Shown: one piece after another, positions 1 through 64,000 of the stretch
Numbering within the stretch: position 1 is the stretch's first letter
How the letters are laid out: every line of letters starts with the position of its first letter
Origin: Massilia polaris
Lineage (GTDB): Bacteria > Pseudomonadota > Gammaproteobacteria > Burkholderiales > Burkholderiaceae_D
DNA length: 64,000 nt
Assembly (NCBI RefSeq): GCF_012927275.1
Contig: NZ_JABBGG010000010.1
Location: 1 to 64,000 of the forward strand
Direction of reading: 5' to 3'
Notes under the pieces: model-generated
Told to the model about the DNA's origin: nothing
Seen by the model: the letters and a program-made list of their open reading frames with translations, nothing else
The model's database searches: none
Program-made: the position numbers and the translations under genes

Positions 1-143
1 AGCGCGCAGAATCCATTATGGCCCGAGCGCGACGGTGCTCACAACGAGGCCGGATATACGGAAGCAGTTGCACCTAACAGCCAAAACCGAAATTGATGTT
101 GCAATATCGGAGGAGTCCATATATGGACAAGGTCGGCGGACTT

Positions 144-983
144 TTACCCCATCTGTCCCATCTTTAGTCCCTCGATTGCGTGTCCCTGCACGATCGGCGC
201 CAGCTTCTCGACCACCCGCCCGGCCAGATGCCGGCGCATCTCGGCGGGCAAACCGTCGTAGTACGCCCGCGTCACCTGTAAGTCATGTTTATCGGCATTC
301 GTCCCATCCGGCGCATCGACGCCCAGCACAAACACCGGTCGTGACTTCTGCGACAGGTTCGCCGTCCCGCGGTGAATGGTCAGCGCCGACCTGGCCGTGA
401 TATCGCCCATACGCGCCAGTTTCCGCTGTGCCCGCGCCTCATACCGATCCGTAAGCTCCGGCGCCGGGAACATCAAGTCCCCGCCACTCAGGTCATCCCA
501 CTGCGTCCCCGGCGCGATCTCGAACGGCCCCATCTCCTCGGTCACATCCACGGTGGTGATATTGAATGCCAGCGAATTCAACCTGCGTCCGACCAGCGTC
601 GCTTCAGGCGACGGGAAATCCCGGTGCCACGGCTGCTTCATCGCACCCGGTCCCGGGACATCGAACCCAGCCTCGACGATCTTGTAATCCGGCCCCAGAA
701 CCGCCGTACATACCGCCACCACCCACGGATGAGTGATGATGTCGACGAACCCGCTCAGCTTCTCTGGATGGATCTCGACGTAGTACCGCGATGGCCCACG
801 GGCAAGTGCACCGCCCGGCTGGCTGAGCGCCTCCTCGAACAGCATGGCGATGTCGTGGCCCAGCCACTGCACCCATTCGCGCGAAAACGCACCCTTGCAG
901 GCAATGAAGCCATCACCGTACAGCCCGCCCATGATGCTGGCCACGTCGAACTTGCTGTCCTGCGGGAAAGTAGAGTTGTTCAT
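144..983 (-). CDS. Phytanoyl-CoA dioxygenase (PhyH) family oxygenase
   Basis: This 279-residue protein looks like a non-haem Fe(II)/2-oxoglutarate oxygenase of the PhyH family, which hydroxylates small organic substrates. The iron site is visible: an HRD triplet at about residues 120-122 (H120, D122) and a distal histidine at about 204, followed by R215 in a SRPVF segment suited to bind 2-oxoglutarate. There is no signal peptide, so it should be cytosolic. The start at 983 is preceded by GAGGGA six bases upstream. It is divergent from ubiE and has no operon partner in the window, so the substrate cannot be inferred. The family is clear from the motifs; the exact reaction is unknown. Confidence 0.8.
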   Translation of the reverse strand: MNNSTFPQDSKFDVASIMGGLYGDGFIACKGAFSREWVQWLGHDIAMLFEEALSQPGGALARGPSRYYVEIHPEKLSGFVDIITHPWVVAVCTAVLGPDYKIVEAGFDVPGPGAMKQPWHRDFPSPEATLVGRRLNSLAFNITTVDVTEEMGPFEIAPGTQWDDLSGGDLMFPAPELTDRYEARAQRKLARMGDITARSALTIHRGTANLSQKSRPVFVLGVDAPDGTNADKHDLQVTRAYYDGLPAEMRRHLAGRVVEKLAPIVQGHAIEGLKMGQMG

Positions 984-1089
984 AGGGAGTCCCTCGCTTC
1001 CAAGCCGAATATTCTGCCACGCATCCGGGGCCGATCCGTTTGAAACTTAAGCGGAACTTAGGCATGCACCCCTCATTGCAGCGCGCTTG

Positions 1090-1095
1090 TATAAT
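1090..1095 (+). promoter_or_regulatory. Perfect -10 box (TATAAT) upstream of ubiE
   Basis: TATAAT lies 27 bases before the chosen ubiE start. No good TTGACA-like box is found 16-18 bases upstream, so an activator or a weak -35 would be needed. A TTG that could extend the ubiE frame upstream (1087) overlaps this box, which argues for the ATG at 1123. Confidence 0.5.
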
Positions 1096-1122
1096 GCGTG
1101 GAGATTAATCTTGCCTGTAAAT

Positions 1123-1857
1123 ATGACCAACACAACCCACTTCGGCTACAAGACCGTGTCGGAAGACGACAAGGTCCGTGAAGTCGCCAAGGTTTTCCAT
1201 TCGGTCGCGTCGAAGTATGACGTGATGAATGACCTGATGTCGGGCGGCCTGCACCGCATCTGGAAGACGTTTACGATCGCCAACGCGGCGATCCGTCCCG
1301 GCTTCAAGGTGCTCGATATTGCGGGCGGTACCGGCGACTTGTCGAAGGCCTTCGCCAAAAAAGCGGGCCCGACGGGCGAGGTGTGGCACACCGATATCAA
1401 CGAGTCGATGCTGCGCGTTGGCCGCGACCGGCTCTTGAATAACGGGATCGTCACCCCCACGTTGCTGTGTGATGCCGAAAAACTGCCGTTCCCGGACAAC
1501 TACTTCGACCGCGTCAGCGTGGCCTTCGGCCTGCGCAACATGACGCACAAGGACCAGGCGCTGAAAGAAATGCAGCGCGTCCTGAAGCCGGGCGGCAAAT
1601 TGCTGGTGCTGGAGTTTTCGAAAGTGGCGGCGCCGTTGCAGAAGCCGTACGACGTATATTCCTTCTCGGTCCTGCCTTGGCTGGGCCAGAAGATTGCCGG
1701 CGATTCAGACAGCTACCGTTACCTGGCTGAATCGATCCGCATGCATCCCGACCAGGAAACACTGAAGTCGATGATGCAGGAAGCCGGGCTGGAACGGGTG
1801 GAATACTTCAATCTCACGGCAGGTGTGGCCGCTCTTCACACCGGTATCAAACTTTAG
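1123..1857 (+). CDS. ubiE: Ubiquinone/menaquinone C-methyltransferase UbiE
   Basis: UbiE is a SAM-dependent C-methyltransferase acting on the demethylated quinone ring in ubiquinone (and menaquinone) synthesis at the inner membrane. The 244-residue protein has the expected family length. It opens with the typical THFGYKTV region, then a [15 protein letters not shown] block and the SAM-binding LDIAGGTGD motif near residue 68, followed by [10 protein letters not shown] and [15 protein letters not shown] blocks. The ATG at 1123 was chosen over an in-frame TTG at 1087 because homologues start here and the TTG overlaps a -10 box. A Tim44-like gene follows after 12 bases, then ubiJ and ubiB, giving a ubiquinone cluster. 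Confidence 0.95.
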
Positions 1858-1869
1858 GATGACAAAGCA

Positions 1870-2835
1870 ATGAAAAAACTACTTGTGACCATGATGCTTG
1901 CGATCACGGCGATGTCGATGGTTGTCGAGGCGAGTGCGCGTCCAATGGGCGGCAAGAAATCGTTCGGCCGCCAGTCGCCGGCAGCGATGCAGCGCGCTAA
2001 TACACCTGCGCCAGCGCAGGCGCCAACCGCGGCCCAGCGTCCGGCAGCTGCCGGCGCGGCCGCCGCAGCGCCAGCCGCCGCAGCGGCCAAGGGCGGTATG
2101 TGGAAGGGCATGCTGGGCGGTGCACTGCTGGGCCTCGGCCTTGGCGCGCTGCTGTCGAGCATGGGTCTGGGCGGCGCCGCTGCCAGCATGATCTCGACCA
2201 TCCTGATGGTCGCATTGCTGGCAATGGCTGGCCTGTTCATCTTCCGCATGTTCAAGCGCAAGGACACCCCTGCGAACTCGGCATTCGAAGGCTTCAACAA
2301 GCCAGTGGCAGCCGGTGCGGGCGGCGCGACGCCTGAAATCGGTTCCGGCCTGCCACGTTCGGGCTTCCAGCCTGCGGCGCAGCCAACCGCCTTCCAGCCT
2401 GCGCAGCAGATGCCTGCCAGCGCCGGCAGCAGCCAGCCGCACGTAACGACCCCGTACGGCGTGCCGTCGGACTTCGACAGCGCGACCTTCCTGCGCCACG
2501 CGAAATCGAGCTTCATCCGCATGCAGGCCGCATGGGACAAGGCCGACTTCACCGACCTGCGTGAATTCACCACGCCGGAAGTATACGCAGAGCTGAAGAT
2601 GCAGATCCAGGAACGCGGCGACGTGGCCGACTTCACCGACGTGGTATCGATCGACGCTGAACTGCTTGGTATCGAAACCACCGCGGCCGACTACCTGGCG
2701 AGCGTCAAGTTCGTTGGCAAGATCAAGACCGACCCGACCGCACTGGCCGAGCCGTTCACCGAAGTGTGGAACATGAGCAAGCCGACCGACGGCAGCACCG
2801 GTTGGGTCCTCGCAGGTATCCAGCAGCTTTCCTGA
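1870..2835 (+). CDS. Tim44-like domain protein, exported/membrane-anchored
   Basis: A 321-residue protein with an N-terminal signal sequence (about residues 1-23), an Ala/Pro/Gln-rich low-complexity stretch (about 35-75), a long glycine-rich hydrophobic segment (about 80-130, enough for one or two membrane helices), a second Pro/Gln-rich linker, and a C-terminal Tim44-like domain (about 195-320). Tim44-like domains bind lipids or other hydrophobic ligands; in bacteria the role is poorly defined. The gene sits 12 bases after ubiE and before ubiJ/ubiB, which suggests a link to quinone or membrane lipid handling, but this is inference from position. A hairpin with a T-run follows it. Confidence 0.8.
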   Translation: MKKLLVTMMLAITAMSMVVEASARPMGGKKSFGRQSPAAMQRANTPAPAQAPTAAQRPAAAGAAAAAPAAAAAKGGMWKGMLGGALLGLGLGALLSSMGLGGAAASMISTILMVALLAMAGLFIFRMFKRKDTPANSAFEGFNKPVAAGAGGATPEIGSGLPRSGFQPAAQPTAFQPAQQMPASAGSSQPHVTTPYGVPSDFDSATFLRHAKSSFIRMQAAWDKADFTDLREFTTPEVYAELKMQIQERGDVADFTDVVSIDAELLGIETTAADYLASVKFVGKIKTDPTALAEPFTEVWNMSKPTDGSTGWVLAGIQQLS

Positions 2836-2882
2836 TTATTATTTAGGAAAGTAATTGTGTGGGCGGAATTAACCCCCGCAAA

Positions 2883-2891
2883 TGGTAAGAT
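2883..2891 (+). promoter_or_regulatory. Possible extended -10 element before ubiJ (TGGTAAGAT)
   Basis: TGGTAAGAT fits a TGn-extended -10 pattern. If used, transcription would start near 2898, at the foot of the downstream hairpin, so that ubiJ would have a structured leader. No convincing -35 box was found. Confidence 0.3.
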
Positions 2892-2896
2892 CAAGG

Positions 2897-2928
2897 CCGC
2901 CCGCTAACACCGGGCGGTTTTTGTTTTT
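2897..2928 (+). terminator. Rho-independent terminator between the Tim44-like gene and ubiJ
   Basis: CCGCCCG (2897-2903) and CGGGCGG (2911-2917) form a perfect 7-bp GC stem with a 7-base loop, followed at once by TTTTTGTTTTT. This is a textbook intrinsic terminator shape. It ends only about 15 bases before the ubiJ start codon, so it either separates ubiE/Tim44 from ubiJ/ubiB or attenuates read-through. Confidence 0.8.
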
Positions 2929-2943
2929 CAGGCGTACGACATT

Positions 2944-3594
2944 ATGGCGACATCGAATCCGTTCACATCACAGACCGCCTTGACGGCCCCGGTCGTCAAG
3001 GCCATCAACCACTTGCTGGCGCAGGAGGCTTGGGCGCGCGACGCGCTCGAGCTGCACGCCGGCAAGGAGGCGCTGATCGACGCCTCCGGCATGGGGCTGC
3101 GCATGCGCGTGACGCGCGACGGCATGGTCGAGGCCAGCCGGTCGGAGGAGGCGGCCAACGTCACCATCCGGGTCAAGCTGGCAGACCTGCCGCTGATCGC
3201 GCGCAACCGCGAGCGCGCGTTTTCGTACGTGAAGATCGAAGGCGACGCCGAGTTCGCCAACACCATCTCGCAGCTGGCGAAAGGCTTGCGCTGGGAAGCC
3301 GAGCACGACATCGAGCGGATGATGGGGCCGGTTGCCGCGACCCGCATCGCCGATGGGGCCCGCTCCGCGTTCGAGCACGTGCGCACGACGCACAAGAAGG
3401 TCACTGAAAACCTCGCCGAGTATTTTGTCGAGGAAAACCCGCTGCTGGTGCCGAAAGTGGCGGTGGAAGAATTCACCGACGACGTAACGCGCCTGCGCGA
3501 CGACGTCGAACGCGCTGCCAAGCGCATCGCGCGACTCGAGCAGAAGCTGGCCGCAAGAAACAACACCCCGGCCAAAAACGCCGGACAAAAATAA
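2944..3594 (+). CDS. ubiJ: Ubiquinone biosynthesis accessory factor UbiJ (SCP2 domain)
   Basis: UbiJ carries a lipid-binding SCP2 (sterol carrier) domain and helps organise the soluble Ubi complex in ubiquinone synthesis. Here the SCP2-like region covers about residues 20-115, and the C-terminus (about 170-205) is strongly charged and predicted coiled coil ([19 protein letters not shown]), as is usual for the family. At 216 residues the length fits. Only 13 bases separate it from ubiB, so the two are probably co-transcribed, as in other Proteobacteria. A terminator-like hairpin lies just upstream, so its supply of transcript depends on read-through or a nearby promoter. Confidence 0.9.
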
Positions 3595-3607
3595 ACCTGG
3601 ACCATTG

Positions 3608-5176
3608 ATGATCTTGAAATTCCTGCGCCTCCTTAAAATCATTCGCGTCGCGATCAAATACGGCCTCGATGAAATTGCGTTCTCCGGATTCAAGGTTCCG
3701 CGCACGGCCAGGCTGATCAATGCAATGTTCTTCTGGCGCACTATTGCCCAGCCGCGCGGCGTGCGCCTGCGCATGGCGCTGGAAGAACTGGGCCCGATTT
3801 TCGTCAAGTTCGGCCAGGTGCTGTCGACCCGGCGCGACCTGATGCCATTCGACATCGCCGATGAGCTGGCGCTGCTGCAAGACCGCGTGCCGCCGTTTCC
3901 TTCCGACCTCGCCATTGCCCAGATTACCCGCTCGCTGCGCGCCCACCCGGATCAATTGTTCGCCAGCTTCGAACGCACGCCGGTCGCGTCGGCGTCGATT
4001 GCGCAGGTGCACTTCGCGACCTTGAAGAACGGCAAGGAAGTTGCGGTCAAGGTGCTGCGTCCGGGCATGAAGCGCCTGATCGATGAAGACGTCGCCCTGA
4101 TGCACATCGCGGTCGATTTGTTGTCGCGCGTGTGGGCCGACAGCAAGCGGCTGAAGCCGAAGGAAGTTGTCGCCGAGTTCGACAAGTACCTGCACGACGA
4201 GCTCGACCTGATGCGTGAAGCGGCTAACGCCAGCCAGCTGCGCCGCAATTTCTCCAACTCGACCTTGCTGATGGTGCCCGAAATGTACTGGGACTATTGC
4301 TCCACCGACGTGATCGTCATGGAGCGTATGCATGGCATTCCCATTTCGCAGATCGACCGCCTCGAGGCCGAGGGCGTGGACCTCAAGAAACTGTCGAGCG
4401 ATGGCGTCGAAATCTTCTTCACGCAGGTGTTTCGCGATGGCTTCTTCCACGCGGATATGCACCCGGGGAACATCATGGTCTCGATCGACCCGAAGACCTT
4501 CGGCCGCTACATCGCGCTCGACTTCGGCATCGTCGGCACGCTGAACGACTTCGACAAGGACTACCTGTCGCAGAACTTCCTGGCGTTCTTCCGGCGCGAT
4601 TACAAGCGCGTGGCGGAAGCGCACATCGAGTCGGGCTGGGCGCCGCGCGAAACCCGCGTCGACGAACTGGAGTCCGCGGTGCGCGCCTGCTGCGAACCGA
4701 TCTTCGACCGGCCGCTCAAGGACATCTCGTTCGGCCAGATTTTGCTGCGCCTGTTCCAGACCTCGCGCCGCTTCAACGTCGAAGTCCAGCCGCAGCTGGT
4801 GCTGCTGCAAAAGACGCTGCTCAATATCGAAGGCCTCGGGCGCCAGCTCGACCCGGACCTCGACCTGTGGAAGACCGCCAAGCCCTACCTGGAGCGCTGG
4901 ATGGCCGAGCAGGTGGGCGTGCAAGGCCTGTGGGAGCGCCTGAAGGCCGAAGCGCCGCACTACACGCACATCATCCCGCAGCTGCCACGGCTGCTGCAAA
5001 ACGCGCTGGTGCGCCAGGCCGAGCCGCGCGGGCCGGACAGCGAGCTGCTGCTGGCGCTCGTGATCGAACAGCGGCGCACCAACCGCATGCTGGCGTTCAT
5101 GGTTGTATTTGCGGCGACGCTGGGCCTCGGACTGGCGGGCATCCAGCTTTACCTGCGCTTGTACGCGGGGCAGTAA
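3608..5176 (+). CDS. ubiB: Ubiquinone biosynthesis protein UbiB (ADCK/ABC1 atypical kinase)
   Basis: UbiB is a membrane-anchored atypical kinase/ATPase of the ABC1/ADCK family needed for ubiquinone synthesis. The 522-residue protein shows the family marks: the KxGQ motif ([16 protein letters not shown], about residue 60), an alanine-rich nucleotide loop (ASASIAQVH, about 130), the invariant AVKVLRPG lysine block, [11 protein letters not shown] and LDFGIVG (about 285-310), and a hydrophobic C-terminal tail with a membrane helix (about 495-515). A TTG three bases upstream could also serve as start; the ATG is preferred. The stop codon directly abuts the ATG of the next gene, indicating an operon. 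Confidence 0.94.
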
Positions 5177-5770
5177 ATGCCGGAATTCGACAGCCGCGAT
5201 CCGCGCACGCCAGCATTCTGGGACGAGCGTTTCGAGCGTGAGTTCACGCCGTGGGACAGGGGCGGGGTGCCGGAGCAGGTGCGCGGATTCGTCGCGACGT
5301 CGCAGGCCAGGAACGTGTTGATTCCAGGGTGCGGCGCGGGATATGAACTGGTTTATTTTTCCGAGGCCGGGTGGGACGCGACGGCGCTCGATTTTTCGCC
5401 GGCCGCCGTCGAACGGGCGCGCGCGATTACGGGGCAGTGGAGCAGTCGCGTGGTGGAGGCGGACTTCTTCGCTTATGAGCCGGCGGCGGGCCTGGACATG
5501 ATCTACGAGCGCGCGTTCCTGTGCGCGTTGCCGCGGGCGATGTGGCCGCAGGTGGCCAAGCGCTGGGCGGCACTGCTGCCGTCAGGCGGGCTGCTGGCCG
5601 GGTTCTTCTTTTTCGATGACGCGCCAACAGGGCCGCCGTTCGGCATCAGCCGCGACGAGTTGGATCGCTTATTGGGCGGGGATTTTGAATGCGTCGAGGA
5701 CGCCGGGGTCGCGGATTCCATTCCCGTGTTTGCGGGGAAGGAGCGATGGATGGTGTGGCGGCGTAAATAA
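5177..5770 (+). CDS. SAM-dependent methyltransferase, TPMT-like family
   Basis: A 197-residue class I methyltransferase resembling the thiopurine S-methyltransferase family. It begins with the family's FWDERF and PWDRGGVP elements (residues about 14-32), then the SAM-binding loop VLIPGCGAGYE (about 46-56), an acidic ALDFSPAAVERA stretch, and an ERAFLCALPRAMWP segment. The substrate is unknown; some relatives act on small thiols or selenium/tellurium compounds. Its ATG immediately follows the ubiB stop, so it is probably translationally coupled, but a role in quinone synthesis cannot be read from the sequence. It converges with the peptidyl-prolyl isomerase gene, with a palindromic repeat between them. 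Confidence 0.82.
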   Translation: MPEFDSRDPRTPAFWDERFEREFTPWDRGGVPEQVRGFVATSQARNVLIPGCGAGYELVYFSEAGWDATALDFSPAAVERARAITGQWSSRVVEADFFAYEPAAGLDMIYERAFLCALPRAMWPQVAKRWAALLPSGGLLAGFFFFDDAPTGPPFGISRDELDRLLGGDFECVEDAGVADSIPVFAGKERWMVWRRK

Positions 5771-5814
5771 CGTCGTTCCCGCGGGGCCGCCGAGGCGTAC
5801 GCGGGAACGACGTT
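5769..5814. repeat. Dispersed palindromic repeat (GTCGTTCCCGCG family), copy 1
   Basis: AACGTCGTTCCCGCG (5769-5783) and its exact reverse complement (5800-5814) form 15-bp arms around a 16-base loop. The element sits between two convergent genes. The same core occurs near 9.65, 17.3, 21.0 and 62.4 kb. It could act as a bidirectional transcription end, but there is no T-run. Confidence 0.8.
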
Positions 5815-5821
5815 GTTGAGC

Positions 5822-6673
5822 TTACTTGGCTACGGCAGGTGCTGCAGGCTGGCCAGCGATCTCAATCTTCGCCTTCGTCTTCATGTCGTCGAACAGCTTG
5901 GTCAGGTTGGTGCGCTGCACTTGCTGCTTCAGCTGTTCCTTGACTGATTCAAGCGGAGGCGCTTCCGCCTTCTTCGAATCTTCCAGCAAAATCACGTGGT
6001 AGCCGAACTGGGTCTTGACCGGCACTTCGGTGAACTTGCCTTTTTCGAGCTTGGCCACAGCCGCGCCGAATTCCGGCACCATGCTGCGCGGGTCGAACCA
6101 GCCCAGGTCGCCGCCGTTGACTTTCGAGCCCGGGTCCATCGACTTTTCCTGTGCCATCGCCGCGAACTTGGTCACGTCCTTCTGCAGCTCGGCGACGATC
6201 GCCTTTGCTTCAGCTTCTTCCTTGACCAGGATGTGACGCGCCTTGTACTCGCCGGCCAGCGCCGCGACCTTGTCGTACTCCGCCTTCAGCATCTCGTCGG
6301 TGACCGGGGTGTTCTTGATGTAGTCGGCGACGAACGCGTTGGCCAGGATCGACTGGCGCACCAGTTCCAGCTGGCGCTGGGTCTCTGGCTGCTTGTCGAC
6401 GCCTTTCTTGACCGCTTCAGCCGCGACCAGGTGCTGCATCGCCAGGTTCTCGATGATCGCCTTGCGCAGCTCAGGGCTGTCCGGCTGGCCTTGGGCGGTG
6501 CGCTCCTTGACCATCAGTTCAACCGTGCTGGCAGGGATCGCCACGCCATTCACCGTCGCCGCGACCGGCTCTTTGCTCGGGGCAGTCTTGATCGCGTCTT
6601 TCGAATCACACGCACCCAGGGCCAGCACGGATGCCGCGCCAATGAGCAAAATACGGGACTTCTTCAACATCAT
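5822..6673 (-). CDS. PpiC/parvulin-type peptidyl-prolyl isomerase lipoprotein
   Basis: A periplasmic folding helper of the SurA/PrsA type. The start at 6673 was chosen because AAGGA lies six bases upstream and the protein then begins with a lipoprotein signal: a basic MMLKKSR start, a hydrophobic core, and the lipobox LALGAC with the lipidated cysteine at about 22. A longer frame upstream (to 6757) lacks this logic. A SurA-N-like helical region spans about 35-130, and a parvulin domain (about 140-235) has the KARHILV, GGDLGWF and FGYHVILLE blocks. The 283-residue length fits. It is divergent from fmdB and acts at the outer leaflet of the inner membrane or at the outer membrane; the lipobox does not settle which. 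Confidence 0.88.
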   Translation of the reverse strand: MMLKKSRILLIGAASVLALGACDSKDAIKTAPSKEPVAATVNGVAIPASTVELMVKERTAQGQPDSPELRKAIIENLAMQHLVAAEAVKKGVDKQPETQRQLELVRQSILANAFVADYIKNTPVTDEMLKAEYDKVAALAGEYKARHILVKEEAEAKAIVAELQKDVTKFAAMAQEKSMDPGSKVNGGDLGWFDPRSMVPEFGAAVAKLEKGKFTEVPVKTQFGYHVILLEDSKKAEAPPLESVKEQLKQQVQRTNLTKLFDDMKTKAKIEIAGQPAAPAVAK

Positions 6674-6805
6674 TGCATTTCCTTTTTCAGTTCTGGCCCG
6701 GCGGATGCAGGGAAGCGCGCATATTACCATTCCGCCACGAAGCCGGACGCGTTGCACGCAGGCAGCCGATCCGCCGACTTTCTGCTGGGAGGAGGGAAAA
6801 AGGCA

Positions 6806-6811
6806 TATAAT
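6806..6811 (+). promoter_or_regulatory. -10 box (TATAAT) for the fmdB-DUF502 operon
   Basis: A perfect TATAAT lies 32 bases before the fmdB start codon, with GCGGAG as ribosome site in between. The -35 region is poor (no TTGACA-like hexamer at the right distance). The region is the divergent gap between the PpiC-type gene and fmdB. Confidence 0.5.
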
Positions 6812-6843
6812 TCAGGGTTTTGACGATTTTTGCGGAGTAATAA

Positions 6844-7134
6844 ATGCCGATTTACGCCTACCGCTGCGATGAATGCGGTTTTGCCAAGGATGTCTTGCAA
6901 AAGATCTCTGACCCGGTACTGACCGAGTGTCCGTCCTGCGGCAAGTCAGCCTTCAAGAAGCAATTAACCGCCGCCGGCTTCCAGCTGAAGGGCACTGGCT
7001 GGTATGCGACCGACTTCCGCGGAGGCGCTGCGCCGTCCAAGGGAACCGCGACCGGACCTGCCGAACCTGCTGCGCCCGCGGCCGCTCCTGCGCCGGCCAC
7101 GCCCGCGCCGGCCGCCAAGACCAGTACGGACTGA
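6844..7134 (+). CDS. FmdB-family zinc-ribbon protein
   Basis: A 96-residue protein with the FmdB-type zinc ribbon: it begins MPIYAYRCDECG and carries paired CxxC motifs (C8/C11 and C29/C32), followed by the family's short conserved QLTAAGFQLKGTGWYATDF tail. The last 35 residues are an Ala/Pro-rich low-complexity tail. The family was named for a putative formamidase regulator; its real role is unsettled, perhaps nucleic-acid or protein binding. It heads the conserved fmdB-DUF502-aspS order seen across Burkholderiales and probably shares a transcript with the downstream genes. Confidence 0.88.
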   Translation: MPIYAYRCDECGFAKDVLQKISDPVLTECPSCGKSAFKKQLTAAGFQLKGTGWYATDFRGGAAPSKGTATGPAEPAAPAAAPAPATPAPAAKTSTD

Positions 7135-7176
7135 GAACGGCCGGGCTGCGGCCCGCCCCGATAACTTGAGAGCTTG

Positions 7177-7782
7177 ATGCGTAAATACTTCATTACCGGA
7201 TTGCTGATTCTGGTCCCGATCGCCATCACGGCGTGGGTCCTGAACGCGGTCATCAGTACCATGGACCAGTCGCTGCTGATCCTGCCGGAACGCTGGCAGC
7301 CGCATAACATCGTCGGCTTCGACATCCCGGGCCTTGGCACGATCCTGACCATCGCCATCGTGTTCGTGACCGGCCTGCTGGCCAACAACCTGATCGGCAA
7401 TTACTTCGTACGCCTGTGGGAACGCCTGCTGCACCGCATTCCCGTGGTCAGCTCGCTGTACGGCAGCGTCAAGCAGGTGTCGGACACGCTGTTCTCGTCG
7501 TCCGGCAACGCGTTCCGCAAGGCGGTGCTGATTCCTTACCCGCATGCGGACAGCTATACCATCGCCTTCCTGACCGGCACCCCTGGCGGCGACGTCAAGA
7601 ACCATTTGCTCGGCGACTTTGTCAGTGTCTATGTGCCGACCACGCCGAACCCGACCTCGGGCTTCTTCCTGATGATGGAACGCAGCAAGGTCGTCGAACT
7701 CGACATGAGTGTCGACGCGGCCCTGAAATACATCGTCTCGATGGGCGTCGTCGCCCCCGAGCATTCGCCAACCAAGATCTGA
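7177..7782 (+). CDS. DUF502 family inner-membrane protein
   Basis: A 201-residue protein with two clear N-terminal membrane segments (about residues 6-26 and 52-72) and a conserved soluble part containing the RIPVVSSLYGSVKQV and SGFFLMMERSKVVELDMSVDAALK blocks typical of DUF502. Function is unknown in the family. The ATG at 7177 was preferred to an overlapping TTG at 7174. It lies between fmdB and aspS, the usual Burkholderiales order, and a GC-rich hairpin overlaps its stop codon. Confidence 0.85.
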   Translation: MRKYFITGLLILVPIAITAWVLNAVISTMDQSLLILPERWQPHNIVGFDIPGLGTILTIAIVFVTGLLANNLIGNYFVRLWERLLHRIPVVSSLYGSVKQVSDTLFSSSGNAFRKAVLIPYPHADSYTIAFLTGTPGGDVKNHLLGDFVSVYVPTTPNPTSGFFLMMERSKVVELDMSVDAALKYIVSMGVVAPEHSPTKI

Positions 7783-7800
7783 GGCGCGCTTCAGCGCCTC
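7781..7800 (+). other. Small hairpin between DUF502 and aspS
   Basis: GAGGCGC (7781-7787) and GCGCCTC (7794-7800) form a perfect 7-bp stem with a 6-base loop, overlapping the DUF502 stop codon. There is no T-run after it, so it is unlikely to be an efficient terminator; it may be an mRNA stabiliser or chance. Confidence 0.4.
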
Positions 7801-7831
7801 CACCGAATAACCAACCTAGACTGAAAATCCT

Positions 7832-9637
7832 ATGTCCACCATGCGTTCACACTACTGCGGCCTCACCACTGAAGCGCTGCTCGGCCAAACCGTCAGCCTG
7901 TGCGGCTGGGTGCATCGTCGCCGCGACCACGGCGGCGTGATCTTCATCGACCTGCGCGACCGTGAAGGCCTGGTGCAGGTAGTCTGCCATCCCGACAATG
8001 CCGACGTATTCAAGGCTGCGGAACACGTCCGCAACGAGTACTGCCTGCGCATCACCGGCGTAGTCAACAAGCGCCTCGAAGGCACTGCCAACGCCAACCT
8101 GGCGTCGGGCACCATCGAAGTGGTCGCGTCGCAGGTTGAAGTGCTGAACGCGTCGGTGCCGGTGCCGTTCCAGCTCGACGACGACAACCTGTCGGAAACC
8201 ACCCGCCTGACCCACCGCGTGCTCGACCTGCGCCGTCCGCAAATGCAGAACAACCTGCGCCTGCGTTACAAGGTCACGATGGAAGTGCGCAAGTATCTCG
8301 ACAACCTGGGCTTCATCGACATCGAAACCCCGATGCTGACCAAGTCGACGCCTGAAGGCGCACGCGACTACCTGGTGCCGTCGCGCGTCAACGCCGGTAA
8401 CTTCTTCGCGCTGCCGCAGTCGCCGCAGCTGTTCAAGCAGCTGCTGATGGTGTCGAACTTCGACCGCTACTACCAGATCACCAAGTGCTTCCGCGACGAA
8501 GACCTGCGCGCCGACCGCCAGCCTGAATTCACCCAGATCGACTGCGAGACCTCGTTCCTGACCGAACAGGAGATCCGCGACCTGTTTGAAGACATGATCC
8601 GTATCGTCTTCAAGAACACCCTCGGCATCGAACTGCCAAACCCGTTCCCGGTCATGGACTTCGCTACCGCGATGGGCCTGTACGGTTCGGACAAGCCGGA
8701 CATGCGCGTCAAGCTCGAATTCACCGACCTGACCGAGATCATGAAGGACGTCGAGTTCAAGGTGTTCTCCGGTGCTGCGAACATGGAAGGCGGCCGCGTG
8801 GTCGGCCTGCGCGTACCGCAGGGCGGCGCGATGCCACGTTCGGAGATCGACGCATACACCCAGTTCGTCGCGATCTACGGCGCCAAGGGCCTGGCCTACA
8901 TCAAGGTCAACGAAAAGGCGAAGGGCCGTGACGGCCTGCAGTCGCCGATCGTCAAGAACCTGTCCGACGAAGCGCTGGCCAAGGTCTTGGCCCTGACCGG
9001 CGCCCAGGACGGCGACCTGGTGTTCTTCGGCGCCGACAAGGCGAAGGTCGTCAACGACGCGATCGGCGCGCTGCGCGTCAAGATCGGCCACTCGGACTTC
9101 GGCAAGAAGGCCGGCCTGTTCGACGACGCTTGGCGCCCGCTGTGGGTTGTCGATTTCCCGATGTTCGACTACGACGAAGAGTCGGGCCGCTGGACCGCGA
9201 CCCACCACCCGTTCACCGCGCCAAAAGACGGCCACGAAGACATGCTCGAGACGAATCCGGGCGCGTGCATCGCCAAGGCCTACGACATGGTGCTGAACGG
9301 CTGGGAGCTGGGCGGCGGTTCGATCCGTATCCACCGCGAAGAAGTGCAGAGCAAGGTATTCCGCGCGCTGAAGATCGATGCGGAAGAAGCGCAGCTGAAG
9401 TTCGGCTTCCTGCTCGACGCGCTGCAATATGGCGCGCCACCGCACGGCGGCCTGGCGTTCGGCCTCGATCGCATCGTGACCATGATGACCGGTTCCGACT
9501 CGATCCGCGACGTGATCGCCTTCCCGAAAACCCAGCGCGCGCAGTGCCTGCTGACCAACGCACCTTCCGAGGTCGATGAGAAGCAACTGCGCGAACTGCA
9601 CATCCGCCTGCGTAATGCAGAGCCGAAGGTAGGGTAA
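7832..9637 (+). CDS. aspS: Aspartate-tRNA ligase (AspRS, bacterial type)
   Basis: This class II synthetase charges tRNA-Asp with aspartate in the cytosol. At 601 residues it is the usual bacterial size. It has an OB-fold anticodon-binding domain (1-110), class II motif 2 with [14 protein letters not shown] (about 222-236), the bacterial GAD insertion (about 290-420), and motif 3 with [13 protein letters not shown] (about 540). The RRRDH pattern near residue 33 carries histidine where the discriminating E. coli enzyme has leucine; in Pseudomonas aeruginosa this histidine is one determinant of a non-discriminating enzyme that also charges tRNA-Asn. That reading is inference. It lies in the conserved fmdB-DUF502-aspS-nudB order. 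Confidence 0.97.
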
Positions 9638-9651
9638 GCCAAGAAGCAAAT

Positions 9652-9728
9652 TGGGTTCCCGTTTTCACGGGAACGACGCGCAGTCGTCGTTCCCGCGCAT
9701 GCCTCGGCGGCCCCGCGGTAACCCATGC
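9652..9728. repeat. Dispersed palindromic repeat, copy 2 (imperfect pair)
   Basis: Two related palindromes lie back to back between aspS and nudB. The first is GGTTCCCG...CGGGAAC; the second begins GTCGTTCCCGCG and ends in a decayed CGCGGTAACCCAT. Together they resemble the perfect pair at 21.04-21.12 kb but with substitutions and an altered spacer. The element occupies nearly all of the intergenic space. Confidence 0.7.
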
Positions 9729-9737
9729 TGAGCAAGC

Positions 9738-10199
9738 GTGACCACGCCCCACAAAATCCCCGAATCAGTCCTGGTCGTGATCCACACGCCCGACCTGGAA
9801 GTACTCCTCATTGAGCGCGCCGACCGTCCAGGCTTCTGGCAATCGGTAACCGGCTCCCTCGACACGCTTGACGAACCGCTGATCGACACCGCCGCGCGCG
9901 AGCTGTTCGAAGAAACCGGCATCGTCGCCGACGGCAGCGACATCGTGCTGCGCGACTGGCACCTGTCCAACATCTACGAAATCTACCCGACCTGGCGGCA
10001 CCGCTACGCGCCCGGCGTCACGCGCAACACCGAGCACGTGTTCAGCGTGTGCGTACCGCGCGATATCCCGATCGTCCTCAGCGACCGCGAGCATCTTCAG
10101 TACGCCTGGTTGCCTTTCCTCGAAGCGGCCGACCGCTGCTTTTCGTCGTCCAACGCAGAAGCTATTCTCCAGTTATCGAGGCACGTTCACCCAACTTAA
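9738..10199 (+). CDS. nudB: Dihydroneopterin triphosphate diphosphatase NudB (Nudix)
   Basis: NudB removes pyrophosphate from dihydroneopterin triphosphate, a step of folate synthesis. The 153-residue protein has a full Nudix box, from GSLDTLDEP through AARELFEETGI (about residues 38-61), preceded by VLVVIHTPDLEVLLIERAD. The blocks RYAPGVTRNTEHVF and LQYAWLPFLEAA fit NudB. The start is a GTG. It follows aspS, the frequent arrangement in gamma- and betaproteobacteria, with a palindromic repeat between the two genes. Confidence 0.9.
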   Translation: MTTPHKIPESVLVVIHTPDLEVLLIERADRPGFWQSVTGSLDTLDEPLIDTAARELFEETGIVADGSDIVLRDWHLSNIYEIYPTWRHRYAPGVTRNTEHVFSVCVPRDIPIVLSDREHLQYAWLPFLEAADRCFSSSNAEAILQLSRHVHPT

Positions 10200-10208
10200 A
10201 GGCGTCGC

Positions 10209-11474
10209 ATGAAACAACGCGCGGTAGTGATCCTTCAGATTGCATGCATCCTTCTCACGCTCCATGTGCCGTCCAATGCGCAAGTGTTGTGGGTTGGTGG
10301 ATCGTACATGGAGCAGCTGCGAAGGGCTGAAGCAGCCCTTCCTTCGCTTGCCGCCGATGCGAACATCCAGCCTCCTGGCAGCGAAACCGGGACGGCCTTG
10401 AGAAAAGCGTCGTCTGCCTTTCAGAAGCTCGGTAACTGGCGCGCTTTCGTGGGCGATCACGACGGCGCGATCGCCGCATACGATTTCCAACGCACACGTC
10501 CGCCCCATCTCAAAGGCAAGGCCGCGGACCTGCAGGCGATTGACGAGGCCGTCGCTGACGACGCGATCCAGGCGATTGTTGCCGAGGCGCGCACCAAGCG
10601 GGTCGTTCTGTTGAATGAGGCGCACAACATATCCATGCATCGCGCGTTCGCGCAAAAATTGGCCGCCGAGCTCCGCAAGATCGGTTACGGCTACCTGGCT
10701 GCGGAAACGTTCAGGAACGACGACGGGCCCGTGCCACCTTCAACCTACGTCGGTCTTACCTCAGGCTTCTTCACATTGGATCCAGTATTCGCAGGCTTCG
10801 TCAACAGCGCAATAGCGGATGGCTGGAAGCTGGTGTCGTACGAGCACGGCACCCAGGACGTCACCGGGAGCTTCGCGGAACGGATCGCCGCGCGCGAAAC
10901 GGGGCAGGCAAGGAACTTGGTCGATCGCATCTTCTCCAAAGACAAGGAGGCCAGGGTGCTGATCTTCGTCGGCTACGGCCACTTGTACAAATCGCCGAAT
11001 GGTGCGGCGCCCGTGATGATGGGCGAACATCTGCGGAGGATGACCGGGCTGGACATGCTGCACGTGGACCAGACGCATTTCTTCGCGCATCCAAAACGGG
11101 AGGACGAGAGCCCGCTATATGAGGCACTGCTTGCCAAGGCGTCCGGGAAAAACGCGCCATTCACCCTGCGCGCGAAGGACGGTACCTATCCGATCCTTGA
11201 AGGGATGGGCGGCCGGGTCGACATGCAGGTAGTATTCCCCCGCTACGCCATACAGTTCGGCCGGCCGGAATGGCTGGGTACGCTCGCCGGCCGCGCGCCG
11301 CGCGATATCCCGCCTGGATTGCTGCCAAAAACAGGACGACGGCTGGTGATGGCGTACCGGAAGTCGGATGGCCCTGACGCTGTGCCTGCTGATAACGTAC
11401 TCGTCGAGGCGGGCAAACCAGTGCCAAAGCTGATGTTGCCTAAGGGGGAGTTCCGTATCGCGGTAGAGGATTAG
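10209..11474 (+). CDS. Secreted ChaN/TraB-like protein of unknown function
   Basis: A 421-residue protein with an N-terminal signal peptide (cleavage likely after SNA, residue 24). The central part has VVLLNEAHNISMHRAFAQKL (about 135-155), then LAAETF and a VLIFVGYGHL block (about 248), an order of motifs (E-H near a strand, then G-x-G-H) reminiscent of the ChaN haem-binding and TraB/EreA superfamily. An N-terminal region with a TPR-like flavour precedes it. The gene starts 9 bases after nudB but is not part of the usual nudB neighbourhood, so it may be an insertion into the block. Family assignment is tentative; the activity is unknown. Confidence 0.5.
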   Translation: MKQRAVVILQIACILLTLHVPSNAQVLWVGGSYMEQLRRAEAALPSLAADANIQPPGSETGTALRKASSAFQKLGNWRAFVGDHDGAIAAYDFQRTRPPHLKGKAADLQAIDEAVADDAIQAIVAEARTKRVVLLNEAHNISMHRAFAQKLAAELRKIGYGYLAAETFRNDDGPVPPSTYVGLTSGFFTLDPVFAGFVNSAIADGWKLVSYEHGTQDVTGSFAERIAARETGQARNLVDRIFSKDKEARVLIFVGYGHLYKSPNGAAPVMMGEHLRRMTGLDMLHVDQTHFFAHPKREDESPLYEALLAKASGKNAPFTLRAKDGTYPILEGMGGRVDMQVVFPRYAIQFGRPEWLGTLAGRAPRDIPPGLLPKTGRRLVMAYRKSDGPDAVPADNVLVEAGKPVPKLMLPKGEFRIAVED

Positions 11475-11553
11475 GATCTCTTGACGGCAGGCAGACTCGT
11501 GGCATTGTGAAGCCTATACGATTCATCATTTCGTGCTCGAATCGGTGGAAATA

Positions 11554-11796
11554 GTGCCAACGCTGTTAATGCTGCATGGCTATCGCTTTTATTTCTATAG
11601 CCATGAGACCGGGGAACCGCCGCACGTCCATGTGGAGCATCAAGGAAAGTCTGCGAAATTCTGGTTGCGCGAGAACACTTGTGCCAGAAGCCGCGGCTAT
11701 TCCCCTGTTGAATTGCGGAGGATAGGGCGTATCATCGCTAACCATCGGGACGACTTTCAAAGGAAGTGGAATGAGTACTTCAACTCCGATACCTGA
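11554..11796 (+). CDS. DUF4160 protein, first gene of a two-gene module
   Basis: An 80-residue protein matching DUF4160: MPTLLMLHGYRFYFYSHETGEPPHVHVEH, then KFWLRE, a SRGYSPVELRRIGRII helix and HRDDFQRKWNEYF. The conserved HVH and FYS residues are intact. The GTG at 11554 gives the canonical MPTLL start and has GGTGG in front; an in-frame GTG at 11533 would add seven residues. It overlaps the next gene, a DUF2442 protein, by 26 bases. Such DUF4160/DUF2442 pairs recur in bacteria and are suspected to be toxin-antitoxin-like, but no activity can be read here. Confidence 0.8.
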   Translation: MPTLLMLHGYRFYFYSHETGEPPHVHVEHQGKSAKFWLRENTCARSRGYSPVELRRIGRIIANHRDDFQRKWNEYFNSDT

Positions 11797-12052
11797 TGAG
11801 CGCGTAAAAGCGGTTGCATTCGACGACGACTCGATCCATGTTGAGCTGATGGATGGACGCCAGGTGAGCGCGCCCTTGGCTTGGTATCCCCGCTTGGCGG
11901 CCGCTACGGCTGAGCAATTGGCACAGTGGTCCGTATGCGGCGCCGGGTACGGAATCCATTGGAGCGAGTTGGACGAGGACCTCAGTACGGAGGGATTGCT
12001 ACGGCAGCAGCCAGCTCCAATGGTACGGGCCGCACAGCGTTCGGACAGATAG
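11771..12052 (+). CDS. DUF2442 protein, second gene of a two-gene module
   Basis: A 93-residue protein of the DUF2442 family, recognised by LMDGRQVSAPLAWYPRLAAAT, GIHWSELDEDLSTEGLL and its small size. It starts inside the DUF4160 gene (26-base overlap) with AAGGAAGTGG in front of the ATG, so the two are translated together. DUF2442 proteins are often paired with DUF4160 or similar small partners; a DNA-binding antitoxin role is a common suggestion but unproven. The last 15 residues after QQPAP are poorly conserved in character. Confidence 0.78.
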   Translation: MSTSTPIPDERVKAVAFDDDSIHVELMDGRQVSAPLAWYPRLAAATAEQLAQWSVCGAGYGIHWSELDEDLSTEGLLRQQPAPMVRAAQRSDR

Positions 12053-12200
12053 CGGACAGGGCCGCACAGAAACTGCGGGAACTGGTGCGCGTGGCACTAA
12101 GTGACGGCAGGACGCAACGTTTCCGGTTCGTACAGTCCCACCAGTCTTGATGGCACTCACTAACACGTGGCTGGATGGCCCGCGCACGATTGCCTTGCTC

Positions 12201-12230
12201 CTGAAAAACACGGACCGATGGGGTTAGAAT
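12201..12230 (+). promoter_or_regulatory. Candidate promoter placing the start site on the ATG of the EEP gene
   Basis: CTGAAA (12201-12206), an 18-base spacer, and TAGAAT (12225-12230). The expected transcription start, about seven bases beyond the -10 box, coincides with the ATG at 12237. There is no ribosome-binding site in front of that ATG, so a leaderless message is possible. Confidence 0.4.
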
Positions 12231-12236
12231 GTTCCC

Positions 12237-13061
12237 ATGAAGATTCGTGTAGCAACATACAATATCCACAAGGGCGTCTCCTCGATCCGGACCCAGCCAC
12301 GAGTGCACGCCCTGAAGAAGGCGATCACGCAATTCCATGCCGATGTCGTGTTCTTGCAGGAAGTGCAGGGCCGGCACGACCACCTGACTGCGCGTTACGG
12401 TGAGGAAAGCCGCGGCCACCGCAACTGGCCCGCGCGCGCACAGCACGAATTCTTTGCCGGCGATTCCCATCATTGCGCCTACGGCATGAACGCCCTCTAC
12501 GACCACGGCCACCACGGCAATGCGCTGCTCAGCTCCTTCGAGATCGAAAATTCGCGCAACCACGACGTTTCCGACCACGCCTACGAACAACGCGGCATCC
12601 TGCATTGCGTACTCAAGACCGAGAAGGGCCCGGTGCACTGCTATGTGGTCCACCTCGGACTGTTCGAAGCCGGGCGCGGCCGCCAGACCCAGGCGCTGAT
12701 CGACGCCGTCAAGGAATCGGCGCCGAATGGCGAGCCGGTCATCATCGCGGGCGATTTCAACGACTGGCGCAACACGCTCAGCGACCGCCTGCGCAAGGAA
12801 CTGGGCGTGGCCGAGGTATTCGACGAACTCAACGGTGGGCGCAAGGCCGAGTCGAAAATCAGCAGGCTGGTCAACAGCTTCGCGCGCCGCGAGCCGGCCA
12901 TCAGTCCGGCCCGGACTTTCCCGGCCGCACTGCCATGGTTCCGCCTCGACCGCATTTATGTGCGCGGCTTCAAGGTTGAGTCGGCATTAGTGTTGCATGG
13001 TACTTTATGGGCAAAGCTGTCGGACCACGCACCAATCGTGGCGGAACTGAAGCTGACCTGA
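12237..13061 (+). CDS. Endonuclease/exonuclease/phosphatase (EEP) family protein, YbhP-like
   Basis: A 274-residue metal-dependent EEP-fold hydrolase. Visible motifs in order are ATYNIHKG (about 6), FLQEVQ (about 39), AGDFNDW (about 175), DRIYVRG (about 241) and SDHAPIVAEL near the C-terminus, which together form the active site of the DNase I/exonuclease III/phosphatase fold. There is no signal peptide. It directly precedes the cardiolipin synthase gene, as ybhP precedes clsB in E. coli, so a lipid-linked phosphodiester or phosphate substrate is plausible but unproven. No ribosome site is visible and a -10-like box lies just before the ATG. Confidence 0.85.
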   Translation: MKIRVATYNIHKGVSSIRTQPRVHALKKAITQFHADVVFLQEVQGRHDHLTARYGEESRGHRNWPARAQHEFFAGDSHHCAYGMNALYDHGHHGNALLSSFEIENSRNHDVSDHAYEQRGILHCVLKTEKGPVHCYVVHLGLFEAGRGRQTQALIDAVKESAPNGEPVIIAGDFNDWRNTLSDRLRKELGVAEVFDELNGGRKAESKISRLVNSFARREPAISPARTFPAALPWFRLDRIYVRGFKVESALVLHGTLWAKLSDHAPIVAELKLT

Positions 13062-13081
13062 GGCCGGCAACACTACTGAAA

Positions 13082-14242
13082 ATGCGCCCGATACAATTCG
13101 TCTCCAATAACGACATTCAACTGCTGGAAAGCGGCCTTGCGCTGTTCCCGGCCATGCTGGCGGCGATCGAATCGGCCCGGCACGACATCTATTTTGAAAC
13201 CTATATCTGGGCCTGCGACGAGGCCGGCAACGCGGTCCAGGATGCGCTGATCCGCGCCGCCGGGCGTGGCGTCAAGGTGCGCGTGCTGGCCGACTGGTGG
13301 GGCACCGGCCACCGCGGCTGTGCGCGCCTTGGCATCGCGTTCGCTGAAGCGGGCGTGCGCTACCGCGTGTTCAATCCCTGGTTCAGGCGCGGCGTCACGC
13401 GCACCCATCGCAAGATCGCCGTGATCGACCGCGAGGTCGCATTTGTGGGCGGCATCAACGTCAACGACGACTGGTACTGCGACTACGATCCCGATACACG
13501 CCTGCCCGCGCCGCGCTGGGACTTTGCGGCCAAGGTGCGCGGTCCGCTGGTCAGCGCCATCCATTTCGAAATGCAGGTGCAGTGGGCGCGCGTCGGCCGC
13601 CTTGGCCTGATCCGGCGTTTCGGCTTGTTCCGCGAAATGCGCAAGCCGCTGCCGATGGATGGCGACAAGCCGATGCAGGCCGCATTTGTCGTGCGCGACA
13701 ACCTGCGCAACCGCCACACGATCCAGCGCGCCTACCTCCAGGCGATCGGCCGAGCCAAAAAAAGCATCCTGCTCGCGAATCCTTACTTCGCGCCCGGTCA
13801 CGAGTTCCGCCTGGCGCTGGCGCACGCGGCCCAGCGCGGCGTCGAGGTGCGGCTGCTGATCGGCGTCGGCGAGATCTGGCTGCAGGATATGGTCGCGCGC
13901 TCGTTCTACCCGAAGCTGCTGGCCAGCGGCGTGCAGGTGATCGAATACCGCACGACGCAGCTGCATGCCAAGGTGGCGGTGATCGACGACGACTGGTCGA
14001 CGGTCGGCTCGAGCAACTGCGACGGGCTGTCGCTGTTCCTGAACCAGGAGGCCAATATCGTAGTCAGGGATGTGAAGTTCGCGGCCAGCATGCGCGCGCA
14101 CATCGAGCGCGGCATGGCCGATGGCGTACTGGTCCACCGCGACGACTTCGCCAACGAAAGCTGGGTGCGGCGAACGGGGTATGGGATCGCCTATCTTTTC
14201 TATAAATTGACGATGCGTATCTTCGCAATCGGTTACGCTTGA
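13082..14242 (+). CDS. clsB: Cardiolipin synthase B (phospholipase D family)
   Basis: ClsB makes cardiolipin by a phospholipase D-type transfer at the membrane. The 386-residue protein carries two HKD motifs: HRKIAVID at about residue 109, followed by GGIN, and HAKVAVID at about 297, followed by GSSN. It has no long N-terminal membrane segments, unlike ClsA, which fits ClsB. The ATG at 13082 gives the usual MRPIQFVSNNDIQLL start; a longer frame from 13007 runs back into the EEP gene and is less likely. It lies 20 bases after the EEP gene and 6 bases before hslR. Confidence 0.9.
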   Translation: MRPIQFVSNNDIQLLESGLALFPAMLAAIESARHDIYFETYIWACDEAGNAVQDALIRAAGRGVKVRVLADWWGTGHRGCARLGIAFAEAGVRYRVFNPWFRRGVTRTHRKIAVIDREVAFVGGINVNDDWYCDYDPDTRLPAPRWDFAAKVRGPLVSAIHFEMQVQWARVGRLGLIRRFGLFREMRKPLPMDGDKPMQAAFVVRDNLRNRHTIQRAYLQAIGRAKKSILLANPYFAPGHEFRLALAHAAQRGVEVRLLIGVGEIWLQDMVARSFYPKLLASGVQVIEYRTTQLHAKVAVIDDDWSTVGSSNCDGLSLFLNQEANIVVRDVKFAASMRAHIERGMADGVLVHRDDFANESWVRRTGYGIAYLFYKLTMRIFAIGYA

Positions 14243-14248
14243 CGACAC

Positions 14249-14623
14249 ATGGATAACGTACGAACCGACAAATGGCTGTGGGCGGCGCGCTTCTTCAAAA
14301 CGCGTTCGCTGGCGACGGACGCGGTGGATACCGGGCGGGTGAAGCTCGACGGCGACCGCATCAAACCGGCCCGCGCGGTGAAGGTGGGGGATAAGCTGGC
14401 GATCGATAACGGATCGGATGCGTGGGAAGTGGTGGTGCTTGGGATTTCGGACAAGCGCGGCGCGGCGCCGGTGGCGCGCGCGTTGTACGAGGAGACCGAG
14501 GCCAGCATCGTCAAGCGGGAGAATGATTCGCAGGCGCGCAAGATATACCGGGAGCCGGCCAGTACCATCAAGGGGCGGCCGACCAAGCGCGATCGAAGGC
14601 AGTTGGGGAAGGCCGGCGAGTAG
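14249..14623 (+). CDS. hslR: Heat-shock protein 15 homologue (S4-domain RNA-binding)
   Basis: Hsp15 binds free 50S subunits that still carry nascent chains and helps recycle stalled ribosomes. The 124-residue protein has the S4 RNA-binding domain at its N-terminus (RTDKWLWAARFFKTRSLATDAVDTGRVKL is split here as RTDKWLWAAR plus the following helix, residues 5-35) and a basic C-terminal extension with KIYREP and GRPTKRDRR. This order and length match HslR. It starts six bases after clsB, so it is probably on the same transcript. Confidence 0.88.
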   Translation: MDNVRTDKWLWAARFFKTRSLATDAVDTGRVKLDGDRIKPARAVKVGDKLAIDNGSDAWEVVVLGISDKRGAAPVARALYEETEASIVKRENDSQARKIYREPASTIKGRPTKRDRRQLGKAGE

Positions 14624-14728
14624 TGGACACCTCGTTCGGCGGATAAGGGCAAGGCCCGCATCCGCGCGATCCGGCCCGAGGCCATTCCTTGTTCTGGCTC
14701 AATAGAACCTGCCCTCTAAAGTTCGTGT

Positions 14729-14756
14729 TTGACATTTCACTCCCAGTGGATAATAG
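14729..14756 (+). promoter_or_regulatory. Sigma-70-like promoter before the TetR gene
   Basis: A perfect TTGACA (14729-14734) is followed after 16 bases by TAATAG (14751-14756); an overlapping GATAAT (14749-14754) would give a shorter, 14-base spacer. It lies 28 bases before the TetR start codon and is the best -35 box in the window. Confidence 0.6.
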
Positions 14757-14758
14757 TA

Positions 14759-14768
14759 CGAGCGTTCG
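14759..14768. promoter_or_regulatory. Imperfect palindrome at the TetR promoter, candidate operator
   Basis: CGAGCGTTCG is a palindrome with one mismatched pair (perfect form CGAACGTTCG), placed just downstream of the -10 box where the transcript would begin. Its position suits autorepression by the TetR product. Binding is inference. Confidence 0.35.
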
Positions 14769-14783
14769 GATTTTTAACCTCTG

Positions 14784-15416
14784 ATGGGTAAATCTATTAA
14801 TACTTCAGTCAAATTCATGCGCAAGGGCGAACTTACCAGGGCCGCCATCCTTGACGTAGCACTCGACCTCGCCAGCCGCGATGGCCTCGAAGGCATGACC
14901 ATTGGCTTGCTCGCCGATAAGATGAACATGAGCAAGTCCGGCGTATTCGCGCACTTCGGTTCGCGCGAAGATTTGCAGCTGGAAGTATTGAAGCTGTACC
15001 ACCACCGCTTCGAGCAGGAAGTCTTCTACCCTGCGCTGAAGGAAGCGCGCGGCATCGCGCGCCTGAAGGCAATGTACACGCGCTGGATCAAGCGCGTCAG
15101 CGTCGAAATCGCCTCGGGCTGCATCTACATCAGCGGCGCCGTCGAATACGACGACCGTCCGGGCCCGATCCGCGAGGAGCTGGTGTCGATGGTGCGCTCA
15201 TGGCAGGGCGCGATGCTGCGTTGCGTCGAGCAGTGCATCGAAGTGGGCGACCTCAAGGCCGGCACCGATGCGCAGCAGATGGTCTACGAGATGTATGGCC
15301 TGATCCTGGCCCTGCATCACGATGCGCGCTTCCTGCGCATGCCGGGCAGCGTCGATCGTGCCCGCGCCGGCTTCGAGCGCCTGATCCAGAATTACCAGAA
15401 TCCGCAAAAAGTTTAA
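14784..15416 (+). CDS. TetR/AcrR-family regulator of the fatty-acid degradation genes
   Basis: A 210-residue TetR-type repressor: an N-terminal helix-turn-helix (about residues 15-62, with TRAAILDVALDLASRDG and MSKSGVFAHFGSREDLQ) and a larger ligand-binding C-terminal domain. A second possible start (14817) would remove 11 residues; neither has a good ribosome site. It lies 51 bases before the acyl-CoA dehydrogenase and reads the same way, so it probably controls itself and the beta-oxidation genes, perhaps sensing an acyl-CoA like the betaproteobacterial FadP or gammaproteobacterial PsrA regulators. That role is inference from position. Confidence 0.85.
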   Translation: MGKSINTSVKFMRKGELTRAAILDVALDLASRDGLEGMTIGLLADKMNMSKSGVFAHFGSREDLQLEVLKLYHHRFEQEVFYPALKEARGIARLKAMYTRWIKRVSVEIASGCIYISGAVEYDDRPGPIREELVSMVRSWQGAMLRCVEQCIEVGDLKAGTDAQQMVYEMYGLILALHHDARFLRMPGSVDRARAGFERLIQNYQNPQKV

Positions 15417-15467
15417 GCGCGCCCCCGCTCGCTCAGTCATTCAATCGTAGTTCGTCAGGAGAAAACC

Positions 15468-17258
15468 ATGGGTCAGTACGTCGCGCCAATTCGGGATATG
15501 CAGTTCTTGCTGCACGAGTTCCTCAACGTCACCGACGAATTGAAGCAGATGCCGAAATTCGAAGATGTCGACGCCGACATCATCAACCAGGTGCTGGAAG
15601 AAGGCGCCAAGTTCACGCAGGACGTGCTGTTCCCGCTGAACCACTCGGGCGACCGCGAAGGCTGCTCGTTCGACGCCGGCAGCAAGGCCGTGACGACTCC
15701 GAAGGGCTTCAAGGAAGCGTACAAGAAGTACGTCGAAGGCGGCTGGGCTGCGCTGGCATGCGATCCTGAATACGGCGGCCAGGGCCTGCCTATCGTGTTG
15801 AACAACTCGTTCTACGAGATGCTCAACTCCTCCAACCAGGCATGGTCGATGTACCCGGGCCTGTCGCACGGCGCCTACGAGTGCCTGCTGGAGCACGGCA
15901 CCGACGAACAGAAGAAAACCTACCTGCCGAAGCTGGTCTCGGGCGACTGGACCGGCACCATGTGCCTGACCGAAGCGCACTGCGGCACCGACCTCGGCAT
16001 GCTGCGCACGAAAGCGCTGCCGAACGCGGACGGTTCGTGGAACATCACCGGTTCGAAGATCTTCATCTCGGCCGGCGAGCACGATATGGCCGAGAACATC
16101 CTGCACCTGGTGCTGGCACGCGTGCCGGACGCGCCGGAAGGCTCGAAAGGCATCTCGCTGTTCCTGGTGCCGAAGTTCCTGCCGAACGCTGACGGTACCG
16201 TCGGCGAGCGCAACCCGATCGCCTGCGGCGCGATCGAAGAAAAAATGGGCATCCACGGTAACTCGACCTGCCAGATGAACCTGGACGGCGCCAAGGGCTG
16301 GATCATCGGCCAGCCGAACAAGGGCCTGAACGCGATGTTCGTGTTCATGAACGCAGCGCGCCTCGGCGTCGGCATGCAGTCGCTCGGCCTGACCGAAGTC
16401 GCGTACCAGAACGCGCTGGTGTACGCCAAGGACCGCCTGCAGATGCGCAGCCTGTCCGGTCCTAAAGCCCCTGAGAAACCAGCTGACCCGATCATCGTTC
16501 ACCCGGACGTTCGCCGCATGCTGCTGACCGCGAAAGCCTACGCAGAAGGCGCGCGCGCCTTCTCGTCGTACGTCGCGCTGCAGATCGACCGCGAACTGAA
16601 CCACCCTGACGAAGAAGTGCGCAAGGACGCGGCAGACGAAGTCGCGCTGCTGACGCCAGTGATCAAGGCCTTCCTGACCGACAACGCATGGATCGCTACT
16701 TCGGAAGCGATGCAGGTTTACGGCGGTCACGGCTACATCGCCGAGTGGGGCATGGAGCAGTACGTGCGCGACGCGCGCATCAACATGATCTACGAAGGCA
16801 CCAACACGATCCAGTCGCTCGACCTCCTGGGCCGCAAGATCCTGATGGACAACGGCGCCAAGCTGCGCAAGTTCGGCGAGAAGATCAAGGCCTTCGTCGA
16901 AGAGAACGGCACCGATGAAGCACTGTCCGAGTTCATCACCCCGCTGGGCGACCTGGGCGACAAGGTCACCAAGCTGACCATGGAAATCGGCATGAAGGCA
17001 TTCCAGAATCCGGACGAAGTCGGCGCGGCAGCTGTTCCTTACCTGCGGGTTGTCGGTCACCTGGTGTACAGCTACTTCTTCGCGCAGATGGCGAAGATCG
17101 CACTGGCCAAGGAAGACTCGGGCGACAACTTCTACAAGGCGAAACTGGCGACCACGCGCTTCTACTTCGCGCGCCTGTACCCGGAAACCGCGATGCTGAT
17201 TCGCCAGGCCCGTTCCGGCTCGGCCAACCTGATGGCTCTCGACGCAGACCTGTTCTAA
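15468..17258 (+). CDS. Acyl-CoA dehydrogenase, large C-terminally extended type
   Basis: A 596-residue FAD enzyme that introduces the first double bond into an acyl-CoA, passing electrons to ETF. It is longer than medium-chain enzymes (about 380 residues) and has the extra C-terminal domain of the DmdC/FadE-like group. Visible are the flavin-binding MCLTEAHCGTDLG (about 165-177) and the GHGYIAEWGMEQYVRDARI block followed by IYEGTN near residue 443, whose glutamate is the likely catalytic base. An N-terminal extension (MGQYVAPIRDMQFLL) is typical of this group. GAGAAAACC precedes the ATG. It starts the beta-oxidation set. Confidence 0.92.
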   Translation: MGQYVAPIRDMQFLLHEFLNVTDELKQMPKFEDVDADIINQVLEEGAKFTQDVLFPLNHSGDREGCSFDAGSKAVTTPKGFKEAYKKYVEGGWAALACDPEYGGQGLPIVLNNSFYEMLNSSNQAWSMYPGLSHGAYECLLEHGTDEQKKTYLPKLVSGDWTGTMCLTEAHCGTDLGMLRTKALPNADGSWNITGSKIFISAGEHDMAENILHLVLARVPDAPEGSKGISLFLVPKFLPNADGTVGERNPIACGAIEEKMGIHGNSTCQMNLDGAKGWIIGQPNKGLNAMFVFMNAARLGVGMQSLGLTEVAYQNALVYAKDRLQMRSLSGPKAPEKPADPIIVHPDVRRMLLTAKAYAEGARAFSSYVALQIDRELNHPDEEVRKDAADEVALLTPVIKAFLTDNAWIATSEAMQVYGGHGYIAEWGMEQYVRDARINMIYEGTNTIQSLDLLGRKILMDNGAKLRKFGEKIKAFVEENGTDEALSEFITPLGDLGDKVTKLTMEIGMKAFQNPDEVGAAAVPYLRVVGHLVYSYFFAQMAKIALAKEDSGDNFYKAKLATTRFYFARLYPETAMLIRQARSGSANLMALDADLF

Positions 17259-17284
17259 CCACGCACGCTCGAAACGAAGATACC

Positions 17285-17310
17285 GTCGTTCCCGCGCATG
17301 CGGGAACGAA
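17285..17310. repeat. Dispersed palindromic repeat, copy 3
   Basis: CGTTCCCGC (17287-17295) and GCGGGAACG (17300-17308) form a 9-bp stem with a GCAT loop, the shortest copy of the family, in the gap between the acyl-CoA dehydrogenase and the FadN-type gene. It lies inside what should be one transcript. Confidence 0.75.
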
Positions 17311-17328
17311 GGCTCCACTTAGGAATAA

Positions 17329-19731
17329 ATGATGACTAACTTCACCGTTAAAAAAGTAGCCGTGCTTGGCGCCGGCGTGATGGGCGCGCAGATTGCCGCC
17401 CACTGCGTGAATGCGAAAGTTCCGGTCGTCCTGTTCGACCTGCCAGGAAAGGAAGGCACGCCGAAGAACGGCATCGTCCTGCGCGCCATCGAGAACCTGA
17501 AGAAGCTGTCCCCTGCGCCGTTCGGCGACAAGGAAGACGCAGCCCTGATCCAGGTCGCGAACTACGACGACAACCTCGACCAGCTGGCCGACTGCGACCT
17601 GATCATCGAAGCGATCGCCGAGCGCATGGACTGGAAACACGACCTGTACAAGAAGGTCGCTCCGCACATCGGCGCCAACGCGATCTTCGCATCGAACACC
17701 TCGGGCCTGTCGATCAACAAGCTGGCCGAAGGCTTCGACGCAGAACTGAAGGCTCGCTTCTGCGGCGTCCACTTCTTCAACCCACCGCGCTACATGCACC
17801 TGGTCGAGCTGATCCCGACCGAAGCGACCCGTCCTGAAATCCTCGACCAGCTCGAGACTTTCTTGACGTCGGTGCTCGGCAAAGGCGTCGTGCGCGCCAA
17901 GGACACGCCTAACTTCATCGCCAACCGTGTCGGCATTTTCGGCATGCTGGCCACCATCCACGAAGCCGAGAAGTTCGGCCTGTCGGTGGACGTGGTCGAC
18001 GACCTGACCGGCGCCAAGCTTGGCCGCGCCAAGTCCGGCACCTTCCGCACCGCGGACGTGGTCGGCCTGGACACGATGGGCCACGTCATCAAGACCATGC
18101 AGGACAACCTGGCCGACGACCCGTTCTTCGCGCTCTACAAGACGCCTGACGTACTGGCCAAGCTGGTCGAAAAAGGCGCGCTGGGCCAGAAGACCGGCGC
18201 AGGCTTCTACAAGAAGGTCGGCAAGGACATCCAGCGCCTCGACTTCGCCACCGGCGAATACGTCGCTGGCGGCGCCAAGGCAGCGGACATCATCGGCCGC
18301 ATCCTGAAAGAGAAAGACCCGGTCAAGAAATTCAAGGCGCTGCGCGAGTCGACCAACCCGCAAGGCCAGTTCCTGTGGGCGATCTTCCGCGACGCGTTCC
18401 ACTACATTGCCTACCACCTCGACACCATCGCCGACAACGCGCGCGACATCGACTTCGCGATGCGCTGGGGCTTCGGCTGGAGCGTCGGCCCGTTCGAAAC
18501 GTGGCAGGCCGCCGGCTGGACCCAGATCGCTGAATGGGTCAAGCAGGACATCGACGAAGGCAAGGCGCTGACCAATGCACCGCTGCCAGCATGGGTGTTC
18601 GAAGGCCAGGTCGCGGAGAAGGGCGTGCACACCGCTGAAGGTTCGTACTCCGCGAAGTCGAACAGCTACGTACCGCGTTCGACGCTGGACGTCTACAAGC
18701 GCCAGGAATTCCGCGCGCCAGTGGTCGGCACCGGCGGCCTTGATGCCAAGACTGCTGGCACCACTGTGTTCGAAGACGAATCCGTGCGCCTGTGGCACTC
18801 GGGCGACGAAGTGCTGGTCCTGTCGCTCAAGACCAAGATGCACGTCATCGGCGGCGGCGTCATCAAAGGCCTGCAGCGCGGCCTGGAAGAAGCTGAAAAA
18901 GGCTACAAGGGCCTGGTCATCTGGAACACCGATGCAGCCGACGGCGGCGCATTCTCGGCGGGCGCCGACCTGCAGGAATCGCTCCCGCTGTTCATGCAAG
19001 GCGGCGCCAAGGCGCTCGGCCCGATCGTGGCCGAACTGCAGAACACCTTCATGAAGCTGAAGTACTCGAACGTCCCTGTCGTGGCTGCGGTTGCTGGCCT
19101 GGCACTGGGCGGCGGCTGCGAAATGGCGCTGCACGCATCGAAGCGCGTCGCCTCGATCGAGTCGTACATCGGCCTGGTGGAAGTAGGCGTCGGTCTGATT
19201 CCTGCCGGCGGCGGCCTGAAAGAAGCGGCAGTGCGCGCAGCGCGTGACGCCAAGGGCAACGACATCCTGCAATTCCTGAAGAACGGCTTCACCAACGCGG
19301 CGATGGCCAACGTGTCGAAGTCGGCGCTGGAAGCGAAGGCGATGGGCTACCTGAAGGACGACGACATCATCGTCTTCAACCCGTACGAACTGCTGCACGT
19401 GGCGAAGGTCACCGCGCGCTCGATGTTCGACGCAGGCTACCGCGCGCCGATCCAGCGCATGGTGCCGGTCACCGGCCGCTACGGCTGGGCGACGATCCGC
19501 GGCCAGCTGGTCAACATGCGCGACGGCGGCTTCATCTCCGCGCACGACTTCAAGCTGGCGGACATGATCGCCGAGATCGTGAGCGGCGGCGACATCGACC
19601 AGGGCAGCATGGTCAGCGAGCAGTGGCTGCTCGACATGGAGCGCAAGGCATTCCTTGAACTGCTGAACAACCCGAAATCGCAGGAACGGATCATGGGCAT
19701 GCTTCAGACTGGCAAACCGGTCCGCAATTGA
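17329..19731 (+). CDS. FadN-type 3-hydroxyacyl-CoA dehydrogenase / enoyl-CoA hydratase
   Basis: A bifunctional beta-oxidation enzyme of 800 residues. The order is dehydrogenase first: an NAD-binding start AVLGAGVMGAQIA (about 11-23), the 3HCDH N domain to about 190, then the C-terminal dehydrogenase parts (about 200-420), and a crotonase-fold hydratase at the C-terminus (about 470-760). The hydratase keeps both expected glutamates, in GGGCE and in GLVEVGVG. This order is reversed relative to E. coli FadB and matches Bacillus FadN. AGGA precedes two tandem ATGs (17329 and 17332); either may be used. It is followed after 28 bases by the thiolase. Confidence 0.92.
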   Translation: MMTNFTVKKVAVLGAGVMGAQIAAHCVNAKVPVVLFDLPGKEGTPKNGIVLRAIENLKKLSPAPFGDKEDAALIQVANYDDNLDQLADCDLIIEAIAERMDWKHDLYKKVAPHIGANAIFASNTSGLSINKLAEGFDAELKARFCGVHFFNPPRYMHLVELIPTEATRPEILDQLETFLTSVLGKGVVRAKDTPNFIANRVGIFGMLATIHEAEKFGLSVDVVDDLTGAKLGRAKSGTFRTADVVGLDTMGHVIKTMQDNLADDPFFALYKTPDVLAKLVEKGALGQKTGAGFYKKVGKDIQRLDFATGEYVAGGAKAADIIGRILKEKDPVKKFKALRESTNPQGQFLWAIFRDAFHYIAYHLDTIADNARDIDFAMRWGFGWSVGPFETWQAAGWTQIAEWVKQDIDEGKALTNAPLPAWVFEGQVAEKGVHTAEGSYSAKSNSYVPRSTLDVYKRQEFRAPVVGTGGLDAKTAGTTVFEDESVRLWHSGDEVLVLSLKTKMHVIGGGVIKGLQRGLEEAEKGYKGLVIWNTDAADGGAFSAGADLQESLPLFMQGGAKALGPIVAELQNTFMKLKYSNVPVVAAVAGLALGGGCEMALHASKRVASIESYIGLVEVGVGLIPAGGGLKEAAVRAARDAKGNDILQFLKNGFTNAAMANVSKSALEAKAMGYLKDDDIIVFNPYELLHVAKVTARSMFDAGYRAPIQRMVPVTGRYGWATIRGQLVNMRDGGFISAHDFKLADMIAEIVSGGDIDQGSMVSEQWLLDMERKAFLELLNNPKSQERIMGMLQTGKPVRN

Positions 19732-19759
19732 TCGCCGCAGAACACTTAGGACGAAAATC

Positions 19760-20956
19760 ATGAGCAAACAACTTCAAGACGCATACATCGTCGCAGCGAC
19801 CCGCACCCCGATTGGCAAGGCGCCGCGCGGGATGTTCAACAAGACCCGCCCGGACGACCTGCTGGTGCACGCGATCCGCGGCGCGATGGCGGCCGTGCCG
19901 AACCTCGACCCGGCGCTGATCATCGACGCCATCATCGGCTGCTCGTTCCCGGAAGCGGAGCAGGGCTTCAACGTGGCGCGTAACGCCGTGGTGCTGGCAG
20001 GCCTGCCGAACACGGTGGGCGGCGTCACCGTCAACCGCTACTGCGCCTCGGGCATCACCGCGCTGGCGATGGCGGCCGACCGCATCCGCGTTGGCGAAGC
20101 CGATGTGATGATCGCGGGCGGTGTCGAATCGATGTCGATGGTCCCGATGATGGGCCACCACCCGTCGATCAACATGGAGACCTTCAGGGACGAGAACGTG
20201 GGCCTCGCCTACGGCATGGGCCTGACCGCTGAAAAAGTGGCGCAGCAGTGGAAGGTGTCGCGCGAAGACCAGGACGCATTCGGTCTCGAATCGCACCGCC
20301 GCGCCATCGCAGCACAGCAGGCCGGCCTGTTCAAGGACGAGATCACCCCGGTTGAAATCACCACCCGCACGCCAGACCTGGCAAGCGGCGAGATCCGGAT
20401 CGGCAAGCGCACCGTGGATTTGGACGAAGGTCCGCGTTCGGACGCCAGCATGGAATCGATGGGCAAGCTGAAGCCGGTGTTCGCGGCCAAGGGCACGGTT
20501 ACCGCCGCGACCTCGTCGCAGATGTCGGACGGCGCTGGTGCGCTGATCGTCGTCAGCGAGAAGATCCTGCGCGAGCACAACCTGACCCCGCTCGCGAAGT
20601 TCTCGTCGTTCGCGGTGCGCGGCGTGCCGCCAGAGATCATGGGCATCGGTCCTAAGTTCGCGATTCCTGCGGCGCTGGCAGCCGCTGGCATCACCCAGGA
20701 CCAGCTGGACTGGATCGAACTGAACGAAGCGTTCGCAGCGCAGGCGCTGGCGGTGATCCGCGACCTGGGCCTCGATACGAGCAAGGTCAACCCGATGGGC
20801 GGCGCGATTGCTCTGGGCCACCCGCTGGGCGCAACCGGTGCGATCCGCGCCGCGACCGTCGTGCACGCACTGCGCCGTAACAACCTGAAGTACGGCATGG
20901 TGACGATGTGCGTCGGCGCCGGCATGGGCGCCGCAGGCATCATCGAACGCGTTTAA
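19760..20956 (+). CDS. fadA: Acetyl-CoA C-acyltransferase (3-ketoacyl-CoA thiolase)
   Basis: A 398-residue thiolase that cleaves 3-ketoacyl-CoA in the last step of the beta-oxidation cycle. The nucleophilic cysteine is C95 in NRYCASG; the catalytic histidine H354 sits in GHPLGATGA and the second cysteine C384 in CVGAGMG, all in the normal positions for the family. GEIRIGKRTVDLDEG and the loop domain (about 120-250) are complete. It follows the FadN-type subunit at 28 bases, so the two probably work as one complex. Substrate length preference cannot be told. Confidence 0.94.
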   Translation: MSKQLQDAYIVAATRTPIGKAPRGMFNKTRPDDLLVHAIRGAMAAVPNLDPALIIDAIIGCSFPEAEQGFNVARNAVVLAGLPNTVGGVTVNRYCASGITALAMAADRIRVGEADVMIAGGVESMSMVPMMGHHPSINMETFRDENVGLAYGMGLTAEKVAQQWKVSREDQDAFGLESHRRAIAAQQAGLFKDEITPVEITTRTPDLASGEIRIGKRTVDLDEGPRSDASMESMGKLKPVFAAKGTVTAATSSQMSDGAGALIVVSEKILREHNLTPLAKFSSFAVRGVPPEIMGIGPKFAIPAALAAAGITQDQLDWIELNEAFAAQALAVIRDLGLDTSKVNPMGGAIALGHPLGATGAIRAATVVHALRRNNLKYGMVTMCVGAGMGAAGIIERV

Positions 20957-20982
20957 ACGTCGTTTAAAATAGTCGAATAAAG

Positions 20983-21014
20983 AGGGCGCTGCGGTAGATT
21001 ACCCGGCGCCCTTT
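20983..21014 (+). terminator. Possible terminator after the thiolase gene
   Basis: AGGGCGC (20983-20989) pairs with GCGCCCT (21006-21012), with extra pairing possible inside the loop, followed by TTTGTTCT. The T-run is short. It would end or weaken the operon before the isomerase-like crotonase gene. Confidence 0.5.
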
Positions 21015-21036
21015 GTTCTATCCACCACACGCAATA

Positions 21037-21119
21037 CCGTCGTTCCCGCGAAAGCGGGAACCCATACTGAGCGTCTATCTTCCGCGCTCTATGGGTTCCC
21101 GCTTTCGCGGGAACGACGG
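21037..21119. repeat. Dispersed palindromic repeat, copy 4: perfect 29-bp inverted pair
   Basis: A left arm beginning CCGTCGTTCCCGCGAAAG (21037-21065) is matched exactly by its reverse complement ending in GGGAACGACGG (21091-21119), with a 25-base spacer. Each arm is itself a small palindrome (TTCCCGCGAAAGCGGGAA core), so this is two repeat units in opposite orientation, the form called a REPIN. It fills the gap between the thiolase and the crotonase gene. Confidence 0.9.
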
Positions 21120-21143
21120 GCCAACAAAGGAACGAGAGACACA

Positions 21144-21923
21144 ATGGATATCCTTACCAGCAAAGCCAACGGCATCCTGACAATCGAATTCAACCGCCCG
21201 GAGCGCAAGAACGCGATCACCGCGGTGATGTACCAGGCCGTGGCAGACGCGATCAACGAAGCTGAAACCGACAACTCGATCCGCGCCATCCTCATCACCG
21301 GCAAGCCAGAAATTTTCACGGCCGGTAACGACCTTCCCGACTTCCTGCAGAATTCGAAGCCAGTCGAAGGCGTCCCACCGGAAGCGCGTCCGGTCTTCCA
21401 GTTCATGCGCGCCCTGTCCGGCAGCACCAAGCCAGTGGTCGCAGCGGTATCCGGCGCCGCAGTCGGCATCGGCACCACGATGCTGATGCACTGCGACCTG
21501 GTCTACGCGGCCGACAACGCCAAGTTCTCGCTGCCGTTCTCGCAGCTTGGCCTGTGCCCTGAATTCGCATCGAGCCTGCTGCTGCCGCAGCTCGCGGGCT
21601 ACCCGCGCGCAGCCGAAAAGCTGCTGCTCGGCGAAGCCTTCCTGGCCCAGGAAGCGCTGGAGATGGGCCTCGTCTCCAAGATACTGCCGCTCGACGAACT
21701 GCGCCCGTTCGCCGAACGCCAGGCCGCCAGGCTGGTCGCACTGCCTGCAGCCTCCGTCCGCGCCACCAAGGCCCTGATGAAGCGCGCCCGCACCCCAGCC
21801 ATCAACGACGCCATGGCAGCAGAGAACGCGCTGTTCGCGAACATGCTGCTGGCGCCTGAAGCCAAGGAAGCGATGACTGCCTTCATGGAAAAGCGAAAGC
21901 CGGATTTCTCGCAGTTCGCTTGA
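21144..21923 (+). CDS. Crotonase-family protein, probably a delta3-delta2-enoyl-CoA isomerase
   Basis: A 259-residue crotonase-fold protein, at first sight an enoyl-CoA hydratase. The oxyanion-hole parts are present (ERKNAITAVMY, AAVSGAAVGIG). However the two catalytic glutamates of hydratases are missing: the GCE position reads GTT (residues 110-112) and the second site reads SLPFSQLGL. Instead a glutamate, E140, appears in LCPEFASS, the position used by peroxisomal ECI-type isomerases. An isomerase that shifts double bonds of unsaturated acyl-CoAs is therefore more likely. It reads on from the thiolase across a palindromic repeat and possible terminator. Confidence 0.85.
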   Translation: MDILTSKANGILTIEFNRPERKNAITAVMYQAVADAINEAETDNSIRAILITGKPEIFTAGNDLPDFLQNSKPVEGVPPEARPVFQFMRALSGSTKPVVAAVSGAAVGIGTTMLMHCDLVYAADNAKFSLPFSQLGLCPEFASSLLLPQLAGYPRAAEKLLLGEAFLAQEALEMGLVSKILPLDELRPFAERQAARLVALPAASVRATKALMKRARTPAINDAMAAENALFANMLLAPEAKEAMTAFMEKRKPDFSQFA

Positions 21924-21941
21924 CCGAAGGTTCACCAGCGG

Positions 21942-23934
21942 ATGAAAGACTGGATTTCGCAGTGCTTAACTTTGGACGCTCGTTTCGATTCGATACGTGG
22001 GCGCGGTGGACCGCACTGCGCGCGTGGTCGGCTATGCCGCTTCCAGCACCTACCCAGTCATTGCGACCGCCAGCATGTCGCAAGCCATTGTGCTGCAAGC
22101 CTGGCGCCGGCAAGCGGAGCAGATCGGGCTCATCGGCACCATCTCGACGGCCATGCTGCTTACCCTGATCGCGCTACTGTGGCGGCGCCTGAACGATTTG
22201 GTGGTGACGCAGGCGAGCCTGGCGGCAAAACGATGCCTTGGCAGCGTCGGAACGGCGCTACCACGAACTGGTAGACGGCATCGATGGCATCGTATGGGAA
22301 GCAGAATTGCCGGACTTTCGTCTTACTTTTGTCAGCGCCAATGCCGCCGCGATCTCGGGCTATTCGGCCGATGAATGGTTATCCGATCCACACTTCTGGC
22401 ACGATAAATTATCCAGCAATGTCGATGGCCAACGCGCCGAAGCGATACTGGCCTTAAACAGCCATACGACGGTGTTGCGGCCAGTCGAACACCACGTGTT
22501 CGCTCCGGACGGGCGCGAAATCTGGTTACGTAGCAATATTGTTGTGGCGGCAGCGACCAAAGACCTGATTCAACTGCGCGGCGTGACGGTAGACATTACC
22601 CAGCAAAAAAAGTCCGAGAAGTGCTTTTGTTTCAGATGGCCCATTTCGACCAGCTCACCAAGCTGCCAAATCGGCAGACCCTTGTGGACCGCCTCGAGCA
22701 CGGACTGACCATCGCCGCCGGCGGCAAGGCATGGGTAGCTGTCATGCTGATGGATCTGGACGAATTCAAGACCATCAACGACAGCCTCGGACATGAGGTC
22801 GGCAACAAGGTCCTGGTCCAGGTCGGGCAACGAATTCATGCGTGCCTGCGCCCAAGCGATACGCTGGCCCGCATCGGTGGCGACGAATTCGTTGTCCTGG
22901 TAGAGAATATCGAAAGCGACATCCTCGTCATCGAGCAACTGGCGGAACGGATCTCCAAAGCGGCCGGCGAAATAATCGCCATCGATGGCACCGAACTCTA
23001 TGTGGGACTGAGCATGGGCATCAGCCTGTTTCCCCAGGATGGGCAAGACTGCGAAACCCTGATGCGCAACGCCGACACGGCGCTGCACCGTGCCAAGGCG
23101 GCGGGGCGCAATTGCTGGCGATTCTTCGATGAATCCATGGCTCGCCATGTGGCGCGCCGCCTGGATATGGACACCGCGTTGCGGCGCGCGGTCGAGCGCA
23201 AGGAATTGCGGCTTCTCTATCAGCCGCAGACGTCACTGGAAACTGGACGGATCATCGGGGCCGAAACATTGGTTCGGTGGTCACGCCCAGACGTCGGCAT
23301 GGTTCCACCGAACGAGTTCATTCCGCTCGCCGAAGAAAGTGGAACGATCATACCGATTGGCGACTGGATACTGCTATCGGCCTGCCATCAGGCTGCTACC
23401 TGGCGCAGGGAAAATCAGCTCGAACTGCGTATTGCCGTCAATATAACGGCTAAACAGATTCATCATAAGGCGTTTGTCGACCAGGTGCGCGATGCGTTGG
23501 ATGACAGCGGCTTGCCGCCACAGCTGCTGGAACTGGAAATCACCGAAGGTTCCATAGTTGAAAACATCGAGGAAACGGTCAACAAGCTACGCCAGATCAA
23601 GGCGCTGGGAGTGACAGTGGCGATCGATGACTTCGGCACGGGCTATTCATCATTGTCGTACTTGAAGGAACTGCCGATCGACCGGCTGAAAATCGATCAA
23701 GCGTTTGTCAGGGACATTCCGCTCAATCCGCATGATTGTGCGATTGCGCGCACCATCATAGCGATGGCAAAAAACCTTGGCCTGTCGGTCATTGCCGAAG
23801 GGGTCGAGACGCGGGAACAAGTCGATTTCCTGCGCGCGGAAGGATGTAATGAAATTCAGGGATTCCTCGTTTCCCCACCGATCGCGGCCGATGAACTAGC
23901 CATCCGCTGTCTCGACGCAGCGACGATAGCTTAG
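21942..23934 (+). pseudogene. Broken PAS-GGDEF-EAL cyclic-di-GMP signalling gene
   Basis: The remains of a membrane sensor with c-di-GMP synthase and phosphodiesterase domains. A piece of sensor domain (DRTARVVGYAASSTYPVI), one membrane helix and a RRLNDLVV linker read in one frame to about 22226; the sequel (ASERRYHELVDGIDGIVWEAE, a PAS domain) continues in the next frame to about 22615; then the GGDEF (RPSDTLARIGGDEF, with an RxxD inhibitory site) and EAL part reads in the first frame again. One missing base in the A-run at 22227-22230 and one missing G near 22616-22621 restore a continuous protein. The 5' end of the sensor is also absent, and an extra shift near 21995 is possible. The EAL triplet reads ETL. 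Sequencing error could explain the two indels but not the missing 5' part. Confidence 0.75.
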
Positions 23935-24085
23935 GAATACACGCCGGTCGCGCCGTTCCACGAGGCTGCCGCGAAACAGCCAGCGGCGCGCTCGCGCTGT
24001 TCAATCTCAACTTATTACAAAACACAGTGAGCTGGATCGTTTATGATGAGGTTGCTAAATTACTAAATAATATTGCAGCCTCCTT

Positions 24086-25144
24086 ATGACCCAATTCACG
24101 CTCCACCAAAAAACCTTCCTCCTGCTTCTGGCCGTTGTCACGATCGGCTTCGGCTGGATTCTCTGGCCATTTTTCGGCGCGGTTTTTTGGGGCGTCGTTC
24201 TCGCCATCCTGTTCGCGCCGCTATACCGCCGGCTGCTGCTGGCGACCGGGAAAAAGCCAAACGGCGCGGCCCTGATCGCGCTCCTGTCGATCCTGGTCAT
24301 GGTGATCCTGCCGCTCTCGCTGGTCGGCGCATCGCTGATCGACCAGGCGGCGCAGGCTTACGAACTGCTCAACCCCGCCCGGCTCGATCTGGCCGCTTCC
24401 TTCCAGCAGATCATCCAGGCTTTGCCGCACTGGCTGGTCAATCTGCTGGAACGCTTCGACCTCACCAACCTGGCGACACTGCAGCAAAAACTGTCGGCCG
24501 TCGCCACCCAAATCAGCCAGATGATCGCAGCCCAGGCCATCAGTCTCGGGCGCAACACCTTCGACTTCCTGGTCAGCCTGACCGTCATGCTGTACCTGCT
24601 GTTCTTCCTGCTGCGCGACGGCCAGGGATTGGCAGGGCGTATCCGGCACGCGCTGCCGATGAGCCGCAAATACAAGCAGCGCCTGTTCACCAATTTCACC
24701 ACCGTCATCCGCGCCACCGTCAAAGGGAATGTCCTTGTGGCTGCGGCGCAGGGCGCGCTGGGCGGGCTGATCTTGTGGTTCCTCGGCGTGCAGGCCGCGC
24801 TGTTGTGGGGCGTGCTGATGGCGTTCCTGTCCTTGCTGCCCGCCGTCGGCGCCGCACTGGTATGGGCTCCGGTCGCCATCTATTTCCTGATCGCGGGCGC
24901 GGTCTGGAAAGGCGTCGTACTGATCGCTTTCGGCGTGCTGGTGATCGGACTGGTCGACAACGTCCTGCGCCCGATCCTGGTGGGAAAGGACACCAAGATG
25001 CCCGACTACGTGGTGCTGCTGTCGACCCTGGGTGGCATGGCGCTGTTCGGCCTCAACGGTTTCGTGATCGGCCCCGTGATTGCAGCGCTGTTCATCGCGG
25101 CCTGGGACCTGTTTGCGACGGCCGAAGAATTCCATTCGGAGTGA
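24086..25144 (+). CDS. AI-2E transporter (PerM/UPF0118) family membrane protein
   Basis: A 352-residue polytopic inner-membrane protein of the AI-2 exporter family. It has about eight membrane segments: two at the N-terminus (about 10-55), one near 65-90, a long soluble stretch (about 95-150) with LLERFDLTNL, and the remaining helices from about 155 on. Family marks include LFFLLRDGQ, ATVKGNVLVAAAQGALGGL, LLPAVGAALVW and DNVLRPILVGK. Members export autoinducer-2 or other small solutes, or ions in some cases; the substrate here is unknown. It stands alone after the broken GGDEF-EAL gene and before a secreted HAF-repeat gene. Confidence 0.88.
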   Translation: MTQFTLHQKTFLLLLAVVTIGFGWILWPFFGAVFWGVVLAILFAPLYRRLLLATGKKPNGAALIALLSILVMVILPLSLVGASLIDQAAQAYELLNPARLDLAASFQQIIQALPHWLVNLLERFDLTNLATLQQKLSAVATQISQMIAAQAISLGRNTFDFLVSLTVMLYLLFFLLRDGQGLAGRIRHALPMSRKYKQRLFTNFTTVIRATVKGNVLVAAAQGALGGLILWFLGVQAALLWGVLMAFLSLLPAVGAALVWAPVAIYFLIAGAVWKGVVLIAFGVLVIGLVDNVLRPILVGKDTKMPDYVVLLSTLGGMALFGLNGFVIGPVIAALFIAAWDLFATAEEFHSE

Positions 25145-25259
25145 ACTGTTCGAATCCGGACAGCAGGTGCGCGATTTGTATTTATTTTGTGAGTAGTGAC
25201 GTATATTTACTCAACATTTTGAACCCCTCCCGCACTTCATCCTCCGAAAGGATTCGCCT

Positions 25260-26375
25260 ATGTCACGCGTTCTGAAAGGCTGCCTGCTCCTCCTGTCCAT
25301 CGCCGCCAGCCACGCTGGCGCCGTCTCCACCGCCACCATTACCAAAGCACTCGGCATCCCCGCCGACGACTCCACCATCGCCTACGACGTCAACGCGCGC
25401 GGCCAGGTCGCGGCCGTGGTGGAGGACGAGAACGGCCGCCGGCGCGCCGTCCTGTTCGAAAAAGGCGCGCTGACCAGCATGGGTTCGCTGGGCGGCGACT
25501 ACAGCGAAGCCCGCGCGATCAACCGTTCCGGGCAGGTGGCTGGCGCGGCGCAGCGGACGGACGGCCGCTGGCGCGCCTTCATGTACGACCGTTCGGGCGG
25601 AATGCGCGACATCGGAACCTTGGGCGGCCCGGGCAGCTTCGGCATGGCTATCAACGACGCCGGGCATGTCGCAGGGTATGCGGACAATCTCGATGGCGAC
25701 TACCGCGCCTTCCTTTACAGCGGAACCGGCGCGATGACCGACCTGGGCACGCTCGGCGGGAAAATCAGCTATGCGGCGGGCGTGAACAATCTCGGGCAGG
25801 TCGTCGGCACGGCAGCGCTGTCCAGCAACTACCGCCATGCGTTCATCTGGGATGCCAACCGTGGCATGGTCGACCTCGGCACCTTGGGCGGGCGCTCCAG
25901 CTCGGCCACCGCAATCAACGACGCGGGCGTGGTGGTTGGCGCGTCCGAAACCGGCGACCGCCGGTGGCGCGCCTTCCTGCATGACGGCACGCGGATGGTC
26001 GATCTCGGCGCGTTGATCGGCTACGGCTCCAGCTACGCAACCGACATCAACAACGCCGGTCACGTGGTCGGCACCGTGCTGATCGGCGACGAGCGCCGCT
26101 CCTTCGTCTGGCGCGACGGCGTGATGACCGTCCACCGCGGCGGCAAGGGCCTGCACCTCACCAACAGCATCAACGACGTCGAGCAGGTCATCGGCGCGAC
26201 CTACAGCCGCAAGCTGGAGGCCGCGACGATGCGTTCAACCGCGCGCCCGGTGGTGGACCACGGCGGATCGAAATTCCTGCTCAGCGTGATCGTCACGCTG
26301 CTGGCCGCCGCGGCATTGGTGCTGTACCGCCGCCGCTACCGCGGCATCGACATCAATAACGTCGCGCTTGTTTAA
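25260..26375 (+). CDS. Secreted HAF-repeat protein with C-terminal membrane anchor
   Basis: A 371-residue exported protein. After a signal peptide (about 1-22) come six to seven repeats of roughly 45 residues, each with DLGTLGG and AINDAGHVVG-like parts and an RAFL/HAFIW strand: these are HAF repeats, thought to form a beta-propeller-like fold. The C-terminus has a hydrophobic helix (about 336-354) followed by RRRYRG, which would anchor the protein or act as a sorting tail; it lacks the PEP motif of PEP-CTERM proteins. The function of HAF-repeat proteins is not known. Its 3' end overlaps the convergent BNR-repeat gene by 23 bases. Confidence 0.8.
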   Translation: MSRVLKGCLLLLSIAASHAGAVSTATITKALGIPADDSTIAYDVNARGQVAAVVEDENGRRRAVLFEKGALTSMGSLGGDYSEARAINRSGQVAGAAQRTDGRWRAFMYDRSGGMRDIGTLGGPGSFGMAINDAGHVAGYADNLDGDYRAFLYSGTGAMTDLGTLGGKISYAAGVNNLGQVVGTAALSSNYRHAFIWDANRGMVDLGTLGGRSSSATAINDAGVVVGASETGDRRWRAFLHDGTRMVDLGALIGYGSSYATDINNAGHVVGTVLIGDERRSFVWRDGVMTVHRGGKGLHLTNSINDVEQVIGATYSRKLEAATMRSTARPVVDHGGSKFLLSVIVTLLAAAALVLYRRRYRGIDINNVALV

Positions 26376-27417
26376 CCGCCGCACCCAGCGAAGGGCCTGA
26401 GTACTTCATCAGCAGGCCCTTCGGTCCGACCGCCCACCCGATGGCAGGGCTGGCGAAACCGATGGTATTGACCGGCGTGCGGTCGAGTACCTTCCAGTTC
26501 TGGCCGCCGTCGACCGAATATCCCGAACCGGCCAGCCCGCCTGCGACGAGTGCGCGCGGAGCGCCCGGCACCGCCATCACCACCGACATATAGCCGGTTG
26601 GCTGCACCGAAACCGGCTGCCAGCTCGCGCCGCCGTCGATCGTGCGCGCACCATTGACCGAGTCCAGCAAAGGTTGCTTGTAGTCGCCGCCCACCGCCAT
26701 GCCGTGTTGCGCATCAAGGAAGCCGACGGAGAAGATTCCCTTGCCGGGCGCCGCCGCAGGAATCGGCAGGCTCGCGGCGCGCCAGGTAAGGCCCCGGTCG
26801 GCAGAGCGCAGCACGCGCGCGCTTGACGCGCCACCCGTTGCAATCCATACGTCGCGCGCGCCATGCACAGTCAACGCCGTGCCGCTGGCGGCGAATGCGC
26901 CTTCGTCCTTCAGCGACTCCAGTCCGGTCGCCTGCACTTCGCGCCAGGTCGCGCCGCCGTCCGCCGTCACGTACACCTGGAACTTGCCGTCCACCGGATC
27001 GCCGAACACGATGCCGTTGCCGGCATCCCAGAACGCCATCGAATCCCAGAAGCCCTCCTTGTAGCTGTTCAGCGCAACCTGGCGCCACGTCTTGCCGCCG
27101 TCGTCGGTGCGCATGATGCGCGAGGCGTCGCCCGGTCCTGCGCCCATCACCAGGGCGGTGTTGGCGTCGATCGCATGGATGTCGCGGAAGTCGAGCTTCT
27201 CCGCGCCCGCCACGCTCATCGCCTGCCATTGCGCGCCGTCGGTGGTGCGCAGCACGGTGCCGCGCGCGCCGCTGGCCCACGCGACGCTGGTGCTGACCAC
27301 CGACAAGCCGCGCAGCTCGGCGCTGGTGCCGCTCGAGGCAGGCGTCCACGCTGGCTGGGCCAGCGCGCTGGTGGAGACAATGGATAGCAAGCACAGGGAG
27401 AGCAGGGTTCGACGCAT
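26353..27417 (-). CDS. Secreted BNR/Ycf48-like beta-propeller protein
   Basis: A 354-residue exported protein built from BNR/Ycf48-type repeats: recurring TDDGGKTW, TADGGATW, SADRGLTW, TIDGGASW and SVDGGQNW segments mark blades of a beta-propeller. The start at 27417 gives a clean signal peptide (MRRTLLSLCLLSIVSTSALAQ) with AAGGA ten bases upstream; a longer frame to 27696 was rejected because it runs antisense through the next gene. Relatives in plants and cyanobacteria assist photosystem II assembly, but in this organism the role is unknown, possibly binding extracellular glycans or proteins. It is convergent and overlaps the HAF-repeat gene by 23 bases. Confidence 0.85.
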   Translation of the reverse strand: MRRTLLSLCLLSIVSTSALAQPAWTPASSGTSAELRGLSVVSTSVAWASGARGTVLRTTDGAQWQAMSVAGAEKLDFRDIHAIDANTALVMGAGPGDASRIMRTDDGGKTWRQVALNSYKEGFWDSMAFWDAGNGIVFGDPVDGKFQVYVTADGGATWREVQATGLESLKDEGAFAASGTALTVHGARDVWIATGGASSARVLRSADRGLTWRAASLPIPAAAPGKGIFSVGFLDAQHGMAVGGDYKQPLLDSVNGARTIDGGASWQPVSVQPTGYMSVVMAVPGAPRALVAGGLAGSGYSVDGGQNWKVLDRTPVNTIGFASPAIGWAVGPKGLLMKYSGPSLGAAVKQARRY

Positions 27418-27526
27418 GTCAGGGAGTCCTTGGTGAGGTATTCGCAGCGTTTCGTAATCGCTGGCAATATTACAGGTTTCCTTGTGCGCCTTGCGGTGCA
27501 GAGGTATATTGAGGCCGGGAGGCTTC

Positions 27527-27727
27527 ATGAGACAAGTACGCACGGACCGGCGGACCGCACTCAAGGTGGAGAAGGGACTCATCATCCAGCGCAGTTCGTC
27601 GACCAATGACGCTGCCCAGTACCTGTCGGCGCGCGGCGTACCGATGCACGTGGCGGTGCGTGTCCTCACCACGCCGCACAAGCGCGACATGCGCATCGCG
27701 GGCGCTTTGCCCCAGCAAGTTGAATAG
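27527..27727 (+). CDS. Small conserved-looking basic protein, unknown function
   Basis: A 66-residue protein with no recognised domain. It starts MRQVRTDRRTALKVEKG and contains RSSSTNDAAQYLSARGVPMHVAVRVLT, which looks like a compact helical segment. The ATG at 27527 is preceded by GGGAGG at four bases, a very strong ribosome site; the frame is open further upstream but without support. The gene is divergent from the BNR-repeat gene and 32 bases before the DUF4336 gene. A regulatory or DNA-binding role is possible because of its many basic residues, but that is only a guess. Confidence 0.65.
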   Translation: MRQVRTDRRTALKVEKGLIIQRSSSTNDAAQYLSARGVPMHVAVRVLTTPHKRDMRIAGALPQQVE

Positions 27728-27759
27728 TTTCCGTAGTTACACTTTCAAGGTAGTATCCA

Positions 27760-28473
27760 GTGTCATTATCTGAACAGGAGCCCGCCTTGCTGCAACCGAT
27801 CGCCGCCAACCTCTGGCACCTCCAGCATGGATTTTCCGCGCTGGGTATTGGCGTCACCGCGCGCATGACGGTAGTGCGGTTCGCCGACGGACGCTTGTGG
27901 CTGCATTCTCCCGTACCGCTCAGCGCACCGGTGCGCGAACAGCTTGCCGGACTCGGCGAGGTCGCTTTCATCGTCGCGCCGAACAAGGTGCACCACATGT
28001 TTGCCGGCGACGCGGCCAGGGCGTTTCCGAATGCGGTGCTGTACGGCGCGCCCGGACTGGCGCAAAAGCGTCCCGGCCTGCGCAACATGCAAACGCTCAC
28101 GCCCGAGGCGCCGCCGGCATGGGCCGCCGAGATTGACCAGGTGTTTGCCGCCGGCTTCCCGTTTGCCAATGAAACCGTGTTCTATCACAAGGCCTCGCGC
28201 ACTGTCATCATGACCGACCTGTGCCAGTGGTGGACCGGCGACCTGAACCTGCCGGCAAGGCTGTATGCGGGCGTTACCGGTGTGCGTGCACGGCTTGGGG
28301 TGCCACGCACCATCCGCGCCGGCGTGCGCGATCCGGCGGCGTTTGCGGCCAGCGCGCGCAAGATCCTGGCGTGGCCGTTCGACCGCGCCATCGTCGCGCA
28401 CGATTCGATCGTCGATAGCGGCGCCCACGCGCAAGTCGAGCGTGCCTTTGCCTGCTTCACCGACAAGTACTGA
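27760..28473 (+). CDS. DUF4336 domain protein (metallo-beta-lactamase-like fold)
   Basis: A 237-residue protein matching DUF4336, distant members of the metallo-beta-lactamase fold. Typical parts are NLWHLQHGF, MTVVRFADGRLWLHSPVPL, FIVAPNKVHHMFAGDAARAFPNA, VFYHKASRTVIMTDLC and AIVAHDSIVDSGAH. The classical HxHxDH metal site is absent but HH (in KVHHM) and late histidines remain. No signal peptide. Two starts are possible: GTG at 27760, and a TTG at 27787 with AGGAG seven bases before it. The function is unknown. Confidence 0.75.
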   Translation: MSLSEQEPALLQPIAANLWHLQHGFSALGIGVTARMTVVRFADGRLWLHSPVPLSAPVREQLAGLGEVAFIVAPNKVHHMFAGDAARAFPNAVLYGAPGLAQKRPGLRNMQTLTPEAPPAWAAEIDQVFAAGFPFANETVFYHKASRTVIMTDLCQWWTGDLNLPARLYAGVTGVRARLGVPRTIRAGVRDPAAFAASARKILAWPFDRAIVAHDSIVDSGAHAQVERAFACFTDKY

Positions 28474-28557
28474 CGTTCCGCACGACTGATTCACATCAAG
28501 CCTGGACCGTTGGGTGTACGATCATGGATCGCTCACCTCGACGTTTTCGGAGTTTGC

Positions 28558-29595
28558 ATGCTACCTGGCACGCATGCCGCCAAGCCGCTGCTGCGGCTGA
28601 TGTTCGGCGGCGACGTCATGCTCGGCCGCACGGTATCGGCGTGGATCCGCCGCCTCGGTCCGCACTATCCGCTGCGCGGCGTCGCGCGCCAGTTGCGCGA
28701 CGCCGACCTGGCTATCGTCAACCTCGAGTGCGCCATCACAGCCTCGGTCCAGCGCTGGAAGGGCGCGCCGAAGGCGTTCTACTTCGGCGCGCCGCTGGCG
28801 GCCGTCCATGCGCTGTCCGATTCCAGCATCGACCTCGTCAGCCTCGCCAACAACCACATTCTCGACTTCGAATTCCAGGGCCTCGCCGACACGCTGAGGC
28901 AGCTGCATGCGCAGGGCATCGGCAACGCGGGCGCTGGCGCGGACATCCGGCAAGCGCTGGCGCCCGCCATCGTCGAGCGCAACGGGACGCGCTTCGCGAT
29001 GGTGGCCATGTGCGACCACCAGGCCGACTTTGCCGCCACAAACAACCGGCCCGGGATGGCCTACATCGACTTTGCCGACGAGTCCGAGGCGCTCGACCTG
29101 ATGGAGAAAGCGCTGGCGCCGGTGCGCGATGCGGGCGTGCACTGGCCGATCCTGTCGCTGCACTGGGGGCCGAACATGGTGCCGGAACCGTCGCCGCAAT
29201 TTCGCCGCATCGCGCACGCAGCCATCGAGATGGGCTGGAAGATATTGTTCGGACACAGCGCGCATATCTTCCACGGGGTGGAGATCTACCGCGGTTGCCC
29301 GATCCTCTACGCGGCCGGCGATTTGGTCGACGATTATGCGGTCGATCCTGTGCTGAGGAACGATCATCAGTTGATGTTCGAGATGGAGATTGGCGGCGGC
29401 GCCGTCCAGCGCATCGTGCTGCATCCGGTATGGATCGCCGACTGCCAGGCGCGCCCGGCGACCGGGGCGCAGTACGAGTTCATCGCCAAGCGGATCACCG
29501 CGCTATGCGATGCGATGGACACGCCGGTGAACAGGTTCCACGAACAGTTGTGGATTGATGCGGTGCCTGAGAAGCTGGGCACCCAGGGCGGATAA
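28558..29595 (+). CDS. CapA-family metallophosphatase-like protein
   Basis: A 345-residue protein of the CapA (PGA_cap) family, a calcineurin-like phosphoesterase fold first met in poly-gamma-glutamate capsule synthesis. Motifs seen: LMFGGDVMLGR (about 15-25), IVNLECAIT (about 57), LANNHILDF (about 98-106), LHWGPNM (about 201) and GHSAHIFHG (about 233-241). The ATG at 28558 has CGGAG five bases upstream; a longer frame from 28510 is unsupported. It has no signal peptide in this form, unlike many CapA proteins, so it may be cytosolic. No other poly-glutamate genes are near, and a glycosyltransferase follows. Confidence 0.85.
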   Translation: MLPGTHAAKPLLRLMFGGDVMLGRTVSAWIRRLGPHYPLRGVARQLRDADLAIVNLECAITASVQRWKGAPKAFYFGAPLAAVHALSDSSIDLVSLANNHILDFEFQGLADTLRQLHAQGIGNAGAGADIRQALAPAIVERNGTRFAMVAMCDHQADFAATNNRPGMAYIDFADESEALDLMEKALAPVRDAGVHWPILSLHWGPNMVPEPSPQFRRIAHAAIEMGWKILFGHSAHIFHGVEIYRGCPILYAAGDLVDDYAVDPVLRNDHQLMFEMEIGGGAVQRIVLHPVWIADCQARPATGAQYEFIAKRITALCDAMDTPVNRFHEQLWIDAVPEKLGTQGG

Positions 29596-29671
29596 GCAAA
29601 GCGCATCCGCCGCGGCAACCGGCGGATTTATTGTAGAGTGTCGCTCGGAACCCACCCACCTGCCCGTCTCC

Positions 29672-32113
29672 ATGAAAAAAACTGCCGTCGTCACGATCGT
29701 CTCGAACAATTACCTCCACTATGCGCGCACGCTGATGCAGAGCGTGGCGCTCCAGCATCCGGAAGCCGAACGTTACTGCGTGATCGTCGATACGGACATG
29801 GCGCCTGCAGCGGCGCTGGCGGGTGAATTCGAAGCGATCGCCTTGCCGCAGCTTGGGCTTCCCTTCGGCGACGAATTCTACTTCCAGTACACGATCCTGG
29901 AGCTCAACACCGCCGTCAAGCCGTGGACGCTGGAACACCTGCTCGACCGTGGCCACACGGAAGTGCTGTACATCGATCCCGATATCTACCTCTATCGCCC
30001 GCTGGCGGACGTGCTGGCGCACCTGTCCAACGGCGCCAGCGTCGTGCTCACGCCGCACATGCTGGCGCCGTACGACGACGACCGCAATCCGACCGAGGCG
30101 TCGATCCGCATGGCGGGCACCTACAACCTCGGCTTCTGCGCGATCGCCGACCGCCTCGAGACGCGCGCTTTCCTGCGCTGGTGGCAGGGCAAGCTGGCGC
30201 GCGATTGCGTGGTCGACTTTGCCCATGGCGTGTTCGTCGACCAGAGCTGGATCGACCTGGTGCCGGGCATGTTCGAGAACGTGCGCATCCTGCGCCATCC
30301 CGGTTATAACGTCGCGTACTGGAACCTGGCGCAGCGCAGCTTCACGCAAGGCGAGAGCGGCCTGCTGGTCAACGGCGAGCCGCTCGTGTTTTTCCACTAC
30401 AGCGGCATGGACCCACAAAATCCGCAGCCCCTGTCGAAGTACCAGGACCGCCATAAGCTCGACACGGTCGGCCCCATCGTGCGCGGGCTGGTCGTCGAGT
30501 ACTGCCAGCGCGTGATCGCCAACGGCCAGGAAAATTACCGCAGCCTGCCTTACGGTTTCGGGGCCTTTCGCGACGGCTCGGCCGTCCCCGCCCATGTGCG
30601 CTCGGCGTTCAGGGTCAGCCAGCCGCTGCGCCGGCTGGCGGCCGGCAAACCGTTCGACCACCCGGGTCTTGGCGAAAGCGCCGCGTTTACGGGCCCGGCC
30701 CGCCTGTCCGCGATCTACGACTATTTCCTCAAACGTCAGGTTGATGAGACCGCGCTCAGGGACTTCGCGGACCGTTGCGCCACGCTGCCCGGCTATCTGC
30801 GCACCGCAATCGGTGTCGGACGTTCCGCCGAAAGCCGCAAGAAACCGGGCTGGCAGTGGCGCTTGCTGATGTGGCCAATGACCGGCATGCGCATGGCGGC
30901 CGTAAGCCAGGCGCCAGCGGCCGGTGCGGCCGCACCGGCGGGCGGGCGGGCCGCTTCGTCCTTGCCGCAACACCCAGGGCCAGTTCCTGGCGCGGCGCCC
31001 GGCATCAACCTGGTCGGCTACATCGCCGCGGAACTGGGACTGGGTGAAGCCGCACGTTCGCTGGCGCGCGCCTGCACCGCTGCTGGCGTGCCGTATTCGG
31101 TGCTCGACGTCGGCTACCAGACCTCCAACCTGCAGCGCGACACATACGCGCTGGGTAACGCCAGTGCCAAGCGCTTCAAGATCGACCTGCTGTATGTGAA
31201 TGCGGACCAGACGCCGGGCACGGTCGCCCACCTCAAATCCAAAGGACTGTCCTCGACCTACCGGATCGGGTTCTGGCATTGGGAGCAGCCGCAGCTGCCG
31301 GATGCCCATCTCGGCGCATTCAGCATGCTCGACGAGGTGTGGGTGCCATCCAATTTCGTGCGCGACGCGGTGGCCGCCGTGTCGCCGCTGCCGGTGGTGG
31401 TGATTCCGCACGCCTTGCAGTTCGCGCCGACGCCGGGCATCGACCGCAGCGCCTTCGGCCTGCCGGCCGGCAAAGTGCTGGCGCTGGTGATGTACGACTT
31501 CCACTCCTACCAGCACCGCAAGAATCCGCAAGCGGCGATCGCCGCCTTCCGCATGGCGCAGGGCGGCCGCACCGACTGCGCGCTGGTGGTCAAGACGATC
31601 AACGGCAGCCACCATCCGGAAGCCGAGGCCGAGCTGCGCGCCAGCCTGGCGGACCTGCCCGGCACCGTGGTGATCGACGAATTCCTGACGCGCCAGCAGA
31701 CCTGGGATTTGCAGTCCTGCTGCGACATGCTGGTCTCGCTGCACCGCGCCGAAGGCTTTGGCCTGGCGCCCGCCGAGATGATGTACCTCGGTAAACCAGT
31801 CGTCGCGACCGGGTGGTCGGCCAACATGGACTTCATGAATGCCGAGAACTCGATGCCGGTCCACTACGCGCTGGAGCCGCTGGCCGAGGCAGTGGGCGCC
31901 TATCCGGCCGGACCGGTATGGGCCGAAGCCGACGTTGGCCATGCCGCCGAGTGCATCGGCCGGCTGCTGGACGACGCCGGCCTGCGCGAAGCGATCGGCC
32001 AGCGTGCTGCCCGCGACGTCAGCCGCCAGCTGCATCCGGACGCGGTCGGCAAGCTGGTCGCCGACCGGCTCAAGGCGCTGGCGCGCTGGTATCCATCGCT
32101 GCAAAAGGGGTAA
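29672..32113 (+). CDS. Two-domain glycosyltransferase (GT-A plus GT4 fusion)
   Basis: An 813-residue protein made of two glycosyltransferase modules. The N-terminal half (about 1-300) resembles nucleotide-sugar transferases of the GT-A fold: MKKTAVVTIVSNNYLHYARTL at the start, and a metal-binding DPD in YIDPDIYLY near residue 100. A Pro/Ala/Gly-rich linker (about 415-445) separates it from a GT4-like GT-B domain (about 447-810) with GYIAAELGLGEAARSL and the E-x7-E pattern in EGFGLAPAE near 694. It has no membrane segments. It probably decorates a surface polysaccharide or protein. The ATG at 29672 was taken because the frame upstream runs through the CapA gene. It stands alone, without a polysaccharide cluster. 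Confidence 0.85.
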   Translation: MKKTAVVTIVSNNYLHYARTLMQSVALQHPEAERYCVIVDTDMAPAAALAGEFEAIALPQLGLPFGDEFYFQYTILELNTAVKPWTLEHLLDRGHTEVLYIDPDIYLYRPLADVLAHLSNGASVVLTPHMLAPYDDDRNPTEASIRMAGTYNLGFCAIADRLETRAFLRWWQGKLARDCVVDFAHGVFVDQSWIDLVPGMFENVRILRHPGYNVAYWNLAQRSFTQGESGLLVNGEPLVFFHYSGMDPQNPQPLSKYQDRHKLDTVGPIVRGLVVEYCQRVIANGQENYRSLPYGFGAFRDGSAVPAHVRSAFRVSQPLRRLAAGKPFDHPGLGESAAFTGPARLSAIYDYFLKRQVDETALRDFADRCATLPGYLRTAIGVGRSAESRKKPGWQWRLLMWPMTGMRMAAVSQAPAAGAAAPAGGRAASSLPQHPGPVPGAAPGINLVGYIAAELGLGEAARSLARACTAAGVPYSVLDVGYQTSNLQRDTYALGNASAKRFKIDLLYVNADQTPGTVAHLKSKGLSSTYRIGFWHWEQPQLPDAHLGAFSMLDEVWVPSNFVRDAVAAVSPLPVVVIPHALQFAPTPGIDRSAFGLPAGKVLALVMYDFHSYQHRKNPQAAIAAFRMAQGGRTDCALVVKTINGSHHPEAEAELRASLADLPGTVVIDEFLTRQQTWDLQSCCDMLVSLHRAEGFGLAPAEMMYLGKPVVATGWSANMDFMNAENSMPVHYALEPLAEAVGAYPAGPVWAEADVGHAAECIGRLLDDAGLREAIGQRAARDVSRQLHPDAVGKLVADRLKALARWYPSLQKG

Positions 32114-32160
32114 TCCCCTAAGCAAAAAGAAATTATTCTTTCTCAATAAAAAGTTGTCTT

Positions 32161-32187
32161 TTGTTAATCGCCAGTTCGTGAAATAAT
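32161..32187 (+). promoter_or_regulatory. AT-rich gap with candidate extended -10 promoter
   Basis: The gap after the glycosyltransferase (32114-32229) is the most AT-rich stretch nearby. It holds a small hairpin (AGGGG/CCCCT at 32106-32119), a near-palindrome AAAGAA/TTCTTT (32126-32141), then TTGTTA (32161-32166) and a TGA-extended AATAAT (32179-32187) with a 15-base spacer between the hexamers. This could drive the diguanylate cyclase gene. Confidence 0.4.
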
Positions 32188-32229
32188 CACACGCTTTGTC
32201 GCGCTTAATCGGTTAACGAAGGACGTCAA

Positions 32230-35076
32230 TTGTTGAACATGTTTGCATTGGACCGGGACCTCCTGCCATGGGAGGCCGAGCTGCCATCCCTGCGCGGGAC
32301 TGCGCGGGTACACCTCGCCGTCCGGCTGGCGTGGCACCTGCGCCAGCGCGACCCGCAACGCGCCGCCGCGCTGGCGGCCGAAGCGGCGTCCGTGCTCGAC
32401 ATGCTGCCCGACGGCGCCCGCCGCAATGCACAGGCGCGCTTCATGCTGGTCGAAGGGGAAGCCTGCTGGCTGTCCGGCCAGCTCGACGCGGCGCGCGCGC
32501 TTGCCGACCAGGCCCTCGTGGTCTTTGACGCCCTCGATGACGCGGCTGGCCGCGCCGACGCGCGCTGGCTGGGCGCCTGGATCGAATCCGACCGCGGTAA
32601 TTCCGACGCCTGCGACGCCGAACTGGCCGCCGGTGCGGTCGACGCCCGCGCGGCCGGCGACAAGCTGCGCACCGACGTGTTCGACGCGGCGGCGGCCCTG
32701 TTCGCCGTGTTCTGCGACCTGCGCCAGGCCATGGCGCGCTGGGGAACGCGCTTCGATCCCGACGCCGCCGACCTGCACCCGGCGGCCAGCGGATGGATCA
32801 GCGACTTCCGCGGCATCGCCGCCTTCCACGCCAGCGACTACGGGCGCGCGGTCAGCCTGCTGACCCGGTCCTACCAGGCGGCCATGGAAACCGGCCAGCT
32901 GCGCCGCGCCACCAGCATCGCCACCAACATCGGCAATGCCTTCACCGGCCTGAACGCCCACCACGCCGCGCTCGAATGGATGCAGCGCGGGCTCGACCTC
33001 GCGCGCCCGACCGGCTGGCCGATGTGCATCGGCCTGGGCCTGATGCAAAGCGCCGAAACGCTGCGCCAGCTCGGCCAGCGCGATGCCGCGGCCAAGCTGC
33101 TGTCCGAGGCGCTCGCAGCCTTCGCGCCCCTGCCCAACTCGCGCGCTTACGCGATCACGCTCGAATACCAGGGCGACCTGGCGCTCGACGCGGGCGACAA
33201 CGAACGCGCGCTGGAGAGCTTCCGCCTGCTGGAAGCGCGCGGCGACGCGCTTGGCCAGGCCGATTTCCGCAGCGGCGCGCGGCGCGGGCAGGCGCACGCG
33301 CTGTCGCACCTGAACCGTCCGCAGGAAGCGCTGGCGGTAGCGCAGGCGGCGCTGGCGCTGGCGCGCGAATACGGCGACGCCAGCAACCAGATCTCCGCGC
33401 TTCGGGTACTGGCCGCAATCCATACGCGCCATTCCCTGCCTGCGCCGGAAGCGGCGGCCGCGCCGAGCCCGGCGCTGCACTACCTGCAACAGGCGCTCGA
33501 CGTCGCCGCGGCCATCGCAGGCTATGCGGTTCCCGGCGAACTGCTCGACGCGGTCGCGCGTGAATACGCCGGCATCGGCGACTACGCGCAAGCGTACGCG
33601 GTGGCGCTGCAGGCCAGCGCGGCGCGCGACCAGACCCACAGCCAGGAAGCGACCAACCGCGCCATCGCGATGCAGGTGCAGTACCAGACCGAACGCGCCG
33701 AGACCGAGGGCGAGCACCATCGCGAACTGGCCGCAGCCGAAGCGCAGCGCGCCGAAGTCCTGCTGCAGACCAGCGCGACGCTGGAGCATCTCTCCGCCAT
33801 CGGTCAGGAAATCACCACCCACCTCGACGCCGCGGCCGTGTTCCGCGCACTCGACCGCCACGTCCACGGGCTGCTCGACGCGACCCATTTCTCGATCTTC
33901 ATGATCGCGCCGGACGGCCGCTCGCTGCGCTGCGCGTTCGGCATCGAAGCCGGCCAGCCGCTGCCGGCGACCCAGCTCGAACTGTCGGACACGCACGCCA
34001 ATTCGGTGCGCTGCGTGCGCGAGCGGCGCGAAATCCTGGTTGAAATCGACGCCGAGGACAGCACCCCGAACCTGATTCCGGGCACCTTGGAAACCCTCAG
34101 CCTGCTGTTCGCGCCGCTGCTGATCGGCGAGCGCGTGCTCGGCGTGATGACGGTGCAGTCGCTGGCGCCGCGCGCCTATGGCGAGCGTGAACGGCTGATT
34201 TTCCGAACCTTGTGCGCCTACGGCGCCATCGCCCTCGACAACGCGGATGCGTACCGCCAGGTCGCGGCGACGCTCAAGGCGCTGCGCACCACGCAGGCGC
34301 AGCTGGTTGAAAAGAACCTGGAACTCGAGGAAGCGTACAAGGCGCTGGAAGACGTCAGCCTGACCGACCAGCTGACTGGCCTGCGCAACCGCCGCTTCTT
34401 CCTGCAGCATGTGGATGCCGACGTTGGCCTCAGCATGCGCAGCTACGACGAAACCAGGCGTCCGAGCGCGGTCGAGCGCGACTCGCCGCCGCGCGACCTG
34501 GTGTTCTTCATGGTCGACATCGACCATTTCAAGGAAGTGAACGACCAGCACGGCCACGCCAGCGGCGACGCGGTGCTGGTGCAGATGCAGGAGCGCCTGC
34601 GCGAAGTGTTCCGCGAGTCGGACTATGTGATCCGCTGGGGCGGCGAGGAATTCCTGGTGCTGGCGCGCGCGACCTACCGCGACGATGCCAACCTGGTGGC
34701 CGAGCGTATCCGCAGCGCCGTCGCCAACCGCGATTTCGAACTGGCGGACGGCACCCGCCTGAAGAAAACCTGTTCGATCGGCTTTGCCTGCTTCCCGTTC
34801 ATGCAGTCGCAACCAAGGCTGATGTCATGGTCCGAGGTTGTCGAACTGGCCGACCAGGGCCTGTACCTTGCCAAGCGCTCGGGCCGCAACGCATGGGCGG
34901 CGATCTACAGCACGCCGGAGACCAGGCCCGACGGCTTGTTCCAGCGACTGATCCACCATTTCGACGAGGTCCTGGCCGATGGCGAAGTCAAGCTGGTGAC
35001 CAATCTGGTAAGCCCGCTGGTGAGCGCCGGGCCGAAGAAGCGCCGGCTGGTCATGCAGTCGGAACTCAAGGCGTAG
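32230..35076 (+). CDS. TPR-GAF-GGDEF diguanylate cyclase
   Basis: A 948-residue cytosolic diguanylate cyclase that should make the second messenger c-di-GMP. The N-terminal half (about 20-470) is alpha-helical with TPR-like repeats, followed by a coiled coil (about 475-525), a GAF domain (about 525-680) and a GGDEF domain (about 705-890). The active site reads GGEEF at about residue 804, and RESD five residues before it is an intact RxxD inhibitory site. A TTG start is chosen because AAGGA sits six bases before it, while the first ATG (32239) is too far away. The 3' end overlaps the convergent PaiB gene by 11 bases. Confidence 0.9.
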   Translation: MLNMFALDRDLLPWEAELPSLRGTARVHLAVRLAWHLRQRDPQRAAALAAEAASVLDMLPDGARRNAQARFMLVEGEACWLSGQLDAARALADQALVVFDALDDAAGRADARWLGAWIESDRGNSDACDAELAAGAVDARAAGDKLRTDVFDAAAALFAVFCDLRQAMARWGTRFDPDAADLHPAASGWISDFRGIAAFHASDYGRAVSLLTRSYQAAMETGQLRRATSIATNIGNAFTGLNAHHAALEWMQRGLDLARPTGWPMCIGLGLMQSAETLRQLGQRDAAAKLLSEALAAFAPLPNSRAYAITLEYQGDLALDAGDNERALESFRLLEARGDALGQADFRSGARRGQAHALSHLNRPQEALAVAQAALALAREYGDASNQISALRVLAAIHTRHSLPAPEAAAAPSPALHYLQQALDVAAAIAGYAVPGELLDAVAREYAGIGDYAQAYAVALQASAARDQTHSQEATNRAIAMQVQYQTERAETEGEHHRELAAAEAQRAEVLLQTSATLEHLSAIGQEITTHLDAAAVFRALDRHVHGLLDATHFSIFMIAPDGRSLRCAFGIEAGQPLPATQLELSDTHANSVRCVRERREILVEIDAEDSTPNLIPGTLETLSLLFAPLLIGERVLGVMTVQSLAPRAYGERERLIFRTLCAYGAIALDNADAYRQVAATLKALRTTQAQLVEKNLELEEAYKALEDVSLTDQLTGLRNRRFFLQHVDADVGLSMRSYDETRRPSAVERDSPPRDLVFFMVDIDHFKEVNDQHGHASGDAVLVQMQERLREVFRESDYVIRWGGEEFLVLARATYRDDANLVAERIRSAVANRDFELADGTRLKKTCSIGFACFPFMQSQPRLMSWSEVVELADQGLYLAKRSGRNAWAAIYSTPETRPDGLFQRLIHHFDEVLADGEVKLVTNLVSPLVSAGPKKRRLVMQSELKA

Positions 35077-35614
35077 GGCGCGGCGGCTTTATCTTCCACT
35101 TGCCTTCCATGCGGTCGATGCGGATCTCGATGCCGACGATGGCCGCCATCAGTTTGGCGAGGTAGTCCGGCGGCGCGTCGCTGACCGCCCACGGCGCGCT
35201 TTGCCCGGCCTCATGGCGTCCGGTGAGGCGCGCCAGCAGCGCCGCCAGCCACTCCGGATCGTCCACTGCCCGCAAGCTGCCATGCGCGTGCACCACGGCA
35301 TAGTCCCACGTCGGCACGACCCTGCCGGTCAGCGCCTTCTCTTCAAACTCCGACGGCGACACATACCTGGAGTCGCCCTGGAACACTGCCATTACCTGCA
35401 TCCCATCGCGCCGCCACAAGGGATTGGCGCGCGCGACGTGGGCGCGCAGGATGCCGAACGGCGCCTCAGTGGCCGGCGCCGACACCTCGAAGGGAATGTG
35501 GTCGGCCGACAGTCCATCCGCGCCGTGCGTCACCACCAGGCCCAAAGGATGGCTGGCGATCAGCCCATGCAGCACGTCAGTGCGCGCCTCTCCATATTTC
35601 GCAGGGATGTACAT
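35066..35614 (-). CDS. PaiB-like FMN-binding protein
   Basis: A 182-residue protein of the PaiB family (FMN-binding negative regulators, first described in Bacillus). It opens with the typical MYIPAKYGE and has HPLGLVVTHGADGLSADHIPF, LRAHVARANPLWR, VSPSEFEEKALTGRVVPTWDYAVVHAHG and a late IEIRIDRMEGKWK. It ends about 20 residues earlier than B. subtilis PaiB: after GKWK the sequence runs KPPRPTP and stops, and this end overlaps the convergent cyclase gene by 11 bases. The stop of the OsmC gene lies two bases before its ATG, so the two form an operon divergent from a MocR regulator. Confidence 0.85.
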   Translation of the reverse strand: MYIPAKYGEARTDVLHGLIASHPLGLVVTHGADGLSADHIPFEVSAPATEAPFGILRAHVARANPLWRRDGMQVMAVFQGDSRYVSPSEFEEKALTGRVVPTWDYAVVHAHGSLRAVDDPEWLAALLARLTGRHEAGQSAPWAVSDAPPDYLAKLMAAIVGIEIRIDRMEGKWKIKPPRPTP

Positions 35615-35616
35615 CG

Positions 35617-36078
35617 TCAGTGCGGCGCTTCAACCACGACATCGGCCTTGATCGAATTGGCGATGTAGCACTTCGCATGGGCGGCATGGTGGATTGCCGC
35701 GAGTTCGGCTGCGGTGGGCGGCGTCAGCGCAAACGTGATGACCGGGCGCAGCGCGATTTTGGTCATCGAGATATTTCCTTCCTCGTTCTTTTCCATGTAG
35801 CCGAGCGCGTGATCGCGGTAGTCGTCGACCACGAAGCCGCGCTGCGCGGCGATCGACAGGAAGAACAGCATGTGGCAGCTCGACGCCGCAGCCACCAGTG
35901 CTTCTTCCGGGTCGATCGCGGCGGGGTCCGACATTGGCGCCGGAACCGACAGGGGCGACGACGATGCCGGCACGCGCAGGCCGCCATCGAAAATCCACTC
36001 GTGCGCGCGGCTGTAGCGCTGGTCCGCGAACGATTGCGCGCCGCGCTGCCAGGCCAGTCTTGCCTCGAACTGCTTCAT
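35617..36078 (-). CDS. OsmC/Ohr-family peroxidase-like protein
   Basis: A 153-residue protein of the OsmC family, thiol-dependent peroxidases for organic hydroperoxides. The two reactive cysteines are in place: C68 in AAASSCHM and C137 in HAKCYIANSIKADV. AGGAG precedes the ATG by a suitable distance. It is first in a two-gene unit with the PaiB-like gene, and the unit faces away from a MocR-type regulator across a 109-base gap. The pairing suggests shared control by that regulator. Confidence 0.88.
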   Translation of the reverse strand: MKQFEARLAWQRGAQSFADQRYSRAHEWIFDGGLRVPASSSPLSVPAPMSDPAAIDPEEALVAAASSCHMLFFLSIAAQRGFVVDDYRDHALGYMEKNEEGNISMTKIALRPVITFALTPPTAAELAAIHHAAHAKCYIANSIKADVVVEAPH

Positions 36079-36142
36079 GCTTCACTCCTGCATTTATTGG
36101 AAAATTAAGTCATCGTAGCGTTTAACTTGGCTTTCTTGAATG

Positions 36143-36172
36143 ACCAATAACGTCTAAAATCGGAATACCAAT
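36143..36172. promoter_or_regulatory. Direct repeat ACCAAT x2, candidate MocR operator
   Basis: ACCAAT occurs at 36143-36148 and again at 36167-36172, 24 bases apart, in the gap between the MocR gene and the osmC/paiB unit; an inverted TTGG lies at 36127-36130. MocR regulators often bind direct repeats in such divergent gaps. Binding here is inference. Confidence 0.35.
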
Positions 36173-36187
36173 CCCTCCATACCCAGC

Positions 36188-37666
36188 ATGCACATTTCGG
36201 ACATCCTCGCGGCCATGCCGCTCGACCGCGCTTGCGCGGAACCGCTGTTCCGCCAGCTGTACGGACAGGTCAGGGACGCCATCCTGCGCGGCACGCTGCG
36301 TCCCGGCATGCAGCTTCCGCCCACGCGCGAGTTCTGCCGCCTGCTCGGCGTGTCGCGCCAGACTGTACTTAACGCCTACGACCAGCTGATGGCGGAGGGC
36401 TACCTGAGCGGCAGCGTGGGGAAGGGCACCTTCGTCAGCGCGCACCTGCCGGTCGCGGTGCGCGACAACGCGCCCGCAAGCGAAGGCCTGCTGCGGCCCT
36501 TGTCGGCGCGCGGCGAGGAGTACGCCGGCGCGATGGCCTACGTGCGCTACCACGAGGGCAAGCTGCGCGCTTTCCGCGCCAGCATGCCCGGCGTCGACCT
36601 GTTCCGCTTCGATACCTGGAGCCGCCTCGAAGCACGCCGCTGGCGCCGGCCCGACTACCACCTCGGTTATAGCGACCCGGCCGGCTACCTGCCGCTGCGC
36701 GAGCTGCTGTGCGTGTACCTGCGCGCCTCGCGCGGCGTCAACTGCACGCCCGACCAAATCGTGATCACGTCGGGCTCGCAGCAAGCCCTGTTCCTGCTGT
36801 CGCAGCTGCTGCTGGCGCCCGGCGACGGCGTCTGGATCGAGTCGCCGGGCTACCAGGGGGCGAGCGCGCCCCTGTTTGCCGCGTCGGCAAAGGTGTGCAC
36901 TGTCCCGGTGGACGCGGAAGGCATGGATGTCGACTACGCCGCGCGCCGCTACCCGGATGCAAAGATGGTGCTGGCGACACCGTCGCACCAGCTTCCGCTG
37001 GGCGTGACCATGAGCTTGCAGCGGCGCCTTGCGCTGCTGCGCTGGGCCGCGGCGAACAAGGCGTGGATCGTCGAGGACGACTACGACAGCGAATACCGCT
37101 ACACCGGCCCGCCGCTCGCGTCGCTGCAAAGCCTGGACCGCGCCGGCTGCACGATCTATGTCGGCACGCTGTCGAAGGTGCTGTTTCCCGGACTGCGCCT
37201 AGGCTACGTGGTGGCGCCGCCCGCGCTGGTCGAACCGCTGGTGCGCGCCAAGGCCGTCGTCGACCGCCACAGCCCGATCATTCCGCAGATGGTCATGGCC
37301 GACTTCATGGCGGGCGGCCATTTCGGACGCCACATCAAGCGCACGCGCGACGCGTACGCCGAGCGGCGCGAAGCGCTGCTGTCGGCGATTGGCAGCGAAC
37401 TCGATGACGAACTCGTTTGCGGCCCGTCCGACGCGGGCCTCGACCTGTGCGTCCAGTTCCGCCAGCCGCGCGACGAAGCCGCAGTCGTGCGCGAAGCGCT
37501 CGCGAAGGGCATCGAACTGCGGCCGCTCTCGTACTACGCGAACCGCGCGGCCACGCCGGAATGCGCGGTCGGGCCCGGGCTGCTGCTGGGTTTTGCAGCG
37601 ATACCGCCGGCCGAAATCCGGCACGGCGTCGATGTGCTGGCCTCGGTGCTGCGGCGCACGCGATGA
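36188..37666 (+). CDS. MocR/PdxR-family regulator (GntR HTH plus aminotransferase-like domain)
   Basis: A 492-residue regulator with a winged helix-turn-helix of the GntR type at the N-terminus (about 15-85; LPPTREFCRLLGVSRQTVLNAYDQL) joined to a fold type I aminotransferase-like domain (about 110-490). The PLP-binding lysine is K330 in GTLSKVLFPGLRLGY, and DDYDSEYR (about 298) is present, so the domain should bind PLP and sense an amine or vitamin B6 form. It is divergent from osmC/paiB and its 3' end lies just before tag. Likely target is the divergent unit and itself. Confidence 0.9.
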   Translation: MHISDILAAMPLDRACAEPLFRQLYGQVRDAILRGTLRPGMQLPPTREFCRLLGVSRQTVLNAYDQLMAEGYLSGSVGKGTFVSAHLPVAVRDNAPASEGLLRPLSARGEEYAGAMAYVRYHEGKLRAFRASMPGVDLFRFDTWSRLEARRWRRPDYHLGYSDPAGYLPLRELLCVYLRASRGVNCTPDQIVITSGSQQALFLLSQLLLAPGDGVWIESPGYQGASAPLFAASAKVCTVPVDAEGMDVDYAARRYPDAKMVLATPSHQLPLGVTMSLQRRLALLRWAAANKAWIVEDDYDSEYRYTGPPLASLQSLDRAGCTIYVGTLSKVLFPGLRLGYVVAPPALVEPLVRAKAVVDRHSPIIPQMVMADFMAGGHFGRHIKRTRDAYAERREALLSAIGSELDDELVCGPSDAGLDLCVQFRQPRDEAAVVREALAKGIELRPLSYYANRAATPECAVGPGLLLGFAAIPPAEIRHGVDVLASVLRRTR

Positions 37667-37680
37667 TTTATACTTCACCC

Positions 37681-38241
37681 ATGACTCCGATCCGCTGCAC
37701 CTGGGCCAATATGGCCAACCCCCGCTACGTTCAATATCACGACGAGGAGTGGGGCGTGCCCTGCCACGACGAGAACCGGCTGTTCGAAATGCTCAACCTG
37801 GAAGGCGCGCAGGCGGGCCTGAGCTGGGAGACCATCCTGAACAAGCGCGAGAACTACCGGCTCGCCTTCGATGGATGGGACGCCGAAAAAATCGCGCGCT
37901 ACGGCGACGACAAGGTGGCCGAACTGCTGTCGAACGCCGGCATCGTGCGCAACCGCCTTAAGGTGGCCGCGGCCATCACCAACGCGCAGGCTTACCTGCG
38001 ACTGCGCGGCGAAGGCAGTTCGCTCGACCAGCACCTGTGGGACTTCGTCGGCGGACAAGCGATCGTCAATTGCTTCCCGAATGGAGAGCGTCCGGCGAAG
38101 ACAGAACTGTCGGACCGCATCTCCAAAGACCTGGCCAGGCGCGGCTTCAAATTCGTCGGCTCGACCATCATCTACGCCTACATGCAGGGCATCGGCATGG
38201 TCAACGACCACGACATGGCGTGCTTCTGCCGCACGGGGTGA
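37681..38241 (+). CDS. tag: DNA-3-methyladenine glycosylase I
   Basis: Tag removes 3-methyladenine from alkylated DNA, the first step of base excision repair. The 186-residue protein has the expected length and the full zinc site: C6 (in RCTW), H20 (in QYHDEEWG), H177 and C181 (in NDHDMACFC), matching the E. coli ligands. The LEGAQAGLSW block with E41 and the KRENYR segment are intact. The ATG at 37681 gives the standard start; another in-frame ATG (37663) overlaps the MocR stop codon (ATGA) and would add six residues. It is followed by mnmC. Confidence 0.93.
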   Translation: MTPIRCTWANMANPRYVQYHDEEWGVPCHDENRLFEMLNLEGAQAGLSWETILNKRENYRLAFDGWDAEKIARYGDDKVAELLSNAGIVRNRLKVAAAITNAQAYLRLRGEGSSLDQHLWDFVGGQAIVNCFPNGERPAKTELSDRISKDLARRGFKFVGSTIIYAYMQGIGMVNDHDMACFCRTG

Positions 38242-38246
38242 CAGGC

Positions 38247-39911
38247 GTGAACCTGGCGCCGCACTGGCGCGGGCGGGAGCGCTTCGTCATCCTCGATTCC
38301 GCGTGGGATAACGGTGAACGTTATCGCGCGATACTGGCCGCCTGGCGCGCCGACGAACAGCGGCCGCGCCGCCTGCATTACATCGCCATTGCCGACCCGG
38401 CATTGCCGGGCTTCCGGCGCATTCCCCAACCGGACGACCTCGTTACGCTCGACCTCCTGCACGCCGCGCCCGAACAGGCACTCGCGCAGCTCGATGCGCG
38501 CCCCGACGCGATTGTCCTGCATCGGCACGGCGCGGCCATGGTCCGTCCGTTGGCGAAGCTTGCAACGCCAGGCACGTTACTGTTTGCCGACGGTCTCAGC
38601 GAGGAGCAGGGCGAAGCGCTGGCGAAAGCCGGCTTTGTCCCGCGCGCCGGTGGCCCATCCATTTTCGCGAGCCGCAAGCCCTTCGCCCCGCGTTCGTCGC
38701 CTGGCGAGCGGCGCGCGATCGTCGTCGGCGCCGGCCTTGCGGGCAGCGCCGCCTGCGAGCGTTTATGCGCGCGCGGCTGGCAGGTGACATTGGTGGAACG
38801 CCACGCGCAGCCAGCGATGGAGGCATCGGGCAACCTGGCGGGCATCTTCATGCCGCTGCTGTCCAAGGACGACAATATCCCGACACGCCTGACGCGCGCC
38901 GCCTTCCTGTTCGCGCTGGACTACTGGGAAAAGCTGGGCGGTATCGGCCGCGCCATCGACGGCGACCAGTGCGGCGTGATGCAGCTGGCGCGCGACGCAG
39001 GGCACGCACAGGTACAACGCGGCATCGCGCAGCTGTGGGGCTATCCCGCCGAATTCGCGCGGTGGCTCGAAGCTGGAGAAGCAAGCAGCATGCTCGGCTC
39101 TCCGGCGCCAGACGGCGCATGGCTGTTCCGGAACGGCGGGTGGGCGCGTCCGGGCAGCGTTTGCGCGGCGATGCTGGCTGCCTGTGGCGACAGCTTGACC
39201 GCCCTGTTTGGCGCGGGCGGCATCCGGATCGAACGCTGTGACGGCCAGTGGCGGGTCATCGACGCCGCCGGCGCCGTCCTGGCGCAGGCTCCGGTCCTTG
39301 TGCTCGCGAATGGCATCGGGGCCACTGCCGTGAGCGAGGCGTCGGCACTGCCGCTGGCGAGCGTGCGCGGACAGGTTTCCCACCTCGATGAGAGCACCGC
39401 TCCGGCGCTGCCGTTCGTCTTGTGCCGCGAGGCTTACCTGACGCCGGCTTCCCATGGCATCCACAGCGCCGGTGCGACCTACGACCTGAACGACTCCGAC
39501 CCGCAGGTGCGGCAGTCGAGCCATGACGAAAACCTGGCCAAGGTCCGCTCGCTGCTGGGCGACGAGAATATCGAGGCGCCCCTGCGCGGCCGCACCGGCT
39601 TCCGCTGCGTTGGCCCGGACCGGCTGCCGCTGGTGGGCGCGCTGGCCGATGCCACGCCGACCGGCCGCGCCGAGCGCCTGCGCGACCTGCCGCGCCATCC
39701 CGGCCTGTATGGACTGCTCGGTTATGCCTCGCGTGGCCTGATCTGGGCGCCGCTGGCGGCGGAACTGCTGGCCGCGCAGCTGGAAGGCGAACCGATACCG
39801 CTCGAACGTTCGCTGGCCGAAGCGCTCGACCCCGCCCGGTTCATGCTCGGCCGCGCGCGGAAACACGATATAGTGGCGTCATCCCCAAGTAGAGACGCCG
39901 CCAATGAATGA
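38247..39911 (+). CDS. mnmC: MnmC-like FAD oxidoreductase with degenerate methyltransferase half
   Basis: MnmC finishes the mnm5s2U34 modification of tRNA: a C-terminal FAD domain oxidises the carboxymethylaminomethyl group and an N-terminal domain methylates. In this 554-residue protein the FAD half (from about 155) is complete: AIVVGAGLAGSAACERL, ASGNLAGIFMPLLSKDDN, SVRGQVSHL and a late YGLLGYASRGL. The N-terminal half is only about 155 residues, against about 240 usually, and lacks the SAM-binding GxGxG: the region that should hold it reads FVILDSAWDNGERY. Methylation is thus probably lost. Start at GTG 38247 has GGGGTGA five bases before it; a GTG at 38238 overlaps the tag stop. Confidence 0.82.
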   Translation: MNLAPHWRGRERFVILDSAWDNGERYRAILAAWRADEQRPRRLHYIAIADPALPGFRRIPQPDDLVTLDLLHAAPEQALAQLDARPDAIVLHRHGAAMVRPLAKLATPGTLLFADGLSEEQGEALAKAGFVPRAGGPSIFASRKPFAPRSSPGERRAIVVGAGLAGSAACERLCARGWQVTLVERHAQPAMEASGNLAGIFMPLLSKDDNIPTRLTRAAFLFALDYWEKLGGIGRAIDGDQCGVMQLARDAGHAQVQRGIAQLWGYPAEFARWLEAGEASSMLGSPAPDGAWLFRNGGWARPGSVCAAMLAACGDSLTALFGAGGIRIERCDGQWRVIDAAGAVLAQAPVLVLANGIGATAVSEASALPLASVRGQVSHLDESTAPALPFVLCREAYLTPASHGIHSAGATYDLNDSDPQVRQSSHDENLAKVRSLLGDENIEAPLRGRTGFRCVGPDRLPLVGALADATPTGRAERLRDLPRHPGLYGLLGYASRGLIWAPLAAELLAAQLEGEPIPLERSLAEALDPARFMLGRARKHDIVASSPSRDAANE

Positions 39912-40611
39912 ATCGCCTGGCTCGAACGAGCTGCCCCTGTTCCTCGCGTCCACCGCGCACGACATGAAAAACTCCGTCAGCGTGCTGGCCGGCACGCTGG
40001 AGAAGCTGCTCGTCGGCGCGTCGCCGGAGACCGAGGCGGCGTACCCGCAGATGGCGCACATGCTGTACCAGACCAAACGCCTGAACGACAACCTGATCCA
40101 GCTGCTGGCGCTGTACAAGCAGGTTGGCAAGCCCGACTATCCGTTCGACCTCCAGCCGCTGCAGGTCGGCGACTTCGTCGAGCAAGTCATCGCCAGCGTG
40201 CGCGTCCTGCTCGATTCGCGCGGCATCACGCTGGAGACGGAATGCGACCCGAACCTTGTCTGGCACTTCGACGAGGACCTCGTCATCGGCGTAGTGGGGC
40301 ACGCCATCAACAATGCGGTCAACTACACGCATGACAAGATTCGCTTCGCGATCGGCGTCGTCGACGAGTGTCTCGAGATCCGCGTCGAGGACAATGGCCG
40401 CGGCTATCCGCAGGCGATGCTGGATGCGGGCGTGTCGGCCATGAGCGGGATTCACTCGGGCGTCAACTTCCTCACCAACAGCACCGGCCTCGGGCTCTAT
40501 TTTTCCAGCGAAGTGGCGAAGATGCACAAGCACCGCCAGCGCAGCGGCGCAATCAGGCTGGAAAACGGCGGCGCCTACGGCGGCGGGTGCTTTGTACTGA
40601 GGCTGCCATGA
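39904..40611 (+). CDS. Small sensor histidine kinase without input domain
   Basis: A 235-residue histidine kinase core. An H-box-like helix (STAHDMKNSVSVLAG, histidine about 19) is followed by a dimerisation helix and a HATPase domain: N box HAINNAVNYTHD (about 137-148), EDNGRGYP and STGLGLYFSSEVAKMH (about 196-211). There is no membrane segment and no PAS, GAF or HAMP domain, so its signal must come from a partner. It overlaps the mnmC end by 8 bases and its stop overlaps the ATG of the next gene (ATGA), a receiver-TPR protein that is almost surely its partner. Confidence 0.82.
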   Translation: MNESPGSNELPLFLASTAHDMKNSVSVLAGTLEKLLVGASPETEAAYPQMAHMLYQTKRLNDNLIQLLALYKQVGKPDYPFDLQPLQVGDFVEQVIASVRVLLDSRGITLETECDPNLVWHFDEDLVIGVVGHAINNAVNYTHDKIRFAIGVVDECLEIRVEDNGRGYPQAMLDAGVSAMSGIHSGVNFLTNSTGLGLYFSSEVAKMHKHRQRSGAIRLENGGAYGGGCFVLRLP

Positions 40612-42275
40612 GCGTCGCCAGCGTGGACGAACGGTCAGTGGACTGGGCCAGCAAGAACTACCTGGTAGTCGACGACTTTGTCGGCATCCGCCAGCTGCTG
40701 CGCGAAAGCCTGCGCAACCTGGGCGCGAAGAACATCGACCAGGCTTCATCGGGCGGCGAGGCGATGGGCATGCTGGCCAAGGTCCGCTACGACGTCGTGC
40801 TGTGCGACTTCAACCTCGGCGAGGGCAAGAACGGCCAGCAGGTCCTGGAGGAAGCGCGCATACGCAACCTGCTCCTGCCCAGCAGCGTGTGGCTGATGGT
40901 GTCGGCCGAGAAGAGCGTCGAATCGGTGATGGGCGCGGCCGAGCACCAGCCCGACGCCTACCTGATCAAGCCGATCACCGAAGGCATGCTGCTCACGCGG
41001 CTGAACCGAGTGTGGCACAAGAAGCAGGTGTTCCGCGCGATCGACCAGGCCTACGCCGAAAAGGACTACCTGCGCGCGGCGAAGCTGTGCGACGAGCAGA
41101 TCGAAGCAAACAAGGTGCACGAAACAGAACTGCTGCGCATGAAAGCGGCGCTGATGCTCAAGAGCGGCGAACCGGAGAAAGCGCGCGAGGCCTACGAGCG
41201 CGTACTGAAGGAGCGCGAGTACCAGTGGGCGAGGGCGGGACTGGCGAAGATCCGCATGGCCAATGGCGAGCACGAACAGGCGCGCCAGATTTTCCAGGGC
41301 GTGATCGCCGAGAACCGCAACTACATCGATGCGTATGACCAGATGGCGCTGGCGCATCAGCACATGGGCCAGCCCGAGGCGGCCTGCGACGTGCTGGAGC
41401 GCGCCGCCAGGCTGTCGCCAAATTCGGTGCAGCGGCAGCGCAGGCTGGGCGAGGTGTCGCTCAAGCTGGGAAATATCGGCGTGGCAGAGAAGGCCTTCCG
41501 CAAGTGCATCTCGATCGGCGAATACTCGGTCACGAAAACGGTCGATGCCTACTTCGGCCTGGCGCGCGTGTGCGGCCAGAAGAACGAAACCAAGGAAGCG
41601 CTGCTACTGCTGGCGGCCGCGCGGCGCGATTTTCCGGACGAGGACATCGAGCTGCGCGCCAAGATCACCGAGGGCCTGGTGTACCACGAGAGCGGCGACT
41701 TCCGCCGCGCGCGCAAGGCCGGCGACGAGCTGGAGGAGATGCTCAATGCCGACCCGGCGCGCCCGGACACGGCGACCTGCATCGAGCTGGCGACGCTGCT
41801 GTTTGCCGTGGGCGTCAAGGATGCGCCGGCCGAACTGCTGTGCTACGTCATCCGGAACAACCACGACAACATCTTGCTGCTCGACGAAGTGCAGCGCATT
41901 TTCGACAAGGCCCGCCTTGGCGATGAGGGCGAGCTGCTGATCCGGAAGTCGCGCAAGGAAGCGACCGACATGATGAACCAGGGCGTGCTGCTCTGGAAGA
42001 CCGGCAAGCTGCCGGAAGCGGTGGCGTGGATGCGCGACGCGCGCGCGGCGCTGCCGAACAACCTTCGCATCCTGTTCAACGCGGCCCAGATCCTGATCTC
42101 GCACATGCAGGCGCATGGTTACGATGCAGACCTGTCGGCCGAGGCGACCGGGGTGCTGCTGCACGTCGATAAGATACAGCCGGGGCAGCAGCGCTTCGCG
42201 CAGCTGATGGAACAACTGGCGGCGCTGACGCCAGCGCCACCGGACCACGCCGCGGACGAAGCCGCGCAGGACTGA
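40608..42275 (+). CDS. Response regulator with TPR repeats
   Basis: A 555-residue protein with an N-terminal receiver domain (about 18-135; acidic pair VDD at 21-23, phospho-acceptor D67 in VLCDFNL, conserved lysine in YLIKPIT) and a long helical C-terminal part (about 150-550) made of TPR-like repeats. There is no DNA-binding or enzyme domain, so output should be by protein-protein contact. Translation is coupled to the small histidine kinase by ATGA overlap. This receiver-TPR form is common in environmental betaproteobacteria and Pseudomonas; what it controls is not evident. Confidence 0.85.
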   Translation: MSVASVDERSVDWASKNYLVVDDFVGIRQLLRESLRNLGAKNIDQASSGGEAMGMLAKVRYDVVLCDFNLGEGKNGQQVLEEARIRNLLLPSSVWLMVSAEKSVESVMGAAEHQPDAYLIKPITEGMLLTRLNRVWHKKQVFRAIDQAYAEKDYLRAAKLCDEQIEANKVHETELLRMKAALMLKSGEPEKAREAYERVLKEREYQWARAGLAKIRMANGEHEQARQIFQGVIAENRNYIDAYDQMALAHQHMGQPEAACDVLERAARLSPNSVQRQRRLGEVSLKLGNIGVAEKAFRKCISIGEYSVTKTVDAYFGLARVCGQKNETKEALLLLAAARRDFPDEDIELRAKITEGLVYHESGDFRRARKAGDELEEMLNADPARPDTATCIELATLLFAVGVKDAPAELLCYVIRNNHDNILLLDEVQRIFDKARLGDEGELLIRKSRKEATDMMNQGVLLWKTGKLPEAVAWMRDARAALPNNLRILFNAAQILISHMQAHGYDADLSAEATGVLLHVDKIQPGQQRFAQLMEQLAALTPAPPDHAADEAAQD

Positions 42276-42310
42276 ACGATGGTCCAGGTCTCAACACGAG
42301 GAGGTTGATT

Positions 42311-42625
42311 ATGCATCCAATGAAATCCACCCTTGCCATTGTCATGGCATCGGCCCTCGCTTTCCCGGCGATTGCGCTGGCCGGCGATAATGGAAAGCGC
42401 TGGTCGCGCAGCGAATGGAAAGAGGAATACCGGGACGGCCCATGCGAGGTAAAGCGGGAGTCGAAGAAGGGTGAATTCAAACGCGAAGTCAAGTGCAAAG
42501 ACGGCGTGGGCGCGCGCTGGCGCGGCGAGTGGAACAGGGAATTCCGCGATGGCCGGTGCTTCGTCAAGCAAGAAGCCAAGCGCGACGAATTCAAGGAAGA
42601 AGTGAAATGTGAAACAGGCCGGTAG
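42311..42625 (+). CDS. Small secreted protein with internal duplication
   Basis: A 104-residue exported protein. A signal peptide (about 1-26, ending IALAGD) is followed by two similar blocks of about 31 residues: the first has SEWKEEYRDGPCEVKRE and ends in KREVKC, the second has GEWNREFRDGRCFVKQE and ends in KEEVKC. Each block holds two cysteines, so each may carry a disulphide. AGGAGG sits six bases before the ATG at 42311. The protein is rich in charged residues. No family was recognised with certainty. It stands alone between the receiver-TPR gene and the convergent phaM. Confidence 0.75.
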   Translation: MHPMKSTLAIVMASALAFPAIALAGDNGKRWSRSEWKEEYRDGPCEVKRESKKGEFKREVKCKDGVGARWRGEWNREFRDGRCFVKQEAKRDEFKEEVKCETGR

Positions 42626-42661
42626 CGGCGCACCACCGCTGTCCGCGCCTGTCCTTTTTAT

Positions 42662-43216
42662 TCAGCCGCCTGATTTCCCTGCACGGGGCTTGCGCTTGGT
42701 CGTTGCGAGGGCTGATTCAACCATCGAGTCCACCACCGACTTGCCCATGTCGGCGCCCGGCATCGCCGCCGCCATCTTTGCGGTCGCCTCGGTCATCGCC
42801 TCGGGCGATATCGCCGAGCTGACCGCCAGCTTGAACTGGTCCTGGAGCATATTCCACCAAGCGGCAGGATCGGCGAACTGCGTCGCAGCCGCGCCGGCCG
42901 CGCCCGCCTGACCTTCTTTGCCGGGAGCCGGTTGCGCTGCCGCCTTGGCAAACGCGTCGCCCATCGATTTCAGCGCAGCCAGCGTCCCGCGCTGCACTTC
43001 CAGCGCCTGGATGGTCCCGCGCACCATCGACGAATTGAGTGCAAGCCAGGCTTCGACCGCCTTCAAGTCGGTGATTTTCTTGTCGAGGTCGTCGACGGAA
43101 AGGGTCGGCGCAGCCATGCCGGGCACGCCCATCCCGCCCCACAGATTCTTGACGAACTCGAGTGTGTCGGTGACGGCGCCGGCGCCGGACATGTTTGGCA
43201 TAGCAGAATTTGGCAT
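42662..43216 (-). CDS. phaM: PhaM-type polyhydroxyalkanoate granule protein
   Basis: PhaM links PHA granules to the nucleoid and activates PHA synthase in Ralstonia eutropha and relatives. This 184-residue protein has the family pattern: a LEFVKNLWGGMGVPGM start segment (about 20-36), DDLDKKITDLKAVEAWLALN (about 42-62), and an Ala-rich middle with WWNMLQDQF; the C-terminus is basic (TTKRKPRAGKSGG), which fits DNA contact in PhaM. Its presence suggests that the host stores polyhydroxyalkanoate. It is convergent with the small secreted gene and divergent from the DUF3108 pair. Confidence 0.88.
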   Translation of the reverse strand: MPNSAMPNMSGAGAVTDTLEFVKNLWGGMGVPGMAAPTLSVDDLDKKITDLKAVEAWLALNSSMVRGTIQALEVQRGTLAALKSMGDAFAKAAAQPAPGKEGQAGAAGAAATQFADPAAWWNMLQDQFKLAVSSAISPEAMTEATAKMAAAMPGADMGKSVVDSMVESALATTKRKPRAGKSGG

Positions 43217-43346
43217 CTTGTCTCTCCAAAGAATCGAACCCTAAGCGTAGCAGATTATGCAAGCGGCGCTCAAACGAATCTTATGAAAAAACCAAGCGGC
43301 ATCGCTGGCTCGGAGTAGTGTTCAGCGGAAATTCGCTGTGCCGCGT

Positions 43347-43352
43347 TACACT
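43347..43352 (+). promoter_or_regulatory. -10-like box (TACACT) close to the DUF3108 start
   Basis: TACACT ends seven bases before the ATG at 43359, so transcription from it would begin at the start codon. No ribosome site and no clear -35 box are seen. Weak on its own. Confidence 0.25.
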
Positions 43353-43358
43353 AGCGAC

Positions 43359-44495
43359 ATGACCTTTGCCTTGCCATCATTCCGTTTGCGCCTGCCTTTG
43401 CTGATCGGCGCGACGCTGCTGCTGCACTATGTGGCGATCGGCTGGGTCGGAAACGGCATGGGATTGCAGCAGCGAAGCGAGCCAGCCGCGCCCGCGCCTA
43501 TCGTGGCGCAGTTGCGCGCACCGCCTCCGCCGGTCCGGCAGCCAGCGGCTGCGGATGTGGCGCCAAAGCCGCCGCCGAAGCGAAGAATCCCGGCGCCGAT
43601 CAAGAAAGCGGCCCCAGTGGAAGCTGTGGCGCAGGAGGAGCCAGCTCCAGCCGCGCCAACTCCGGCCGCGCCTACTCCGGCCGCGCCTACTCCGGCCGAG
43701 CCTACTCCGGCCGAGCCGGAAGTCGTGCCCGAAACGCCGGTCGTGGCCGAGGAAGTCCCGGCAGAAGAACCGCCAGCCGAAGCGCCTGCCGCGCCGCTGC
43801 CGCGCCAGTACAAGGCCAATGTGCCGCCGTCGTCCCACCTGGCGCTGGAACTGGAACGTATTGACGCCAAAGGCACGCTCTGGCACGGCGTGGCCGAGAT
43901 GTCGTGGAAGGTCGATGGCGGCAGCTACGCGATGACGTTCGATGCCGGGATCAGCATGCTGGTCACCAGGGTCAACCTGCTGTCGCTGGCCAGCGAAGGC
44001 AGTGTCGGCGAGGGCGGTTTCGTGCCGCGCGTGGCCACCGAAAAGCGCCGGGGCCGGGCGCAGACCGCGACCCACTTCAACAACGAGCAAGGCAGCATCA
44101 CGTTTTCGGCCTCGCAGAATGCGGCCCCTCTGGTGGCGGGTGCGCAGGACAAGGCCACGCTGCCGCTGCAGCTTGCCGCGATCGCGAGGGCCGATCCGGC
44201 GCAATTCGAGGGCGGCCTCGAAATTACTGTCGGCGAAGAGCGCGCCGCAAGCGTTTATACATTTGTAGTGGTGGGCCAGGAAGAGATCGAGACGAAGCTG
44301 GGCAAGCTGCAAACCTGGCGGCTGTCGCGCCCTCCCAAGCCTGGCTCTTACAATTCACGCCTTGACGTGTGGCTGGCGCCTGGCCGGGGATGGTATCCGG
44401 TCCGCATCCGCAACACAGAGGCCAGCGGCGCAGTGACCACGCAGACGGTTGCGCATATCGTAGTCACAGATTCGGGAACAGCAAATGCACAGTAA
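43359..44495 (+). CDS. DUF3108 protein with proline-rich, TonB-like N-terminal half
   Basis: A 378-residue protein anchored by one N-terminal membrane segment (about 10-30), followed by a long Pro/Ala/Glu-rich region (about 40-150) with a tandem repeat, similar to the periplasm-spanning part of TonB, and a C-terminal DUF3108 domain (about 160-370). The DUF3108 marks are LELERIDAKGTLWHGVAEMSW, an FSASQNAAPLVAGAQDKATLPLQLA segment and the closing SRLDVWLAPGRGWYPVRIR. DUF3108 is probably a periplasmic beta-rich domain of unknown role. Its 3' end overlaps the next gene, another DUF3108 protein, by 11 bases, so they are a tandem duplicate pair and one operon. The ATG at 43359 was preferred to a GTG at 43338. 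Confidence 0.82.
   Translation: MTFALPSFRLRLPLLIGATLLLHYVAIGWVGNGMGLQQRSEPAAPAPIVAQLRAPPPPVRQPAAADVAPKPPPKRRIPAPIKKAAPVEAVAQEEPAPAAPTPAAPTPAAPTPAEPTPAEPEVVPETPVVAEEVPAEEPPAEAPAAPLPRQYKANVPPSSHLALELERIDAKGTLWHGVAEMSWKVDGGSYAMTFDAGISMLVTRVNLLSLASEGSVGEGGFVPRVATEKRRGRAQTATHFNNEQGSITFSASQNAAPLVAGAQDKATLPLQLAAIARADPAQFEGGLEITVGEERAASVYTFVVVGQEEIETKLGKLQTWRLSRPPKPGSYNSRLDVWLAPGRGWYPVRIRNTEASGAVTTQTVAHIVVTDSGTANAQ
43656..43715 (+). repeat. 15-bp coding tandem repeat (PTPA-A/E x4)
   Basis: Four direct copies of a 15-base unit, CCTACTCCGGCCGCG with small changes, encode PTPAA PTPAA PTPAE PTPAE in the proline-rich part of the DUF3108 protein. The near-identity of the copies indicates recent expansion and likely length variation between strains. 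Confidence 0.85.
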
Positions 44496-45225
44496 GGTCA
44501 TCAGAACGGCCCTGGCGGGAACGGCGCTTGCGCTGTCGGTGGCCGCGAGCCACGCGGCGCCGGCGCGCGCCTTCGACCTGCCGCCATCGGCGGACCTGAG
44601 GTACGCGATCAAGGCCGTACAAAAAGGGCTGGCGCTGGACGGCGAAGCGACCGTCAAGTGGCGCGCTGGCGATGGTAAATACACGCTGTCGAGCGAGTCG
44701 CGCGCGTCCATCCTCGGCAAGATCAACGAGAACCGCAGCGAAGGCCTGGTCGACGAGAACGGTCTCGCGCCCGAAACGTTCACCGAGAAGCGCTTCCGCA
44801 AGGACCCGTACAGCGTCACCTTCGACCGCGATTCGCGCACCATCCGCTTCACCGAAGGGGAGCAGAGCTACCCGATCAAGGGCGGGGAGCAGGACCGTGC
44901 CTCGGTGCCGTGGCAGCTGTCGGCCATGGCGCGCGGGATGCCGGGTAAATTCGTCCCGGGTTCCGAATGGCGCACCGTCGTCGCCGGCCGCCGCGATGCC
45001 GAGGCGTGGGTATTCAAGGTCGCCAGGACGGAAAAGCTGCGCACCCCGATGGGCCAGCTGGACGCCGTCCACCTGGTCAAGGAGCCGTCGTCCGGCACAA
45101 AAGAGCAGCAAATCGATATCTGGCTGGCGCCGGCGCACGAGTGGTATCCGGTGAAAGTGCGCTTCAGCGACCATGACGGCGGCGACGTCGTCGAACAAAC
45201 CATTGCCAAAATCACAAGGCGGTAA
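44485..45225 (+). CDS. DUF3108 family exported protein
   Basis: A 246-residue protein with a signal peptide (about 1-25) and a full DUF3108 domain: YAIKAVQKGLALDGEATVKWR, KFVPGSEW, TPMGQLDAVHLVKE and IDIWLAPAHEWYPVKVRF. It resembles the C-terminal half of the preceding protein and overlaps that gene by 11 bases; the two probably arose by duplication and act together in the periplasm. The function of the domain is unknown. A 92-base hairpin begins three bases after its stop codon. Confidence 0.85.
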   Translation: MHSKVIRTALAGTALALSVAASHAAPARAFDLPPSADLRYAIKAVQKGLALDGEATVKWRAGDGKYTLSSESRASILGKINENRSEGLVDENGLAPETFTEKRFRKDPYSVTFDRDSRTIRFTEGEQSYPIKGGEQDRASVPWQLSAMARGMPGKFVPGSEWRTVVAGRRDAEAWVFKVARTEKLRTPMGQLDAVHLVKEPSSGTKEQQIDIWLAPAHEWYPVKVRFSDHDGGDVVEQTIAKITRR

Positions 45226-45227
45226 GT

Positions 45228-45319
45228 CACCATGGGGGTCAGGTCTGGCATTCGGACACGGGCCCAGGCGCAAGGCGCCTGAGGCCCGTGTCCGAATGCC
45301 AGACCTGACCCCCATGGTG
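45228..45319. repeat. 92-base near-perfect hairpin (REPIN-like inverted pair)
   Basis: The arms CACCATGGGGGTCAGGTCTG... (45228-45264) and ...CAGACCTGACCCCCATGGTG (45283-45319) pair over 37 bases without mismatch; a further CAGGCGC/GCGCCTG (45265-45271 and 45275-45281) extends the stem by 7 bp, with one unpaired A (45282) and a loop of three bases. The motif GGGGTCAGGTCTG resembles the target repeats of REP-associated Y1 transposases, which often occur as inverted pairs. It lies between the DUF3108 gene and the mks promoter. No T-run follows, so it is not a standard terminator. Confidence 0.9.
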
Positions 45320-45365
45320 GTGTTGCTTTGGGGGATGGTTTTGGTTCTGGTTGCCCGGGCTTAAC

Positions 45366-45374
45366 TGATATACT
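45366..45374 (+). promoter_or_regulatory. Extended -10 promoter of the mks operon (TGATATACT)
   Basis: TGA followed by TATACT fits the TGn-extended -10 element, which needs little -35 help; transcription would start near 45381, 19 bases before the mksF ATG. It lies 46 bases after the big hairpin. Confidence 0.5.
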
Positions 45375-45399
45375 GACGCCCCGTGTATGAGTTAAAGAA

Positions 45400-46782
45400 A
45401 TGCCCGAAACAATGATGGAATTAACGGCAGGTGTGGCCTCGGCCGCGGAAATACTGACAATCGGGCAAGACGACGCGGATTCGCTGCAGGCGCATTTCCA
45501 CGCCGGCATCGCCGCCGATGAAATCGAGCAGGTTTTCCACCTCAAGCGCGCCCAGCCGACCTTGACGGCGTTCACCGCGCTGTTCCACGGCGGCTTCGAC
45601 GGCGTGCTGATCCGCCTGCTGGTGCTGCGCGAACTGGCGTCGGACACGGCCAGCGCCGGATTTTCGCGCTCCGATATCAATCAGAAGCTCGCTTACCTGA
45701 TTCCCGAGAGCCTCGAGACCGTGCTTGGGCGCCTGCGCTCGCACGGCCTGCTGGCGTGGGACGCGTCGGCCGCCGTCTACCGCATCACGCCGATGGCGCG
45801 CAACGTGCTGTCCTCGCTCGACACCATGCTGTCGATGGGCCAGGCCGACGACGAAGCCGAAATGGGCTTCCTGCTGTCGCAGGTCGCGGGCGCGCAGGCG
45901 GTCGGCGGCGTCACCGTCGAACAATTGAAGCACCTGCTGGGCCGCCTGGTCGACCTGACCGAGGAGTTCCGCGATGCGATCGCCTCCGGTTCCGAATTCC
46001 GCCTGCGTACCTCGCAGGCCAAGTGGCACATGGCCTGCGACTGGGTCGAGAAGGGCTCCGAGATCCTGCGCGCGATCACCTCCGACGAGCGCGCCGACTC
46101 GGCCACCCACAAGGCGGCGCAGGCGATCGGCCGCGCCCAGAGCGCGCTGCTGAACATGCAGGGCATGTTCTCGCGCGCGCTCAACCAGATCGAACGCCAG
46201 CGCGTCCACCTCGGCCAGTCCGGACTGTCGACCACCGACGTCAAGCGCTGGCTGCTGGCCCACGACGACCTGTCCTCGCTGGCCCAGGGCGCAATCGACC
46301 GCCCGGTGGTGCCGCTGTTCGGCACCCCGGCCGAGATGATCGACGTGGCCGAAACCGAACTGCTCACCGAGCGCAGCGCGGTGGCCGGCCCGGCCGGCCT
46401 TCCGGAGGGCCAGGATGCGCCGCTGACCGTCAACGATGCGCCTGCCATCCAGGTCGAGCTCGACGACTGGCTGGCGCGCCTGTCCGATTTCGCCAACCTG
46501 GGTAACTTCCCGAGCTTCTCCGAAGAGGGCCCGAAATCGGTGCCGATCCAGGATTCGCTGCTGCCGGCCAGTTTCGCGGTGGCGTCCTACCGCGCGTCGA
46601 TGCTGCCGCTGCTGGGCGACGCCGCCGAGGCCAGCCTGCAGGGTGCCACCGCGCAGCTGGCGCGCCTGCCCGTGACCTTCACCCCGACCGACGAAATGGT
46701 GCAGCTGGACGATCCGCACGTCGCTGCCATCTCGATTGCGACCCTCTCACTAGACCTCGAAAGCGGCCCGCCAGATGAATGA
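45400..46782 (+). CDS. mksF: MksF-like kleisin subunit of a condensin
   Basis: A 460-residue protein that heads a three-gene SMC operon. Its N-terminus (about 30-125) looks like a winged-helix dimer region (FSRSDINQKLAYLIPESLETVLGRLRSHGLLAWD), followed by a long helical middle (about 150-300) and an acidic linker with DDWLARLSDF, then a C-terminal helical part. Position, length and layout fit MksF/MukF, the kleisin that bridges SMC heads and recruits MksE. The gene order F-E-B matches Pseudomonas aeruginosa mksFEB. Sequence identity to MksF was not computed, so the name rests on context and architecture. It overlaps mksE by 8 bases. Confidence 0.7.
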   Translation: MPETMMELTAGVASAAEILTIGQDDADSLQAHFHAGIAADEIEQVFHLKRAQPTLTAFTALFHGGFDGVLIRLLVLRELASDTASAGFSRSDINQKLAYLIPESLETVLGRLRSHGLLAWDASAAVYRITPMARNVLSSLDTMLSMGQADDEAEMGFLLSQVAGAQAVGGVTVEQLKHLLGRLVDLTEEFRDAIASGSEFRLRTSQAKWHMACDWVEKGSEILRAITSDERADSATHKAAQAIGRAQSALLNMQGMFSRALNQIERQRVHLGQSGLSTTDVKRWLLAHDDLSSLAQGAIDRPVVPLFGTPAEMIDVAETELLTERSAVAGPAGLPEGQDAPLTVNDAPAIQVELDDWLARLSDFANLGNFPSFSEEGPKSVPIQDSLLPASFAVASYRASMLPLLGDAAEASLQGATAQLARLPVTFTPTDEMVQLDDPHVAAISIATLSLDLESGPPDE

Positions 46783-47515
46783 CGATTCCCAAATCCTGAT
46801 TGCGCGCCTGCTGACGCACCAGACCCTGCGCCGCGACGACAAGATGGTCAAGCGCGTGCTGTCGGACGAGCAGTTCCGCGCCGAAGTCGACAAACGCCTG
46901 CTCGAATCGGGCCTGAAGCTGCTCGATAACGTCTACGCCGACCACGTCACGCTGGCGCTGCACCGCGCGGTGGAACCGAAGATCTTCGGCGCCAAGGACA
47001 TCTGGCAGAACAATAACTTCGGCCTGACGCGCGACGGCGTGGCGCTGCTGGTGGTGCTGTGGGCGCAGATCATCCTGCCCAAGCGCGAACGCCAGGAGAC
47101 CCACCAGAGCGCCGACGACGACCAGACCGACCTGTTCGGCAAGGAGAAACCGATGCCGCGTGCGGAAGATACCTCGATCGGTATTTCGTACACCGCGCTG
47201 CTGGCCGACTTCGGCGAAAAGCTCGGCAAGAAGACGCGCATGGACATGAACCTCGGCACGCTGTCCAAGCTGGGCTTCATCGAACGGCGCGGCGACGTGA
47301 TCCTCGAAGGCCCGCTGCTGGACCTGATGATGGACACCGACATGCTCAAGGAGCGCATCATCAACGGCGCGCTGGCCGACGTGTTCAAGCGCGCGCCGCT
47401 GGCGGTGGCGCCGGCGCGGCGCGCTGCCGCTGAAGAAGTGGCAGTCCAGGAAGCGCCCGTCGCCGAAGCGGACCTTGACGCCGATGCCCCCGATGCCATC
47501 GACACCCCAACCTGA
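46775..47515 (+). CDS. mksE: MksE-like (KITE) subunit of a condensin
   Basis: A 246-residue protein between the kleisin-like and SMC genes. It has two winged-helix-like parts (about 15-70 and 130-200), with FGLTRDGVALLVVLWAQIILPKRERQE and ISYTALLADFGEKLGKKTRMDMNLGTLSKLGFIERRGD split by an acidic linker; the C-terminal 40 residues are Ala/Glu/Asp-rich. That is the plan of MukE/MksE (KITE) proteins, which bind the kleisin and regulate the ATPase. The start overlaps the mksF end and the gene ends 9 bases before mksB, so the three are one operon. Confidence 0.7.
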   Translation: MNDDSQILIARLLTHQTLRRDDKMVKRVLSDEQFRAEVDKRLLESGLKLLDNVYADHVTLALHRAVEPKIFGAKDIWQNNNFGLTRDGVALLVVLWAQIILPKRERQETHQSADDDQTDLFGKEKPMPRAEDTSIGISYTALLADFGEKLGKKTRMDMNLGTLSKLGFIERRGDVILEGPLLDLMMDTDMLKERIINGALADVFKRAPLAVAPARRAAAEEVAVQEAPVAEADLDADAPDAIDTPT

Positions 47516-47524
47516 GGCTAAGCC

Positions 47525-50353
47525 ATGTTCCACATCAAATCACTAGAACTGGTCCATTGGGATTACTGGCAGCGGATCAAGAACATCCCGCTGGACGCGA
47601 AGATCATCACCATCGCCGGCCAGAACGGTTCGGGCAAGACCACCTTGCTGGATGCGCTGCGCACCCTGTTCGGCCTCGATTGCTCGATGGGCCGCACCTA
47701 CAAGCACTATGCGCGCCACTCCGGCCAGCAGACCGCATGGATCCGCGCGGTCGTCGACAACAAGGCCGTCGGGCGCCAGCTGTCGAACCGGCCGTTCCGC
47801 AGCTCCGGTTTTTTCAGCGACGATGAAGTCACGCTGTTCTGCCAGATCCAGAAAAACGGCGGCGACTGGAAGCGCCAGTACCTGATGCGGCCGGGGAACG
47901 TGCAGATCGAGGAAGTCACCGAAGCGACCGACTGGCTCGGCGTCGAGAACTACCGCAAGCGCCTCGCCAACGCCGGCCTGTCGCCGGCGATGGCAAAAGT
48001 GCTGGCGCTCGAGCAGGGCGAAACCGACAAGCTGTGCGAATACGCGCCGCGCCAGCTGCTCGACCTGGTGTTCCAGGTCTTCGGCGACAAGGAAGTGCTG
48101 GACGCCTACGACGAGGCCAAGCGCCACCAGCGCGACACCGAGACGGAACTGAAGCGCTTCGAATCCGAATTGGAAGCTTCGCGCACCAACCTGGAAGGCC
48201 TGCGCCTGCGCGTGGCGAACTACCACCAGTGGGACGACCTGCATAAGGAGCGCCGCAACTTGCTGGAAGAAGTGCTGCCAAGCCTGCAGTACCACGAGGC
48301 GCGCGAGAAGGCGTCTTCAGTCAGCCGTTCGCTGCGCGATGCGCGCCGTCCGCTGGCGCAGGCAGATTCGCAGCTGACCGAAAAGCGCAACGCGGTCGCG
48401 GCACAGGCGCGCGCACTGACCGACGCACAGCAGCAGGAAACCCTGCTGGAACAGGAAGCAGCCGCATTGGCGAGCCGCCTGACCCAGCTTAACGGCAAGC
48501 TCAAGCCGCTCGACAGCCTGCTGGAACAGAAGGAACGCCTGCAGAAGCTGGCGCTTGACGCTGGCGCCGACATCGCCGAAGTGGCGGCCCAGCTGGACGC
48601 GAAGGAAGCCGAACTGGCGCGCCAGAAGCAGGCCCGCGAAGCCATCTCGGCCCGCATCGCTTCCGAAATGTCGACCATCTCCGCATTGCAGGGCAAGACC
48701 GCGATGCCGGAACCGGAAGCGGTTCGCGGCATGCGCCGCGCACTGCGCGACGCCGGCATCCCGCATGCGATGCTGTCCGATATTGTCGAGGTGACCGACG
48801 CGAAATGGCAGGGCGCAGTCGAAGGCGTGCTCGGTGGTTATGCGTCGGTGGTGCTGCTGGAACGCGCCAGGGACGCCGCCGCGGCCTACCGCCTCGCCGA
48901 AAAGGAACGCTACCGCCACTTCATCGTGCCGGAATGCGTCGATGCGCCGCAATCGCAGGACGACAGCCTGCTGTCGGTGGTGCGCTTCTCCGCGGCCGCT
49001 CCTTCATGGCTGATCGACCAGCTGTCGCGCATCAGCCGGGTCGACTCGGTCGACCAAGGATTCCGCCTGTCGAAAGACGAAGAGTGGATCACGCCGGACG
49101 CCTACCACCGCGAACGCCGCGGCGGCCGCTCGCTGTTCGTGGAAGCGTCGCGCTACCGCTTCGGCCAGGCCGGCCGCACCCAGCGCATGGAAGCGATCCA
49201 GAAGTCGCTGCCGGCACTGGAAGCGCAGGAAGACACGCTGACGCTCGCGATCAGCAAGCTGGCGGCGGAAGTGGGCGCGCTCAAGGGCCGCATCGCCGGC
49301 GTCGACGCCGCCAAGGAACTGGCCGCGCGCCAGGCCGAGTTCGAGGAAGCGCTGCGCGGCATCGAACCGCTGAAGGCGGAACGCCTTGAAGTCGGTTCGC
49401 GCCTCGGCGAGCTGCAGTCGCTGACCAAGGCCGCGACGGTGACGCGCACCCGCGCCGACACCACCTGGCAGAACGCGCGCATGGCGCTGTCGGAAGCCGA
49501 AGCGGGGCTGCGCCTTGGCCACCGCCGCCAGATCGAACAGCGCGCCGAACACGCGCAGGCGCTGCTTGAGCTGCGCCGCACCTGGCGCCACCTGCCGAAG
49601 AGCTGGCGCCGCAGCGCGCGCCGCGCGTCGCTGGTATCCGAGCACCAGAACTCGCACCAGGTCGACCTGCGCGTCACGTCGCTGCAGCATTCGCTGGCGC
49701 GCGACGACTGGGAGCTCGATGCAACTGTGATCGACCAGTATCAGCGCCTGAACGACCAGCTGCACGGTCGCCAGTCGGAAACCGACGAACGGCGCTACCA
49801 GAACAACCGTGCGATCGAAGCGACCGGCAATGCGCGCGGCGCCTACATCGAGCGGCTGCGCTATACGATCAAGACCTACAGCAAGAACATCAGGGAACTG
49901 GGCGAGCTGGCGGGTATCGACGTGCATGCCGATCCGGTGCGGCTGGAGAACGACGATGTGCAGCTGTCGCAGGCCGGCCTGCACGTGCGCTTCAAGTTCG
50001 ACGGCAAGGACCAGATCGGGATGAACGACGGCGAAGCGTCGGGCGGCCAGCAGGTGATGAAGTCGCTGGTGCTGCTGATTGGCTTGCTGAAGTCGGAAGA
50101 GGGCTCGGGCGGCTTCGTGTTCATCGACGAACCGTTCGCCCACCTGGACATCCGCAATATCCAGCTGGTCGGCGAGTTCCTCAAGAACACCGAGGCGCAG
50201 TACCTGATGACGACGCCGCTGACGCACAACACCGACGTCTACGATCCTTCCGAACTGACGCTCATCACCAGCAAGAAGAAGAAGGATATGCCGTGGGCGC
50301 AGCCGATCTTCGTGCTGCAGCGCCGTACCCCGGACGCAAAAGCGGCTGCCTGA
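47525..50353 (+). CDS. mksB: MksB-like SMC ATPase of a condensin
   Basis: A 942-residue SMC-type ATPase. Walker A GQNGSGKTT is at 32-40, with long coiled coils (about 190-400 and 560-800), a hinge-like domain near 410-500 (VEGVLGGYASVVLLERA), then the signature ASGGQQVMKSL (about 837) and Walker B GGFVFIDEP (about 861), with a D-loop AHLD. It is far shorter than MukB (about 1,480) and near the size of Pseudomonas MksB. It should load on DNA as a dimer with MksF and MksE and help shape the chromosome. No MksG/JetD nuclease gene lies beside it, so a Wadjet plasmid-cutting role is unlikely. Confidence 0.8.
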   Translation: MFHIKSLELVHWDYWQRIKNIPLDAKIITIAGQNGSGKTTLLDALRTLFGLDCSMGRTYKHYARHSGQQTAWIRAVVDNKAVGRQLSNRPFRSSGFFSDDEVTLFCQIQKNGGDWKRQYLMRPGNVQIEEVTEATDWLGVENYRKRLANAGLSPAMAKVLALEQGETDKLCEYAPRQLLDLVFQVFGDKEVLDAYDEAKRHQRDTETELKRFESELEASRTNLEGLRLRVANYHQWDDLHKERRNLLEEVLPSLQYHEAREKASSVSRSLRDARRPLAQADSQLTEKRNAVAAQARALTDAQQQETLLEQEAAALASRLTQLNGKLKPLDSLLEQKERLQKLALDAGADIAEVAAQLDAKEAELARQKQAREAISARIASEMSTISALQGKTAMPEPEAVRGMRRALRDAGIPHAMLSDIVEVTDAKWQGAVEGVLGGYASVVLLERARDAAAAYRLAEKERYRHFIVPECVDAPQSQDDSLLSVVRFSAAAPSWLIDQLSRISRVDSVDQGFRLSKDEEWITPDAYHRERRGGRSLFVEASRYRFGQAGRTQRMEAIQKSLPALEAQEDTLTLAISKLAAEVGALKGRIAGVDAAKELAARQAEFEEALRGIEPLKAERLEVGSRLGELQSLTKAATVTRTRADTTWQNARMALSEAEAGLRLGHRRQIEQRAEHAQALLELRRTWRHLPKSWRRSARRASLVSEHQNSHQVDLRVTSLQHSLARDDWELDATVIDQYQRLNDQLHGRQSETDERRYQNNRAIEATGNARGAYIERLRYTIKTYSKNIRELGELAGIDVHADPVRLENDDVQLSQAGLHVRFKFDGKDQIGMNDGEASGGQQVMKSLVLLIGLLKSEEGSGGFVFIDEPFAHLDIRNIQLVGEFLKNTEAQYLMTTPLTHNTDVYDPSELTLITSKKKKDMPWAQPIFVLQRRTPDAKAAA

Positions 50354-50388
50354 AAGCAGCCGCGCGATCGCATGAAGCCGTTGCCAGC

Positions 50389-50901
50389 TTAATCGCTGGC
50401 GGCGGCTTTTTTCATGGCGTAGCGCCAGCGCAGCATGCCGGCCGAGTAGGCGCCGAAGTAGCCGGCGAAGACGCCCAGGCAGACCAGCGTCAGCGGGCTG
50501 TCGGTAAAGCGCGGCAGCGTGTTGGCGCTGCCCTGGTTGACGAATATTTCGAGGCCGACATAGATGATCCGGCCGACGAACAGCATCGCGACCAGCATGC
50601 CGAGGCGCTCATTCGGCGTGAAGAAGTAGCCTTCAGGCGTGACTTCGTAGCGGGTCTTGCGCAGGCCCCAGATGCCGTAGGCGGTGCCCGCCGCCGTGCC
50701 GACCGCCAGCCAGCCGAGCGACGCCGGTTGCGACAGCAGTTCCGAGCCCGGCACCAGCACCATCGCGGCGAACACCGCCAGGCCGGTCCAGTGGCGCGAC
50801 ATGACCGACTGCTGGCGCGCCATCATGCGCTTCAGGCGCGCGTAGACGCGCCACATCAGCAGCGGTACCAGGATGAGCAGGACGATGGTTTGAATGTTCA
50901 T
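50389..50901 (-). CDS. Four- to five-helix inner-membrane protein, CcdC-like
   Basis: A 170-residue membrane protein with helices at about 4-18, 43-58, 65-78, 103-122 and 135-155. Between them is a conserved-looking GIWGLRKTRYEVTPEGYFFTPNERLGM loop. It resembles CcdC/DUF1453 family membrane proteins, of unknown function, but the match is from overall pattern only. It faces mksB tail to tail (35 bases between) and is not part of that operon. The end lies directly against the mks operon and could be read through. Confidence 0.55.
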   Translation of the reverse strand: MNIQTIVLLILVPLLMWRVYARLKRMMARQQSVMSRHWTGLAVFAAMVLVPGSELLSQPASLGWLAVGTAAGTAYGIWGLRKTRYEVTPEGYFFTPNERLGMLVAMLFVGRIIYVGLEIFVNQGSANTLPRFTDSPLTLVCLGVFAGYFGAYSAGMLRWRYAMKKAAASD

Positions 50902-51012
50902 GGCGTGTCAAAGTTTTAAAGAGCGGCAATTGTAAACCAAGGCCGCGTACCGTACGCCCGCCCATGGCGGCCCATGGTAACGTCATGGTTTAATGACAAC
51001 CGAGGGTCGACC

Positions 51013-51177
51013 ATGAATCCAGCCGCCGTCGAAGCGCACCGCGCCCCGGAACCGCAGGGCCCCATCGATGAACCGACGCCCGAGCCGTTCGATAATCCGC
51101 ATCCCCACCATCCGCCGGTTCATACGCCGCAAAACGAGGACCCGATCCCGGATCCCAACCCGGAGACCCTGCATTAA
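51013..51177 (+). CDS. Small proline/histidine-rich protein
   Basis: A 54-residue protein made largely of Pro, Glu, Asp, His and Asn (DEPTPEPFDNPHPHHPPVH and PIPDPNPETLH), probably disordered. GAGGG lies six bases before the ATG at 51013; upstream ATGs are less good. There is no membrane segment or signal peptide. The 3' end overlaps the end of the convergent tamB gene by four bases. Function unknown; the PHPHH run could bind metal. Codon use looks like neighbouring genes, so it is plausibly real. Confidence 0.55.
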   Translation: MNPAAVEAHRAPEPQGPIDEPTPEPFDNPHPHHPPVHTPQNEDPIPDPNPETLH

Positions 51178-54100
51178 TCGAACGCCCACGAATACAGTAC
51201 GTCCAGGGCGGTGTTGGTGCCGGTCTGGAATTGCAGCGTCACTCTCGGATTGAGCTTGTAGCGAATGCGCACCAGGCTCGATGCCGACGTCGCGCCCTGC
51301 TCGAAGCTCAGGTAGGCGCGCGACGACAGGCGCTTGCCGACCGTGACCACGGTGCTTTCAAGTCCCTTGGCCTGCGACACGCCCAGTTCGTCCACGCCCA
51401 GCGAGGTGGCGAGGCGCGACTGGAAGCCGCCGCTGCCCGAACCGCCCAGCAGAGCGCTGGCCGCGGCGCTCAGGACGCCGGCCTCATTGCCCGAGGTGCC
51501 TTCGATGCCGTGTCCAAGCACCAGCCATGACAGCTTTTCGCTGTCCGGCACCGACGGCGTCGACACCAGTTTCGCCACCGGCGCCAGCGCCGTTCCGCGC
51601 ACCTCGACGCCCGCCTCGACATTGGTCTCCGACAGCGTCTCGCCTTCCGGACGCTTGCGCACCGCGCGGATGTTCAGCGACGGGTTGTCGTAACGCCCGC
51701 TGAAGGTCAGGATGCCGCGTTCGATGGACAGCTTCTGGCCGTATGCGGCGTAATTGCCGCTGACGGCGCGGATGGTGCCGTTGACGCGCGGCGCACGGTT
51801 GTCGCCGGTGCGTACCCGCACCGTGCCTGCCAGTTCGGCATCTGCGCCCATGCCGCGCATGCGGAACGCGTCACCCAGGTCGATCTCGATATCGGCGGCA
51901 AGCGGCATCGCCGCTTTCTCGCGCGCCCTGGCGGCGGCGCTGGTGCGGCCCAGTACGATGACATCGTCCGACAGCGTCGGGCGCCCTTGCGGCGCCAGTT
52001 CGACCAGCGCGCGGTCGACGCGGAACTTGCCGTCGACATTGAAGCTGGTCGCGGTGCGGTTGACGGTACCCGTTCCGCTGACGACCACGGTGCGGTCAGG
52101 CCGCGACAGCGCTTCCAGCTTGTTGGCCACCAGCTTGAGCTGCATCGTGGCTTCGCCTCCGGCAAAGCGGATCGCGCCGTCGGCCACCGCATTGCCCTCC
52201 ACGCCGTCGAAGCTGAGGCGCTGCAGCAGCATCTGGTCGCCCGCCAGCTGCGCGCGCAGCTGGCCGTTGCGCAGCCGGACGCCCTGCTCGGGCCAGCGCA
52301 CCGCCATGGCGTCGCCGTTGATCGTGCCGTTCAAGGCCGGTGCGCCGATGGTGCCAGCCGCGGTCAGCGCGAGCTTCATCGTGCCGTCCAGTTCCAGTCC
52401 CGGCTGGCCCGTCAGCGGAGCCATCCATGCGATCGACGCCATGTCGGCGCTGGCCGACAACCGCAGCGGGCTGCCGGTGCCGAGCCTTCCGTTGACCAGC
52501 TGGGTGGTCGCGTCGATGCGCGCGGCGCCGGCACGGGTGCCGTCGACTTCGACCCGGGTGCGCAGCGCGCCGCCGGCCACATCGGCGCGCAGGTCGAGCG
52601 TGCGCAGGCCGAGCACCACCGGCACGTCGGCGCCGACAATCAGGTCGCCTTTTTCGCGGAACACGTGGACCATGCCGGACAGTTGCGGAACGCCGCCCGC
52701 CACCGCGGCGGTCTGGAGGTCGAGCCCCCATTCGCCGCCCAGCGCGAGGTCGCCGCGCATGTTCTCGCGCAGCGCGGACGAAAACTGGGCGAGGTAATTG
52801 AGCGGCACGCCGGTCGCCGCGCCTTTGCTGCTCCAGCGCGGGCCGTTCTTGGCCAGCGAGGCGATGTTGATGGTGCCGGCGGGCAGGGCGATCACCGCGC
52901 CGTTGAAGGCGATCTGCTGCGGCCGCATCAGGCCCATCGCGCCCGCGCCCGGCGCTACGGCGAGGCGCAAGGGCACCGGCTGCGCCAGCGTCATGGCGTA
53001 GCGGCCGCGGTTCTGCAGGCTGCCGATGACGCCGGCCCACGCATCGCCAGTCCAGCCGCCGCGCGCCTGGACGGCGACATCGAAGGCTTCGCCGCGCGCC
53101 GCGAGGCTGAGGGTGTGCGCGGCGCGCGTGCCGGTCGTTTGCAGGCGCGCGCTGTCGATGCGGGTGTCGCCGCTGGTGTAGCCGGTGATTTCGACGTTCG
53201 ACACCATCGGCGTGGCGCCGCCCTGGCGCGCGCCGATGTTTGCGCTGGCGCGCAGCGCCTTGACCTGGTGTCGTCCGAGCAGCTTGACGTTCTGGCCTTC
53301 CAGCGAAGCCGTCAGCGCGGGCGCCTGCGCGGTGCCGGACAGGGTGCCCGAGCCGCGCAGCAGGCCGCCATAGTCGCCGCCGAGCACCGCGAGCTGCGGC
53401 GCATCGATGCGCCAGTCGAGGCGGTCCGATGGCGCGCCGAACTTGCCGTTCGCCGCGATCACGTTCGGCCCGATGTGCAGGTCGACGTCGGCGCTGGAGA
53501 TGCGCTGCGCGCTGCCGCCAAGACGTGCATGTCCCCACAGCGGGGCGTTGGACAAGGTCGACTGTTCGAGCACGACGCCGGCCGTGCCATTCCAGTCCTT
53601 TCCGAGGCGTCCGCTGGCGTCGAATTTGCCGTTGATGCTGCCGGCCAGCGGCGAACCGAAGGCCGCCGGGTCGAAGCCGCGTGCGGTGCCGCTGGTCCTG
53701 AGGTTGATGTCGCCTGCGGCCAGCCATGCATCGCCGCTCGCATGCAATACGCTGTTACCGGTTTTGCGGCCCTTCCGGGCGAAGCCGAGACCGCGCGCGT
53801 CGGCCACGAAGGTGGTGCGCGGCGCTTTCATCGTGCCTGTGATGACGCCGTTGGCGGCTAGCGCGCCATCCAGGTCGCTGCGCAGCGCCGACAGCTGGCG
53901 CGCATCCAGCTTCCACAGCAGCCGTTCGCCGGGCGCGCCGAAGCTGCCGCGCAGGTCGACCGCGTTCTGGCCCATCGCGAAGCTGGCATCCACGCCGGTG
54001 ATCTGCTTCGCGTCCGCGTTGAACCTGCCTTTGCCGGACAAGGGCTGCCCGAACAGCCGGCTCGGGCGCAGCGTGAAGCTGGACGCTACTTGTAATGAAG

Positions 54101-55574
54101 GCGACAGCGCGCCGCTGGCGTTGACCAGCGCATTGATGTCGGCGGCAGGGAAGTCGCCCAGCGCCGCGGGATTGAAGTGCACCGCAGTCGCGCCGATCCT
54201 GAACTCGCGTTTATCTTCAAGGCTTGCGGTGCCCGCGAGGTCGAGATGGCCGCTGCCGGCCGTCAGCCGGGCGCGTTTGATCTCCAGTATCTGTTTGGCC
54301 AGGGTAGCCTGCGCATCCAGGCGCATGCCGCGCTCGGAAAGCTGCGCGCCCAGCGTCTGCACGTCGCCGGTGCTGGTGAGCTGGATATCGCCGGCAATCG
54401 CCGTCGCCTTCATGGTGCTGTACACGGACTTCAGGTTGATGCGGTCGGTATGCAGCTTGAACTGGGCGCTGCCGATGCCTTTGTCGTCCGGGCCGCGCTG
54501 TACTGTGCCGCCCCCGGAAAATTTGCCCGCGGCGCCAAGGTCGAGCAGCACGTCGTCGATCTGCATCGCCGCCAGCGTGCCACCGAGGCGTCCGCGCATT
54601 GCCAGCAGCGGCAGCAGCTGCTTGTCGAGTGGGCCGACCTTGCCGTCGTTGGCGATATCGACGGTGCCCGAAATTGCCCTGGCCGGATCGATGTTCGCAT
54701 TGATCGCCATCGACAGGTCGGCGGCGGGCAGGGCGGGGTTGAAGAAGCCGGGATTGATGTTGCGACCCTTGAGATTGAGCGCGCGCAGCGGAACCGGTTC
54801 GAAAGGCGCCAGTGTCAATTTCATGTCGCCGACTGCCTTGCCGGCCTGGCCGGCCGCATTGACCTGGGTCTTCACCAAGTCGCCGCCCGCGCGCACCGAC
54901 AGCTGCGCCGGCGCATGGCCCGCCTTGACCTGGGTCTGCACCAGGGTGCCGGCGGCATCGAGCTTGAACGGCCGTGTGGACTCGATACTGCCGCTGGCGG
55001 CGGCGCGGCCCCATGGCGTGAGGGCGCTGGCGTCGCGCAGTTCCCACTTTTGCTTGTTGCCGTTTAACTTGAAGCGCACGTCGTCGATGATGGTCTTCAC
55101 GCCGGCGTTGGTCATCGTCAGCTGTGCCACGCGCGCATCGGCGATCGACAAGATGAACGGCGGCGCCAGCGACACCGGCATCTTTGCCGGCTCGTCCTTT
55201 TCGCGCAGCGTATCGACCTTCACGCTGGCCACGTGCAGCTTGCTGATCGCAATCCCGCTCGACAGGTACTGCCACGGCGACCAGTCGATATCGAGTTTTT
55301 GCGCGGTGATCAGCTGTTCGGGACTGCGGTAGACGACGCTCTCCATGTGCATCGAGCTATACAGCGAACCGGTGACGCCGGTGACGACGATGCTGCCGCC
55401 GCTGGCGTCGGCGACCCGCTGCACGATCATCTGCAAGGTAGTCTCGCGGCCCAGGTACCAGTAGGCGCCCGCCAGCAGCGCGCCGGTGGCGGCGACGCCG
55501 ATGGCGAGGTTGCGCGGCCAGCGGCGCTTGTGCGCAACCGGCGCAGGTGGTGATGTGGTTTCTTCAGTAGTCAT
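51174..55574 (-). CDS. tamB: TamB translocation and assembly module / lipid-transport protein
   Basis: TamB is a very long beta-helical protein anchored in the inner membrane that spans the periplasm and works with TamA, in outer-membrane protein assembly or phospholipid transport. The 1,466-residue protein has one N-terminal membrane helix (about 22-42), then beta-rich repeats over its whole length, and the C-terminal TamB domain (DUF490; about 1100-1466) with GTLNRTATSFNVDGKF-like parts, LSIERGILTFSGRYDNPSLNI and a final FQTGTNTALDVLYSWAFD. Length is in the usual range. Its ATG shares one base with the tamA stop (TGATG), so the two are translationally coupled. Confidence 0.93.
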   Translation of the reverse strand: MTTEETTSPPAPVAHKRRWPRNLAIGVAATGALLAGAYWYLGRETTLQMIVQRVADASGGSIVVTGVTGSLYSSMHMESVVYRSPEQLITAQKLDIDWSPWQYLSSGIAISKLHVASVKVDTLREKDEPAKMPVSLAPPFILSIADARVAQLTMTNAGVKTIIDDVRFKLNGNKQKWELRDASALTPWGRAAASGSIESTRPFKLDAAGTLVQTQVKAGHAPAQLSVRAGGDLVKTQVNAAGQAGKAVGDMKLTLAPFEPVPLRALNLKGRNINPGFFNPALPAADLSMAINANIDPARAISGTVDIANDGKVGPLDKQLLPLLAMRGRLGGTLAAMQIDDVLLDLGAAGKFSGGGTVQRGPDDKGIGSAQFKLHTDRINLKSVYSTMKATAIAGDIQLTSTGDVQTLGAQLSERGMRLDAQATLAKQILEIKRARLTAGSGHLDLAGTASLEDKREFRIGATAVHFNPAALGDFPAADINALVNASGALSPSLQVASSFTLRPSRLFGQPLSGKGRFNADAKQITGVDASFAMGQNAVDLRGSFGAPGERLLWKLDARQLSALRSDLDGALAANGVITGTMKAPRTTFVADARGLGFARKGRKTGNSVLHASGDAWLAAGDINLRTSGTARGFDPAAFGSPLAGSINGKFDASGRLGKDWNGTAGVVLEQSTLSNAPLWGHARLGGSAQRISSADVDLHIGPNVIAANGKFGAPSDRLDWRIDAPQLAVLGGDYGGLLRGSGTLSGTAQAPALTASLEGQNVKLLGRHQVKALRASANIGARQGGATPMVSNVEITGYTSGDTRIDSARLQTTGTRAAHTLSLAARGEAFDVAVQARGGWTGDAWAGVIGSLQNRGRYAMTLAQPVPLRLAVAPGAGAMGLMRPQQIAFNGAVIALPAGTINIASLAKNGPRWSSKGAATGVPLNYLAQFSSALRENMRGDLALGGEWGLDLQTAAVAGGVPQLSGMVHVFREKGDLIVGADVPVVLGLRTLDLRADVAGGALRTRVEVDGTRAGAARIDATTQLVNGRLGTGSPLRLSASADMASIAWMAPLTGQPGLELDGTMKLALTAAGTIGAPALNGTINGDAMAVRWPEQGVRLRNGQLRAQLAGDQMLLQRLSFDGVEGNAVADGAIRFAGGEATMQLKLVANKLEALSRPDRTVVVSGTGTVNRTATSFNVDGKFRVDRALVELAPQGRPTLSDDVIVLGRTSAAARAREKAAMPLAADIEIDLGDAFRMRGMGADAELAGTVRVRTGDNRAPRVNGTIRAVSGNYAAYGQKLSIERGILTFSGRYDNPSLNIRAVRKRPEGETLSETNVEAGVEVRGTALAPVAKLVSTPSVPDSEKLSWLVLGHGIEGTSGNEAGVLSAAASALLGGSGSGGFQSRLATSLGVDELGVSQAKGLESTVVTVGKRLSSRAYLSFEQGATSASSLVRIRYKLNPRVTLQFQTGTNTALDVLYSWAFD

Positions 55575-57424
55575 CAGAACGTGAACCCGACGGAGAAATG
55601 CAGGCGTGCTTCCTTAACCGCCTGGCCATAGGCAAGGTCGACGTTGATCGGGCCGACCGGGCTGCGCCAGCGCGCGCCGATGCCGTAGCCGAACTCCGGC
55701 TTCAGGTCTTTGAAGCGGTCGGCAGCGTTGCCGGCGTCGACGAACACTGCCACGCCCCATGGCGGCTTGAACCAGTACTGGTATTCGACGCCCCCGGTCA
55801 GCAGGTAGCGCCCGCCGACGACTGCTTCGCCTTCCTCGACGCCCAGCTGCTGGTAGCCGTAGCCGCGCACCGACTGGTCGCCGCCGGCGCGGAACAGGAA
55901 GGTGCCCGGCACGCCGCGCTTGTCCTTCGAGCCGAGCGCGCCGGCTTCGGCGCGCAGGATCAGGGTGGAGTCGACCGAGATCGGGCGGTAGTTAACGAAG
56001 CGCGTGTACGCGCGTACGAAGCGTTCGTCGGTCAGCACCGGCAGCAATGCGCCGCCGAGCTGCGCGTTGATGACGTAGCCGCGCGTCGGCAGCACCAGGT
56101 TGTCCAGTTCGCGCCTGGTGATGCTGTAGGTGAGCGGCAGGCTCTTGCTGTTGCGCGACAGCTGGCCTTCGACTGTCTGTTTTTCGGACAGGTATTCGAA
56201 GGTCAGGCTGCGTTCCAGCAGCGGCGTTCCCCATGCGCGCCGTACCGCGACGGTGGCGACATTGGTGATTTCGCCGCGCAGGTCGTTGCGCTCGAAGCCC
56301 GCGCCGAAGCTGTCGTTGTAGCCTTTGGCCGTGGTCGGGAGGTAGAAGTCGGCGCGCGCCGCCTGCCGTTTGGTCTCCGCGATGACCTGGCTTTTCATGC
56401 GCAGTCCGTAGACGTTCAGGTCGTCGTAGTTGACCTGTGCGCGGGCGCCGGTGTTGGTCGAGTAGCCGAGACCGACGGACGCGTTGCGACGCTTGTTTTC
56501 GGTGACGCGCACCAGCACCGGCAGCACTTCGGGGCCGGATGGCTTGGCCGCTGGCGCGCCTTGCTGCTGCTCCTTCAGCTCCTCGATGTTCTCTTCCAGC
56601 GCCGCCGCGCTGTCGGCCGAGACTTCGACGGTACTGAAGTAGCCGGTGTCCTGCAGGCGCGCCTGGAACGACTGCAGCGCCGCTTCGCTGTACTCGTCGC
56701 CCCGTTTGATCTGGTTGAGGTTGGTGACGATCCGTTCAGGGTAGCGGCTCAGGCCTTCGATGCGCAGATCGCCAAGGCGCACTTCGGGGCCGCTGTCGAC
56801 CACCACGTGCAGCAGCGCGCGGCGCACGTCCGGATCGACGGTGGCGCTGGTCTCGGCCAGCTGGGCGCGCGGATAGCGCGTCTGCATCACCTGGCGCAGC
56901 AGGTTGCGCTTGGCCGCTTCCCAGTCGGCCTGGCGAAAGCGTTCGCCCACGTTCAGGGTCCAGTTGTTGCGCAGGGTGGCCGGATCGAATGGCTTGCTGC
57001 CTGCGGACAGCGGCTCGAAGCCGCGCAGCACCAGGTCGACGTCGCCGACCAGCACCGGCTCGCCCGGGTCGACAATCACGCGCGCCACCGGCACCGTGGT
57101 GCTGGTATCGAGGCCGGCGCTGACCTTGGGCGAGTAATAGCCTTCGGTGGCGATCAGCGTGCGGGCCTGCTCCGGCGCGTCCTTGACGAGGCGCTGCAGC
57201 TGTTCGAGGTCGAGGCGCGGGTTGCCGCGCCAGCGCACCAGGTCGAGGTTGTCCTCGAGGAGATCGTCGAGACGGCCTGGCGCATCGATTTGCACGGTGT
57301 AGTCGATGGCCTGCGCGCACACGCTCCCAGTGGCAGGCAGTGCGAACACGATGATGGCAATCTGTGCCAAAATTCGTGTTCGCCCCGCCGGCACTGAGCT
57401 TATTGTTGGTCTTGCGTGAAACAT
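55574..57424 (-). CDS. tamA: TamA outer-membrane assembly factor (BamA/Omp85 family)
   Basis: TamA is an Omp85-type outer-membrane beta-barrel with periplasmic POTRA domains. This 616-residue protein has a signal peptide with a long N-region (cleavage around CAQA, residue 38), three POTRA-like domains (about 40-290), and a C-terminal barrel (about 310-616) with GLGYSTNTGARAQ, SVRGYGYQQLG (the RGY motif, near 505) and a terminal SVGFTF ending in phenylalanine, as outer-membrane proteins do. The frame is open far upstream through queC, but ATG 57424 gives a sensible signal peptide; ATG 57454 is an alternative. It precedes tamB. Confidence 0.92.
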   Translation of the reverse strand: MFHARPTISSVPAGRTRILAQIAIIVFALPATGSVCAQAIDYTVQIDAPGRLDDLLEDNLDLVRWRGNPRLDLEQLQRLVKDAPEQARTLIATEGYYSPKVSAGLDTSTTVPVARVIVDPGEPVLVGDVDLVLRGFEPLSAGSKPFDPATLRNNWTLNVGERFRQADWEAAKRNLLRQVMQTRYPRAQLAETSATVDPDVRRALLHVVVDSGPEVRLGDLRIEGLSRYPERIVTNLNQIKRGDEYSEAALQSFQARLQDTGYFSTVEVSADSAAALEENIEELKEQQQGAPAAKPSGPEVLPVLVRVTENKRRNASVGLGYSTNTGARAQVNYDDLNVYGLRMKSQVIAETKRQAARADFYLPTTAKGYNDSFGAGFERNDLRGEITNVATVAVRRAWGTPLLERSLTFEYLSEKQTVEGQLSRNSKSLPLTYSITRRELDNLVLPTRGYVINAQLGGALLPVLTDERFVRAYTRFVNYRPISVDSTLILRAEAGALGSKDKRGVPGTFLFRAGGDQSVRGYGYQQLGVEEGEAVVGGRYLLTGGVEYQYWFKPPWGVAVFVDAGNAADRFKDLKPEFGYGIGARWRSPVGPINVDLAYGQAVKEARLHFSVGFTF

Positions 57425-57508
57425 GTCTATCCGTCTGGGAAAATGTTGAAGCATATTACCGGATCGGCAAAAATGATGGCGAACGTCTAACACTCTGGAA
57501 CCCAAAAC

Positions 57509-58222
57509 ATGCATCAATCCGACAGCGCGCTGGTCTTGTTCAGCGGCGGACAAGACTCCACCACCTGCCTGGCCTGGGCCCTCGAGCGTTACGCGCGGGT
57601 CGAGACCATCGGTTTCGACTACGGCCAGCGCCACGCGATCGAACTGGCGGTGCGGCCGGCGGTACTGGCCGGCGTGCGGGCCCTGACGCCCGCGTGGGAC
57701 GCGCGCCTCGGTGAAGACCACATGATCGACCTGTCCCTGATCGGCAAAATCTCGGACACCGCGCTCACCAGCGATGTCGAGATCGCGATGCAGGCGAACG
57801 GCCTGCCCAACACCTTCGTCCCCGGCCGCAACCTGATGTTCATGATGGTCGCGGCCACGCTGGCTTACCGGCGCGGCCTGACGGTGCTGGTCGGCGGCAT
57901 GTGCGAGACCGATTTCTCGGGCTATCCGGACTGCCGCGACGACACCATGAAGGCGCTGCAGGTCGCCCTCAACCTGGGCATGGCGACCCGCCTGAAGGTC
58001 GAGACGCCGCTGATGTGGATCGACAAAAAAGAGACCTGGCAGCTGGCCGAACAAACCGGCGGCGAGGCGCTGGTCGACCTGATCCGCACCGATACGCACA
58101 CCTGCTACCTCGGCGAGCGCGGCGCGCTGCATCCGTGGGGTTACGGCTGCGGCGCCTGCCCGGCGTGCGAACTGCGCGCCCGCGGCTACCAGCAATATGT
58201 GCAGTCCAAAGGCGCCGGCTAA
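57509..58222 (+). CDS. queC: 7-cyano-7-deazaguanine synthase QueC
   Basis: QueC converts 7-carboxy-7-deazaguanine to preQ0 with ATP and ammonia, on the way to queuosine in tRNA. The 237-residue protein starts with the PP-loop [12 protein letters not shown] (about 8-19) and ends with the zinc site C199, C214, C217, C220 ([16 protein letters not shown]). [16 protein letters not shown] and [10 protein letters not shown] are intact. It is divergent from tamA and four bases before a phosphoesterase gene. No other que genes are in the window. Confidence 0.95.
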
Positions 58223-58225
58223 GGC

Positions 58226-58969
58226 ATGCGGATCGCGCTGCTGACCGACCTGCACGCCAACCGCGAAGCGCTTGACGCCTGTCTCGCGCACGCGGCCGGG
58301 CAGGGCGCCGACAGGTACGCCTTCACGGGCGACCTGGTCGGTTACGGCGGCGATCCCGCGCGCGTGCTCGACACGGTGATGGAGCACGCGGCGCGCGGCG
58401 CCATCGTCGTCAAGGGCAACCACGACGAAGCCACTGCGGGCGGGCCGCGTCCCGGCATGCATGCCGAAGCGCGCGAAGTGATCGCCTGGACGCGCGGGCA
58501 GCTGCGTCCGGAACAGCTGGCGTTCCTCGATGCGCTGCCGCTGACCTTTGAACTTGGCAGCATGATGTTCGTGCACGCCAGCGCGCACGAACCGCAGCGC
58601 TGGGAATACGTGATGGGACTGGTGGAAGCGGAACGCAGCCTGCGCGCGAGCCACAGCCGCATGGTGTTCTCCGGCCATGTGCATGCGCCCGCGCTGTACC
58701 GCCGCGCCGATGACGGCCGCATGGGCGCGCACGCGCCGCAGGCCGGGACAAGGGTGAAGATCGAGGCGCGGCACCAGTACCTGGTGATTCCCGGTTCGGT
58801 GGGCCAGCCGCGCGACGGCAACTGCGCTGCGTGCTACGCGATGTACGACGACGAGTCGCGCGAACTGACTTACTTCAGGGTGGCTTACGATCACGGCGCC
58901 GCGGCGCGGCGCGTGATCGCGGAAGGCTTGCCGATCGTGTTTGCGATGCGGCTGGTGGAAGGCATTTGA
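58226..58969 (+). CDS. Calcineurin-like metallophosphoesterase
   Basis: A 247-residue metallophosphoesterase. The metal ligands are visible: LLTDLHANREAL (D and H, about 8-10), FTGDLVGYG (about 33-41), VKGNHDE (about 62-68), FVHASAHEP (about 115-123) and FSGHVHAPALY (about 149-159). It matches the YfcE/diadenosine-tetraphosphatase-like group, but the substrate is unknown. It starts four bases after queC, so probably shares its transcript. There is no signal peptide. Confidence 0.88.
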   Translation: MRIALLTDLHANREALDACLAHAAGQGADRYAFTGDLVGYGGDPARVLDTVMEHAARGAIVVKGNHDEATAGGPRPGMHAEAREVIAWTRGQLRPEQLAFLDALPLTFELGSMMFVHASAHEPQRWEYVMGLVEAERSLRASHSRMVFSGHVHAPALYRRADDGRMGAHAPQAGTRVKIEARHQYLVIPGSVGQPRDGNCAACYAMYDDESRELTYFRVAYDHGAAARRVIAEGLPIVFAMRLVEGI

Positions 58970-58985
58970 ACCCTGCATTCCACCC

Positions 58986-59366
58986 TTAGACTGCGGGCGC
59001 TTCGTCCTTGATGCGGTTGCGGCGCGAGCGGCTGACGAAGAACCAGATGATCGCGACCGGGATCAGGATCGGCAGCAGCAGCGGCGACACCGCCAGCAGC
59101 CCGAGCGACGCGGCCAGCGCCAGTGCACCCACCAGCAGCACGCCGACTCCGGCAAACACCACCACCAGCAAGGCCCCGACGCACAAGGCGACGATGGTGC
59201 CGATGATCAGTCCCAGGCTGCCGAACAGCAGGCCGAGCAGGGCGCCCAGCGGGCCGTCGAACTCGTCGCCGTCGATGTCCATGTGGAAGCCGCTGGTATC
59301 GGCGAGCATGTCCCAGGCGATCAGTGCGACCAGGAACAGGATGATGAACGGGGCGATCTTTTTCAT
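58986..59366 (-). CDS. Small inner-membrane protein, multi-helix, unknown
   Basis: A 126-residue protein with a first membrane helix (about 6-22), a short acidic loop (DTSGFHMDIDGDEFDGP, about 24-40), then a very hydrophobic stretch (about 42-112) enough for three more helices, and a basic end (RSRRNRIKDEAPAV). The start at 59366 has AAAGG eight bases upstream; the frame upstream to 59528 lacks coding character and was dropped. The hydrophobic stretch is Gly/Leu/Val-rich and repetitive. No family was recognised. It is convergent with the phosphoesterase. Confidence 0.7.
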   Translation of the reverse strand: MKKIAPFIILFLVALIAWDMLADTSGFHMDIDGDEFDGPLGALLGLLFGSLGLIIGTIVALCVGALLVVVFAGVGVLLVGALALAASLGLLAVSPLLLPILIPVAIIWFFVSRSRRNRIKDEAPAV

Positions 59367-59510
59367 GGCAGGACCTTTGGGTTGTGTCGTTGGTATGGCT
59401 CCACTGTAGCCACGCCCATATGCATCAGCCACCGGATTGCGACAGACTGCATTTTTGACGGGTCGGGCCAGCAAAAATGCGTGACGAAGAGGCGCCGCCA
59501 GCTTCGTCCC

Positions 59511-59538
59511 TTGTAAAACCGGGAACATTTCCTATACT
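59511..59538 (+). promoter_or_regulatory. Sigma-70-like promoter before a tiny proline-rich gene
   Basis: TTGTAA (59511-59516), a 16-base spacer and TATACT (59533-59538) lie 27 bases before the ATG at 59566. This is one of the more convincing promoter matches in the window and supports the small gene. Confidence 0.6.
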
Positions 59539-59565
59539 GAATGCCTGGGTTCCTGGAGTGATCCG

Positions 59566-59736
59566 ATGCTATACGACTACCTTGGCGAAAAGGGCCCGCC
59601 GTCGGCGCCGCCTGCCGTGCCGCCCATCATCATCAACCCGTTCAGCTACCACACGCCGCGTCCGGCGATCGACCCGGCCATCGCGCCGGCGCGCCCGCCC
59701 CTGCGGCCCCCATGCTTGCCGAGCATCCGCGCCTGA
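59566..59736 (+). CDS. Small proline-rich protein (56 residues)
   Basis: A short frame that begins MLYDYLGEKGPPSAPP and ends LRPPCLPSIRA. About one third of the residues are proline; the middle IIINPFSYHTPRPAIDPAIAP looks unstructured. No signal peptide or membrane helix. The start is preceded by GGAGTGAT at a seven-base spacing, and a promoter-like pair of boxes lies just upstream, so it is probably translated. It is similar in style to the small proline-rich gene at 51.0 kb. The function is unknown. Confidence 0.6.
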   Translation: MLYDYLGEKGPPSAPPAVPPIIINPFSYHTPRPAIDPAIAPARPPLRPPCLPSIRA

Positions 59737-59850
59737 GCTGAGTGATCCTAACTACCTGTAAACACGGATGGTTTTGGCCGTGCGCCAGTGTGCGCCCGGA
59801 GAAATTCGACTATCATGCCAAGCTCTGATGTTTATTAGCAAAGTTACCCG

Positions 59851-60342
59851 ATGATCGATGATGGACCTGAAGTGCCGGACGACGAGCCCATCCAGGAGGC
59901 GCGTGTCTGGCAAGGCAACGGCTGGACTGCCCGCGTTATCAAGAACGAAGACGACGAAGGCTGGGCGGTTGCAATGATCAAGGACGGCGAGCCGGAACCG
60001 GCGCTGGTCGGTCCCTGGACGATGGGCCGCGACAAGAAAAACCCGAAACCGCTCGACACCAACGCCTTCAATACGCTGGTCAAGACGGCATCCGAGGTGC
60101 TGCGCCGCCACGAACAGCAACTGCACGCGCAACTGCACAAGAGCACCGTCGTCGCGACCGCCGAAGCCGTCATCAAAGTGACGCTCGACATCGTCCCGGA
60201 TGATGACCACCCGTACGCGGTGCTGACCGCGATCGACGAAATGGGCGACCAGCTGGCCCAGGAACGAGTCGCCGCCAGCTTCAAGCTGTCGCCAGCCAGC
60301 GCCGCCGCCTGGGTCGAATCCGGCTTCCGCGCGCCGCGCTAG
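59851..60342 (+). CDS. Conserved-looking hypothetical cytosolic protein
   Basis: A 163-residue protein with no recognised domain. It is acidic at the N-terminus (MIDDGPEVPDDEP), has a strand-rich start (WTARVIKNEDDEGWAVAMIKDGEPEPALVGPW is spread over about 26-57), a helix with LVKTASEVLRRHEQQLHAQLHK (about 75-98), and a second strand-rich part with VIKVTLDIVPDDDHPYAVL. No membrane segments. It stands alone before the GAF-GAF kinase. It may well be lineage-specific to this group of betaproteobacteria, but that was not checked. Confidence 0.65.
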   Translation: MIDDGPEVPDDEPIQEARVWQGNGWTARVIKNEDDEGWAVAMIKDGEPEPALVGPWTMGRDKKNPKPLDTNAFNTLVKTASEVLRRHEQQLHAQLHKSTVVATAEAVIKVTLDIVPDDDHPYAVLTAIDEMGDQLAQERVAASFKLSPASAAAWVESGFRAPR

Positions 60343-60453
60343 TTGCCGCTGTGCGAAATCGGGGCGCCGCCCCGATGATAGTCGGCGATCTTGCTTCGCT
60401 TTTCACCCCTCTCCTGATAGTATTTCCCGAGTGCATTAGAAAAGGGACTATTG

Positions 60454-62412
60454 ATGGAAAGCCGTCTTAAACGCCTCGAAGCGGTACAAGCCATGGTGCT
60501 GGAAATCGGCCAGTTGTCGACCTCGTGCGTCGACATCACCGAATTCATCCGCGCCGTGCACCGCGCGCTCGGACGCATCATGTACGCCGCGAACTTCTAT
60601 GTGGCGCTGAGCGACCGCGAGGACGGCACCGTCCGTTTCGTCTACTTCGTCGACGAGCGCGACGAGACGCCGGACCCTGCTGAAAGGGTCACCCTGGCCT
60701 CGCCCGACCAGTCCCCCACCGCCTGGGTGATCCTGAACCGGCGCAACATGGTCGTGACGGCAGACGAATTCAACGCGCGCGGCGGCGCCGACGGCGGCGG
60801 CTGGGGGCTGGGCAGCATGTCCGAACACTGGATGGGCTGCCCGCTGCTCGACCAGCAGCACCAGGCGCTGGGCGCGATCGTCATCCAGAGCTATACCCCG
60901 GAACACACCTACAGCGACGAAGACCAGGCCCTGTTCTCGCTGATCGCCAGCCATGTGTCGAACGCGCTGCAGGGACTGCAGAGCATGGACCGGCTGGAAC
61001 GCGCGGTGCAGGAGCGCACCGCGCTGCTGGCGCATGAAGTGGCCGAGCGCCGCCGCGCCGAGACGGTGCAGCACGCGCTGTATGAAATCGCCAGCCTGTC
61101 GGCGTCGGCGATCGAATCGGACAAGCTGTCGGCCGCGCTGCACCGCATTATCAGCGACATGATCGTCGCCGACAACTTCCTGATCGCCCTGTACCATCCT
61201 GGCACCGGCGAAATCAGCATTCCCTACTTTGTCGACCAGAAGCACGACAGCGCGCCGGTTGCTCGCTTCCGCTACGGAGCCGGCATGAGCTCATACGTTT
61301 TGTCGAGCAAGCGGGCCAGCCTGCACGACGGCGCCAGCTTCGCCAAGCTGGTGGCCGACGGCGTCGTCAACGAGCCGCTCGGCTGCACCGATATCGCCAG
61401 CTGGATGGGCGCGCCGATGCTGGTGCACGACCAGGCATACGGCGTGATCATCGTCCAGAGCTACGACCCGGCCATCATCTACACAGCGGCCGACCTCGAG
61501 CTGCTGGCCTTCATGGCCAGCCACGTGGCGGTGGCGCTGGCGCGCATGCAGGCCGGCCAGGCCATCCGCAAGTCCAAGGAACGGCTGGAAGAACAGAACG
61601 CCGCGCTCAATTCGGCGCTGACGGCATTGCAGGAAGCGCAGTCTGAACTGGTGCGGCAGGAAAAACTGGCGTCGCTGGGGCGCCTGGTGGCAGGCGTCGC
61701 GCACGAGATCAATACGCCGCTCGGCATTTGCGTGACGGCGACCAGCCACCTGGTCCAGGAGCTTAAGCTCACGCGCGAGGAACTGGAAGCGGGCGAGCTG
61801 ACCGAGGACAGCCTGCAGCAATTCCTGGAGATCATCGACCAGTCGCTGCGCATACTCACGACCAACACGCAGCGCGCGGCGGCGCTGGTGCGCAGCTTCA
61901 AGCAGGTCGCGGTCGACCAGTCATCGGACGACATCCGCACGTTCAGGCTGAAGAGCTACCTGGATGAAGTGCTGCTGTCGCTGCAGCCGAAGCTCAAGGG
62001 CCGGCCGGTGAAAGTGGAAGTGGCGTGCGCGGACGATCTCCATCTGGAGAGCTTCCCGGGCGCGGTGTCGCAGATCGTCACCAACATGGTGATGAATTCG
62101 CTGGTGCACGGGTACCAGCGCGAACAGGCGGGCAAGATCCGGATTTCGGCGGTGCTGGAGGACGATACGGTGGTGTTCGAGTACAGCGACGATGGCGCCG
62201 GGATGGAGCCGGAGATGCTGGCCAAGCTGTTCGACCCGTTCTTTACGACGCGGCGCGGGCAGGGCGGCAGCGGGCTTGGCGCGCACATTTTGTACAACCT
62301 CGCGACCGGGCCGCTGGGCGGGACCGTGAAGGTGGAAAGCGCGCCGGGGATGGGGCTGCAGTATGCGTTGCGGTTCCCGCGCAGCAGGCGGGAAGTGAAG
62401 GCCGCGGCGTAA
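60454..62412 (+). CDS. GAF-GAF hybrid sensor histidine kinase
   Basis: A 652-residue cytosolic histidine kinase. It has two GAF domains (about 20-180 and 220-375), each ending in MGCPLLDQQHQALGAIVIQSY- or MGAPMLVHDQAYGVIIVQSY-like strands, a coiled coil (about 375-410), an H-box VAHEINTPLG (about 421) and a HATPase domain with N box QIVTNMVMNSLVHG (about 548), DDGAGM, FFTTRRGQGGSGLGAHI and a late GTVKVESAPG. The ATG at 60454 was chosen because AAGGGA lies six bases before it. It converges with an HD-GYP response regulator across a palindromic repeat and may be its partner. Confidence 0.9.
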   Translation: MESRLKRLEAVQAMVLEIGQLSTSCVDITEFIRAVHRALGRIMYAANFYVALSDREDGTVRFVYFVDERDETPDPAERVTLASPDQSPTAWVILNRRNMVVTADEFNARGGADGGGWGLGSMSEHWMGCPLLDQQHQALGAIVIQSYTPEHTYSDEDQALFSLIASHVSNALQGLQSMDRLERAVQERTALLAHEVAERRRAETVQHALYEIASLSASAIESDKLSAALHRIISDMIVADNFLIALYHPGTGEISIPYFVDQKHDSAPVARFRYGAGMSSYVLSSKRASLHDGASFAKLVADGVVNEPLGCTDIASWMGAPMLVHDQAYGVIIVQSYDPAIIYTAADLELLAFMASHVAVALARMQAGQAIRKSKERLEEQNAALNSALTALQEAQSELVRQEKLASLGRLVAGVAHEINTPLGICVTATSHLVQELKLTREELEAGELTEDSLQQFLEIIDQSLRILTTNTQRAAALVRSFKQVAVDQSSDDIRTFRLKSYLDEVLLSLQPKLKGRPVKVEVACADDLHLESFPGAVSQIVTNMVMNSLVHGYQREQAGKIRISAVLEDDTVVFEYSDDGAGMEPEMLAKLFDPFFTTRRGQGGSGLGAHILYNLATGPLGGTVKVESAPGMGLQYALRFPRSRREVKAAA

Positions 62413-62417
62413 ACGTC

Positions 62418-62444
62418 GTCGTTCCCGCCAATGGCGGGAACGAC
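62418..62444. repeat. Dispersed palindromic repeat, copy 5
   Basis: GTCGTTCCCGCC (62418-62429) and GGCGGGAACGAC (62433-62444) form a perfect 12-bp stem with a 3-base loop, between two convergent genes. The core is the same as in the other four copies. No T-run, but tail-to-tail placement suits a role in ending or protecting transcripts. Confidence 0.8.
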
Positions 62445-62446
62445 CG

Positions 62447-63952
62447 TCAGTCCGGCCAGTTGCGGTTGATTTCCTGCGCCTTGTCGATATTCTGGATCAA
62501 CAACTCGACATATTGCGGGTCAAGGTGGCGTCCGGCGACTTCGCGCATGTGGCCAACGACCTGCTCGATCGGCCATGCTTCCTTGTAGCAGCGCTTGTGG
62601 CTCAGCGCATCGAACACGTCGGCCACCGCCACAATGCGTGCATACTTGTGGATGTCTTTGCCCTTCAGGCCTTGCGGATAGCCGCTGCCATCGTACTTTT
62701 CATGGTGCTGGTGCGCGATCACCGCGGCCGCCTTCAGGATCGGCCGCGTCGAGCCATCGAGGATCGACAGCCCCACCGTCGGGTGCTGCTTCATGATTTC
62801 CCACTCGTCCGGCGACAGCGCGCCAGGCTTGAGCAGCACCGCGTCCGGCGTGGCGATCTTGCCGATGTCGTGCATCGGCGCGGCGTGCATCAGCACCGCC
62901 GTTTCGTCGTCCGGCAAGCCGGATGCCTGCGCCAGCAGGTGGCAGACCTGCGACATGCGGCGCACGTGGTTGCCGGCTTCGTTCGAACGCGATTCGACCA
63001 CGTCGCCGAGGCGCAGAATCAGTTCGGCCTGGGTATCGGTAATCTCCTGGGTCAGCAGGATGTTGTCGAAAGCGATCGCGACGCCGGAGCAGAAGACTTC
63101 CAGCAACTGCGCGTCGATTTCGGAGATTTCTTCCACGCCCTTGAGCACCAGCAGCGATGCCTTGCCGCTGCTGTTCGGGAAGTAGCCGACGTAGGTGTCA
63201 CCCTGCAGCTTGGATATCCGGTTGCTGCGCGCCTCGTCGAGCTGGGCCATCAGTTCAGGCCCGAGCATCTCTTCGCCGATATCGCCGATCTGCGCGAGGA
63301 CTTCGTATTCGGCGTCGCCGGCCAGGATGCTGGCACCGGAAATGCGCAGCAGCATGCTTTGCTCAAGGCGCAGCAGCGCCACGACCTGCTGCAGCAAGCC
63401 GCTGGCGAAGTCCTTCAGGTTGCGCTGCTGGAAAATGTGGGCCGAGGCGGCGATCACGCGCTCGAGGCCTTCGCGGTAGGTCAGCTGCACGCGGCGGGCG
63501 TCTTCCACCTTCATGATGTCGCGGTAGGCGCGCAGCGCGGCGAAGGTGGTGGTGAACAGCTTGGTGCGATCGAGCTCGGTCTTTTCCTTGTAGTCGTTGA
63601 TGTCGTAGTTGACGATCACGCGCTCTTCCGGCGCCTGGCCCGGCTGGCCGGTGCGCAGCACGATACGGGTAAAGGTGTTGTTCAGGTCTTCGCGCATCCA
63701 GCGCGCCACTTCGAGGCCGCTGTCTTCGTTCTCCATCACCACGTCGAGGAACACCAGCGCGATGTCCGATTCACGCGCCAGCACTTCCTTGGCTTCCGTG
63801 CCGCTGTAGGCGTGCAGGAAGGAAAGGGCGCGGCCATCGAGCCGGAACCGGTTGAGCGTGAGCTTGGTAATGTCGTGGATATCGGGCTCGTCGTCGACGA
63901 GCAGGATTTTCCACGGCGCTAGCTTAGGCGTAGCAGAGGACAAGAATGACAT
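62447..63952 (-). CDS. Response regulator with DUF3369 and HD-GYP phosphodiesterase domains
   Basis: A 501-residue response regulator that should break down c-di-GMP. The receiver domain (about 15-140) has LLVDDEPDIHD and a phospho-acceptor aspartate in VFLDVVMENEDSG. A DUF3369 region (about 165-310) follows, then the HD-GYP domain (about 315-500) with HDIGKI (about 363-368) and HHEKYDGSGYPQGLKG (about 415-430). All the catalytic histidine and aspartate residues of the family seem present. It is convergent with the GAF-GAF histidine kinase, a likely partner, and its start is 48 bases before the window end. Confidence 0.93.
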   Translation of the reverse strand: MSFLSSATPKLAPWKILLVDDEPDIHDITKLTLNRFRLDGRALSFLHAYSGTEAKEVLARESDIALVFLDVVMENEDSGLEVARWMREDLNNTFTRIVLRTGQPGQAPEERVIVNYDINDYKEKTELDRTKLFTTTFAALRAYRDIMKVEDARRVQLTYREGLERVIAASAHIFQQRNLKDFASGLLQQVVALLRLEQSMLLRISGASILAGDAEYEVLAQIGDIGEEMLGPELMAQLDEARSNRISKLQGDTYVGYFPNSSGKASLLVLKGVEEISEIDAQLLEVFCSGVAIAFDNILLTQEITDTQAELILRLGDVVESRSNEAGNHVRRMSQVCHLLAQASGLPDDETAVLMHAAPMHDIGKIATPDAVLLKPGALSPDEWEIMKQHPTVGLSILDGSTRPILKAAAVIAHQHHEKYDGSGYPQGLKGKDIHKYARIVAVADVFDALSHKRCYKEAWPIEQVVGHMREVAGRHLDPQYVELLIQNIDKAQEINRNWPD

Positions 63953-64000
63953 GATTGCGATTCCGGTAATGTTTCGACTATACGCTACGGCCGCAACAGG

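What the first reader, a model, noticed from the sequence alone, without database searches (positions are those of the whole stretch)
45400..50353. Three-gene condensin operon (MksF-MksE-MksB type) without a nuclease
Seen: an 8-base overlap and a 9-base gap tie a kleisin-like, a KITE-like and an SMC-like gene into one operon; the SMC protein has Walker A, a hinge, an ASGGQQ signature and Walker B. Known: MksBEF/JetABC systems come either with a fourth TOPRIM-type nuclease (MksG/JetD, Wadjet plasmid defence) or without it (chromosome organisation, as in Pseudomonas aeruginosa). Here the flanks are DUF3108 genes upstream and a membrane protein downstream, so no nuclease is present. Inference: a housekeeping condensin, perhaps next to Smc-ScpAB encoded elsewhere. 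The signature ASGGQQ differs from the usual LSGGE form and is worth comparing.
Basis: partly seen in the sequence, partly recalled or inferred. Interest (0 to 1): 0.6.

Follow-up and report, generated by a model that had tools for sequence, protein, structure and literature searches.

The report
Plasmid-defence condensin without its nuclease
A bacterium related to Massilia carries a three-part DNA-looping machine akin to a plasmid-destroying defence system but without the DNA-cutting part; relatives still have the cutter, carry a different version of it, or show only its remains.

Summary
The three-gene operon is real: kleisin-like (45400-46782), KITE-like (46775-47515), SMC (47525-50353). Pfam, NCBIfam and PADLOC name neither small subunit, and MukBEF models are not met. 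The SMC hinge matches a type I Wadjet JetC hinge far better than Smc or MukB; low-confidence models of KITE and kleisin resemble JetB and MukF.

'No nuclease' holds for this locus and, as far as searched, this genome, but not for the family: in 19 of 76 loci (one more cut by a contig end) a divergent JetD-like TOPRIM nuclease gene directly follows the SMC gene. None was found in 86 genomes of the window's clade. The tree needs 8 gains or losses (at least 6 forced). One genome keeps an N-terminal remnant; two relatives with 92% identical SMCs have nucleases only 49% identical.

Nuclease-free copies look housekeeping: present in 17 of 17 genomes of the window's genus, under purifying selection, and downstream of obgE in 27 of 55 nuclease-free loci. 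Smc, ScpA and ScpB are encoded elsewhere.

Best reading: a divergent Wadjet-type loop extruder, repeatedly separated from its nuclease and kept as a chromosomal condensin. Function is inferred, not shown.

The parts
45400..46782 (+). kleisin-like subunit (JetA/MksF position), 460 aa; predicted N-terminal winged helix, helical middle, low-confidence linker, C-terminal part
   Evidence: no meaningful family hit; AlphaFold model mean pLDDT 65; first five Foldseek rows are MukBEF or MukE-MukF entries, best E 2.4e-3, TM about 0.2
46775..47515 (+). KITE-like subunit (JetB/MksE position), 246 aa; two predicted winged-helix units
   Evidence: 5 of 20 homologues hit DUF4194, best 5e-4, the window protein itself none; model pLDDT 58; first three Foldseek rows are JetABC entries, best E 1.7e-4
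47525..50353 (+). SMC/JetC-like ATPase, 942 aa
   Evidence: Pfam SMC_N 50.5 bits; PADLOC JetC1 best 7.4e-21
47618..47641 (+). Walker A GQNGSGKT
48707..49204 (+). JetC-type hinge (about residues 395-560)
   Evidence: hhalign to a type I JetC prob 93-96, own Smc 3.8, MukB 2.5, five shuffles 0.1-0.2; Pfam SMC_hinge only 17.9 bits, cut-off 22.5
50036..50053 (+). ABC signature ASGGQQ
50111..50134 (+). Walker B GFVFIDEP
43338..45225 (+). flank: two DUF3108 genes upstream, not part of the complex
   Evidence: found near the operon in L040, L041, L059, L061 and L156 too
50389..50901 (-). flank: 170-aa ORF, membrane-like by look, at the place where some relatives have the nuclease gene
   Evidence: no JetD-like ORF; the only tblastn hit there by a nuclease query is an artefact inside the SMC gene

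Best explanation
The operon encodes a compact SMC complex: an SMC dimer, a kleisin and probably two KITE proteins. It belongs to a divergent, largely betaproteobacterial branch of the Wadjet (JetABCD/MksBEFG) lineage. Inferred mechanism: ATP binding and hydrolysis at the SMC heads drive DNA loop extrusion, as known for Wadjet and other SMC complexes. In relatives with the fourth gene, extrusion that runs out on a small circle would trigger the JetD-like TOPRIM nuclease. In the window's clade that gene is absent, so the motor can extrude but not cut, and it most likely works as a second chromosomal condensin beside Smc-ScpAB. Shown here: gene content, homologies, repeated absence and exchange of the nuclease, genus-wide retention, purifying selection. 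Inferred: assembly of the complex, loop extrusion, the chromosomal role, and loss rather than gain as the main direction.
For: JetC-type hinge with Smc, MukB and shuffle controls. JetABC entries as nearest KITE folds and DUF4194 hits in 5 of 20 homologues. JetD-like gene directly after the SMC gene in 19 of 76 loci, with EN[R/L]..FE, D.DPAG (D.HPAG once) and EQE motifs in 19 of 19 that line up with classical JetD (prob 97). Nuclease-bearing rows on both sides of the SMC tree; 8 changes, at least 6 forced by supported branches. Remnant in G178 and replacement in G761, with about 90% identical flanks on both sides. No nuclease found in 86 window-clade genomes. SMC in 17 of 17 genomes of the genus, 16 of 34 in a genus with nucleases. 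dN/dS 0.016-0.225 in nuclease-free pairs where it could be computed. obgE upstream in 27 nuclease-free loci of six families. Smc-ScpAB also encoded.
Against: No experiment. Kleisin and KITE show no significant sequence match to JetA, JetB, MukF or MukE; their models are low confidence, and VIA rows for the KITE tie JetB (Z 9.6) with MarR proteins (Z 9.1) while those for the kleisin are led by CorA. NCBIfam's best SMC hit is Smc itself, far under cut-off (81.9 of 567 bits), and the best single PDB hit is Rad50. The root is unknown, the tree is a quick one with long branches that may meet falsely, and the f27 nucleases sit on a long branch and may be a gain. The family is patchy above genus level: 46 of 300 genomes of the order, 95 of 195 of the family. 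The obgE link is not seen in the window's clade. Whole-genome nuclease searches scored only part of their candidates.
Confidence: 0.65

Rival explanations
1. It is simply the betaproteobacterial orthologue of Pseudomonas aeruginosa MksBEF, a known nuclease-free condensin, and the nuclease was added later in some relatives.
For: Same three-gene layout and absence of nuclease; the literature describes several MksBEF families with distant homology to one another (PMC7485682, passages).
Against: The kleisin profile found relatives in only 6 of 398 genomes across the phylum, four of them in the window's own order. Nuclease-bearing rows sit on both sides of the SMC tree, and a remnant shows recent loss in one genome. 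No P. aeruginosa MksBEF sequence was at hand, so orthology was not tested.
Confidence: 0.2
2. It is still a defence system: the three-gene core restricts plasmids or phages without JetD, by compaction or with another nuclease acting in trans.
For: Homology to Wadjet; in one genus the nuclease slot turns over while the core is kept; patchy above genus level.
Against: Presence in every genome of two nuclease-free genera (17 of 17 and 7 of 7), one match per genome in 16 of the 17 and a place near obgE in six families are unlike the spread of typical defence genes. No JetD-like gene found elsewhere in the genome.
Confidence: 0.12
3. It is a decaying leftover of a Wadjet operon.
For: The nuclease is missing.
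Against: Kleisin, KITE and SMC are under strong purifying selection; Walker A, signature and Walker B motifs are intact in all 57 loci without a nuclease ORF call, L050 included.
Confidence: 0.03

Closest known systems
Wadjet type I (JetABCD / MksBEFG)
   Same: Gene order kleisin-KITE-SMC(-nuclease); JetC-type hinge; KITE model nearest to JetABC entries; divergent JetD-like nuclease in part of the family
   Different: No nuclease found in the window genome; SMC of 942 aa against 1151 aa for the classical JetC of L165; kleisin and KITE not recognised by PADLOC JetA/JetB
MksBEF of Pseudomonas aeruginosa
   Same: Three-gene condensin operon without nuclease, beside Smc-ScpAB (PMC10586767 and PMC7485682, passages; partly recalled)
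   Different: Sequence relation not tested, no sequence at hand
MukBEF of Escherichia coli
   Same: Kleisin model's first Foldseek rows are MukBEF/MukEF entries; same gene order F-E-B
   Different: No MukB, MukE or MukF membership by sequence; MukB aligns only at the C-terminal ATPase part, not at the hinge
Smc-ScpAB
   Same: SMC-kleisin-KITE composition; SMC_N domain
   Different: A separate Smc, ScpA and ScpB are encoded in the same genome; hinge hardly matched (prob 3.8; Pfam SMC_hinge below cut-off)

Membership tests
Wadjet type I (JetABCD) | JetC-type SMC with its hinge | tested here: met
   hhalign prob 93-96 to the JetC of L165; own Smc 3.8, MukB 2.5, five shuffles 0.1-0.2
Wadjet type I (JetABCD) | JetB (DUF4194) KITE | tested here: inconclusive
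   Window protein no hit; 5 of 20 homologues hit DUF4194, best 5e-4; nearest Foldseek rows JetABC on a pLDDT 58 model, tied with MarR in VIA; hhalign to JetB prob 0.1
Wadjet type I (JetABCD) | JetA (DUF5716) kleisin recognised by sequence | tested here: not met
   No relevant hit in Pfam, NCBIfam or PADLOC; hhalign to JetA of L165 prob 5
Wadjet type I (JetABCD) | JetD TOPRIM nuclease | tested here: not met
   Not in window 38001-60000 nor found in the genome (partial scoring); present in 19 of 76 loci of the family
Wadjet type I (JetABCD) | restricts small circular plasmids | not testable with these tools
   needs a bench assay
MksBEF (P. aeruginosa type) | kleisin-KITE-SMC operon without nuclease, beside Smc-ScpAB | tested here: met
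MksBEF (P. aeruginosa type) | sequence orthology to P. aeruginosa MksB, MksE, MksF | not tested
   no such sequence was available; Petrushenko 2011 is not held
MukBEF | MukB/MukE/MukF sequence families | tested here: not met
   MukB Pfam 15.3 bits, cut-off 23; hhalign to MukF and MukE prob under 1
Rad50/SbcC | zinc-hook CxxC at the coil apex | tested here: not met
   no CxxC in the protein; four cysteines at 53, 106, 171, 471

The most novel reading that the evidence does not exclude
A plasmid-cutting SMC defence system has been turned into a chromosomal condensin several times independently, mainly within Betaproteobacteria. The nuclease behaves as an exchangeable cassette behind a conserved motor: kept, replaced by a distant allele, eroded, or lost. 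After loss the motor became fixed in whole genera and, in six families, near the core gene obgE.
Probability: 0.5. Interest if true: 0.75.

Novelty: new variant of a known kind. Interest (0 to 1): 0.58.

Why it matters
How defence SMC complexes and chromosome condensins give rise to each other is called not resolved in a review (PMC10586767, section 7), which says that P. [quoted passage not shown] This family offers several apparent replicates, including near-identical motors with and without the nuclease in one genus, so the conversion can be tested directly. Its two small subunits are missed by the Pfam, NCBIfam and PADLOC models used here.

Tried and rejected
Rejected: Rad50/SbcC assignment (no CxxC, JetC-type hinge), although phmmer's best PDB hit for the SMC alone is Rad50 (8.7e-7); with the profile the best are SMC1A and JetC. 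Rejected: ASGGQQ as a mark of the nuclease-free state (76 of 76). Rejected: an IFDR-like JetB motif as a nuclease marker; my pattern was found in none of 73 KITE proteins (first 120 residues), nuclease-bearing ones included. Led nowhere: relatives of the kleisin in viral contigs (none); plasmids at E <= 1e-10 held only two SMC pieces, both next to IS1071 in Variovorax records; the promoter scan found none and terminator-like sites were near the shuffle level (5 against mean 4.3). VIA rows for the kleisin are led by CorA, with MarR proteins and MukEF entries lower (MukEF Z 8-9, rmsd about 13), so they do not by themselves support MukF. That the JetABC and MukBEF chains matched are JetB and MukF is my reading of chain length and entry title. 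PADLOC JetC hits cover coiled coil and are not counted alone. In one search hits by the L144 query inside SMC genes come from its over-long ORF and were ignored. Chance-like Pfam hits of kleisin homologues were set aside. Paper searches; from titles and starts of abstracts none describes this family, but most subscription journals are not held, and PMC7022226, which mentions MksBEF and Betaproteobacteria, was seen only as a listing. Papers seen: PMC10586767 (passages and section 7), PMC10123090, PMC7485682, PMC12153180 (passages only); the rest as listings.

Dropped from counts: L073 (half an SMC) from the tree; L017 (4.5 kb contig) from the 76 loci; L058, L073 and L112 from the 73-locus neighbourhood tables because kleisin and KITE are cut off. 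L050 is labelled 'trunc' in the tree and has no nuclease ORF call, but its contig end encodes the first 200 residues; it is left out of the 55 nuclease-free loci (73 less 17 with the nuclease less L050). The output was cut in the middle, so its list of neighbour clusters was seen in part. The statement on 86 genomes assumes that searches drew the same 195 genomes, as the shown handles suggest.
Full report
WHAT IS THERE. Three ORFs follow each other on the + strand: 45400-46782 (460 aa), 46775-47515 (246 aa) and 47525-50353 (942 aa). The overlap is ATGAATGA and the gap 9 bases. The window is contig C2, bases 1-64000, of a 4.5 Mb genome in 30 contigs.

IDENTITY OF THE SUBUNITS. The large protein passes Pfam SMC_N (50.5 bits, cut-off 40) but not MukB (15.3, cut-off 23) or SMC_hinge (17.9, cut-off 22.5). 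NCBIfam's best is Smc at 81.9 bits against a cut-off of 567. The other two proteins have no meaningful Pfam, NCBIfam or PADLOC hit. PADLOC's best hits for the SMC are JetC models (7.4e-21); because coiled coils inflate such scores I tested the hinge apart. A hinge profile from 18 relatives matches the hinge of a type I JetC (L165, whose four genes score as JetA1, B1, C1, D1 in PADLOC) with probability 93-95 (96 with the whole profile), against 3.8 for the genome's own Smc, 2.5 for E. coli MukB and 0.1-0.2 for five shuffles. For the KITE, 5 of 20 homologues reach DUF4194 (best 5e-4), and its model (pLDDT 58) has JetABC entries as its first three Foldseek rows (best E 1.7e-4, TM about 0.3), then ScpAB; in VIA-align JetABC leads at Z 9.6 but MarR proteins follow at 9.1. 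The kleisin model (pLDDT 65) has MukBEF or MukE-MukF entries as its first five Foldseek rows, best E 2.4e-3, TM about 0.2. hhalign gave no support for kleisin to JetA or MukF, or KITE to JetB or MukE. So the SMC is JetC-like by sequence; the other two rest on position, weak DUF4194 hits and low-confidence folds.

DISTRIBUTION. The SMC was found in 46 of 300 genomes of the order, 26 of 135 genera, and in 95 of 195 of the family, 18 of 44 genera; the kleisin in 6 of 398 across the phylum, four of these in the window's order and two in other orders of its class. Of the 95, 86 are at least 68% identical to the window's SMC and 9 only 44-47%. Kleisin, KITE and SMC are together in 73 of 76 loci, window included; in the other three, kleisin and KITE are cut off by a contig start (L058, L112) or an IS1071 element (L073).

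THE FOURTH GENE. In 19 of 76 loci a gene of about 400 codons directly follows the SMC gene; L050 is cut by its contig end but encodes the start of one. Six of six such proteins given to PADLOC match JetD (best hit of each 3.5e-10 to 4.2e-16). In 19 of 19, EN[R/L]..FE, D.DPAG (D.HPAG in L052) and EQE are present, and they align with the same motifs of classical JetD. In the family draw, 7 of 195 genomes have it, all among the 9 distant ones; none of the 86 window-clade genomes and not the window's genome. In the order draw, 9 of the 46 SMC-bearing genomes have it and a tenth, G178, has a remnant; G131's copy is in two pieces on two contigs; G175 and G218 have other JetD-like hits without this SMC. 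These genome searches score only the best first-look candidates (own genome 9 of 32 and 6 of 33), so absence is strong for the fetched loci and weaker genome-wide.

LOSS AND EXCHANGE. On a tree of 75 SMCs, nuclease-bearing rows lie on both sides of the midpoint root; the nuclease-free state needs 8 changes, at least 6 forced by supported branches, against a shuffled mean of 17. The window's clade (21 rows) is all nuclease-free with support 100. The tree is the quick kind (SH-aLRT only) and warns of long branches that meet. Within one genus, G721 and G789 carry one allele, G742 and G776 another: SMC 92-93% identical, nuclease 49-50%; close homology ends 4 bases before the end of the SMC stop codon, and the DNA after the nuclease gene differs as well, so the exchanged piece is larger than the nuclease. 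In G178 about 50 residues of the nuclease N-terminus remain, followed by what look like repeats; in G761 about 470 unrelated bases fill the slot; flanks beyond are about 90% identical to G721. In that genus 16 of 34 genomes have the SMC (one only in part); 7 have the nuclease, one the remnant. The nuclease tree is poorly resolved (6 of 16 inner branches open): it is compatible with the deep split of the SMC tree, but parts the two alleles of this genus that the SMC tree joins, and puts the f27 nucleases on a long branch, perhaps a replacement or gain.

WHY CONDENSIN. In the window's genus 17 of 17 genomes have the SMC, 16 with one match and one broken copy in a 48% complete genome, and 7 of 7 in a nuclease-free genus of another family. 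dN/dS of kleisin, KITE and SMC was 0.016-0.225 in nuclease-free pairs where it could be computed (one pair saturated wholly, one partly, and several have dS above 1). In 28 of 73 loci obgE (Pfam GTP1_OBG) lies 81 to 3952 bases upstream; 27 of these are nuclease-free, in six families. The window's own clade does not show this; five relatives share its DUF3108 flank instead. Smc, ScpA and ScpB are also encoded. Together this fits a vertically kept second condensin better than a defence gene within these genera, but above genus level the family is patchy, and the function is inference.

KNOWN AND NEW. A review states that P. [quoted passage not shown] passages, section 7). Here the same step appears several times in one family. 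Whether this family is orthologous to P. aeruginosa MksBEF was not tested. I rate it a new variant of a known kind.

Noticed in passing
L053:9390-9926, and gaps in L110, L123 (between KITE and SMC) and L048, L049 (between kleisin and KITE): An acetyltransferase-like gene (GNAT by Pfam for L053; L110 and L123 by similarity, L048 and L049 by look) sits inside the operon in five nuclease-free loci.
   Followed up: partly
L111:6884-7540, L120, L122:7263-7946: A gene of about 220 codons lies between kleisin and KITE in three nuclease-free loci; two copies given to Pfam had no meaningful match.
   Followed up: partly
L115 (oriented) 10881-11234 and nine further loci: A gene of about 117 codons, MmcQ/YjbR-like by recall only, follows the SMC in 10 nuclease-free loci.
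   Followed up: no
L165 (G046 C28): A classical type I Wadjet operon with all four genes in a genome that also carries the divergent operon with nuclease.
   Followed up: partly
L073 (Variovorax sp. RA8 plasmid 2) 8016-12679: C-terminal SMC piece after an IS1071 copy, then the JetD-like gene, then genes annotated xseA and xseB (exonuclease VII).
   Followed up: no
L168 (G218): A possible further SMC-containing operon with another gene order (1233-aa ORF with a weak SMC hit first, weak JetD-like ORF last).
   Followed up: no
window 40368-42275: Response-regulator domain joined to many TPR repeats, next to a histidine-kinase-like ORF (domains; the kinase by look only).
   Followed up: no
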